Assembly: GCA_903919035.1 (NCBI GenBank)
Contig: CAIXGY010000271.1
Span: forward strand, 1-40,000
Source of the DNA: an uncultured Planctomycetaceae bacterium
Lineage (GTDB): Bacteria; Planctomycetota; Planctomycetia; Pirellulales; UBA1268
DNA: 40,000 nt
Reading direction: 5' to 3'
Below are positions 1-40,000 of this stretch, piece after piece. Position 1 is the stretch's first letter, and each line of letters begins with the position of its first letter. The position numbers and the translations under genes were made by a program. Under the pieces are notes generated by a model. It had not been told where the DNA came from. It worked only from the letters and a program-made list of their open reading frames with translations, and ran no database searches.

Positions 1-186
1 CGCCGCGGGATCGTACCGGCACGCTCATTGCGCCCGCAAACGACCCTGGCACGGGGCGTCCGCCTGAAACCCCGGCGACTTGAAGAATGGATGGCCCTGC
101 CGGAAGATGCCACTTTCAGCCAGCCTGATCGGCACCGGAAACGTGGTCCGTGTCCGTCGGCGGTGCCGGCCTGCCAAGGGACTGCG

Positions 187-1221
187 ATGTTCGCCAGCAA
201 AACCCTGCTCATCACCGGTGGCACCGGGTCCTTCGGCAACGCCGTCATGCGCCGCTTCCTCTCGTCCGACATCGGCGAGATTCGCGTCTTGAGCCGTGAC
301 GAGAAGAAGCAGGACGACATGCGGAAGCGTTATGCCGACCCCAAGCTCAAGTTTTACATCGGCGACGTCCGTGACGCGTCGAGCGTGCGGGCCGCGATGA
401 TCGGCGTGGACTTCGTGTTCAATGCCGCCGCGCTCAAGCAGGTGCCGTCGTGCGAATTCTTTCCGATGGAGGCCCTGCGGACCAACGTCATCGGCACCGA
501 CAACGTCGTGGAGTCGGCCGTCGCCGCGGGCGTGTCGCGGGTGGTCTGCCTGAGCACCGACAAGGCCGTCTACCCGATCAACGCCATGGGCATCAGCAAG
601 GCGATGATGGAGAAGGTGATGGTGGCCAAGTCGCGGAGTCTCGAGGGCACCCCGACGACGGCCTGCGGCACCCGCTACGGCAACGTCATGGCGTCGCGAG
701 GTTCGGTGATTCCGCTTTTCGTCCAGCAGGTGCTGGCCGGCAAGCCGATCACGGTCACCGATCCCACGATGACCCGGTTCATGATGACGCTCGACGACGC
801 CGTCGATCTCGTGCTCTATGCGTTCGAGCACGGCGGCAACGGCGACATCTTCGTGCAGAAGGCGCCGGCCGCCACGATCGCCACGCTGGCCCGCGCGATC
901 GTCGAACTCATGAGCAAGCCAGACCATCCGATCCGGGTGATCGGCACGCGGCACGGCGAGAAGAAGTTCGAGGTGCTCTGCAGCCGCGAGGAGATGGCCC
1001 ACGCCGAGGATCTCGGCGGCTACTACCGGGTCCGTCCCGACATGCGTGACCTCAATTACGGCCGTTACTTCGACGAGGGCGAGCAGCGGATCACGGAGAG
1101 CGAGGACTACAACTCCCACAACACCCGCCAGCTCGACGTGGCGGGCATGAAGGATCTCCTCCTCAAACTCGACTTCATGCGCGACATCGTGGCCGGTCGC
1201 ACGCCCGAGATCGTGGATTGA
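187..1221 (+). CDS. capE: UDP-N-acetylglucosamine 4,6-dehydratase / polysaccharide biosynthesis protein (CapE/FnlA-like)
   Basis: ORF 28..1221; internal ATG at 187 preceded by AAGGGA. Protein starts MFASKTLLITGGTGSFGNAVMRRFL (Rossmann GGTGSFG), then LSTDKAVYPINAMGISKAMMEK. Followed directly by CapF- and CapG-like genes. Confidence 0.9.
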   Translation: MFASKTLLITGGTGSFGNAVMRRFLSSDIGEIRVLSRDEKKQDDMRKRYADPKLKFYIGDVRDASSVRAAMIGVDFVFNAAALKQVPSCEFFPMEALRTNVIGTDNVVESAVAAGVSRVVCLSTDKAVYPINAMGISKAMMEKVMVAKSRSLEGTPTTACGTRYGNVMASRGSVIPLFVQQVLAGKPITVTDPTMTRFMMTLDDAVDLVLYAFEHGGNGDIFVQKAPAATIATLARAIVELMSKPDHPIRVIGTRHGEKKFEVLCSREEMAHAEDLGGYYRVRPDMRDLNYGRYFDEGEQRITESEDYNSHNTRQLDVAGMKDLLLKLDFMRDIVAGRTPEIVD

Positions 1222-1226
1222 AGGCC

Positions 1227-2354
1227 ATGCGGGCGCTCGTCACCGGCAGCCGCGGTTTCCTGGGCACGAACCTCGTCGTGCACCTGCGCGAGCGGGCCGA
1301 CGTGACCGTCTCGGAGTTTCATCGCGGCGTGGATGCCGCCGAGTTGCCCGGGCTCGTCGCGGACGCCGACGTGGTGTTCCACGTGGCCGGCATCAACCGG
1401 CCGCCCGATCCGGCCGAGTTCGTCCCCGGAAACACCGGGCTCACATCGACGGTGGTGTCGGCGGCCGCGACAGCCGGCCGCCCGATTCCGATCGTGCTCT
1501 GCTCGTCGACGCAGGCGGCGTTCGACAACCCCTACGGCACGTCGAAACGGACCGCCGAGGATCTCGTGCTCGACTACGGCGTGCGTCACGGTGCCGCCTG
1601 TCGCGTCTACCGGCTGCCCAACGTCTTCGGCAAGTGGTCGCGGCCGGAGTACAACTCGGCCGTGGCCACGTTCTGTCACAACGTGATCCGCGGACTGCCG
1701 ATCACGATCCATGACCCGGCCGCCCCGCTGCGGCTGGTCTACGTGGATGACGTGTGCCGCGAATTTCTCACGCTCCTCGATGGCTCGTCGGGGCCGCCAG
1801 CGGACCGCGAGGCCATGCGGCGCGCGGTCGAGCCCGTCTACGAGACGACGGTCGGCGACCTCGCCGCCACCATCCAGGGCTTCGGCCGGTCGCGGGAGAC
1901 CCGCACCGTCGATCGCGTGGGCACGGGCCTCGTCCGGGCCCTCTACGCGACGTATCTGAGTTTCCTGCCGCCGGAGCGTTTCTCGTACGGCCTCACCCGC
2001 CACGTCGATCCGCGGGGCGAGTTCGCCGAGGTGGTCCGCACGGCCGACGCCGGGCAGTTTTCCTACTTCACGGCCCATCCGGGCGTCACCCGCGGTGGCC
2101 ACTACCACCACACGAAGAACGAGAAATTCCTCGTGCTCCGCGGTCGGGCCCTGTTCCGGTTCCGCGACATCCGCACGGGCGCGGAGCATGTGCTCGAAAC
2201 CGGCGGCGACGAGCCGCGGGTGGTGGAGACCGTGCCCGGCTGGGCCCACGACATCACCAACGTCGGCAGCGACGAGATGGTGGTGATGCTGTGGGCCAAC
2301 GAGGCCTTCGATCCCGCCCGTCCAGACACCGTCGCCCGGGGGCTCGGTCCATGA
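1227..2354 (+). CDS. capF: CapF/WbjC-like NAD-dependent epimerase/reductase with C-terminal cupin domain
   Basis: MRALVTGSRGFLGTNLVVHL N-terminus and C-terminal cupin-like GGHYHHTKNEKFLVLRGRALFRF. ATG at 1227 (TTG at 1218 also possible). Stop overlaps the next start (ATGA at 2351). Confidence 0.88.
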   Translation: MRALVTGSRGFLGTNLVVHLRERADVTVSEFHRGVDAAELPGLVADADVVFHVAGINRPPDPAEFVPGNTGLTSTVVSAAATAGRPIPIVLCSSTQAAFDNPYGTSKRTAEDLVLDYGVRHGAACRVYRLPNVFGKWSRPEYNSAVATFCHNVIRGLPITIHDPAAPLRLVYVDDVCREFLTLLDGSSGPPADREAMRRAVEPVYETTVGDLAATIQGFGRSRETRTVDRVGTGLVRALYATYLSFLPPERFSYGLTRHVDPRGEFAEVVRTADAGQFSYFTAHPGVTRGGHYHHTKNEKFLVLRGRALFRFRDIRTGAEHVLETGGDEPRVVETVPGWAHDITNVGSDEMVVMLWANEAFDPARPDTVARGLGP

Positions 2355-3484
2355 AGAAGCTGAAAGTCGCCACGATCCTGGGCACGCGCCCGGAGATCAT
2401 CCGCCTGGCCCGCGTGATGGCGCGGCTCGACGAGCTTTGCGATCACGTGCTCGTGCATACCGGCCAGAATTACGACTACGAGCTCAACCAGATCTTCTTC
2501 GACGACATGCGGATCCGGAAGCCGGATCACTTCCTGGCCGCCGCCGGCACGACCGCCGCCGAGACGATCGGCACCATCATCATCGCGGCCGACAAACTGC
2601 TTGGTGACATCCGGCCCGACGCGGTGCTCGTGCTCGGCGATACGAACAGTTGCCTGGCGCTGCTGCCGGCCAAGCGCCGCAAGATCCCCACGTTCCACAT
2701 GGAAGCGGGCAACCGCTGTTTCGACCAGCGCGTTCCGGAGGAGATCAACCGGCGGCTCGTGGATCACATGGCCGACGTGAACCTCACCTACAGCTCGATC
2801 GCCCGCGAGTACCTCCTGCGCGAGGGGCTGCCGCCCGATCTGGTCATCAAGACCGGCAGCCCGATGCAGGAGGTGCTGATGCACTACCTGCCGCGGATCG
2901 AGGCCAGCGACGCGGTCGAGCGTCTCGGCCTCGATCCTCACGGTTTCTTCGTCGTCAGCGCCCACCGCGAGGAGAACGTCGATTCCGACGCTAACTTCGC
3001 CCGCCTGGTGGCCGTCCTCAACGCGGTCGCGGAGGAGCACGGGCTCCCGGTGGTGGTATCGACCCACCCCCGCACGCGGAAGCGGGTTGACGCCACGGGG
3101 GCGGTGTTCCACCCTCTCGTGCGGCTCATGAAGCCGCTGGGCTTCACCGACTTCGTGAGCCTGGAGATGCGCTCCCGGGCCACGCTCTCCGACAGCGGCA
3201 CGATCACGGAGGAGTCTTCGATCCTCAATTTTCCGGCCCTGAACATCCGCGAGGCCCACGAGCGCCCGGAGGGCATGGAGCAGGCCTCGGTCATGATGGT
3301 CGGCTTGAGCGTGGAGCGGGTGCTCCAGGGACTCGACATCCTCACCGCACAGCCGCGGGGCGAGGAGCGGCTGCTCCTGCCAGTGCTGGACTACTCCGTG
3401 CCCAACGTGTCGGACAAGGTGGTGCGACTGATCGTCAGTTACACCGACTACGTCAACCGCGTGGTGTGGCGCAAAACTTCCTGA
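2351..3484 (+). CDS. capG: UDP-N-acetylglucosamine 2-epimerase family (CapG/WbjD/FnlC-like)
   Basis: MKKLKVATILGTRPEIIRLARVMARLDE...HTGQNYDYELNQIFFDDM; SDSGTITEESSILNFPALNIREAHERPEGME is characteristic of the 2-epimerase family. True start is inside ORF 1754..3484. Confidence 0.9.
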   Translation: MKKLKVATILGTRPEIIRLARVMARLDELCDHVLVHTGQNYDYELNQIFFDDMRIRKPDHFLAAAGTTAAETIGTIIIAADKLLGDIRPDAVLVLGDTNSCLALLPAKRRKIPTFHMEAGNRCFDQRVPEEINRRLVDHMADVNLTYSSIAREYLLREGLPPDLVIKTGSPMQEVLMHYLPRIEASDAVERLGLDPHGFFVVSAHREENVDSDANFARLVAVLNAVAEEHGLPVVVSTHPRTRKRVDATGAVFHPLVRLMKPLGFTDFVSLEMRSRATLSDSGTITEESSILNFPALNIREAHERPEGMEQASVMMVGLSVERVLQGLDILTAQPRGEERLLLPVLDYSVPNVSDKVVRLIVSYTDYVNRVVWRKTS

Positions 3485-3500
3485 CGTCGGGCCGCAGCGC

Positions 3501-4697
3501 ATGCGTATCGCCATCGTCGCCGACACGTTTCCACCGATCCGGATTTCGGGGGCGGTGCAGATGCGCGACCTCGTGCGGGAGTTCGCGGCCCAGGGCCACG
3601 AGACGACCGTCATCGTGCCGGCGGCGAGCCAGCCGCAGCCGTGGACCGTCGAGCGGGCGAGCGGCCTGACCGTCCTCCGCGTCCGCACGCCGCCGACGAA
3701 GGACGTGAACTACGTTCGCCGCACGCTCAACGAGATGCGGCTGCCGCATGCGCTCGGTCGGGGAATGCGGGCCGCGGGCCTGCCGCTGTCGGGCTGGGAG
3801 GGCGTGGTGTGGTATTCGCCCACCATTTTCCTCGGGCCGCTCGTGCGGCGCCTCCGGAGGGCGAGCGGGTGTCGCAGCTACCTGATCCTGCGCGACATCT
3901 TCCCGGAGTGGGCGGTGGACATGGGGCTCATGGGCCGGGGGCTGCCGTACAGGTTCTTCAAGTGGATCGAGGCCGGGCAATACGCCGTGGCCGATACGAT
4001 CGGCGTGCAGTGCGAGGCGAACCTCGCCTATCTCGCGCCGTGGGCCCGGCAGCCAGGGCGGACGCTCGAGGTGCTGGAGAACTGGTTGAGTCCCGCGCCG
4101 GTCGCAGGCTGTCGGATCGACCTGTCGCGGACCCCGCTCGCGAATCGCAAGATCTTCGTCTACACGGGCAATATGGGCGTGGCCCAGGGCATGGACCCGT
4201 TTCTCGACATGGTAGCCCGGATGCGGGAGCGGCACGAAGTGGGCTTTTTGTTCGTGGGCCGGGGCAGCGAGGCGGCGCGGTTCGCCGCGGAGGCCGGACG
4301 GTTGGGACTCGACAACGTCGTCTTTCACGACGAGATCGAGCCCGAGGAGATCCCGGGGCTCCTGGCCCAGTGCCACGCGGCGATGCTGGCCCTCGATCCG
4401 CGGCACACCTCGCACAACATCCCGGGCAAGTTCCTCACCTACATGCAGGCGGGCCTGCCGGTGCTGGCCCGGATCAATCCCGGCAACGATCTCGAGAAAC
4501 TGATCCGCGCGGAAGGGGTGGGCCGCGTGTGCACGGGGGGTAACGGCGCGACTCTGCTGGGACTGGCCGAGGAGTTGCTCGCCGACCCGGCAACCGGGGG
4601 TGCGGCCCGGGATCGGGCCCGCGGCCTGTGGGAGCGGAGGTTTTCCACGGCGACCGCGGTGCGGCAGATCGTGGCCAGCTTGGACCGAGCGGTGTAG
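3501..4697 (+). CDS. Glycosyltransferase family 4 (WbuB-like, putative L-FucNAc transferase)
   Basis: MRIAIVADTFPPIRISGAVQMRDLVREFAAQGHETTVIVPA; GT-B C-terminal region FVYTGNMGVAQGMDPFLDMVARM...FHDEIEPEEIPGLLAQCHAAML...HNIPGKFLTYMQAGLPVLA; adjacent to capEFG-like genes. Confidence 0.85.
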   Translation: MRIAIVADTFPPIRISGAVQMRDLVREFAAQGHETTVIVPAASQPQPWTVERASGLTVLRVRTPPTKDVNYVRRTLNEMRLPHALGRGMRAAGLPLSGWEGVVWYSPTIFLGPLVRRLRRASGCRSYLILRDIFPEWAVDMGLMGRGLPYRFFKWIEAGQYAVADTIGVQCEANLAYLAPWARQPGRTLEVLENWLSPAPVAGCRIDLSRTPLANRKIFVYTGNMGVAQGMDPFLDMVARMRERHEVGFLFVGRGSEAARFAAEAGRLGLDNVVFHDEIEPEEIPGLLAQCHAAMLALDPRHTSHNIPGKFLTYMQAGLPVLARINPGNDLEKLIRAEGVGRVCTGGNGATLLGLAEELLADPATGGAARDRARGLWERRFSTATAVRQIVASLDRAV

Positions 4698-4734
4698 CCG
4701 TCGTTCGCGGATACGTACGATCGAAAGAATCCCT

Positions 4735-6606
4735 ATGAGCCGCCAACGCACGCTTGATTACCGCGTTGATATCGACGGCCTCCGTGCATTGGCGATCGTG
4801 GCCGTGCTGCTCTTTCATCTCGACGAGACTTGGCTTCCGGGCGGCTTCCTTGGCGTCGACGTGTTCTTCGTGATCTCCGGCTTCCTTATAACGGCGATCG
4901 TACGCCGTCAGGTCGAAGAGCAGCGATTCTCGCTCATTGGGTTCTGGCGGCGACGGATCCGTCGCCTCTACCCAGCGCTGGTGGTGATGGTGGCGGGCGT
5001 CCTTGTCGCCGGCTGCCTCCTCCTCCCAAACCCCGAGCGGGCTGCGCTGCCGCTGCAGGCCTTCGGTGCCCTCGCTTCGTTTGAGAACGTCCTTCTGTGG
5101 CGCACAACCGGCGGCTATTGGGACTCCGCCTCAGAGGACATCGCCCTCCTCCACTGTTGGTCGCTCTCGCTCGAGGAGCAGTTTTACCTCGTTTTTCCCC
5201 CGCTCGTCGCGATCCTGCATCGCCGCTGGCGGCGAGGAGAGCGCGGAGTTATTTTCCTGCTTCTGTGCGTTAGCGCCTTGGCCTGCGTGGTGCTCACGCC
5301 TACCCGGCGGATTCCCGCGTTCTATCTCCTCCCGACGCGGATGTGGGAACTGCTTTGTGGGGCGCTGGCGTCGACGTGGAGCCCCGACGAGTGGCGGCGC
5401 TGGACGGGAAGGCGAGCGCGATGGCTTCAAGTGGCCGGCCTGGCCGTCGTCATCGGTTCCTTCGTCACTATTGAGAACGACGAGGCATTCCCGGGCCTTC
5501 GTCCGCTTCTGCCCTGTCTTGGCACCGTACTCCTGCTCGTCTCGGGGGATCAAGCCGGGCCTGCGTCTGCGCTACTATCGTTGCCGTGGGTCGCGGCCCT
5601 AGGAAAGATCTCCTATTCGCTGTACCTCTGGCACTGGCCGGTGATCGTTCTCGGCAGGTTCGCCAGTCCGTCGTTTCACCCCCTCGTGGCGGTGGCTCTT
5701 TCGCTTGTCGTCGCCGTTGTCAGTTTTTGCATGGTGGAGAAGCCCATGCGCGAGGGCATCCAGCGGCAAGGTTTGGCCTGGACTGGGGCGTTTAGTTTAG
5801 TGGCGGCGGGTTTCCTCTCGCTGTGGCTTGTGCGCAACCCGACACTCGCCCGCGGCCTCGCCGACTTCAACGATCCTCGCGCAATCGACAAGGGAATCGC
5901 GTGGGAGGCCACCCAGGCCTTGCTCGCAGGCCGGTTCGGTGTGCCGCCCGTTGCAGCGGGAGAACCCGTCGAGTTGTGCCTCGTCGGCTCCTCGCACGCC
6001 CGAGTACTTTGTCCGGCGATGTTCGAAGCGGCGGAGGCCCGCGGCGAACGCGCTGTGTCTCTTGCGACTTCGGCCGTTGGTATTACCACGCCGGACGCCG
6101 TGGGGAATGCTGCGGCGATAAATGGGGCGCGCCGTGCCGCCCTCGCGAATCTAGCGCCTCGGGTTGTGATAGTCGCCGGACGTTGGGAGTGGGAGATCGA
6201 CGGTAACCCGGATTTCGAGAGGCGACTATCGGAGGAATTACGCGCTATCGCAGCGGTTGCTGGCCGCGTGATCGTAGTGGGTCAAGCGCCGGCGGCAATT
6301 TTGCCGACGACAGTCGGAGAAAATTTGCGGCGGCACGTCGTGGCGTTGACCGTGAGTGGATCCGAGCCATTGGTGGCAGTCAGCGCGGCGGTGCCCCGTG
6401 CAAACGAGCGTGTGGCAGGTGTGGTCGCAAGTTTGTCAGATTCGCGGGTTACGTATGTCGATCCACGTCCATTGTTCGAGGATGGAGCGGGCTATCTGCG
6501 ACTGATCGTGGACGACGCATTTGTCTACGTCGATGATGATCACCTCAATGCTGCCGGTGGTCGGATTGTGTTCGACCGACTGGTCGATCGCCTTCTCCGG
6601 GAGTGA
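4735..6606 (+). CDS. OafA/YrhL-type acyltransferase 3 with C-terminal SGNH domain
   Basis: LDYRVDIDGLRALAIVAVLLFHLDETWLPGGFLGVDVFFVISGFLI, multiple TM segments, FWRRRIRRLYPAL; C-terminal LCLVGSSHARV and VYVDDDHLNAAGG match SGNH blocks. Confidence 0.9.
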   Translation: MSRQRTLDYRVDIDGLRALAIVAVLLFHLDETWLPGGFLGVDVFFVISGFLITAIVRRQVEEQRFSLIGFWRRRIRRLYPALVVMVAGVLVAGCLLLPNPERAALPLQAFGALASFENVLLWRTTGGYWDSASEDIALLHCWSLSLEEQFYLVFPPLVAILHRRWRRGERGVIFLLLCVSALACVVLTPTRRIPAFYLLPTRMWELLCGALASTWSPDEWRRWTGRRARWLQVAGLAVVIGSFVTIENDEAFPGLRPLLPCLGTVLLLVSGDQAGPASALLSLPWVAALGKISYSLYLWHWPVIVLGRFASPSFHPLVAVALSLVVAVVSFCMVEKPMREGIQRQGLAWTGAFSLVAAGFLSLWLVRNPTLARGLADFNDPRAIDKGIAWEATQALLAGRFGVPPVAAGEPVELCLVGSSHARVLCPAMFEAAEARGERAVSLATSAVGITTPDAVGNAAAINGARRAALANLAPRVVIVAGRWEWEIDGNPDFERRLSEELRAIAAVAGRVIVVGQAPAAILPTTVGENLRRHVVALTVSGSEPLVAVSAAVPRANERVAGVVASLSDSRVTYVDPRPLFEDGAGYLRLIVDDAFVYVDDDHLNAAGGRIVFDRLVDRLLRE

Positions 6607-7125
6607 GATCCTCGAACGGCATGCAAAAAAACTTAGCCGCACGGTGTTCTCAAGGTTTGTGATTTAGACGTCAAGCCGACGCCCTCGCGTGGTCGACAGC
6701 CGTGTTGTGAGCTTGATCTGGTCATTCAGCCTGCCAACTTAAACGGTGATGCGATGGTGTCTCATCGGATCGCACCCTGGCCGTATTCCAACGGCAATAG
6801 CACGTTGAAATAGGGCTATGAGTGTCCGAGCCGTGGGGTCAGCGAGCCTGCCGTCGAAGCTCAGCATGTAGCATGGTAAGCGGCAACAAGTAAGCCCGTG
6901 GTCGAATGGTCAGCGCATTTGTCCAGCCGACACGGGACGTACAATCCCCGCAAGGCATATGCGTGCCATGAACGAGGGCACAGCGATCTGGATGGGGGTG
7001 CCGGGGTCATGTGTGTTCGTGATCCGGATGGAATAACCATGAACGCACTTCTTCGCCATCAGTCAGGCCGCGGCCAGTGAAACCATAATGCGAACCGCAG
7101 GCTAAAATGCTTTGGCAAGTCCAAG

Positions 7126-8022
7126 ATGGCGATCAACTCGAAAGACGAGAAGAGAATGTTCCTCAAAGCCATTGGCCGACGCCTGCTCCGGGGATTCACC
7201 CGATCCGTTCCGGTCCGGGGCCGGCATCGGTTGGTGCGATCCCTGGGGCCGCGGCTGGCCGAGCAACCCGAGATGCTGTGCCTCGGCGGACTGACGGTCG
7301 AACTCGACACGAGGTTGTTGGCGCCGCAAACGATGTATTACGGGATCTACGAGGAGCACCTGACCAACTGGATCACCCGTACGATCCGGGCCGGCGATGC
7401 CGTGATCGAACCCGGCATGAACGTCGGATTCATCACCGGCCACCTGCTCGATCGCGTCGGTCCGTCCGGAGTCGTGATCGCCGTCGAGCCTTCTCGGTCA
7501 TGCGTGGAGGGCATTCGCCGCCATAACGACCTGACGTCGATGCCGAACCTGCGCGTCATCAACGCTGCCGTGGCGGATGATGACGGGACGGAGCGGTTTC
7601 GCGAGACCCCGAATCTCGTAAACGAGGGGTACGGCTGCCTGGAAGCGGCCAACTGGAGCGGGGAGCACGAAGGGCGGTGGTACGACGTGCAGACCCGTCG
7701 CGTGGACACGCTCATGGAGGAGTTCGGGATTCGCCGGCTGGCATTCCTCAAACTCGACGTCGAGGGATCGGAACTCCGAGCCCTGCGGGGGGCGGCGAAT
7801 GCCTTGCGGAACCGCGCGATCGACCACATCATGGTGGAAACCTATTTCGACTTCGACGAGGAGGCGGGGGATGCCATGCGGCGGGACATCTGGAAGTTGC
7901 TCGAATCGCACGGCATGCGGCCACACCGCATGAATCGTGACGGGAGGTTGCAACCGTTCGCGATCGCCCCCGGCGGACCACGCCGTTTCATGCTCGATGT
8001 CATGTGGTCGCTGGCCCAGTGA
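7126..8022 (+). CDS. FkbM family methyltransferase
   Basis: AGDAVIEPGMNVGFITGHLLDRVGPSGVVIAVEPS (SAM motif) and LAFLKLDVEGSELRALRGA are typical FkbM motifs. Confidence 0.87.
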   Translation: MAINSKDEKRMFLKAIGRRLLRGFTRSVPVRGRHRLVRSLGPRLAEQPEMLCLGGLTVELDTRLLAPQTMYYGIYEEHLTNWITRTIRAGDAVIEPGMNVGFITGHLLDRVGPSGVVIAVEPSRSCVEGIRRHNDLTSMPNLRVINAAVADDDGTERFRETPNLVNEGYGCLEAANWSGEHEGRWYDVQTRRVDTLMEEFGIRRLAFLKLDVEGSELRALRGAANALRNRAIDHIMVETYFDFDEEAGDAMRRDIWKLLESHGMRPHRMNRDGRLQPFAIAPGGPRRFMLDVMWSLAQ

Positions 8023-8044
8023 TCGTTCCCAGGAAATCGCACCG

Positions 8045-9028
8045 ATGAACTGCCCGGCATGTCGCGCGGAGGTCGAATCCAGGCCCCTGCATCGCTACTC
8101 GACGTCGCAGGCCGCGGCGCATTTCTGCCCCCCCTCGCGGGATGCCGACCGGTTCGCCCGCTTGCAGGCGGCCGTCCGCCGCATCTGGAACGCCGATGCC
8201 GCCGAGGTGTTCGTCTGCCAGGGGTGTGGGTTCGGGTTCGGCTGGCCGCACGTCGGGGGAGACGAGGAGTATTACTCGATCCTCCACGAGCAGGCCGGCT
8301 ACCCGAGCGACCGCTGGGAGTACCGGCTCACGAACTCGAAGGTGCTGTCGCGGTGGCCTGCCGGAGGAGCCATTCTCGATGTCGGCACCGGAGACGGCTC
8401 GTTTCTCAAGCGGCTCGGCCCCGCCTGGACGCGACATGCGACGGAAGGCAGCGATACGACGCGGGAGCGGCTGCGCCGCGAAGGGATCCGCTGTTTCGGG
8501 AGCACGACGGATGCGGTCGCCGAGGCCGCCGGCACGTTTCAGGCAGTCACCATGTTCCAGGTGCTGGAACACGTCGCCGCCTTCGACGACCTGCTGGCGG
8601 ACTGCCGCAGCCTGCTTCGGCCCGGCGGCGTGATCGCGATCTCGGTGCCTCTGGCACAGGCCATGTTCGACCAGGAGCGTCTCACTGGCTGCCAGGACAT
8701 GATTCCCAATCACATCAACAAGTGGTCGCCCGAGGCGCTGGCCGTCGTGCTGCGTCGTGCCGGATTCGAGCCCGAGCCCGCGATCGTCGAGCCAGGGAGT
8801 GTCAGGGAAGGCCTGTACCGGGCGAGCTTGATGACGCGGGCGCAGGCCGCGTCATCGCCGGGATCGCTGGCCTCCCGGGCCTACGGAATCCGCTCCCGGC
8901 CGGCCCGGATCGCGGTCCTGGCGGCCCTCAGCGGCGGCAACCTACTCGCCAGTCTGCCGTCACTGCCCGCCCTCATGACCGGGAGCAGCTTCCTCATGAT
9001 CGGCCACAAGCCCGCGCCGACGGGCTGA
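8045..9028 (+). CDS. Class I SAM-dependent methyltransferase with N-terminal zinc-ribbon-like segment
   Basis: N-terminal MNCPACRAEV and CQGCGFGFGWP Cys pairs; GGAILDVGTGDGSFLKRL and FQVLEHVAAFDDLLADCRSLLRPGGVIAISVP. ATG at 8045 inside ORF 7937..9028. Confidence 0.82.
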   Translation: MNCPACRAEVESRPLHRYSTSQAAAHFCPPSRDADRFARLQAAVRRIWNADAAEVFVCQGCGFGFGWPHVGGDEEYYSILHEQAGYPSDRWEYRLTNSKVLSRWPAGGAILDVGTGDGSFLKRLGPAWTRHATEGSDTTRERLRREGIRCFGSTTDAVAEAAGTFQAVTMFQVLEHVAAFDDLLADCRSLLRPGGVIAISVPLAQAMFDQERLTGCQDMIPNHINKWSPEALAVVLRRAGFEPEPAIVEPGSVREGLYRASLMTRAQAASSPGSLASRAYGIRSRPARIAVLAALSGGNLLASLPSLPALMTGSSFLMIGHKPAPTG

Positions 9029-9081
9029 ATGCCGAGGCCCCGCCCGAGATGATCGCGGTCGTGCGGGCCGTGCCGTCGCTG

Positions 9082-9657
9082 TCAGGTGCGAATCCAGCCC
9101 TGATGCGCATCGAAGGTGCTGACCACCCGTGCCGGAACTCCGGCCACGACCGCGCGGGCGGGAACGTCGTGGGTCACGATCGCGCCCGCCCCGACGACCG
9201 CGTGATCGCCGATGGTCACGCCGGCCAAAATCATCGCGTTGGCCGCCACCCAGACGTTGTCGCCGATGCGGACGGGCGCCCGTCGCGCCGGGGCGTCGGG
9301 CGTGACCTGATGGAAATCCGTGTCGAAAATGCAGGCCATGTCGCCGATCTTGCAGTCGTCGCCGATGTGGATCGAGAGCGACGCGCAGATGTTCACCCCG
9401 TCGTTGAAGAAACAGCGATCACCGACGATCAATTCCCCTCCCCTCTGGACGGTCAGGTTGTGGGGTATGCGAAACGAATTGAAACAACACTGCGCCCCGA
9501 ATTCACAACGACCGTGATTCACGCAGGCGGGCGGATTCCCGTGGAACTGAATCGCGCCTCCCGAGAGAATGCCTTGACGCTCGAGGTGCCGCCGCCACCG
9601 GCGTTCGCGGTCGCGTCGCCAAAGTCCGTGCGTCAGCCGGTACAGGGAACGAATCAT
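9082..9657 (-). CDS. Hexapeptide-repeat acyltransferase (WcaF/maltose O-acetyltransferase-like)
   Basis: Left-handed beta-helix hexapeptide pattern: IGDDCKIGDMACIFDTDFHQV...VRIGDNVWVAANAMILAGVTIGDHAVVGAGAIVTHDVPARAVVAGVPARVV. Confidence 0.88.
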   Translation of the reverse strand: MIRSLYRLTHGLWRRDRERRWRRHLERQGILSGGAIQFHGNPPACVNHGRCEFGAQCCFNSFRIPHNLTVQRGGELIVGDRCFFNDGVNICASLSIHIGDDCKIGDMACIFDTDFHQVTPDAPARRAPVRIGDNVWVAANAMILAGVTIGDHAVVGAGAIVTHDVPARAVVAGVPARVVSTFDAHQGWIRT

Positions 9658-10877
9658 GGTGATCCTGGTTGCGAGGTGGGGGGCATGTCGTGGCCAAACA
9701 GGGTGGCATAGTCCTCGGTCAACGTCGAAGCCCTGATCCGCGTCCGGGCATACGAGAGGGCGGAGCCTGCCAGGGCGTCGAACGCCGGCTGATCCATGCC
9801 GGCAAGCGTCACGATCGCATCGCGAAACGCGCCGGGGTCACTCAAGGGCAGATCCCAGCCCGCCCCCGCTGCCTCAAGGCCGCGCCACGGCGTCTGGTCG
9901 CTGATGAGCACAGGGCGCCCCGTGCCGAGCGCCTCCGCGATCGCGTGGCCGTAATTCTCGCCGAACGTCGGCAGCACATAGCAGTGGTGTGCCGCCATGG
10001 CTGTCCGTACCCGATCGTGACTCACGGCGCCGGTCACCGTCACGACGACATGTGCCGGAAGCGCGGCGATGCGGTTGCTGCACTGTTCCCAGTACGCCGG
10101 ATCCTCCGTCGGTCCGGCGATCGTGAGGCGAGTCACCACCGTCTCGGGAACCGTTCGCAGGCAGTCGAGCAGGAACAGAAGGTTCTTCTTGGGAGCCACA
10201 CGCGACAGGAACAGCAACGACACCGCGCCAGGTCGTTTCACGAGCGGCGTCACCTCGCGGACCGGCGGCTCGGGGACGTTCGGAAGCACGTGAATTCGCG
10301 CCGGATTCACCCGCAGTCGCGCCAGGATCGCACGCTGTTCCTGGTCGTCGGTGGCATGAAACGTGACGCCGCGGAGCGTGCCCGTCGCCCGCATGGCCGT
10401 CAGGCATGCCACCTTCTTGAGCCGCTTGTATTGCAGCGCCCCATCGAGCAGTTCACCCCGCGGTGCCACGACGAGCCTCCCGCCGGCCGCCCGCCACCGG
10501 GCACACGACAGCGGCAGCAGCGTGAAGCGGGGAGAAAACATGCTGTTGAGGTAGGTGCACTCGGCGTTGACCTCCGCCATGAGGGCCCGCATGCGGGCCC
10601 GGGTCTGCCGGGCGGGCGACAGATACATGACCCGTGACGCGGCGCCGTGCGGCAGCCACTGATCCGCCGTGAGGCCGGGATAGGGCTCCGCGGAGCCGAA
10701 GTCACGGTCCGACGTCACGACGTGGATGTCGAACCGATCCTCCAGCAGCCCCACGAGGTTCGTGGTCGAGCGGATCGGGCCACCCGCGCGGTATCCGGGC
10801 GCGAACCACTGGGTGAACACGAGCAGGCGAGGTTTCTTTCCCACGAGCCGCCCCCGCCATGGAACAGCACCACTCAC
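9654..10877 (-). CDS. Glycosyltransferase family 4
   Basis: RLLVFTQWFAPGYRAGGPIRSTTNLVGLL N-terminus; LLFLSRVAPKKNLLFLLDCL and YVLPTFGENYGHAIAEALGTGRPVLISDQTPW. 4-bp overlap with the downstream gene. Confidence 0.85.
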   Translation of the reverse strand: MSGAVPWRGRLVGKKPRLLVFTQWFAPGYRAGGPIRSTTNLVGLLEDRFDIHVVTSDRDFGSAEPYPGLTADQWLPHGAASRVMYLSPARQTRARMRALMAEVNAECTYLNSMFSPRFTLLPLSCARWRAAGGRLVVAPRGELLDGALQYKRLKKVACLTAMRATGTLRGVTFHATDDQEQRAILARLRVNPARIHVLPNVPEPPVREVTPLVKRPGAVSLLFLSRVAPKKNLLFLLDCLRTVPETVVTRLTIAGPTEDPAYWEQCSNRIAALPAHVVVTVTGAVSHDRVRTAMAAHHCYVLPTFGENYGHAIAEALGTGRPVLISDQTPWRGLEAAGAGWDLPLSDPGAFRDAIVTLAGMDQPAFDALAGSALSYARTRIRASTLTEDYATLFGHDMPPTSQPGSP

Positions 10878-11827
10878 GACGGCGACCCGCCCCGCAAGCG
10901 CCGCATCAATCGAGATCCCGCCCGCGCGAGTCGGACGCCCGGATGGGCGTCAAACGGCGAGTATAGGTTTTTCCACCACGGCAGCCCTGTGACTCGCTTG
11001 AGTGCCGAACAGACCGCCCGGGAACGCACGTGGCGGTCGTACTGATGGAGGACGACCGTACGTTCGCCGGTGACGGTCGGACCGGCGTTCAGCCAGTCGA
11101 AGGACAGGTCTCGCGTGGCCAATAACCCCACCGATCGCATCCACCCCGTCTCCGCGGTGCTCACGACGCAGGGCGGCAAGCGGCCCGTGGCGGCGAGGTA
11201 ATTGTGAATCGGCTGGTCGCCGACGCTCCGCACCCGTTCCGCGCCCAGCCGATGAATCTCGTCGGTCATGGCCGTCACGTACTCTCGCATGGCGTCGACC
11301 GGGCCGAACACGACGCCGGCACAGAGGATCGGCTTGTCGGCAAGGGTCGCGAGGCCGTCGTCGCCATAGGCACCCGCCACCCATTTCGAGTTCCAGGGTT
11401 CGGATCCGATCGTGAGCCGCAGATTCTCCTGGGACAGGACGAGGGCGGTGCCGACGCATTTCTCCGACAGCCTGCCGGTCAGCACGACGTCCCTCGTGTC
11501 GGCGATCAAGACGTGCGATGCCGAGAGTTCAGCGAGTGCGGCCGAATACCACGAGTGGCGGGCGCCGAACAGGCCGCAGATCCAGGCGTGCTTGCGGGCC
11601 CTTCCGACGTCGGTGGTCGTGTCGAATGCGGGAACGGGATCCGCGATTTCGAGGGCCCGCACGCCGAATTGCCGAAACAATCCCCGATCGCGGTGTCCGA
11701 GGGGGGCCGTGATCAGCACGAGTTCGCTATCCGGATCGGTGTTCGCCACGCTCCGTGCGAGCAAATCGACCTCGGCCCAGACCCGGTCGGTCGGATAGAC
11801 GGCGATACCCAGAATCGCAGCTCGCAT
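10874..11827 (-). CDS. Uncharacterised protein, possible GT-A-fold glycosyltransferase
   Basis: Long ORF inside a GT operon (4-bp overlap with 9654..10877). DxD-like IADTRDVVL and GDQPIHNYLAATG resemble GT8-like layouts, but the family is not recognised with certainty. Start chosen at MRAAILGIAVYPTDR. Confidence 0.65.
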   Translation of the reverse strand: MRAAILGIAVYPTDRVWAEVDLLARSVANTDPDSELVLITAPLGHRDRGLFRQFGVRALEIADPVPAFDTTTDVGRARKHAWICGLFGARHSWYSAALAELSASHVLIADTRDVVLTGRLSEKCVGTALVLSQENLRLTIGSEPWNSKWVAGAYGDDGLATLADKPILCAGVVFGPVDAMREYVTAMTDEIHRLGAERVRSVGDQPIHNYLAATGRLPPCVVSTAETGWMRSVGLLATRDLSFDWLNAGPTVTGERTVVLHQYDRHVRSRAVCSALKRVTGLPWWKNLYSPFDAHPGVRLARAGSRLMRRLRGGSPS

Positions 11828-11861
11828 GGTGACCACGTGTGAAAAGAGGCCCGGGCCGGCG

Positions 11862-12914
11862 TCATTGAACCCGCAGGCGAGTCCAGGGGCCGGCCGCCAC
11901 ATCGTGAATGTGCTTCGTATACTCAGATCGCTCCATGGCGATGCGTCGCAGGGCCCCCCAATGCTGATGCAGCAGCCTTTTCCTCCAGAATCGCCGCCCG
12001 ACCGGTGTGTCGTCGTACGAATCGGGTGACATCTGGCTGGCGATCAGCTGGCGACATTTGGCCACGAGTTGCCACTGCCACGAATATCGGCGTGGAAACG
12101 GGGGGCCGGTCTGTTTCGTCGTGAACATAAACGGGTCGATACCGAGGCTGCCCGCACCGACCGTTTCGCACAGCGTCCAAAACGCCCGTTCGGTCAGTCT
12201 TTCCACGGCGACGGAATGCAGCAGGCGCATCCGCGGATCATGCCCGAAGCGGAATCCCATGCTGCGGATCAGAAAGCACAACTCGATGTCCTCGCCGCTG
12301 ATTTTGCGACCTCGGATTGCGTCGTTGAAAAACCGATAGCCCGCCTCAAAAGCCGCCAGCAACGGCGCCTTGCGAAACGTCATGCCTGCTCCCGCGACGT
12401 AGCCCAAATCCGCCACCTCGCGGCCCAGGTGATCGGTCGTCAGGTTGTCCTGTAGTTGAGGTCTCGCGCAGGCCAGGTGGTCCTTGGCCCATTGGAACCA
12501 GGGCGGTGGCTCGATGCCGTCGGCCAGGCGTTTGTCGGGGCCGATGATGCCCACCTGAGGGAAGTCGGCGAAAAAGCGAACCGCGTGCTCAAAAAACCCC
12601 GGCTCGATGAAGTTGTCGTCATCGATGATGCACACGAGAGCCCCGCGTGCGGCCCGCACCCCCAACTCGAACGCGTGGTTCTTGCCCGGCCGGGGGGCGT
12701 GCAGCAGCGTGGCCAATCCCTCCCGGCCGCGGCGAACATCCTCGACGATCGACACCGTAGCGTCGGTCGAGCCGTTGTCGACGACGATCAATTCGCCGGT
12801 GCCCGCGGGCGAGCGTTCGAGTTCTTCGATGCACCGCCCTGCCGCCTCACCGATCGTCCGGGCGCCGTTCCTGGTGCATATCAAGACGGTCAGGTGGATC
12901 TCGTCGTGAGCCAT
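11862..12914 (-). CDS. Glycosyltransferase family 2
   Basis: LTVLICTRNGARTIGEAAGRCIEELE...ELIVVDNGSTDATVSIVEDV and CIIDDDNFIEPGFFEHAV (DxD-like). Start taken at MAHDEIHL; upstream start at 12947 possible. Confidence 0.85.
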   Translation of the reverse strand: MAHDEIHLTVLICTRNGARTIGEAAGRCIEELERSPAGTGELIVVDNGSTDATVSIVEDVRRGREGLATLLHAPRPGKNHAFELGVRAARGALVCIIDDDNFIEPGFFEHAVRFFADFPQVGIIGPDKRLADGIEPPPWFQWAKDHLACARPQLQDNLTTDHLGREVADLGYVAGAGMTFRKAPLLAAFEAGYRFFNDAIRGRKISGEDIELCFLIRSMGFRFGHDPRMRLLHSVAVERLTERAFWTLCETVGAGSLGIDPFMFTTKQTGPPFPRRYSWQWQLVAKCRQLIASQMSPDSYDDTPVGRRFWRKRLLHQHWGALRRIAMERSEYTKHIHDVAAGPWTRLRVQ

Positions 12915-12933
12915 CGCACCATCCCAGGCCAAA

Positions 12934-12961
12934 GTCCGTTGGGCCAACGTCCGTTGGGCCA
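12934..12961. repeat. Two-copy direct repeat GTCCGTTGGGCCA (15-bp period)
   Basis: Read directly: gtccgttgggcca at 12934-12946 and 12949-12961, upstream of the minus-strand GT2 gene. Confidence 0.7.
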
Positions 12962-13084
12962 GTCACCCGCCTGACCACTCCACCGGGAAGGGCCGCTGCC
13001 ATTTCGATGGACTTGGGTTTGCCTGACCATCGATTCTGACGAGAATATCCTAACCTAACCGAAAGGCGCTGAAAGCCATGTCAC

Positions 13085-13090
13085 TATACT
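13085..13090 (+). promoter_or_regulatory. Candidate -10 element TATACT in CACTATACT
   Basis: In the non-coding gap between divergent operons, upstream of the epimerase; the same 9-mer recurs upstream of AsnB copy 1. Confidence 0.3.
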
Positions 13091-13130
13091 GTACATCCCG
13101 GATTTTGATTCCACGGACGACATCCCCCAG

Positions 13131-14069
13131 ATGTCGGGGAGCGATGCCATGCAACGATTGTTGATCACCGGAGGCTGCGGGTTCATCGGGTCCGCGTTGG
13201 TGCGGGAGTTCCAACGCCGAGACGTCGAGATCTTCGTCCTCGACAACAACAGCTACGGCTCGCGGGGCATCATCGACATCGACGACGAGCACTTCCTGTT
13301 CGGCGACATCCTCGACCCGGCACGGACGCGGGACGCCATGCGGACGGCGCGGCCGGATGTCGTCATCCACCTGGCGGCGATCCACTTCATCCCCCACTGC
13401 AATCAATATCCGTTCGAGTCGGCCAACGTGAATCTGCAGGGCACGGTGAACGTGCTCGACGCTGCCAGGGAGCAGGGCGGGGTGGGGAAGCTTCTCTTCG
13501 CCTCCACGGCGGCGGTCTATCCGATCGCCGATGTCGCGGTCGCCGAGACGCATCCGGTTGGTCCGCTCGACATTTACGGACTCTCGAAGACGATCGGCGA
13601 GCGGTTGTGCCACGAATTTCACCTGGCGACGGGTGTGCCCACGATCGTGTGCCGCTTCTTCAACGCCTTCGGCCCGAACGAGACGAATCCGCACCTCATC
13701 CCAGAGATTCAACGGCAGGTCCTCTCGGGCAGTCGCACGCTCAAACTTGGCAATCTCGACCCGAAGCGGGACTTCATCCATACCTACGACATGGCCACGG
13801 CTGTCACCGCCTTGCTCGACACGTTCGATCGTGGCTACGACACCTTCAATTTGGGCCGCGGCGAGGAATATTCGGTGCGCGAGATCGTGGCGGCGTTCTC
13901 CCGGGCCATCGGCGTGCCGATCGACATCGAGGTGGAAGCCGCCCGGGTGCGAAAGGTCGAGCGGATGCACCTGCTGGCGGACATCACGAAGATCCAGCGG
14001 TTCACGGGCTGGAAGCCCCGAATTTCTCTCGACGAGGGGATCGCCACGCTCGTCACCGAGGGCGTGTGA
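13131..14069 (+). CDS. NAD-dependent epimerase/dehydratase (UDP-glucose 4-epimerase-like SDR)
   Basis: MQRLLITGGCGFIGSALVREF, FASTAAVYP, YGLSKTIGERL (YxxxK), RFFNAFGPNETNPHLIPEI. Start may be 13131 or 13149. Confidence 0.87.
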   Translation: MSGSDAMQRLLITGGCGFIGSALVREFQRRDVEIFVLDNNSYGSRGIIDIDDEHFLFGDILDPARTRDAMRTARPDVVIHLAAIHFIPHCNQYPFESANVNLQGTVNVLDAAREQGGVGKLLFASTAAVYPIADVAVAETHPVGPLDIYGLSKTIGERLCHEFHLATGVPTIVCRFFNAFGPNETNPHLIPEIQRQVLSGSRTLKLGNLDPKRDFIHTYDMATAVTALLDTFDRGYDTFNLGRGEEYSVREIVAAFSRAIGVPIDIEVEAARVRKVERMHLLADITKIQRFTGWKPRISLDEGIATLVTEGV

Positions 14070-15211
14070 TGCGGGTCGCGATCTGCGCTGATGGAATGTT
14101 TCCCGAGTCCATCGGCGGTATTCAGCGACATTCGCGGCTGCTCGTGGAGAGCCTCGCCCACGGCTTTCCCGAACTCGGCATCACGGTCGTGCACACGCAC
14201 CCCGACAAGAGGTTGTTCGCCGGGTTCCCGAACGTCGAGGAGCGGCCGGTGGAGCCCCGCCCCGGCAGACGGCAGTACATCCTGGAGACCTACGATCTGT
14301 CGGGGCGCGTGGCCGACGTGCTCCGGACCATGCCGGACGCGATTGTCTATTCCCAGGGCATGGTCGTGTGGAAAGACATCGCCGAATTCTCACGTCGACT
14401 CATCGTGAATCCACACGGGCTCGAGGCCCATCAGGCGTTTGGCTGGAAGGACTGGCTCGTGACGCTGCCGTTTCGGCGGATCTTCGAGCACATCTTCCGC
14501 CATGCCGGTCACGTGGTGTCGCTTGGCGGCCGCCTGACCACGATTCTGCGGCGGATCGTGCCGGATCCCGATCGGCGGATCGTCGTGCTGCCGAACGGCG
14601 TTGTGCCACCGGTCGGACCGCCGCTGGATCGCGAGTGTCCTGCCGGGCACCTCGACGCGCTGTTCGTGGGTCGATTCGCCACGAACAAGGGCATTGCCGA
14701 CCTGCTCGCAGCCGTGGATCTTCTCAATGCGAGGGGTTTCGGCGACCGGCTCCGCGTCAGGCTCGTCGGCGGCGGGCCCCTCTACGAGCCGCTGCTCGGG
14801 GCGAATCGGCGGGCCAATGTCGAGTTTTGTGGCGGCGTCGACGATGCCACGCTCGACCGTCTCTATATGGAGGCCGACGTCTTCGTGCTACCGACGCTCT
14901 TCGAGGGCATGCCCACGGTCGTGCTCGAGGCGATGGCCCGGGGGCTGCCGATCATCGTCACCGACGTCGGGGCGACGCGGGAACTCGTGGACGACACCAA
15001 CGGATTCATCATCGACAAGGGCAACCCAGCCGACCTCGCGGGTCGGCTGGAGCGGATGGTGTCCATGTCCGCGGTCGAGCGCCGGGCACTGGGCCACGCC
15101 TCCCTGGAGCGCGTTCATGCGCGGTTCACGTGGCCGCGGGTGGCCCAGGCACACATGGAGCTTTTCGAGAAAGTCGCCGCAGCTCTTGCGGCCGGTGATC
15201 GCCGCGCCTGA
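14069..15211 (+). CDS. Glycosyltransferase family 4
   Basis: MRVAICADGMFPESIGGIQRHSRLLVESL; FVGRFATNKGIADLLAAVDLL; VFVLPTLFEGMPTVVLEAMARGLPIIVTDVGATRELVD. Start overlaps preceding stop (TGATG). Confidence 0.88.
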   Translation: MRVAICADGMFPESIGGIQRHSRLLVESLAHGFPELGITVVHTHPDKRLFAGFPNVEERPVEPRPGRRQYILETYDLSGRVADVLRTMPDAIVYSQGMVVWKDIAEFSRRLIVNPHGLEAHQAFGWKDWLVTLPFRRIFEHIFRHAGHVVSLGGRLTTILRRIVPDPDRRIVVLPNGVVPPVGPPLDRECPAGHLDALFVGRFATNKGIADLLAAVDLLNARGFGDRLRVRLVGGGPLYEPLLGANRRANVEFCGGVDDATLDRLYMEADVFVLPTLFEGMPTVVLEAMARGLPIIVTDVGATRELVDDTNGFIIDKGNPADLAGRLERMVSMSAVERRALGHASLERVHARFTWPRVAQAHMELFEKVAAALAAGDRRA

Positions 15212-15305
15212 TCGCACGAACTGTCAATTCACCAGCTCGCAGCGTGGCGGCATCGGCTTGCGAAGGCGAAAGGTGGCTGCGGCGAAGTCTGCCTGTACCG
15301 AGCAC

Positions 15306-15311
15306 TATACT
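15306..15311 (+). promoter_or_regulatory. Candidate -10 element TATACT in CACTATACT
   Basis: In the gap between the GT4 gene (ends 15211) and AsnB copy 1 (starts 15385). Confidence 0.3.
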
Positions 15312-15384
15312 CCTGGGGGGTCGGCCGAGTGCCCGGTCGCTGACCCTTTGGATCGCGTCGTCCACCGGCTCATTCAGCGTTCGT

Positions 15385-17346
15385 ATGTGCGGCATCTGCG
15401 GCATCATCGGCGGTTTCGGCGACCGCACCGAGCCTGCGGTTCGCGCGATGATGCAAGCGATGGTGCATCGTGGCCCGGACGACGACGGTTATGAAGAGCG
15501 CCCCGTGGGGAGCGACATCGGCGGGGCCGTCGCGGCCTTCGGATTTCGGAGGCTCGCCATCCTGGATCTCACTCCGGCCGGCCATCAGCCGATGGTCGAT
15601 GCCATCACCGGAAACTGTCTCGCCTTCAATGGCGAGATCTACAACTTCCGGCACCTCCGGAATCGATTGGCGGCCCAGGGGGTCAGGTTCCGCAGCACGG
15701 GCGACACGGAGGTATTGCTCCAGGCACTGACGTGCTGGGGTGAGGCGGCCCTCGACGAGCTTGACGGGATGTTCGCCTTCGCGTTTTACGAGGCCCGCAC
15801 CCGGCGCGTCCTTCTCGCCCGCGACCATCTGGGAATCAAGCCACTGTATCTCGCGCGGCAGCCCCGGGGGATCGTCTTCGCGAGCGAGGTGCGGGCCGTG
15901 CTGGCGTCGGGGCTCGTGCCCGCGGATCTGGATCAGGCCGGTCTCGCGGCCTTTCTCGCGTACGGCGCCCCGCAGGATCCGCTCACCGTTCATCGTGCGA
16001 TTCGTTCACTGCCCGCGGGATCCATGCAGTGGTTCGACGGCGGTGCGGCGGCGGGCTCGCCTTCGCCACCTCCCCGACGGTGGTGGCGGTTTCCACCCGT
16101 GGCGGAGCCGCTGCCGGAGGGCGAACTGGTCGATCGTATTCAAGAGGTCTGCATCCAGGCGGTTCGAGAACAGTGCGTCGCCGACGTGCCGCTCGTGGTG
16201 TTTCTGTCCGGAGGTGTCGACAGTGCCGTGCTCGCCGCGCTCGCCAAGGGCAACAGCGACCGGCTGTTCACGTTCACCGTCGGCAACGCGACGTCGGCAA
16301 CGGAGGACGAGACGGCCCAGGCCCGGGAGACGGCCGGATTCCTGGAGACCGTGCATTACGAGACGGTGGTCGACGACGACTGGGTGCAGTCGGAATGGCG
16401 GGAATGGATGCTCGGCCTCGACCGGCCGAGCGTGGATGGCCTCAACACGCTCTTGGTGAGCAACGCCGTCAAAGTGGCGGGCAATACGGTGGCCCTGTCG
16501 GGTCTCGGTGCCGACGAGCTATTCGGGGGCTACGTCACCTTCGACGAGGTCCGCCGCCTGCGGCGGATGGTGGCCCCGGCGGGTGTCGTCCCGAAGGCGG
16601 CTCGGTCGGTCATGGTGCCGCTCGTGGCCCGGCTCGCGGGCGTCAACCGGCGCCAGCGGATCATCGATCTGTTCGGGGGCGGGATCACCTATCTCGACCT
16701 CGCGCTCCGGGCCAGGCGCGTCCACGGTGACGAGCATCTCGAGGCGATGGGTTTCGATCGTCGTGCCTTGGGACTAACGGAGCACTGGCTGCCGTCGGAG
16801 GCCTACGACGCGTTGACGGACGTCAATCAGGAACTGTTTCATACGGTTTCCCAGGTCGAGACCTTGTTCTACATGGGCAACACGCTGCTGCGCGATGCCG
16901 ACATCAGCAGCATGAACTGCTCGCTGGAAACCCGTGTGCCGTTCCTCGGTCGCCGGGTCGTCGATCTCGTCGGCTCGATACCGGGCAGGATTCATTTTCC
17001 GCCCGGGCCGGCGCGGAAACACCTGTTGCGGCAGATGGCCTCGCGCGTCCTGCCCCCACGCGTGCTGGAAAGGCCGAAACGCGGATTTCATCTGCCGCTG
17101 ACGCTCTGGATGAACGGCGCGCTGCGCGAGGAGTGCGAGGGCAGCATCGCCGGCCTCGCCACGTCGCCCGCGATCGATGGCGGTGGCGTTCACGACGTGT
17201 GGCAGACCGCGGTGGCACATCCAGGCCACCGCAGCCAGGCCCAACGATTATCGCTGGTTGTACTGGGAGCCTATCTCGACAAGATCGGGTCGGCGAACCC
17301 GGTCGCAGCCCGGCCTACCAGGAATTCGGCGACCGTCAGCGGGTGA
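15385..17346 (+). CDS. Asparagine synthase (glutamine-hydrolysing) family amidotransferase, copy 1
   Basis: MCGICGIIGGFGDR (Cys2 nucleophile), MVHRGPDDDGY, FNGEIYNFRHLR, PP-loop FLSGGVDSAVLAAL, LSGLGADELFGGY. ATG at 15385 inside ORF 15244..17346. Confidence 0.92.
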   Translation: MCGICGIIGGFGDRTEPAVRAMMQAMVHRGPDDDGYEERPVGSDIGGAVAAFGFRRLAILDLTPAGHQPMVDAITGNCLAFNGEIYNFRHLRNRLAAQGVRFRSTGDTEVLLQALTCWGEAALDELDGMFAFAFYEARTRRVLLARDHLGIKPLYLARQPRGIVFASEVRAVLASGLVPADLDQAGLAAFLAYGAPQDPLTVHRAIRSLPAGSMQWFDGGAAAGSPSPPPRRWWRFPPVAEPLPEGELVDRIQEVCIQAVREQCVADVPLVVFLSGGVDSAVLAALAKGNSDRLFTFTVGNATSATEDETAQARETAGFLETVHYETVVDDDWVQSEWREWMLGLDRPSVDGLNTLLVSNAVKVAGNTVALSGLGADELFGGYVTFDEVRRLRRMVAPAGVVPKAARSVMVPLVARLAGVNRRQRIIDLFGGGITYLDLALRARRVHGDEHLEAMGFDRRALGLTEHWLPSEAYDALTDVNQELFHTVSQVETLFYMGNTLLRDADISSMNCSLETRVPFLGRRVVDLVGSIPGRIHFPPGPARKHLLRQMASRVLPPRVLERPKRGFHLPLTLWMNGALREECEGSIAGLATSPAIDGGGVHDVWQTAVAHPGHRSQAQRLSLVVLGAYLDKIGSANPVAARPTRNSATVSG

Positions 17347-18325
17347 CCAACTCGAAGAGCACGCGATTGATGCCCGGAATCCGCACTGGGCTGAGGTTGT
17401 ACCACCGCGTCAGGCGAAACAGCCCCCGGGTCACGTTACCAGGCCACCGGTCGTTGCCCCGTGCGAAGAGGATCTGCTCGAGCGCCGCCAGCGTGGCCGC
17501 GTCGATGCGGCCTTCCTTGGCGTGCCGCAGGATCTGCAGGTAGGTTCGCTGGATGATGCCGAGGACGAGATTCCGCCGCCCAAGGCGGTCTGCATCGGCC
17601 GCGAATTTGTCGCGGTACATGACCGCAGCCTGGCTGAATTTTTCAAGCAGCAGGGCGGGATCGAACACCTTCCGCTCCTCGGCGATCCTGTAAAAGCAGT
17701 CGGGTTCACCGGCTACGAGCCGGAATCGCACCCCGGCCTGCAGGAGCGCCCGCGTGTGCATTTCCACGTCCTGATGCCGAGGAAATGCCGTGTCGAATCC
17801 GCCCAGTCGCTGCAGAAAGCCGCGGTCCCACATCGGTTGCATCGTCTGCCACGGCAGCTCGTGGCGGAGGAAGTCCTCCAGCGGTCTCTTCGTCTGCGGC
17901 ACCCAGCGCCGAGGGTCGTCGCCGGGCCGCTCGTGAAAGACCTGCATCGTGAACACGGCGAAGTCCAGGCCGCTGTCCCGCATCACGGCCGCGCGAGTTT
18001 CGAGACAATGCGGTGCCAGCAGATCGTCGGCGTCGAGAAACACCACGGTGCGACCGCGGGCCTCGGAGATACCCTGGTTGCGGCACGTGTTGGCGCCTCG
18101 GTTCACCGGTGCCAGAAAGCAGCGAACACGCGGGTCGCGCGAGGCGATGTCGGCCAGCAGATCCTGGCTTCCGTCGGTCGAGGCATCGTCGATCGCGAGC
18201 AGTTCCCAATCACGGAAGGTCTGGGCCTGGACCGACGCGATGGTCTGGCCGATGAAGCCGCGCTTGTTGAAGCTCGGCATGACCACCGATACGAGGGGGG
18301 CGGGATGTGCGGTCGCAGGATTCAT
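17336..18325 (-). CDS. Glycosyltransferase family 2
   Basis: LVSVVMPSFNKRGFIGQTIASVQAQTFRDWELLAIDDASTDGSQDLL and VVFLDADDLLAPHCLE. Confidence 0.88.
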   Translation of the reverse strand: MNPATAHPAPLVSVVMPSFNKRGFIGQTIASVQAQTFRDWELLAIDDASTDGSQDLLADIASRDPRVRCFLAPVNRGANTCRNQGISEARGRTVVFLDADDLLAPHCLETRAAVMRDSGLDFAVFTMQVFHERPGDDPRRWVPQTKRPLEDFLRHELPWQTMQPMWDRGFLQRLGGFDTAFPRHQDVEMHTRALLQAGVRFRLVAGEPDCFYRIAEERKVFDPALLLEKFSQAAVMYRDKFAADADRLGRRNLVLGIIQRTYLQILRHAKEGRIDAATLAALEQILFARGNDRWPGNVTRGLFRLTRWYNLSPVRIPGINRVLFELVTR

Positions 18326-18399
18326 GGGGGCCACGGGCCGGCGGCGTGATCGTGGTACATTAGCACGATCGTCGGTCCACGGGTCTGGTCCGCCCCCCA

Positions 18400-19683
18400 A
18401 TGCGCATCCTCACGGTCGTCTTCAACCTGGAAAAGGGGGGCACGCAGCGGGCCGCCCAGAACTTTGCCGAGGCATACCTCGGCGACGGCCATGACTCCCG
18501 CCTGCTCGCGATGCGGGCCGGGGGTGTTCGGGAGGTTGAACTCCGTGAGCGGGGCGCATGCCTCTGGACGTCGTTGGACGACCGCACCGCAGCCGAGATC
18601 GCAGCCTGGCGGCCCGAGGTCGTCCATCTGCACTCCCACGGCCTCGAACCGGCCGAGGTCCGGGCCGTGGTCGCGGCGGCTCCGGGAGCGACGGTGGTCG
18701 AGACCAACGTCTTCTCCCGTCCATCGGCCTGGGTGCGCGACGTCGACATCAGCTTTCAATTGAGCCCGTGGTGCGCGTGGCTGTACGTGACCCGCGGCGG
18801 GCCTGCCGCCAAGACTGCCGTCGTGCCCAACCCGATTCGCGCCGAAGGCTTTCGCCGTGTGTCCGCCGAGGCGATCGCCCGGTTCCGCACCCGGCACGGC
18901 GTGGGTGAGCAGGAGCTGCTGCTGGGCCGGGTCGGACAGGCGTATCGCCGCAAGTGGTCGCCGCTCTTGGTCGATGCGTTCGAGCACGTCAGGCGCGCGG
19001 GTGTCCCGGCCAAACTCCTGGTCGTCAACGCCCCCGAGTCGATCCTGCATCGTGCCCGGCGGTCACCCTGGGCGGCTGACGTCGTGACGATCGAGCGGAT
19101 CATCGGCGACGAGGCCTTGAGCGAGGCGTATTCGGCGATGGATGTCTTCGTCCATGCGGCGGACCAAGGGGAGAGCTTTGGCATCGTGCTCACGGAGGCG
19201 ATGCTCTGCGAGACGCCCTGCGTCACGTTCAGCACGCCGTGGGAAGACAACTCGCAGCCCGGCGTGGTGGGCAACATGCAGGGCGGCATCGTGGCCACGA
19301 CGCCGTGGGGTTTTGACCGGGCCCTCGAGCGGCTCTGCCGCGATCCGGACCTCCGCCGTGCCTTGGGCAGGGCCGGACGGGAGAAGGTGTTGCGGGACTA
19401 CGAATCCACGGCCGTCGCGCGCGAGGCGCTTCGGCTCGCCACGGCGGCGAAGTCGATTGCCGCATCGCCTCCGACGCGAGCGGACGTGCTCGCGATGTAT
19501 CGCGACGCCGCCGATGCTCCGTCGTGGCTCACGTCGACGGCACTCGGACGGTGGCCGCGGCTGCAGTTGACCCGGTACACGACGGGATATGAGCCCTGGC
19601 GGCGACTTGGCGAAAAGTGTGTCCGGGTGGCCGGTCGGCGGCTCGGCTTGTGGTCGGGCACGGACGGGACCGTAACGCCATGA
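18400..19683 (+). CDS. Glycosyltransferase family 4-like
   Basis: MRILTVVFNLEKGGTQRAAQNFAEAYL; GRVGQAYRRKWSPLLVDAFEHV; DVFVHAADQGESFGIVLTEAMLCETPCVTF. Confidence 0.82.
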   Translation: MRILTVVFNLEKGGTQRAAQNFAEAYLGDGHDSRLLAMRAGGVREVELRERGACLWTSLDDRTAAEIAAWRPEVVHLHSHGLEPAEVRAVVAAAPGATVVETNVFSRPSAWVRDVDISFQLSPWCAWLYVTRGGPAAKTAVVPNPIRAEGFRRVSAEAIARFRTRHGVGEQELLLGRVGQAYRRKWSPLLVDAFEHVRRAGVPAKLLVVNAPESILHRARRSPWAADVVTIERIIGDEALSEAYSAMDVFVHAADQGESFGIVLTEAMLCETPCVTFSTPWEDNSQPGVVGNMQGGIVATTPWGFDRALERLCRDPDLRRALGRAGREKVLRDYESTAVAREALRLATAAKSIAASPPTRADVLAMYRDAADAPSWLTSTALGRWPRLQLTRYTTGYEPWRRLGEKCVRVAGRRLGLWSGTDGTVTP

Positions 19684-20750
19684 GACTGACGTACTGCTGG
19701 ACCGAGCCATCGGGATACCTGGCCGCGTGCATCGCCGAACTGGCCGGCCGGCCGGGCGTCGAGGTGTCGCTTCTGACATGGGAGATCCATGAGTCGGCTC
19801 CGTTCTCCACCGCGGCCCTGGGCGGCTCCCACGCCCGCGTCTTGGGTCGCAGGGAGCGGGACGACGGCCCCCTCGTCGAGCGGCTCGTCGCCGAGACGAA
19901 TCCCGACGTGGTCTTCATCTCCGGTTGGGCGCATCCGCCCTACACGGGGCTGCTGAAATCGCCGCGGCTCACCGGGGTGAAATTCGTCATGGGCGCCGAC
20001 ACGCCGATTCGCTTCGACTGGAGGCAGCGGCTGGCCCCGTTTCGCATCGGCGGACTCCTCCGGCGGCTCGACGGCGTGGTCGTGCCTGGTGAACGCGGCT
20101 ACCAGTTGATGCGCTACTGGGGCGTGCCGGGCCGGAAGGTCACCCGCCTGCTCTACGGCATCGACTATCGGCTGTTCGCCGGGGCCGGGGCCGCCCGATG
20201 CACCGGCGGAGCCCCCTGGCCTCGATCCTTCCTCTTTGCGGGACGCTATGTCGACGTGAAGGGTCTCGATCTGCTCATCGACGCCTACCGGTCCTACCGG
20301 CGGGCCGTCGCGGACCCGTGGCCGCTCCTCACCTGCGGCACCGGCCCGTTGGCGACCATGCTGGCGGCAGAGCCCGGTGTGACCGACCTCGGATTCCTCC
20401 AGCCGGCGGAACTCGCCCAGGCCTTCCAGAGGGCCGGCGTGTTCGTGCTGCCCAGTCGCCATGAGCCGTGGGGCCAGGTGATCGTGGAGGCCGCAGCGGC
20501 CGGATTGCCCGTGATCTGCACCCAGGCCTGCGGGGCGGGTGCAGACGTCGTTCGGGATTTTCACAACGGGCTCGTCGTGCCGACCGCCGACGCTCCGGCG
20601 CTGGCTTGGGCGTTTCGCTGGATGCACGGCCATGCCGACCGGCTGCCGGGCATGGGCGCGAGTGCTCAGGTCGCGGCGGCAGCCTACGGGGCCGAACGCT
20701 GGGCCGACACGCAGGTGGCGATGGCCAGCCGAATCGCGGCGGCGGATTGA
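19680..20750 (+). CDS. Glycosyltransferase family 4
   Basis: FLFAGRYVDVKGLDLLIDAYRSYR; GVFVLPSRHEPWGQVIVEAAAAGLPVICTQACGAGADVVRD. ATGA overlap with preceding CDS; start inside ORF 19617..20750. Confidence 0.87.
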   Translation: MRLTYCWTEPSGYLAACIAELAGRPGVEVSLLTWEIHESAPFSTAALGGSHARVLGRRERDDGPLVERLVAETNPDVVFISGWAHPPYTGLLKSPRLTGVKFVMGADTPIRFDWRQRLAPFRIGGLLRRLDGVVVPGERGYQLMRYWGVPGRKVTRLLYGIDYRLFAGAGAARCTGGAPWPRSFLFAGRYVDVKGLDLLIDAYRSYRRAVADPWPLLTCGTGPLATMLAAEPGVTDLGFLQPAELAQAFQRAGVFVLPSRHEPWGQVIVEAAAAGLPVICTQACGAGADVVRDFHNGLVVPTADAPALAWAFRWMHGHADRLPGMGASAQVAAAAYGAERWADTQVAMASRIAAAD

Positions 20751-20768
20751 CGCGGGAGGAGCGGCGGC

Positions 20769-22622
20769 ATGTGTGGCATCGCGGGAATCGTCGGGGCCGA
20801 TCGCCAGGAGATCGAGGCCGCGCTGCGCCGCATGGTGCCCGCCATGCTCCATCGCGGGCCCGACGACTCGGGGTTCGAGTTCCTGCCGACCACGCTCGCC
20901 GGCCGGCCGGTCACGGCGGGTTTTGGTTTTCGACGGCTGGCAATCCTCGATCTTTCGCCTGCCGGGCACCAGCCGATGCTCAATGCCGAGACCGGCGACT
21001 GCCTGATCTTCAACGGCGAGATCTACAACTTTCGAGACCTCAAGGCCGAGTTGGAGGCGGACGGCTGTCGCTTCCGCAGTTCATCCGACACGGAAGTGTT
21101 GCTGCAGGCGCTCGGCCGGTGGGGCGATCGCGCCCTCGAGCGACTGGAGGGCATGTATGCCTTCGCGTTCTATCGAGCCGAAGATCGTCGCGTGCTCATC
21201 GCCCGGGATCCACTGGGCATCAAGCCGCTGTACGTGGCCGAAGTGGAAGGACGATTCCTCTTCGCCAGCGAGATCCGTACGCTCCTGGCGTCGGGCCTCG
21301 TGCCCCGCGACCTCGACGCGGATGGGATCGCGGGGATGCTGGCCTTCGGATCGGTGCAAGGCCCGCGCACCGTCTACGAGCGGATCCGGGAGTTTCCGGC
21401 CGCGCATTGCCGATGGCTGGAATCCACCCCGCGGTCGTTCTGGGAGTTGCCGGCGGTGCGGGCCGGCTCGGATGTCGACGCGGCATCCATGGTGCGCCAC
21501 CGGGTCCAGCACGCCGTCCGCCGCCACCTCGTGGCCGACGTGCCGGTCGGCATCTTCCTCTCCGCGGGCATCGACAGCACGATTATCGCTGCCTGCGCGG
21601 CCGATGCCGGTGCCCGCGTCACGGCCTTCACGGTGGGGATCGGCGACCGCTACCCCGATGACGAGGTCGCCGTGGCCACGGCGACCGCCCGGGATCTCGG
21701 TATTCCCCACCGTGCCGTGCCGATCGAGACCACCACGCTCCCGGGTCTGTTCCAGCGGTGGATCGATTCGCTCGACAGTCCCTCTATCGACGGGTTCAAC
21801 ACGTATCTCGTCACCAAGGCTCTCGCCGATCAGGGCATCAAGGTGGGGCTCTCGGGACTCGGCGCGGACGAACTGTTCGGCGGATATCCCGTGTTTCACA
21901 CTGCCCCGAGGCTCGCCCGGCTGCTCCGCGCGGTGCCCGGCCCGGTGCGTTCGGCATCCGCGCCGCTGGCCGCAGCCATCCTGCGGTCGGCGGGCCGGGC
22001 AGGACCGGCGGAGAAACTGTCCTCGATCCTGGCTGGACGACCCGACCTAGCCGACGTGGTCGTCGGGCTGCGTCGGATCGCTTCGGACCGTACCCTCGCG
22101 ACCCTGGGGCTTCGCCCGATCGACGGGGTGCGCCGCCCGGCCGTGGCCGGTGACGCCTTCAACGTGATTTCCCGGATCGAGGTGGCGCACTACATGCGGA
22201 ACACGCTGCTTCGCGATTCCGATGCCAACAGCATGGGCCATTCGCTCGAACTGCGGGTGCCGTTTCTCGACCTGCCGCTGGTGGAGGCGGTCGCCGCGTT
22301 GCCGGGCGGGGTGAAGGAAGCCCGGGGCGGTCCCGGGAAACGGCTGCTCCGCGAGGCATCGAGCGGTCACCTCCCGTCGGCCGTCGTGGCCCGCCGCAAG
22401 ACTGGCTTTCGCCTGCCGATCGGCGACTGGATTCGAGGCGACATGCGCGACTTTTGCGAACACGCGATCGCATCGGCCGCGTCGATTCCGGTGCTGCGGG
22501 GCGACCCGGTTCGCGACGTCTGGCGACGGTATGCCGACGTGCGGGGCCCCGCCCCGTGGGCAAACCCTTTCGCGCTCGTCGTGCTGGGGGCCTGCCTTCA
22601 ACGCCAAGCGGCGGCGCTCTGA
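20769..22622 (+). CDS. Asparagine synthase (glutamine-hydrolysing) family amidotransferase, copy 2
   Basis: MCGIAGIVGADRQ, MLHRGPDDSGFEF, FNGEIYNFRDLK, PP-loop FLSAGIDSTIIAAC, LSGLGADELFGGY; preceded by GGGAGGAGCGGC. Confidence 0.92.
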   Translation: MCGIAGIVGADRQEIEAALRRMVPAMLHRGPDDSGFEFLPTTLAGRPVTAGFGFRRLAILDLSPAGHQPMLNAETGDCLIFNGEIYNFRDLKAELEADGCRFRSSSDTEVLLQALGRWGDRALERLEGMYAFAFYRAEDRRVLIARDPLGIKPLYVAEVEGRFLFASEIRTLLASGLVPRDLDADGIAGMLAFGSVQGPRTVYERIREFPAAHCRWLESTPRSFWELPAVRAGSDVDAASMVRHRVQHAVRRHLVADVPVGIFLSAGIDSTIIAACAADAGARVTAFTVGIGDRYPDDEVAVATATARDLGIPHRAVPIETTTLPGLFQRWIDSLDSPSIDGFNTYLVTKALADQGIKVGLSGLGADELFGGYPVFHTAPRLARLLRAVPGPVRSASAPLAAAILRSAGRAGPAEKLSSILAGRPDLADVVVGLRRIASDRTLATLGLRPIDGVRRPAVAGDAFNVISRIEVAHYMRNTLLRDSDANSMGHSLELRVPFLDLPLVEAVAALPGGVKEARGGPGKRLLREASSGHLPSAVVARRKTGFRLPIGDWIRGDMRDFCEHAIASAASIPVLRGDPVRDVWRRYADVRGPAPWANPFALVVLGACLQRQAAAL

Positions 22623-24538
22623 CGACCCGCCGTTCCCGAGACGATCGGGGGCGGACCGACAGCGGAGCACCGGCGAGCACGTCTGTAGGCCTGGGACGTG
22701 GCCTCGGGCACCGATCCCGCCGGACCGGACGGACACGCCCCGGTGGCAGCATGGACATGCGCCAAGCCGACGAGCACGGCGACGTGCGCGTTGCCGGGAT
22801 CGTACTGCCAGGAGCCCTGTGCCTCGCGCAGCACGTCCTCGAGGGATGGCGAGACAAGCGCGATCGGCGGCGTGGAGGCCGCCGCCCGCGATGCGGCGAT
22901 GGCGAGCCGCAGCCGGGACAGCAGGCGCTCCGAGGCGGCGTCGCGGGCGAGTAATGCGACCGCGAGCAGCAGCGTCGCCGCAAACGCGGCCCGCACTGGT
23001 CTTCTAGGACGTGCGGCAGTGCCGGACGGCGACAGGCCGCTCCCGGCCGCGATGCCGAGCGCCAGAACGGCCAGCAGGGCGTTCGCCGGGCAGTGCATGT
23101 TCCAGTCGAAGAACGAATGCACAGCCAGCGCCGCCGTGGCGGCCCACGCCGCGGGCGCCGCCCACGACAGACCGCGATTCCGCGTTGCGACGAAGCGCAT
23201 CAGCAGTCGGCCCAGGACGGCCGCCAGGCCGATGCCGATACCAGCGCCGATGACGCCGGTTTCCGCGAGTAGTTGGGCGTAGTCGTCGTGAGCGTAGTAG
23301 GACACGAATCTCCCGCGATCAAGCGTACCCGTGAGTTCACCGTAACTCGTCAGCCCGGTCCCCAGCACGGGTGACGCACGAAACATCCGCAGGGCCGTGG
23401 CCGTCTCATCCACCCGTGGATCCGCCAGCATCGCCTGGGCGGATGGTTGCCACGACGCGGGCAGCGTGTCGACGACCCAAGGGCAGGCCCCGAAAAACAC
23501 CAGCACGAAGACGGCCAGGAGTAGCGCGTAGGCCGCGGTCGCGGCGGCCAGCACTCGGCGCGATCGCGGCAGCGGGCACGCCAGCGTGAAAAACACCAGC
23601 ATGCCCAGCAGCAATGCGGCCGCGCCCGCCCGGGAGCGGACTATTTCCCACGACGTGTAGACGCTCGCCGCCGCGAGCATGGCGGCGGTGAGCCAGACGG
23701 CCGGCGGTGGGACGCCACGCTTCCTCATCAGGTGCATCACGACGGCGAGCAGCGCCGGCACCGTGAGGCACAGAGCGCCGGCGAAATGATTGCTGTAGAT
23801 GTAGGGGCCGAATCCGTCTCCCGCGCGGCTGTCGAGCGTCTCGTAACGGCAGTTGCCCGCGGTGACGGTCACCCGTTCGCCCACCCCGCAGGTTCGCAGC
23901 GGCGGTTCCAGGGGGGTGAGCCAATATTCGATCGGTCCCTTCAAGTCGACGCAGCCGAGAATTACGCGGTCCTTCGGCGTGACGGGAAACGCGAGTCCAA
24001 GGATCCACACGAGAGCCCCCGAGACTGCGATCGAGAAGGTGAGCCACCGTCGCCACCGCCCGGCCCTCGCGAGATCCGCCACCACGAACACCGTGACGAG
24101 GCCGAGCAGCAGGCGACGAATGCCGACGGCCGTGGCGGCCGGGTGAACGGCGATTGTGCCCCAGCCACCACCCCCGGCTTCTGCCAACGCCACCTTCCAC
24201 GCCGCGCCGGAGATCGGCGCCAGGCTCATGAGCAGGCGATCGGGCAGCGGCAGGATCTGGAGGCAGGCGATGCCGGCGATGCCCAGGGGCACGAGCATCG
24301 CGAACAGCGGCCGCGGCTCCGACAGCGCCCAGATGAGCGCCGCGGCCGCCAGGGTCGCCTCCAGCGCGAAACGCGGCCAGGCGGCGGTGGCGCCCAGGGC
24401 CAGTGGTGCCACCACTGCGGCGGCGCCCAGCAGGGCGACGCAGATCGATTCCGCAACGCTGGCCGCGCCATGAATCGTCCGTGCGGCGGTGGCCGGCCGC
24501 CCTCCGGTCGCTTCGCCTGCCGCCGCGGGCGTCGTCAC
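22598..24538 (-). CDS. O-antigen ligase/polymerase family membrane protein (Wzy/WaaL-like)
   Basis: Many TM helices (VCVALLGAAAVVAPLALGATAAW, LLLGLVTVFVVADL and others), large periplasmic-like loop, and GTGLTSYGELTG...YYAHDDYAQLLAETGVIGAGIGIGLA typical of O-antigen ligases. GTG start at 24538 overlaps the upstream gene stop (GTGA). N-terminal part of ORF 22598..25981 is a shadow frame. Confidence 0.75.
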   Translation of the reverse strand: MTTPAAAGEATGGRPATAARTIHGAASVAESICVALLGAAAVVAPLALGATAAWPRFALEATLAAAALIWALSEPRPLFAMLVPLGIAGIACLQILPLPDRLLMSLAPISGAAWKVALAEAGGGGWGTIAVHPAATAVGIRRLLLGLVTVFVVADLARAGRWRRWLTFSIAVSGALVWILGLAFPVTPKDRVILGCVDLKGPIEYWLTPLEPPLRTCGVGERVTVTAGNCRYETLDSRAGDGFGPYIYSNHFAGALCLTVPALLAVVMHLMRKRGVPPPAVWLTAAMLAAASVYTSWEIVRSRAGAAALLLGMLVFFTLACPLPRSRRVLAAATAAYALLLAVFVLVFFGACPWVVDTLPASWQPSAQAMLADPRVDETATALRMFRASPVLGTGLTSYGELTGTLDRGRFVSYYAHDDYAQLLAETGVIGAGIGIGLAAVLGRLLMRFVATRNRGLSWAAPAAWAATAALAVHSFFDWNMHCPANALLAVLALGIAAGSGLSPSGTAARPRRPVRAAFAATLLLAVALLARDAASERLLSRLRLAIAASRAAASTPPIALVSPSLEDVLREAQGSWQYDPGNAHVAVLVGLAHVHAATGACPSGPAGSVPEATSQAYRRARRCSAVGPPPIVSGTAGRQSAAAWR

Positions 24539-26031
24539 GCCGCCTCCCTGGACGCCGGACGGCCGGACGGCTCCATCCGCACGGGTGCCGGGAGCGGGAG
24601 CGGTCGGAGCCACGGGCCGCCGATGGGGGCGGTGGCCGACCAGCCCACGAGCAGCAGCACGAGCATCCCCATTCCACCGGGCGAGAAGAGCACCGACTCC
24701 GTGAGATTGATCAGCAGTACTGCCATGAACACGGTGAACGGCACGATGCCGCCGCGGGTCGACCGCGCCCCGAGCATGAAAATCCAGCCGAACACGAGGA
24801 TCGCGAGCGGATACCCGAGTTCCTCGATCACGGCCAGCGGCATCACGCCCTTTTCGACCGTGAACATGATCGGCAGCCCGAAGATGGGATCGCGGGCGAT
24901 GCCGTTCCACTCGTCCTCGGAGGAATTGACGCCGAAGCCGATGCCGGAATACGGGTGTGCGGCGATGTTTTCCAGGAGTCGCTCGATGAGGAAGCCGCGA
25001 GCCTGCTGATAGGCCTCGGTCACGTTCGTGACCCCCTCGTTTCCCTTCTGGATGAAGTCCTCGTAGAAATTCGTTACCCGTTCCCAGTTCACGATCAGCA
25101 GCAGCGCGAGCAGTGCGGTGGCCAGGCCCACGCGGGATGCCACCACCTTGGGCGACTTGCGAAAATTCGCCATCAGCCCGCGGCAGGCCTCCGCGATCAG
25201 GCCGAAGGTCATGCTGGCGATGAACGACATGAGCGCCACCCGCGATCGAGACAGATAGACCATCAGCAGGCCCACGAGCAGCATGCCGATCCTCCACTTG
25301 GGCAGCGGACGCATCGTGAGGCACTGCATGCCCACGTAGGCCGAGAGCACGGCCATGATGGGGCCGAAGTTCTGCGGATGCACCATGACCCCCTGGAAGA
25401 GTCCGGGGTTCTTCATGTAGCCCATGCCCAGCGGAATGATCGGGATGCTGGTCACCGCGGCCACCATGAGGCCGCCAAAAATGATTTTTTCGGCGAATTG
25501 CCGCTCGCCCGCGTCCATCCACGACCAGCCCGTGAAGATGGTGAGCACCACGATCGTGAACGAGATGATCTTGAGCAGCGACACGTCGAGCAGGGGGCTC
25601 ACGGCCACCGAGTGGGCCATGATGAGCAGGCAGATCAGCACGGTGTAGGGGATCAGGATCCATCCCTGGCGGGTCGCGCGTGGGCTGCGGCCGGCGGTGA
25701 GCACCGCCACCAAGCAGCAGAAATACACAAGATACCGCAGCAGCGCCGCGGCCTGGGGCACGCCGCCGAGCGTGTGGTTCGTGAGGTTGAAGATGCAGCA
25801 CAGGAACAGCGCTACGATGGCTTGGCTGCGGCCGGCGAACGCGTAGCCCGCGATCAACAGGTAACTGACGGTGGCTGTCGGCGGCGACGCGATGCGCAGC
25901 AGCGTTGCCAGGATCGGCACGACCAGCCTGTTGAGCGGGGTCGGCACGCTCCGCGTGCGCGCACGCCATTCCTCGACCCACTGTGCCGGGGGCGTGACCT
26001 CCGCGCGAGATGTCGCACTGCCGCTGGCCAT
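24535..26031 (-). CDS. O-antigen polymerase/ligase-like membrane protein
   Basis: Multi-TM protein of 498 aa; GRSQAIVALFLCCIFNLTNHT, LVGLLMVYLSRSRVALMSFIASMTFGL and HPYSGIGFGVNSSEDEWNGIARDPIFGLPIMFTVEKGVMPLAVIEELGYPLAILVFGWIF resemble Wzy/O-antigen ligase domains. Confidence 0.75.
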   Translation of the reverse strand: MASGSATSRAEVTPPAQWVEEWRARTRSVPTPLNRLVVPILATLLRIASPPTATVSYLLIAGYAFAGRSQAIVALFLCCIFNLTNHTLGGVPQAAALLRYLVYFCCLVAVLTAGRSPRATRQGWILIPYTVLICLLIMAHSVAVSPLLDVSLLKIISFTIVVLTIFTGWSWMDAGERQFAEKIIFGGLMVAAVTSIPIIPLGMGYMKNPGLFQGVMVHPQNFGPIMAVLSAYVGMQCLTMRPLPKWRIGMLLVGLLMVYLSRSRVALMSFIASMTFGLIAEACRGLMANFRKSPKVVASRVGLATALLALLLIVNWERVTNFYEDFIQKGNEGVTNVTEAYQQARGFLIERLLENIAAHPYSGIGFGVNSSEDEWNGIARDPIFGLPIMFTVEKGVMPLAVIEELGYPLAILVFGWIFMLGARSTRGGIVPFTVFMAVLLINLTESVLFSPGGMGMLVLLLVGWSATAPIGGPWLRPLPLPAPVRMEPSGRPASREAA

Positions 26032-27776
26032 CAGGCTTCCACCACTTCCGCGAACCGGCCGGTCTTCGCCACCACGCCCTGGTCCAGCTTGACGAGCTCG
26101 TCGCAGGCCGCGACGGTGCTCAACCGGTGGGCCACGATGATGAGCGTTTTCGACCCGTGCAGGTCGTTGACGGCCGCCATCACCTCCGACTCCGTCGCCG
26201 TGTCGAGGGAACTGGTCGCCTCGTCGAGCACCAGGATGAGCGGATCGCGGTAGAGCGCCCGCGCGATGCCGATCCGCTGCCGCTGGCCGCCCGACAAGCG
26301 GACGCCTCGCTCGCCGACCAGTGTTTCCGCCCCGGCCGGCAGCGTGGCCACGAAGGCATCGAGCTGGGCCGCCCGCAGGGCGCGGCGCACGGCCTCGTCG
26401 TCGACCTCGTCGTCAGGCACGCCGAACGCGATGTTGCGCCGAATCGTGTCGTCGGTGAGGTAGATCGACTGGGGCACGTAGCCGATCGCATTCTGCCACG
26501 ACCGCAGGCAGGTGTGGATATCGCGGCCGTCGACCAGCACCCCGCCGCGCTGGGGCGTGAGCAGGCCGAGCAGGACGTCGACGAGCGTGCTCTTTCCGGC
26601 ACCGCTGCCACCCACGATGCCGATTGACTGTCCCTTGCGAATCGTCAGGCTCACGCCTTGCAGTGACGGCTTTGCTGCCCCCGGATAGGTGAAAGTCAGG
26701 TCGCGGAGTGCGATCGCGTCCTGAAACGAGATCCGCGAACCGTCAGCGACGCCGGTCTCGGGCACCGGTATGGCCAGTTCGGCGGTGAGCGAATCGAGCG
26801 TGGCCTGCATCGACCGGGTGTTCTGCCACGTGATCAACATTCGGTTGGCAGACGGCAGCACGCGGAACGCCGCGGCCGCGAACAGTCCGATCCGTGCCAT
26901 CACCTCCGCCGCCGAATTCCCCTGCCCGACCAGGACGGCCCCCAGAACGACGAGGCCGGCGACCGACAGCAACTCGTACCAGAGCCGCGGCAGTTGCTGG
27001 GAGGTGTTGATCCGACTGCGAAGGCTGGCGGCCGCCACGTCGTGCCGCTCGAACTCCCGTTGAAATTCCCGTTCGCGACCGAACAGCTTCACGTCCTTCG
27101 CGCCACCGAGCCCTTGATGGAGATGTTTCGTCCTCAGGATCTCGTGTTCGCGGAGCCGTCGACCCCAGCCCTGCAGCCTGTGCCGCGACAGGACTTGAAA
27201 CACCCACGTGGCCACGCCAAGGACGGCGGCGATGCTCATGGCACCGGCCGGCTCCATCACGAGGAGCAGCGCGATGATGCCCGCGATCACGAGGGATTCC
27301 GTGATGAACGACAGCAGGGCCGAGCAGAGGTAGGTGAATTGGCTGACTTCGCCGGTCGCATTTTGGATGAGCCCGGCCGAATTACGTTGCAGGTGAAACG
27401 TCCAGGGTTGTCGCAGGTAGCTGGCGAAAAGCCGCTGCGACACGCTCGATTGGACTTCCGCGACGAACTTGGTCTGCCGCCACAAGAGGTAGACCATGAA
27501 CGCGGTCTTCACCGTGTAGACCGACAGCATCGCCAGGAGTCCGTAGATGACGAGCAGGCCTTCGGAAGGGTTGCCGAGCCGCTGCCGGACGGCATCCAAC
27601 CACGAGGCGGATTGGCCCATGGCCTGGTTCCCCGTGAGCAGGACGATGGCCGGCAGGACGATGCCCACACCGAGCATTTCCAGGACCATGCCGATGGTCA
27701 TCAGCACGGTGAGCCCCATGGCGTCGCGGCGCTGCCGCTGTTCGAGGAGGCGCCAGACCTGACGCAGCGTGCTCAT
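26031..27776 (-). CDS. ABC transporter, fused permease/ATPase (PglK/MsbA-like flippase)
   Basis: Walker A GIVGGSGAGKSTLVDVLLG; signature LSGGQRQRIGIARAL; Walker B LILVLDEATSSLD; H-loop IIVAHRLSTV; N-terminal TM domain. Confidence 0.9.
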   Translation of the reverse strand: MSTLRQVWRLLEQRQRRDAMGLTVLMTIGMVLEMLGVGIVLPAIVLLTGNQAMGQSASWLDAVRQRLGNPSEGLLVIYGLLAMLSVYTVKTAFMVYLLWRQTKFVAEVQSSVSQRLFASYLRQPWTFHLQRNSAGLIQNATGEVSQFTYLCSALLSFITESLVIAGIIALLLVMEPAGAMSIAAVLGVATWVFQVLSRHRLQGWGRRLREHEILRTKHLHQGLGGAKDVKLFGREREFQREFERHDVAAASLRSRINTSQQLPRLWYELLSVAGLVVLGAVLVGQGNSAAEVMARIGLFAAAAFRVLPSANRMLITWQNTRSMQATLDSLTAELAIPVPETGVADGSRISFQDAIALRDLTFTYPGAAKPSLQGVSLTIRKGQSIGIVGGSGAGKSTLVDVLLGLLTPQRGGVLVDGRDIHTCLRSWQNAIGYVPQSIYLTDDTIRRNIAFGVPDDEVDDEAVRRALRAAQLDAFVATLPAGAETLVGERGVRLSGGQRQRIGIARALYRDPLILVLDEATSSLDTATESEVMAAVNDLHGSKTLIIVAHRLSTVAACDELVKLDQGVVAKTGRFAEVVEA

Positions 27777-28441
27777 GTGCCGGGCTCCGGGAGCGGTGCG
27801 GTGCGGCCCGGCACGCCGTGGACCAGTGAATCCGCCGGCGCATCACGGAGGGCGCATGAATTGGCCGCCACCTTGGTCCGCGGACCGAGCGTCACGGTCG
27901 GGCCGACCGTGGCGTGCATGGCGAGAAAGCAATCTTCGGAGACTCGCGCGCCGCCTGCCAGGGCCGCGTAGGGGGAGAGCACGGCATAGTCCCCTACGGA
28001 TGAGTCGTGAGCGATGGAGGCGTGGTAGTTGACCAGCACGCAACGGCCGACCGCGGCGGCGTCGCTCACGACGGCGGCGGGGCACACGATCGATCCCGGG
28101 CCGATCGCGGCAGTGGGCGCGACGATCGCGGAGGGATGGATCAGCGTCACGAAACGCGCTCCTCGGGCCAAAAGAGTCTCTGCGACGTGGCGGCGGACCC
28201 CCGGGATGCCGATGGCCAGCAGCAGTCCGTCATGGGGCTCGGGAACGAATGTTGCCGGATCGGCGATCACCGGGGGCGCATCCTCATGGCTTACGAGATT
28301 ATCAGCATCCGCCGAAAGAAATCCGCACACGCGTCGGTTGTCGGCCGGCCAGGCGTCTCGGGCCCACTGCAGGACTTCCCGGCCGAACCCCCCCGCTCCT
28401 ACGATGAGGAGGCGACTGACGTCGGGGGGCGGGAAGCGCAT
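27773..28441 (-). CDS. Sugar O-/N-acetyltransferase, PglD/NeuD family
   Basis: RLLIVGAGGFGREVLQWARDAWP N-terminus; hexapeptide repeats IGPGSIVCPAAVVSDAAAVGRCVLVNYHASIAHDSSVGDYAVLSP; ends VHGVPGRTAPLPEPG. Confidence 0.85.
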   Translation of the reverse strand: MRFPPPDVSRLLIVGAGGFGREVLQWARDAWPADNRRVCGFLSADADNLVSHEDAPPVIADPATFVPEPHDGLLLAIGIPGVRRHVAETLLARGARFVTLIHPSAIVAPTAAIGPGSIVCPAAVVSDAAAVGRCVLVNYHASIAHDSSVGDYAVLSPYAALAGGARVSEDCFLAMHATVGPTVTLGPRTKVAANSCALRDAPADSLVHGVPGRTAPLPEPGT

Positions 28442-28576
28442 GACGAACAGATTTCGGGAGAGATCGCCACGGCGGAACCCGTCGCCGCCGGCAGGTACCA
28501 TGACTGATGACAGCCATCATCCGTTGAGTATACGGTCGATCGTGAGCGATTCGTGATTGCCTTCCGAAAGTGTGCC

Positions 28577-30148
28577 ATGGCCCAAAGAGCCGTGTTGTAT
28601 GTGATCGTGCTCGCCTGCGCCGGCCACATCCAGGCCGCAGGCCCGGACGGAAAGGTGCCCCCGGCCGATTGGCTGCGGTCGCTCCCAGCCCCGCTCTTCC
28701 GGGAAGGACATGGGCTCCCCCCCCTCACTCGTTGGGGCTGGAGCCTCGATGCAGCGACCCGTGTCGATGTCGCGGAGCGCTGGGGCTATTGCCTCGAGTT
28801 GGTGGGGTCGGGGAACGATGGCTTCGTCGATCGCGTGCAGAAGAATCCCTCCGACCCGGAGGCGCGGCTCCTGGCGATGGCGATCAAGAATCCGCGACGC
28901 TTTCCGCTCCAGGTCATCACGTCGCGCAAACTCCCCGACTTCGCCCGTGTGCCTCCCGAGACCTGGACCCGCACGGCCGCAGGCGTCTTGGTCAACGGGC
29001 AGGCCAAGTCGCTCGATGGCATGGTCTGGACACCGGGCATGCAACCCGTGTTCAGTCCGCTCACGCCCGACTCCGTGTGGCAGGAGTCGGGGCGTCTGCA
29101 GGCCGAGCCGCTCCGCCAGTTGCACCGACTCTGCCCGATCGCCGTGATTCTCAACGGGGGCGAGTATGGCATGCCCGTGGCCGGCTGGGCGCGGAAGGCG
29201 TGGGAGCAGGATCCCGCGATCGTGAAGGCGAAGGGACAAGCGACCTGGGCGGATTACGGGTCGCAGCGCCTGGCCCGCAGCCAGCGGATCATCGCCGAGG
29301 CTATCAAGGAAGCCGTGCCCGACCGCGGACTCTACGTCTACTACCACTTTGGTGGCGTGCCCTACCGCAACAGCTATCCCGAATGGAATGAATGGCAGGC
29401 GTCGTTTCACGACGCGAAGGGCATCTGCGACCTCCCCAACTCGGTGGCCTACTACAAGGAATACAACACCGGTTGGACGTGGGAAGGCGAGCGTGGCGAC
29501 CTGCTCACCCAGATGCTCAATGCCCGCGGCGAGGAGATCGCGGCCGGCTACCCGCTGGCCTACAACTGGCTCTGCGGCGGCTACAAGGCGGCGGAACCGG
29601 GCCAGATCAGCGAGACGAAACTCTACGCCGGATTCCTCAAGATGCTCTACACGGCCGGCATGGTGGGGGGCAACGCGGGCTACTACGAATATCCCGTGAC
29701 GCATGGCGTGAGGGGCTTCGACGCGCCGTTTCCGCCGGACGACCCGCCGCCGTGGATCCAGCAGATGCTGGCGCTGTCCCGGGTGCACGCGCAGTTTTCG
29801 TTTCTGGAGCATTACCTTCGCGACGGAGATCTCCTGCCGGGCCCGAACAAGCATCGGTGGTCGAAGGATCAGCCCGCCTACGAGTTTCCGACCGGAGACG
29901 CCAACGCGCGGGTGGTGGCCCGACGCCTGCGGGACAAGCCGCAGTGGCTGATCACCGCCTGGGCCGCGGACGGCAACGAGCGGGAGGTGCAGGTCACTAT
30001 CCCGGACCTCGGCCGCGTCACGCTGCTGGCCCGCGGCTGCGCGACGGTGCACAAGGCGAAAGTCGTCGACGGCAAGCCGGTGACGGCTTATTTCGACTCA
30101 GGGGACGAATACTGGGATCGAGGTATCGACAATCCCCTGCGGCGGTGA
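28577..30148 (+). CDS. Secreted protein of unrecognised family; possible glycoside-hydrolase-like fold
   Basis: Signal-peptide-like MAQRAVLYVIVLACAGHIQAAG; Trp/Tyr-rich central domain (YVYYHFGGVPYRNSYPEWNEWQ, YKEYNTGWTWEGERGDLL); beta-rich C-terminus. Alternative GTG start at 28553. Confidence 0.7.
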   Translation: MAQRAVLYVIVLACAGHIQAAGPDGKVPPADWLRSLPAPLFREGHGLPPLTRWGWSLDAATRVDVAERWGYCLELVGSGNDGFVDRVQKNPSDPEARLLAMAIKNPRRFPLQVITSRKLPDFARVPPETWTRTAAGVLVNGQAKSLDGMVWTPGMQPVFSPLTPDSVWQESGRLQAEPLRQLHRLCPIAVILNGGEYGMPVAGWARKAWEQDPAIVKAKGQATWADYGSQRLARSQRIIAEAIKEAVPDRGLYVYYHFGGVPYRNSYPEWNEWQASFHDAKGICDLPNSVAYYKEYNTGWTWEGERGDLLTQMLNARGEEIAAGYPLAYNWLCGGYKAAEPGQISETKLYAGFLKMLYTAGMVGGNAGYYEYPVTHGVRGFDAPFPPDDPPPWIQQMLALSRVHAQFSFLEHYLRDGDLLPGPNKHRWSKDQPAYEFPTGDANARVVARRLRDKPQWLITAWAADGNEREVQVTIPDLGRVTLLARGCATVHKAKVVDGKPVTAYFDSGDEYWDRGIDNPLRR

Positions 30149-30225
30149 CCGGTGGCGTGGGATGCGTGACGTCGCCCCGGACCCGGTCGCGGCGCGCGGC
30201 TCTCGGGATGACACCACGCCTGTGA

Positions 30226-30231
30226 TAGCAT
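30226..30231 (+). promoter_or_regulatory. Candidate -10 element (TAGCAT) six bases upstream of ATG
   Basis: TAGCAT-ccaggc-ATG (30238). Same spacing as at 36435. Confidence 0.3.
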
Positions 30232-30237
30232 CCAGGC

Positions 30238-31536
30238 ATGCCCAGCCCGAAGCCCGAGCCCCTCTCACCGCCCCTTTCCATCTGGCTGGTCAACCCGTTC
30301 GACGACATCCCCGGCGAGGGCCTGCCGGCGATGCGCTACTGGTCGCTGGCCCGCGTGCTCGCCGCCCGCGGCCACGACGTGACCTGGTGGAGCGCCACCT
30401 GGAGCCACCGCCGCAAGGCCATCCGCTCGATGCCGCTCGGGCTGGCCGATGACGAGGGGTTCGCCCTGCGGCTCGTGGCCGTCAGGCCCTACGAGAAGAA
30501 CGTGTCGTTCGCCCGGATCGGCAGCCACCGCGACTTCGGTCGCACGTTCGAACGACTGGCCTGCGAGTCGGTGGCCGCCGGCCAACTCGGCCGCCCCGAC
30601 CTGATCGTGGCCAGCCTGCCGCCGCTGGAGGCCCCCGAGGCCGCCCTCCGCGTGGGCAAGCGGCTCGACGCGGCGGTCGTGGTCGACGTGCAGGACCTGT
30701 GGCCCGAGACGTTCGCCCGGCTCGTGCCCGGCCCGGCGTTCCTACGGGGCATCGTGGCCCCCTGGATCCTGCGGGGCATGCGCGACCGTCGTCGCGCGAT
30801 CCTCGCCGCCGCCGGCGCCGTCAGCGCGACCGCCGCATCCCATCTCGAGGCGATCGCCGCCGAGATCCCGGCAGCCACGCCGCGGCATGCGTGTCTGCTG
30901 GGTGCCTATCCGCAGGAGTTTCCCGACCAGTCGCGGATCGCGAACCACTCGGCCGCCGTCGGCGCCGACGAGGCGGGGCGGCCGCCGCTCGAATGCGTCT
31001 ACGCGGGATCGCTCGAGGCCGGCCAGGACCTCGACGCCCTGGTGGCCGCCGCTCGACAGCTCTCTGCCAACGGAGTGTCGGCCACGATCCACGTGGCGGG
31101 CACCGGCATGCTCGAGCCCATGGTCGAGCGCGCGGCCGCGACGCTCGGCGGCCCCTGTCGGATCGTGCACCACGGCCTGCTCGGCCGGCGCGACTACGTC
31201 CGTGTCCTCGCCGCCTGCGACGTGGGGCTCGTGTGCGTGAAGCCGGAGTCGCAGGTCGTCCTGCCCAACAAGGCCTGCGACTACGCGGCTGCTGGGCTGG
31301 CACTGATCAACTCGCTGCCGGGAGAACTGGCCCGGCTCATCGACCACTACGGTGCGGGCCTGAACTACACGGCCGGCGACGGAGCGTCGCTGGCTCGTGC
31401 CATCTCGGATCTCGCCGCCAACAGGGGCCGGCTCGCCGACATGCGGCGTGCCTCCCGGCGGCTGGCCGCCCTCGAATTCGACCGCGAACGACTCTACCCG
31501 CGGTTCGCCGACTGGCTGGAAACCATCCCCGCCTGA
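30238..31536 (+). CDS. Glycosyltransferase family 4 (WbuB-like)
   Basis: SIWLVNPFDDIPGEGLPAMRYWSLARVLAARGHDVTWWSATWSHRRK; VVVDVQDLWPETFARLVPG; ECVYAGSLEAGQDLDALVAAARQL; LPNKACDYAAAGLALINSLPGEL. Confidence 0.87.
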   Translation: MPSPKPEPLSPPLSIWLVNPFDDIPGEGLPAMRYWSLARVLAARGHDVTWWSATWSHRRKAIRSMPLGLADDEGFALRLVAVRPYEKNVSFARIGSHRDFGRTFERLACESVAAGQLGRPDLIVASLPPLEAPEAALRVGKRLDAAVVVDVQDLWPETFARLVPGPAFLRGIVAPWILRGMRDRRRAILAAAGAVSATAASHLEAIAAEIPAATPRHACLLGAYPQEFPDQSRIANHSAAVGADEAGRPPLECVYAGSLEAGQDLDALVAAARQLSANGVSATIHVAGTGMLEPMVERAAATLGGPCRIVHHGLLGRRDYVRVLAACDVGLVCVKPESQVVLPNKACDYAAAGLALINSLPGELARLIDHYGAGLNYTAGDGASLARAISDLAANRGRLADMRRASRRLAALEFDRERLYPRFADWLETIPA

Positions 31537-31630
31537 CCGGCCGCGGACGCTGTTTTCCCGGCTTTTTGTCGGCGGTTTCTGCTGTTGTGGCCCGCCGGCC
31601 CCGCGATCATCATTGCCGTCGCAGGACGCC

Positions 31631-33256
31631 ATGGCACATTTTCGACACCATCCCACGAAGCGGCCGATCTCGCGGCTGGCGGAGGTGCTCCGCCTGGAAC
31701 GCCGCGACATCCTCACGGTCTGCCTGTTCGCGATCGCGGTCGGGATCCTGTCGCTCGTGACGCCGGCGGCCATCGAAGCCCTGGTCAACACCGTGCAGTT
31801 CGGCGTGCAGCTCTGGCCGGTGCTCGTGCTGTCGGGCGTGATGCTCGGATTCCTGGCGCTCGCCGCGACGCTGCGGGCCATGCAGTTGCTCGTTGTCGAA
31901 TGCATCCAGCGGCGGCTCTTCGTCCGCACCGCCGACGCCTTCGCCGACCACTTCGCCAGGGCCGAGATCACCGCCTTCGACGGGACGAACCCCACCGACA
32001 TCGTCAACCGCTTCTTCGAGGTGGCCGGCGCGCAGAAATCGATCGCCACGCTGCTGGTGGACGGCGTCGGCATCGTGACGCTCACGCTCGTCGGCCTGGT
32101 CGTGCTCGCCTTCTACCATCCGTATCTGCTCACGTTCGCGGTCGTGATCGCGGCCCTCATGGTGTTCATGCTGTTCGTGCTCGGGATCGGCGGCGTGCGG
32201 ACGAGCATCGGCGAGAGTTACGCGAAGTTCGACGTGGCCGCCTGGCTGGAGGAACTCGCGAAGTGTCCCCACACGTTCCGCTTCGGTCGCGGCGGGATGC
32301 TCGCCCACGAGCGGGCCGACGCCCTTGCCGGCGCCTACGTGACCGCGCGGCGGGCGCACTATCGCGTGGTCTGGCGGCAGACGCTCTTCGCGCTCCTCCT
32401 GGAGGCGATCGGCATGACCGTTCTCCTCGGTCTGGGCGGCTGGCTCGTCATCAATCGCCAGCTCACCATCGGCCAGCTCGTCGCGGGCGAGCTCATCGTG
32501 GCCCTGATCCTCACGGCGTTGTCGAAGATCGGCAAGTATCTCGAGACCTTCTACGACCTGCAGGCGTCGCTCGACAAACTCGGCGTGCTCGACCAGTTGC
32601 CGTTGGAACGCGAGGGGGGCGAGACGCTGCCGGCGACCGACCGCCCCCTGGCCGTCGTCGCGGAAGTCACCGTCCGCGGTCGGCAGCGGCGGCTCGAGGT
32701 GCAGCCCGGTGAGCGGGTGGCCATCACGGGCCCGTCCGGCTGCGGCAAGACCTTCCTGCTCGAGACGCTGGGACTGCTCCGCGTGCCCGAGGAGGGGCTG
32801 CTCGAATTCGACGGCCTCGACGCCCGGTCACTGGATCGGTCGCGAACCCGCCTCGAACTGGCCTACGTGGGCCAGTCGGAGACGTTCGCCGACACCGTGG
32901 CGGAGAACATCCGTGTGGGCCGATCCGACCTCAGCGCCGCCGACGTCCGCCGGGCGCTCGACATGGTGGGACTCGCCGACGAGGTGGCCCGCCTGCCGCA
33001 GGGCGTGGGCACGCCGCTCGGCTCCGATGGCAAGCCGCTGTCGGCCAATGCCATCGCCCGCCTGTCGATCGCCCGGGCGCTGGCCGGCAAGCCGCGGCTG
33101 CTTCTCATCAACGGCCTCCTCGACACCCTCGACACCCGCGATTGCCCGCAACTCGTGGAGTCACTCTTCGACCGTGCCGCGCCGTGGAGTCTCGTGATCG
33201 TGACCGCCCGAGACGACATCCGCCGACAGTGCGACAAGACGGTGGACTGGACATGA
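31631..33256 (+). CDS. ABC-transporter-like protein (TM domain plus degenerate nucleotide-binding domain) in a type I-like export module
   Basis: N-terminal TM domain; Walker A GPSGCGKTFLLETLGLL; Q-loop-like YVGQSETFADTVAENI. Other motifs degenerate: LSANA for LSGGQ, LLLINGLLDTLD for LLLDEATSALD, VTARDD in the H-loop. Translation checked at nucleotide level around 33040-33140. Confidence 0.85.
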   Translation: MAHFRHHPTKRPISRLAEVLRLERRDILTVCLFAIAVGILSLVTPAAIEALVNTVQFGVQLWPVLVLSGVMLGFLALAATLRAMQLLVVECIQRRLFVRTADAFADHFARAEITAFDGTNPTDIVNRFFEVAGAQKSIATLLVDGVGIVTLTLVGLVVLAFYHPYLLTFAVVIAALMVFMLFVLGIGGVRTSIGESYAKFDVAAWLEELAKCPHTFRFGRGGMLAHERADALAGAYVTARRAHYRVVWRQTLFALLLEAIGMTVLLGLGGWLVINRQLTIGQLVAGELIVALILTALSKIGKYLETFYDLQASLDKLGVLDQLPLEREGGETLPATDRPLAVVAEVTVRGRQRRLEVQPGERVAITGPSGCGKTFLLETLGLLRVPEEGLLEFDGLDARSLDRSRTRLELAYVGQSETFADTVAENIRVGRSDLSAADVRRALDMVGLADEVARLPQGVGTPLGSDGKPLSANAIARLSIARALAGKPRLLLINGLLDTLDTRDCPQLVESLFDRAAPWSLVIVTARDDIRRQCDKTVDWT

Positions 33257-34647
33257 CCACTCAGCCGCATTCCCCGCCCGCCCCGAAGCCGGCGAAGTCG
33301 GCCCTCGCCGCAGCGGCGACTCCGCGCTCGATCCGCCGCCTGTCCCGCCTGTTTTTCCTGCTCTTCCTGGCCACCCCGTTTCTCCTGGCCTTCGTGCCCT
33401 GGCAGCAGACCGTGAACTGCCGGGGCATGGTCGTCGCATTCTCTCCAGTCGAGCGGATGCAGGTGCTCACGGCGCGGGTCTCGGGGCAGATCCGCACCTG
33501 GCACGTGGTCGAGGGAACCCGCGTGAAGATGAACGATCCGGTGGTCGATATCGAAGACAACGACCCTGACCTCGCGCAGAGGCTCGAAGCGCAGCGCGCC
33601 TTCCTCGAGGGCCGCCTCGCGGCGGCCCGCGACGAGGTCGCGGAACTGACCGCCGCCACGCAGGCCCAGGAGGGGGCTCGCGCCGCGGCCGTCAAAGCGG
33701 CGGAGGCGAACCGCGATGCGGCACGGAAGGCGATCGAAGTGGCCGAGCAGTCGGGCGCCAACGCCCGGTTTGCCCAGGAATTCGAGCGCAATCGCTTCGA
33801 GACGTTCGACGACTTGTTCACGAACCCGCAGTTCGGCGGGCTCGAGAGCCGCCTGTCTCGCGACGAGGCCCGGATGCGGTCCGACCGCGCCCAGACCGAC
33901 GTCGATCGCGCGGCAGCCGAAATCCAGCGGGCCCAGGCCGCCCTGCTCACCCAGGAGTCGCTCGTGCTCCAGGCCGACGCCGCGGGGCTCTCGGCGATCG
34001 CCGTGGCCCGCAGCAACCTGCGGAAGGCGGAGCAGAACCTGTTCTCGGTCGAGCGGGAGTTGCAGGAAATCGCCAACCGTATCGAGCGGTTCAAGGCTCG
34101 GATCGTCGTCGCGCCGTGCGACGGCACCGTCTTCCGCGTGTCGGCGAACGTCGGCCAGGGCGGCCAGTACGTGAAGGAAGGCGACGAGCTGTGCACCATC
34201 GTTCCAGACACCAACGACCGGGTCGTCGAACTCTATCTCGACGGGCTCGACGCGCCGCTGGTGCGGGCCTATCAGGACCGTACCGGGGCGATGCCGCACG
34301 TGCGGCTACAGTTCGAGGGCTGGCCGGCGGTGCAGTTCTCCGGCTGGCCGGAACTGGCGATCGGCACCTTCGGCGGTCGGGTGCGGCAGATCGACTCGGC
34401 GGCCATGCCCGACGGCAAGTTTCGCGTGCTCGTCGAGCCGGAGCAGCGGCTCCAGGGAGACGAGTGGCCCGCGGCGGAATTCCTCCGGCAAGGCAATCAG
34501 GCCGTGGGCTGGGTGTTTCTCAACCGCGTGCCGCTGGGCTACGAGATCTGGCGGCGGCTGAACGGCTTTCCACCCGTGCTGGCGCCGGCCGCGAAGGACA
34601 AGGGCGACGGCAAGGGCGGCAAGCCTCCCAAGGTCAAGGTGGGCTGA
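33253..34647 (+). CDS. HlyD-family periplasmic adaptor / membrane fusion protein
   Basis: Single N-terminal TM (LFFLLFLATPFLLAFVPW); biotinyl-lipoyl-like halves VLTARVSGQIRTWHVVEGTRVKMNDPVVDIEDND and RIVVAPCDGTVFRVSANVGQGGQYVKEGDELCTIV flanking a long coiled coil. ATG overlaps the upstream stop. Confidence 0.87.
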   Translation: MTTQPHSPPAPKPAKSALAAAATPRSIRRLSRLFFLLFLATPFLLAFVPWQQTVNCRGMVVAFSPVERMQVLTARVSGQIRTWHVVEGTRVKMNDPVVDIEDNDPDLAQRLEAQRAFLEGRLAAARDEVAELTAATQAQEGARAAAVKAAEANRDAARKAIEVAEQSGANARFAQEFERNRFETFDDLFTNPQFGGLESRLSRDEARMRSDRAQTDVDRAAAEIQRAQAALLTQESLVLQADAAGLSAIAVARSNLRKAEQNLFSVERELQEIANRIERFKARIVVAPCDGTVFRVSANVGQGGQYVKEGDELCTIVPDTNDRVVELYLDGLDAPLVRAYQDRTGAMPHVRLQFEGWPAVQFSGWPELAIGTFGGRVRQIDSAAMPDGKFRVLVEPEQRLQGDEWPAAEFLRQGNQAVGWVFLNRVPLGYEIWRRLNGFPPVLAPAAKDKGDGKGGKPPKVKVG

Positions 34648-36299
34648 CGCACCGGCTCGCGAGGCTGGCGGTCGCCGCCGTGGTCGTGGCGGCTACGATG
34701 CCCGCGTCGTCCCGCGGCCAGGATCTCGCGCCGCTGCCGTCGCCACTGCCGGCCGCATCGGCGCCGGTCGCTCTGCCGCAGGTCGCCCCGGTGCCGGAGG
34801 AGGTCGTGGCCCCGCCCCCCGGGCCGCCGTCCATCGACATCGTCGATCCCACGCCGCTCCCGGCGTCGGCGTCGTTGCAGATCCCGGGCCTGGCCCTCGA
34901 CGAGCGACCCGAGCCGCTCACCCTCGCGGAGGTGCTGCAGAGCGTGCTCACCCACTATCCGCTCCTCCAGGCCGTGGAGCGCGAGCGCGGCATCGCGGCG
35001 GGACGCTACACGACCGCGATGGGCGCCTTCGACACCAACGTCAACATGGCCGGCAACGCGTTGGCCCCCGGAACCTACGAGAACTACCGCTCGGACTTCG
35101 GCCTCTCCCAGCAGTTCATGACGGGCGGCATGACCGCCTTCGGCGGTTTCCGCACGGGCTTTGGTGATTTCCCCACCTACAACCTCGGGCAGAAGACGGC
35201 CGCGGCGGGCGAGTGGCGGGGCGGGCTCACCATTCCCCTCGCCAAGAACCGTGACATCGACCGCGCCCGTGCCACCCGCGCGCAGGCGGAACTCGACATC
35301 GCGCTGGCCGAGCCGGTGATCGAACGGAGTCGCCTCGACTACATGCGGGCCGCCGCGCGGTCGTATTGGGCCTGGCAGGGCAGCGGCGAACGCTACTCGG
35401 CGAGCGAGCGCATCCTCCAATATGCGATCGACCGAGACGAACAGCTCGAGTTGAAGGTCAGGGCCGGGGCCGTCGCCAACATCGAGCGGATCGACAACCA
35501 ACAAAACATCGCCCTCCGCAACGGGCTCGTGGTGCAGGCGGATCGGGGCGTGCAGCAGGCCGCGATCGACCTCTCCCTCTACCATCGAGACGCCGGCGGC
35601 CGGCCGCTCCTGGCCCGGCGGGTGCGGATGCGGCCCGTGCCCCTGCCGGTGCGGCCGTCCACCGACCTCTACCAGCAGGCCCTCTCGCGGGCGCTGGCCG
35701 CCCGTCCCGAATTTCAACGGCTTTCGATCCAGCGGGAGAAGCTGCTCGTGGAACGGAAGTTTGCCGCGAATCAGACGCTGCCCGCGATCGACGGCCAGAT
35801 CCTCGGCAACCAGGATGCCGGCTACGGCAAGAGCCCGCTCTCCGGCCCCGAGGGCCTCGACCGCCAGGTCCTGCAGGCTTCGCTCGTCTTCCAGATGCCG
35901 GCCCAGCGGCGCGATGCCCGCGGCAAACTCCAGACGCTCGAGTCGCAACTCATGCAGATCGACCGCCAGCTCACCTGGGCGCAGGATCAGATCCGGGCCG
36001 AGGTGCAGGATGCGTTTTCGCTCCTGGAGCGGGCCTTCGAGTTTCACCGGCAGGCCCGGCAGCGGCTCGATCTGGCACGGCTCGTGGCCGACGCCGAGCG
36101 GGAGCAGTTGCGGCTCGGCCGTAGCGACGTGCTCCGCGTGACTCTTCGGGAGCAGGCCAAGTTCGAGGCCGACGTCCTGGAAGTCACCGCTCGTCAGGAA
36201 TTCTGGCGGGCCGAGAGTGACCTGCGGGCGGCCGACACGTCGCTCGGTCCCGAGAGCCCGGGGCTCCTGCCGGCGGCCGTGCTTCCGGACCTGCGGTAG
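34644..36299 (+). CDS. TolC-like outer membrane efflux protein
   Basis: EPLTLAEVLQSVLTHYPLLQAVERERGIAAGRY; coiled-coil repeats (QLTWAQDQIRAEVQDAFSLLERAFEFHRQARQRLDLARLVADAEREQLRLGRSDVLRV). Start uncertain: CTG 34644 restores a signal peptide; ATG 34698 is the first downstream ATG. Confidence 0.82.
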   Translation: MTHRLARLAVAAVVVAATMPASSRGQDLAPLPSPLPAASAPVALPQVAPVPEEVVAPPPGPPSIDIVDPTPLPASASLQIPGLALDERPEPLTLAEVLQSVLTHYPLLQAVERERGIAAGRYTTAMGAFDTNVNMAGNALAPGTYENYRSDFGLSQQFMTGGMTAFGGFRTGFGDFPTYNLGQKTAAAGEWRGGLTIPLAKNRDIDRARATRAQAELDIALAEPVIERSRLDYMRAAARSYWAWQGSGERYSASERILQYAIDRDEQLELKVRAGAVANIERIDNQQNIALRNGLVVQADRGVQQAAIDLSLYHRDAGGRPLLARRVRMRPVPLPVRPSTDLYQQALSRALAARPEFQRLSIQREKLLVERKFAANQTLPAIDGQILGNQDAGYGKSPLSGPEGLDRQVLQASLVFQMPAQRRDARGKLQTLESQLMQIDRQLTWAQDQIRAEVQDAFSLLERAFEFHRQARQRLDLARLVADAEREQLRLGRSDVLRVTLREQAKFEADVLEVTARQEFWRAESDLRAADTSLGPESPGLLPAAVLPDLR

Positions 36300-36434
36300 C
36301 GGTCACCGCGTGATCTCCCGTGGCCTGCGGGGTTCTCCGGCTCATCCGGCCCACACGTGAGCCTCATGCCCCGACGCGCCCCACCGGCGTCGGGGATGCC
36401 CGTGCCCTCTCGCTGGACGTTCGCTGCGTTCTGC

Positions 36435-36440
36435 TACGCT
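36435..36440 (+). promoter_or_regulatory. Candidate -10 element (TACGCT) six bases upstream of ATG
   Basis: TACGCT-cccgcc-ATG (36447); TGGACG-like hexamer about 15 bp upstream. Confidence 0.3.
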
Positions 36441-36446
36441 CCCGCC

Positions 36447-37466
36447 ATGCCACCCGATGACCGCCCCGTCGTTCGTCTCGGCTTCGCCGGGTTTTGGGGC
36501 GGATTCGATCCGCACGACAACTTCTTCACGCGACTGCTGGCCCGGCGCTGGCGGGTGGAGATCCATGACCGGCCGGAGTTTCTGATTCACTCGTGCATGG
36601 GCCGTCGGAAGCACGATCACCGCACGCACGACTGTGTGCGGATCTTCTACACCGGCGAGAACGTGCCCCCCGACTGGCACTCGACCGACTGGGCCTTCAC
36701 CTTCGAACACACGAGCCATCCGCGGCACTTCCGCCTCCCGCACTGGCCGCTCTACGTCGATCCGGCCCGGCTCGTGAAGCCCGCCGGCCACGATCCCGAC
36801 GCGGCGCTCGCGCGGAAGACGAAATTCTGTGCCTTCCTCGCCTCGAACCCGCTGTGCCGCGAGCGCAACGAGTTCTTCCGCCGTCTCTCCCGTTACAAGC
36901 CGGTCGACTCCGGCGGCAAGGTGCTCAACACGCTCGGCTATCGGGTTCGCGACAAGCATGCCTTCCTGGCCGACTACAAGTTCGCGATCGCCTTCGAGAA
37001 CGAGTCGCACCCCGGCTACACGACCGAGAAGGTGGCCGACCCGATGATCGCCGATGCGATCCCGCTCTACTGGGGCGATCCGCTCGTGGGGCTCGACTTC
37101 GACACGCGGAGCTTCCTCTCGGCCCACGATTCGGGCTCGCTCGACGATCTCGTCGAGCGGGTGATCGCGGTGGATCGTGATCCGACGCTCCATCGGCAGC
37201 TGCTGGCTCGGCCGTGGTTCCCTGGCAATCGCCCGCCGCGGTGTGCCGACGCCGAGGCCATCCTCGGCCAGTTCACCCGCATCTTCACCACGCCGATCGA
37301 TCGCGTGTCACGCCGCCGCAGCCTCGCCCGGACGTGCGGCCTCGACCGGCTGCCGGCCGCCGCCGCGGCGGCCGGTCGGCGGATCCGGCGGAAGTGGCGC
37401 AAGCTCGTCAACGACGCCGGACCGCTGTTCGACGCCGACGGTCCGGGCCACCACGCCGCGCCGTGA
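36447..37466 (+). CDS. Glycosyltransferase family 10 (fucosyltransferase-like)
   Basis: GT10 signature-like YKFAIAFENESHPGYTTEKVADPMIADAIPLYWGDP; IFYTGENVPPDW upstream. Internal start ATG 36447 in ORF 36357..37466. Confidence 0.87.
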   Translation: MPPDDRPVVRLGFAGFWGGFDPHDNFFTRLLARRWRVEIHDRPEFLIHSCMGRRKHDHRTHDCVRIFYTGENVPPDWHSTDWAFTFEHTSHPRHFRLPHWPLYVDPARLVKPAGHDPDAALARKTKFCAFLASNPLCRERNEFFRRLSRYKPVDSGGKVLNTLGYRVRDKHAFLADYKFAIAFENESHPGYTTEKVADPMIADAIPLYWGDPLVGLDFDTRSFLSAHDSGSLDDLVERVIAVDRDPTLHRQLLARPWFPGNRPPRCADAEAILGQFTRIFTTPIDRVSRRRSLARTCGLDRLPAAAAAAGRRIRRKWRKLVNDAGPLFDADGPGHHAAP

Positions 37467-37490
37467 TCGACGACTGCCAGATGACGGCGT

Positions 37491-38393
37491 TCAACGAATC
37501 GGCACCAGCGGCGGCATCGCCGCGGGCGGAGATGCTGGCGTCGCGGGGATGGCCGGCTGGACCGGCTGCACGGACTGTCCGGGGATGGGTGCGATGGGCA
37601 CCGCGGTTGGCACCGACGCCTGCCGCGCTGGCTGTGGCTGCAGCGGACCGGGGGCGGGGCTCGTCGCGGGGGCCGGCACGGTCGCCGGCCGGCTCCGCGT
37701 ATTCAGGTCGTCGATCAGTTGCTTGACCTCGGGATGGAAGGCGAGCCCCCGTCCCTCGAAGACGTCGGCCGGCGTCACGCCGAACCGGCCATAAAGCATC
37801 GAATCGGCGTTGTGGTCGACGGAGAGATCGGCTCCGCCCAGCGACACGCCGAGAAACAGTCCGCGACTGCGCGCGTAGGAGTAGATCTCGGCGCCGAGCC
37901 GGGCGTCGGTGCCCGCGTTGGCCTGGCGGCCGATCGGCCCCAGGGCCACCGAGGCGTCCGCTCCGAGCGTCACCTTCTGCCCGTTGAGGATGCCCTGCAG
38001 GCTACGCGGCGTGGCGAAGATGAGCACGATGTCGGCAGCCTGCACGCCAGCCTGGAAGCCGAGACTGCCGCCCCCCATGGTCACCATGACGGGCGGGCTC
38101 CACGAGCGATCGGGGCGGCGCACCATGAGCACGCCCTTGCCGTAGTTGACGCCGAGGATGAATCCCCCCTTGATCATGTTGGGGAAGATCGCGATCCCCT
38201 CGGCCTTCTCGAGCATGGTTTCCGGAATGGATTCGATCTGGAGCCCGCTGAATTGGTCGAGCGCCTCCCGGGCGGACGTGACGGTCTGGATCTCTTGCGA
38301 GCCCCCCGTCAGCGCCGATTGCGCCAGCAGCGCGGGAGACCACGAGGCGGCGAGCAGCATGACGGCACTGCCGATCGAGCGGGTCAAACGCAT
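37491..38393 (-). CDS. SYLF (Ysc84/DUF500) domain protein, secreted, with Pro/Ala-rich C-terminal tail
   Basis: Signal peptide MRLTRSIGSAVMLLAASWSPALLAQ; ETMLEKAEGIAIFPNMIKGGFILGVNYGKGVLMVR; MGGGSLGFQAGVQAADIVLIF. AAAGGA-like SD upstream of 38393. Confidence 0.87.
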   Translation of the reverse strand: MRLTRSIGSAVMLLAASWSPALLAQSALTGGSQEIQTVTSAREALDQFSGLQIESIPETMLEKAEGIAIFPNMIKGGFILGVNYGKGVLMVRRPDRSWSPPVMVTMGGGSLGFQAGVQAADIVLIFATPRSLQGILNGQKVTLGADASVALGPIGRQANAGTDARLGAEIYSYARSRGLFLGVSLGGADLSVDHNADSMLYGRFGVTPADVFEGRGLAFHPEVKQLIDDLNTRSRPATVPAPATSPAPGPLQPQPARQASVPTAVPIAPIPGQSVQPVQPAIPATPASPPAAMPPLVPIR

Positions 38394-38578
38394 GGCGAAT
38401 CCTTTCACGCGAGTAACCGGCAGAGGGCCGGTATGCGAAAATCGTACTCCCGGAGGGGCAGGGCTGACGACCGCAATTCGGGCCTCACAACCGGGGCGCC
38501 GCGGGCGGCCGCCCTACCTTGCCGCCCTGCTCCGCGGTGGTAGCATCAGAGACCTGTCGCCTGTCGGCGACGGCACTC

Positions 38579-38662
38579 GCCCGAGTGGCGGAATTGGCAG
38601 ACGCGCAAGATTCAGGTTCTTGTCCAGGTAACTGGGTGGAGGTTCAAGTCCTCTCTCGGGCA
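38579..38662 (+). tRNA. tRNA-Leu (anticodon CAG)
   Basis: GCCCGAG acceptor pairs with CTCGGGC; D-arm TGGCGGAATTGGCAGACGC; anticodon arm CAAGA-TTCAGGT-TCTTG; variable arm; T-arm GGTTCAAGTCC. Confidence 0.95.
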
Positions 38663-38817
38663 TTGTGGCGGTAGGGATCCATCGGCCCGCCGCCCGCGAA
38701 CGCCGGCGGCGGATGAGCACGCCGCACAACGGCCGGGGTTCGATATCGGCCGGGGCCGCACGACCGTTTTACCCGGCGCATGGTTGCCGGTCGCCCCGCC
38801 GCCTGTAGGATTTCGGT

Positions 38818-38891
38818 GGGGCCGTAGCTCAGTTGGTTAGAGCATCGGACTTTTAATCCGTTGGTCCTGGGTTCGAGTCCCAGCGGCCCCA
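38818..38891 (+). tRNA. tRNA-Lys (anticodon TTT)
   Basis: GGGGCCG acceptor pairs with CGGCCCC; TAGCTCAGTTGGTTAGAGCA D-arm; anticodon loop CTTTTAA; T-arm CTGGGTTCGAGTCCCAG. Confidence 0.95.
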
Positions 38892-38952
38892 CTTCGTACC
38901 CCGAGCGGCGACGGCCACCGCCGTCTGGCCGCACCGGATGCGCCCCCTCCCG

Positions 38953-39078
38953 TCAGCCGCGGGCGCCAGGGCAGGTGGAAATCAGCAGCACGACGAAGCC
39001 GACGAACAGACCCATCGGTGAAAAGAGCGTCCGAAGAGCCGTGCGGCGGAACGGGACCGGGCTGGGGATCGGCGACAT
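38953..39078 (-). CDS. Putative small membrane protein (41 aa)
   Basis: MSPIPSPVPFRRTALRTLFSPMGLFVGFVVLLISTCPGARG: basic N-terminus and one hydrophobic stretch. Strong SD on the minus strand (AGTGAGGAGGCTC-ATG). Confidence 0.45.
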   Translation of the reverse strand: MSPIPSPVPFRRTALRTLFSPMGLFVGFVVLLISTCPGARG

Positions 39079-39088
39079 GAGAGCCTCC

Positions 39089-39331
39089 TCACTGTGGCAA
39101 CGGTGACGAACAGGGTTTGCTGTCGACGTGTACGGCACACGCGAGCAGCGGGATGGTCTGGACGACGGAATGCAAGTCGACGTCGACTCGCGTCAGGCGA
39201 GTGACATGATCGACAAGAACGCCGCCATCGGGAGGCTGCACATGAAGAGATCCGCTCTCGTAAGCCACCCGGATGCCCGGGGGGCACGTGAAACCGTCGA
39301 ACTGTTCCGGCTCATGAGCGGACTCCTGCAC
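39089..39331 (-). CDS. Possible small protein (80 aa), GTG start
   Basis: ORF ends just upstream of the SD of the 41-aa ORF. Codon third positions look G/C-rich. Start lacks an obvious SD. No recognised family. Confidence 0.3.
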   Translation of the reverse strand: MQESAHEPEQFDGFTCPPGIRVAYESGSLHVQPPDGGVLVDHVTRLTRVDVDLHSVVQTIPLLACAVHVDSKPCSSPLPQ

Positions 39332-39457
39332 ATGTCAACCAACGATGTTTCTGGCACGCGCCAAAAACGTCGCGACGAGGAAATGCATTCGCCGTGCCAC
39401 AACCACGCAGCCTCCCGGAATCGACAGGTTCGCCGTCGGCGTTCACCAGCGGGGCTT

Positions 39458-39474
39458 GTTTTTCAGGGAAAAAC
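39458..39474. repeat. Short perfect inverted repeat GTTTTTC-AGG-GAAAAAC
   Basis: 7-bp perfect arms, 3-nt loop; AT-rich stem within GC-rich DNA. Confidence 0.6.
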
Positions 39475-39529
39475 GCCGTCCGGCCCGGGGGGTTCGACGT
39501 GACCGACGGCGGGCATGGTTGATCCCGGT

Positions 39530-39588
39530 GGGGCGAATCGCTCCACCGCTGCTGGTCGCTGGGGACCAGCAGCGGAGCGATTCGCTCC
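39530..39588. repeat. Long imperfect inverted repeat / hairpin
   Basis: GGGGCGAATCGCTCC-ACC-GCTGCTGGTC pairs with GACCAGCAGCGGAGCGATTCGCTCC (about 25 bp stem, 3-nt bulge, one G.U-type pair); each arm contains a shorter palindrome (GGAGCGATTCGCTCC). Confidence 0.7.
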
Positions 39589-40000
39589 AGCAGCCACCCC
39601 AGGGCGACCGGCCTGAAGGCCGGGAACGCGGCCACGGCCCGCCGGGTCTTTATGCGGACCCCACGTGATCCTCGCGCGCAGGGAGGCATCTCGTCGGAAG
39701 CCGGCCTTTGGAGCCCAACCGGCTCGGGTCTGCCCACACCCTCGCGCCGGACGCTCGCTGCGTCCATCCTGGACTTCGCTCGCTCGGAGACGGCTGCGCT
39801 CCGGCATCCCTGCCTGCGCTTGCCGTCTACGCCGTCTCGCGGGGATGGGCAGACCCGATCCTTCCTCGATTCCGTGGGGCGAGGCGTGGGGGATGCCCGT
39901 GCCGTCGAGCCGGCGTTGCTGCCCGCGCTCCGCAATGCGTGCTGCGATTGGCCAGCATCGAGTGAGCGACGGGCACGACGCCCGTCGCGAACGTCCGAGC

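Follow-up and report, generated by a model that had tools for sequence, protein, structure and literature searches.

A tripartite export module with a degenerate nucleotide-binding domain in Planctomycetota and relatives lacking the domain

Genes of the export module and predicted fold of its ABC subunit

The window, a stretch of 40,000 nucleotides from an uncultured Planctomycetaceae bacterium (contig CAIXGY010000271.1), encodes a tripartite export module on the plus strand. Its first gene (31631-33256), a frame that is open throughout, specifies an ABC-exporter-like subunit of 541 amino acids composed of a six-helix transmembrane domain (TMD) and a degenerate nucleotide-binding domain (NBD). 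The stop codon of this gene contains the start of the second (ATGA at 33253-33256), which encodes a HlyD/MFP periplasmic adaptor of 464 amino acids (33253-34647). The third gene (34644-36299) encodes a TolC-like outer-membrane factor (PF02321) with an uncertain start codon; a possible start is the CTG at 34644, which overlaps the HlyD stop and is followed by a signal-peptide-like stretch. With HlyD as the query, a search of PDB sequences returned no match. Upstream of the module lies an apparent glycan-related cluster (20769-31536), encoding asparagine-synthase-like and O-antigen-ligase-like proteins, a canonical ABC protein on the minus strand and a glycosyltransferase.

The family-specific TMD of the first protein (31661-32626; TMD profile A1, E 3e-155) contains coupling helix 1 in ICL1 (residues 113-116, 31967-31978) and coupling helix 2 in ICL2 (residues 213-217, 32267-32281). 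The NBD (residues 331-541, 32621-33253) retains an intact Walker A motif with its lysine, GPSGCGKT (residues 367-374, 32729-32752), and a Q-loop-like YVGQSETF (residues 412-419, 32864-32887). The remaining hallmarks of an active ATPase are lost: LSANA replaces LSGGQ at the signature position (residues 470-474, 33038-33052), the Walker B Asp and the catalytic Glu are Asn and Gly in LLLINGLLD (residues 490-498, 33098-33124), and the H-switch residue in VIVTARDD (residues 522-529) is Ala (residue 526, 33206-33208). The first-pass annotation of this DNA had described exactly these motif states in an uninterrupted frame, followed by overlapping HlyD- and TolC-like genes, and had set them against a canonical ABC protein in the same window; all of this was borne out. 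The latter protein (26031-27776, minus strand) has every motif canonical and matches the Pfam NBD model with 110.8 bits, compared with 62.9 bits for the window protein (residues 354-493), the TMD match of which was sub-threshold.

AlphaFold, applied to the window protein aligned with 58 relatives, predicted an ABC-exporter half with high confidence (pLDDT 93.1, pTM 0.85), and the NBD fold, for which a structure prediction had been proposed as a check, is present in the model. In a Foldseek search the best PDB match was HlyB from the HlyB/D complex (8dck, TM-score 0.89, 19% identity), and the matches also included TM287/288, TmrAB and PCAT1. The predicted six-helix TMD, NBD fold and coupling helices are those of a type IV ABC exporter. 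Among NCBIfam models the top match was the NHLM bacteriocin exporter subunit ABC2 (TIGR03797), membership of which is ruled out by a score of 140.8 bits where the cut-off is 709.4. The type I secretion system (T1SS) model TIGR01846 gave 139.7 against a curated 725.55, and the scores for all T1SS models lay far under their cut-offs.

The module shares with type I secretion (HlyB/PrtD, HlyD and TolC) the TMD/NBD fold, the tripartite operon and the complete gene set of ABC protein, HlyD and TolC. It differs in that the window protein has no functional NBD motif set, the adaptor and TolC proteins of the family form a distinct conserved set, and no obvious substrate gene was noticed in the ORF list of the window. 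The module thus has the gene set and fold of a T1SS, yet falls short of the curated T1SS cut-offs and, judged from motifs lost in the window protein and an NBD missing in relatives, would lack the ATP-driven motor. T1SS-like adaptors without a working ABC protein are also known from planctomycete HlyD/SecA_DEAD loci (PMC4452313), but these contain a SecA_DEAD gene and no ABC homolog, whereas an ABC-type TMD is always present here, and that system is ruled out. Among open-licence papers, none describing such a module was found.

Degeneration of the NBD in Planctomycetota and its absence in other lineages

Orthologs of the window gene, at 42-79% identity, were found in many related genomes (the named relatives being Planctomycetaceae and Pirellulales MAGs) and in dozens of assemblies, all with open, stop-free frames. 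We assembled 62 planctomycetotal NBDs, 36 of them non-redundant sequences from related genomes and 26 from a phylum-wide draw in which 29 of 294 genomes possessed the family. The catalytic Glu and the switch His were each present in 0 of 62, which fits the proposal that the substitutions would abolish ATP hydrolysis. The Walker A Lys is retained in 31 of 36 related and 23 of 26 phylum-wide sequences, and the motif is broken in several orthologs (L026, L027, L033). The reported degeneration of Walker B and catalytic Glu is to be refined in one respect: Glu is lost in all 62, but the Asp-to-Asn exchange is confined to the nearest relatives of the window protein, most orthologs having Asp. In the control ABC exporter from the same genomes, Walker A, LSGGQ, DE and H were intact in 30 of 30 orthologs. 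Loss of the catalytic residues is thus conserved across Planctomycetota and is not a local decay; canonical motifs in homologs, which would have spoken against the first-pass interpretation, are missing from close homologs, and only distant ones are near-canonical.

The NBD of the family is less conserved than the TMD (58.0% versus 65.5% identity; NBD higher in 1 of 29), whereas in the control exporter it is more conserved (86.8% versus 83.3%; NBD higher in 27 of 29), so that the usual order of conservation is reversed. Both domains nevertheless have dN/dS ratios far below 1, and values of 0.07-0.31 for the NBD in related planctomycetotal pairs indicate that purifying selection continues to act on the dead domain.

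According to TMD profile A1, the family occurs in five phyla: Planctomycetota, Myxococcota, Bdellovibrionota, Bacteroidota and Pseudomonadota. Matches were obtained in 55 of 291 genomes from the phylum of a Bdellovibrionales locus, 42 of 189 from that of a Polyangiaceae locus (Myxococcota), 52 of 198 from that of a Fluviicola locus (Bacteroidota) and 10 of 399 from that of an Algimonas locus (Pseudomonadota). Four genomes with ordinary ABC exporters yielded a single weak match (E 7e-8) and nothing else, and the profile is therefore considered family-specific. Across the family the NBD ranges from near-canonical through wholly unrecognizable to absent. Walker Lys, Glu and His occur together in 12 members from Bdellovibrionota/Myxococcota and 11 from Bacteroidota, and because such near-canonical NBDs occur in distant homologs (e.g. 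L175, L237, L329), the decay took place inside the family. All three residues are missing in 9 of 10 pseudomonadotal members, and Walker A is also destroyed in several Bdellovibrionota.

Many family members are labeled 'ABC transporter ATP-binding protein' by automatic annotation, a name that probably misstates how they work. A named isolate with the module is Novosphingobium aromaticivorans DSM 12444 (L349, plasmid pNL2, SARO_RS19820/19815/19810), the first gene of which is called only 'ABC transporter transmembrane domain-containing protein' in RefSeq. Some order-level and Polyangiaceae members (L053:9727-11913, L055:8969-11104, L082:9248-11740) are extended at the N-terminus by about 170-250 amino acids without a Pfam match, a stretch which might be a C39-like domain. 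Three genomes (G185, G246, G320; L219-L221 with L229, L233) encode two paralogs at separate sites, a full-length protein with a wrecked NBD and a stand-alone TMD.

Sixteen distinct members have no NBD at all, and a seventeenth (L217) resembles a frameshifted TMD-HlyD fusion. Stand-alone TMDs, encoded by ORFs of 291-349 amino acids, were found in Bdellovibrionota (L225, L227-L230, L232, L233) and Bacteroidota (L341, L342), and TMD-HlyD fusions without NBD in Bdellovibrionota (L084, L211-L213) and Myxococcota (L238, L241, L244). The count leaves out L154 and L245, where a separate NBD frame exists, probably owing to a frameshift, and the contig-cut L039, L203, L231 and L309. A second NBD ORF was looked for in the NBD-less loci and none was found, which rules out an NBD split into a neighboring gene. 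In L245 (genome G113) the ABC and TolC frames are split, and in L217 (G106) the TMD-HlyD fusion is interrupted; both may be frameshifts or recent pseudogenes. This dispensability of the NBD, including the TMD-HlyD fusions, had escaped the first-pass annotation.

On a TMD tree, parsimony demands seven changes to explain absence of the NBD, and robustly supported branches make only two of these unavoidable. L241, a fused form, has as its sister (SH-aLRT 100) L243, whose NBD is degenerate, and the Bdellovibrionota fusion clade sits among strongly decayed members. Loss of the domain is accompanied by changes in the loops in which AlphaFold places the coupling helices (residues 113-116 and 213-217). 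All 112 NBD-bearing members have an ICL1 of 27-30 and an ICL2 of 38-39 amino acids, and the stand-alone NBD-less members measured have 16-20 and 23-32, respectively, with a periplasmic control loop of unchanged length; in the fused forms, ICL1 and ICL2 are mostly near full length. Seven ionizable residues (E90, K136, H163, K199, R240, E287, K316) are invariant in all 16 aligned NBD-less TMDs, while R127 and W205, near the coupling helices, drift, and E287 is replaced by Ala in some decayed members. The conserved ionizable residues are no more than suggestive of ion coupling, and they do not appear to represent the glutamate ladder of SbmA.

Conserved operon and gene neighborhood

In 102 unique loci flanked by 3 kb or more in both directions, HlyD adjoins the TMD without exception and TolC is present in 101, so that the degenerate NBDs, as had been asked of the homologs, do stand beside HlyD and TolC. 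L367 and L371 have another gene order, with a TolC-like gene preceding the ABC gene and not following HlyD. An NhaR-like LysR regulator is encoded within 3 kb of the module in 27 of the 102 loci, and it is divergent from or adjacent to the module in about one quarter of loci (L043, L084, L233, L317 and others). The NCBIfam NhaR cut-off was passed in L043 (253.7 versus 219 bits), and in L084, L233 and L317 the NhaR model ranked first without reaching its threshold. NhaR of E. coli is a regulator for high salt and high pH (PMC6307784). Upstream of the window module there is a glycosyltransferase gene and not NhaR.

DabA (PF10070) is encoded near the module in independent loci of Planctomycetota, Bdellovibrionota and Pseudomonadota. 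Module-linked DabA/DabB genes were seen in L057, L058, L048, L068/L373, L357, L365, L354-L356, L372 and L351, from three phyla; DabA is on the same strand as the module in L351 and L355, lies beside an NBD-less TMD in L372, and is joined by a carbonic anhydrase gene in L057 and L058. One locus with both module and DabA is located on a Sphingobium plasmid. Of the 54 loci flanked by 6 kb or more in both directions, six have DabA no further than 6 kb from the module, against an expectation of well under one, calculated on the assumption that a genome of several megabases holds a single DabA gene. The DAB2 complex hydrates CO2 and is driven by the protonmotive force (PMC13144422). The genome of the window has a DabA gene, unlinked to the module. 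The NhaR-like and DabAB neighbors in relatives hint at a role in pH/CO2 physiology.

Energy source and mode of action

The explanation we favor, with a probability of about one half, is that the module is an ABC-derived tripartite exporter which does not need ATP hydrolysis of its own and is probably coupled to an ion gradient, the dead NBD of the window protein serving as a clamp or regulator. Since catalytic Glu, His and signature are lost phylum-wide and the NBD is discarded in relatives, the domain is not an essential motor; relatives from five or more phyla retain the other components although their motor has degenerated or disappeared, so the machine probably works without consuming ATP. 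The gene product would be the inner-membrane part of an envelope exporter made of a TMD dimer, presumably a homodimer, the HlyD adaptor and a TolC duct. Hydrolysis would have been abandoned repeatedly within the family, and the motif loss suggests that the window protein alone is incapable of it. The TMD-HlyD-TolC conduit would most likely alternate access on an ion (proton) gradient, as NBD-less SbmA/BacA does, with export across both membranes as the likely direction. The Pirellulales-type dead NBD, under purifying selection, would probably clamp the dimer or sense a nucleotide or ligand as a regulator, its action being relayed by the preserved coupling helices; because Walker A and full coupling loops are retained in the window protein, nucleotide may still act there. 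The existence of near-canonical members implies that the family probably also includes ATP-driven ones.

Ion coupling is the best reading in view of the dispensable NBD and two precedents: SbmA, an ABC-type TMD which has neither an NBD nor coupling helices, is proton-driven (PMC13316013), and the membrane domains of MsbA and LmrA without their NBDs perform proton-coupled transport (PMC4979069). The stand-alone relatives resemble SbmA/BacA-like peptide transporters (SLiPT) in the features compared, namely an ABC-type TMD without NBD and shortened coupling-helix loops, the latter being characteristic of these proton-driven proteins. E90 and E287 are conserved in 16 of 16 aligned NBD-less TMDs, but no homology to the glutamate ladder was seen. 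The family also differs in belonging to another TMD family and in having HlyD/TolC partners, with probable export over both membranes rather than import. The window protein itself is not a SLiPT, because it keeps the dead NBD and the coupling helices and has HlyD/TolC partners; absence of the NBD applies only to its relatives.

As regards the window protein, the chief alternative, though an unlikely one in our estimate, is that it forms the degenerate half of a heteromer in which a canonical half-transporter encoded elsewhere hydrolyzes ATP, either as in RtxB/RtxE or in a mixed HlyB-type ring of three dimers. RtxB and RtxE both seem to be required for MARTX secretion in Vibrio (PMC3034196), and the HlyB-HlyD complex contains three HlyB dimers (PMC11026475), so that mixed assemblies are possible. 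The four-component MARTX system (RtxB/RtxE/RtxD/TolC) likewise is not built on a single ordinary ABC homodimer, but the module described here has no second ABC gene. The best structural matches of the model include heterodimeric exporters, the coupling helices of the window protein are intact in the model, and its own genome encodes further canonical ABC exporters. However, a linked canonical ABC gene is missing in nearly all family loci, and the canonical ABC protein of the window, a conceivable partner within the locus, is encoded on the other strand and is not conserved beside orthologs. Moreover, with signature and catalytic Glu both degenerate, a heterodimer would be compromised at each of its two composite sites, and relatives without an NBD and with shortened coupling loops retain the same operon. 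A heteromer thus does not account for the NBD-less members, and the first-pass idea that the subunit needs an ATPase partner is unlikely family-wide, as several lineages have no NBD at all.

Less probable still is a non-transporting scaffold or gate, in which the TMD merely anchors and positions HlyD and TolC for another pump. The TMD-HlyD fusions give the TMD the look of an anchor, and the constant proximity of HlyD would also be expected; but HlyD has a membrane anchor of its own, no alternative pump is constantly linked, and the TMD, including its ionizable residues, is more conserved than the NBD, to a degree that exceeds the needs of an anchor. We consider gating as in CFTR slightly more doubtful again: ATP bound without hydrolysis at the retained Walker A would open or close the TMD conduit. 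The Walker A Lys preserved in most planctomycetotal NBDs, the selection on the domain and the coupling loops kept in every NBD-bearing member are compatible with such gating, but Walker A is destroyed in most Pseudomonadota and in several Planctomycetota and Bdellovibrionota, and other members lack the NBD entirely. The earlier suggestion of binding without hydrolysis therefore stands as a possibility for the window protein and, the NBD being dispensable in several lineages, is unlikely for the family. Pseudogene decay or sequencing error, brought to mind by a few single loci that look broken (L245, L217), is ruled out by intact ortholog frames in dozens of assemblies and the low dN/dS of both domains.

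Returning to the exporter that dispenses with its own ATP hydrolysis, we tentatively entertain a wider proposition: that the family constitutes multi-phylum, ABC-derived secondary exporters, spanning two membranes with HlyD and TolC, driven by ions and not by ATP, in some cases fused as TMD-HlyD and at times working with DabAB. If our explanation is correct, the family would add a class of tripartite pumps not powered by an ATPase of their own, and would offer a natural series from a working through a dead to an absent ABC motor within one conserved export machine, in several lineages. The transition from ABC transporter to secondary transporter, so far represented by SbmA/BacA, would thereby become directly testable.
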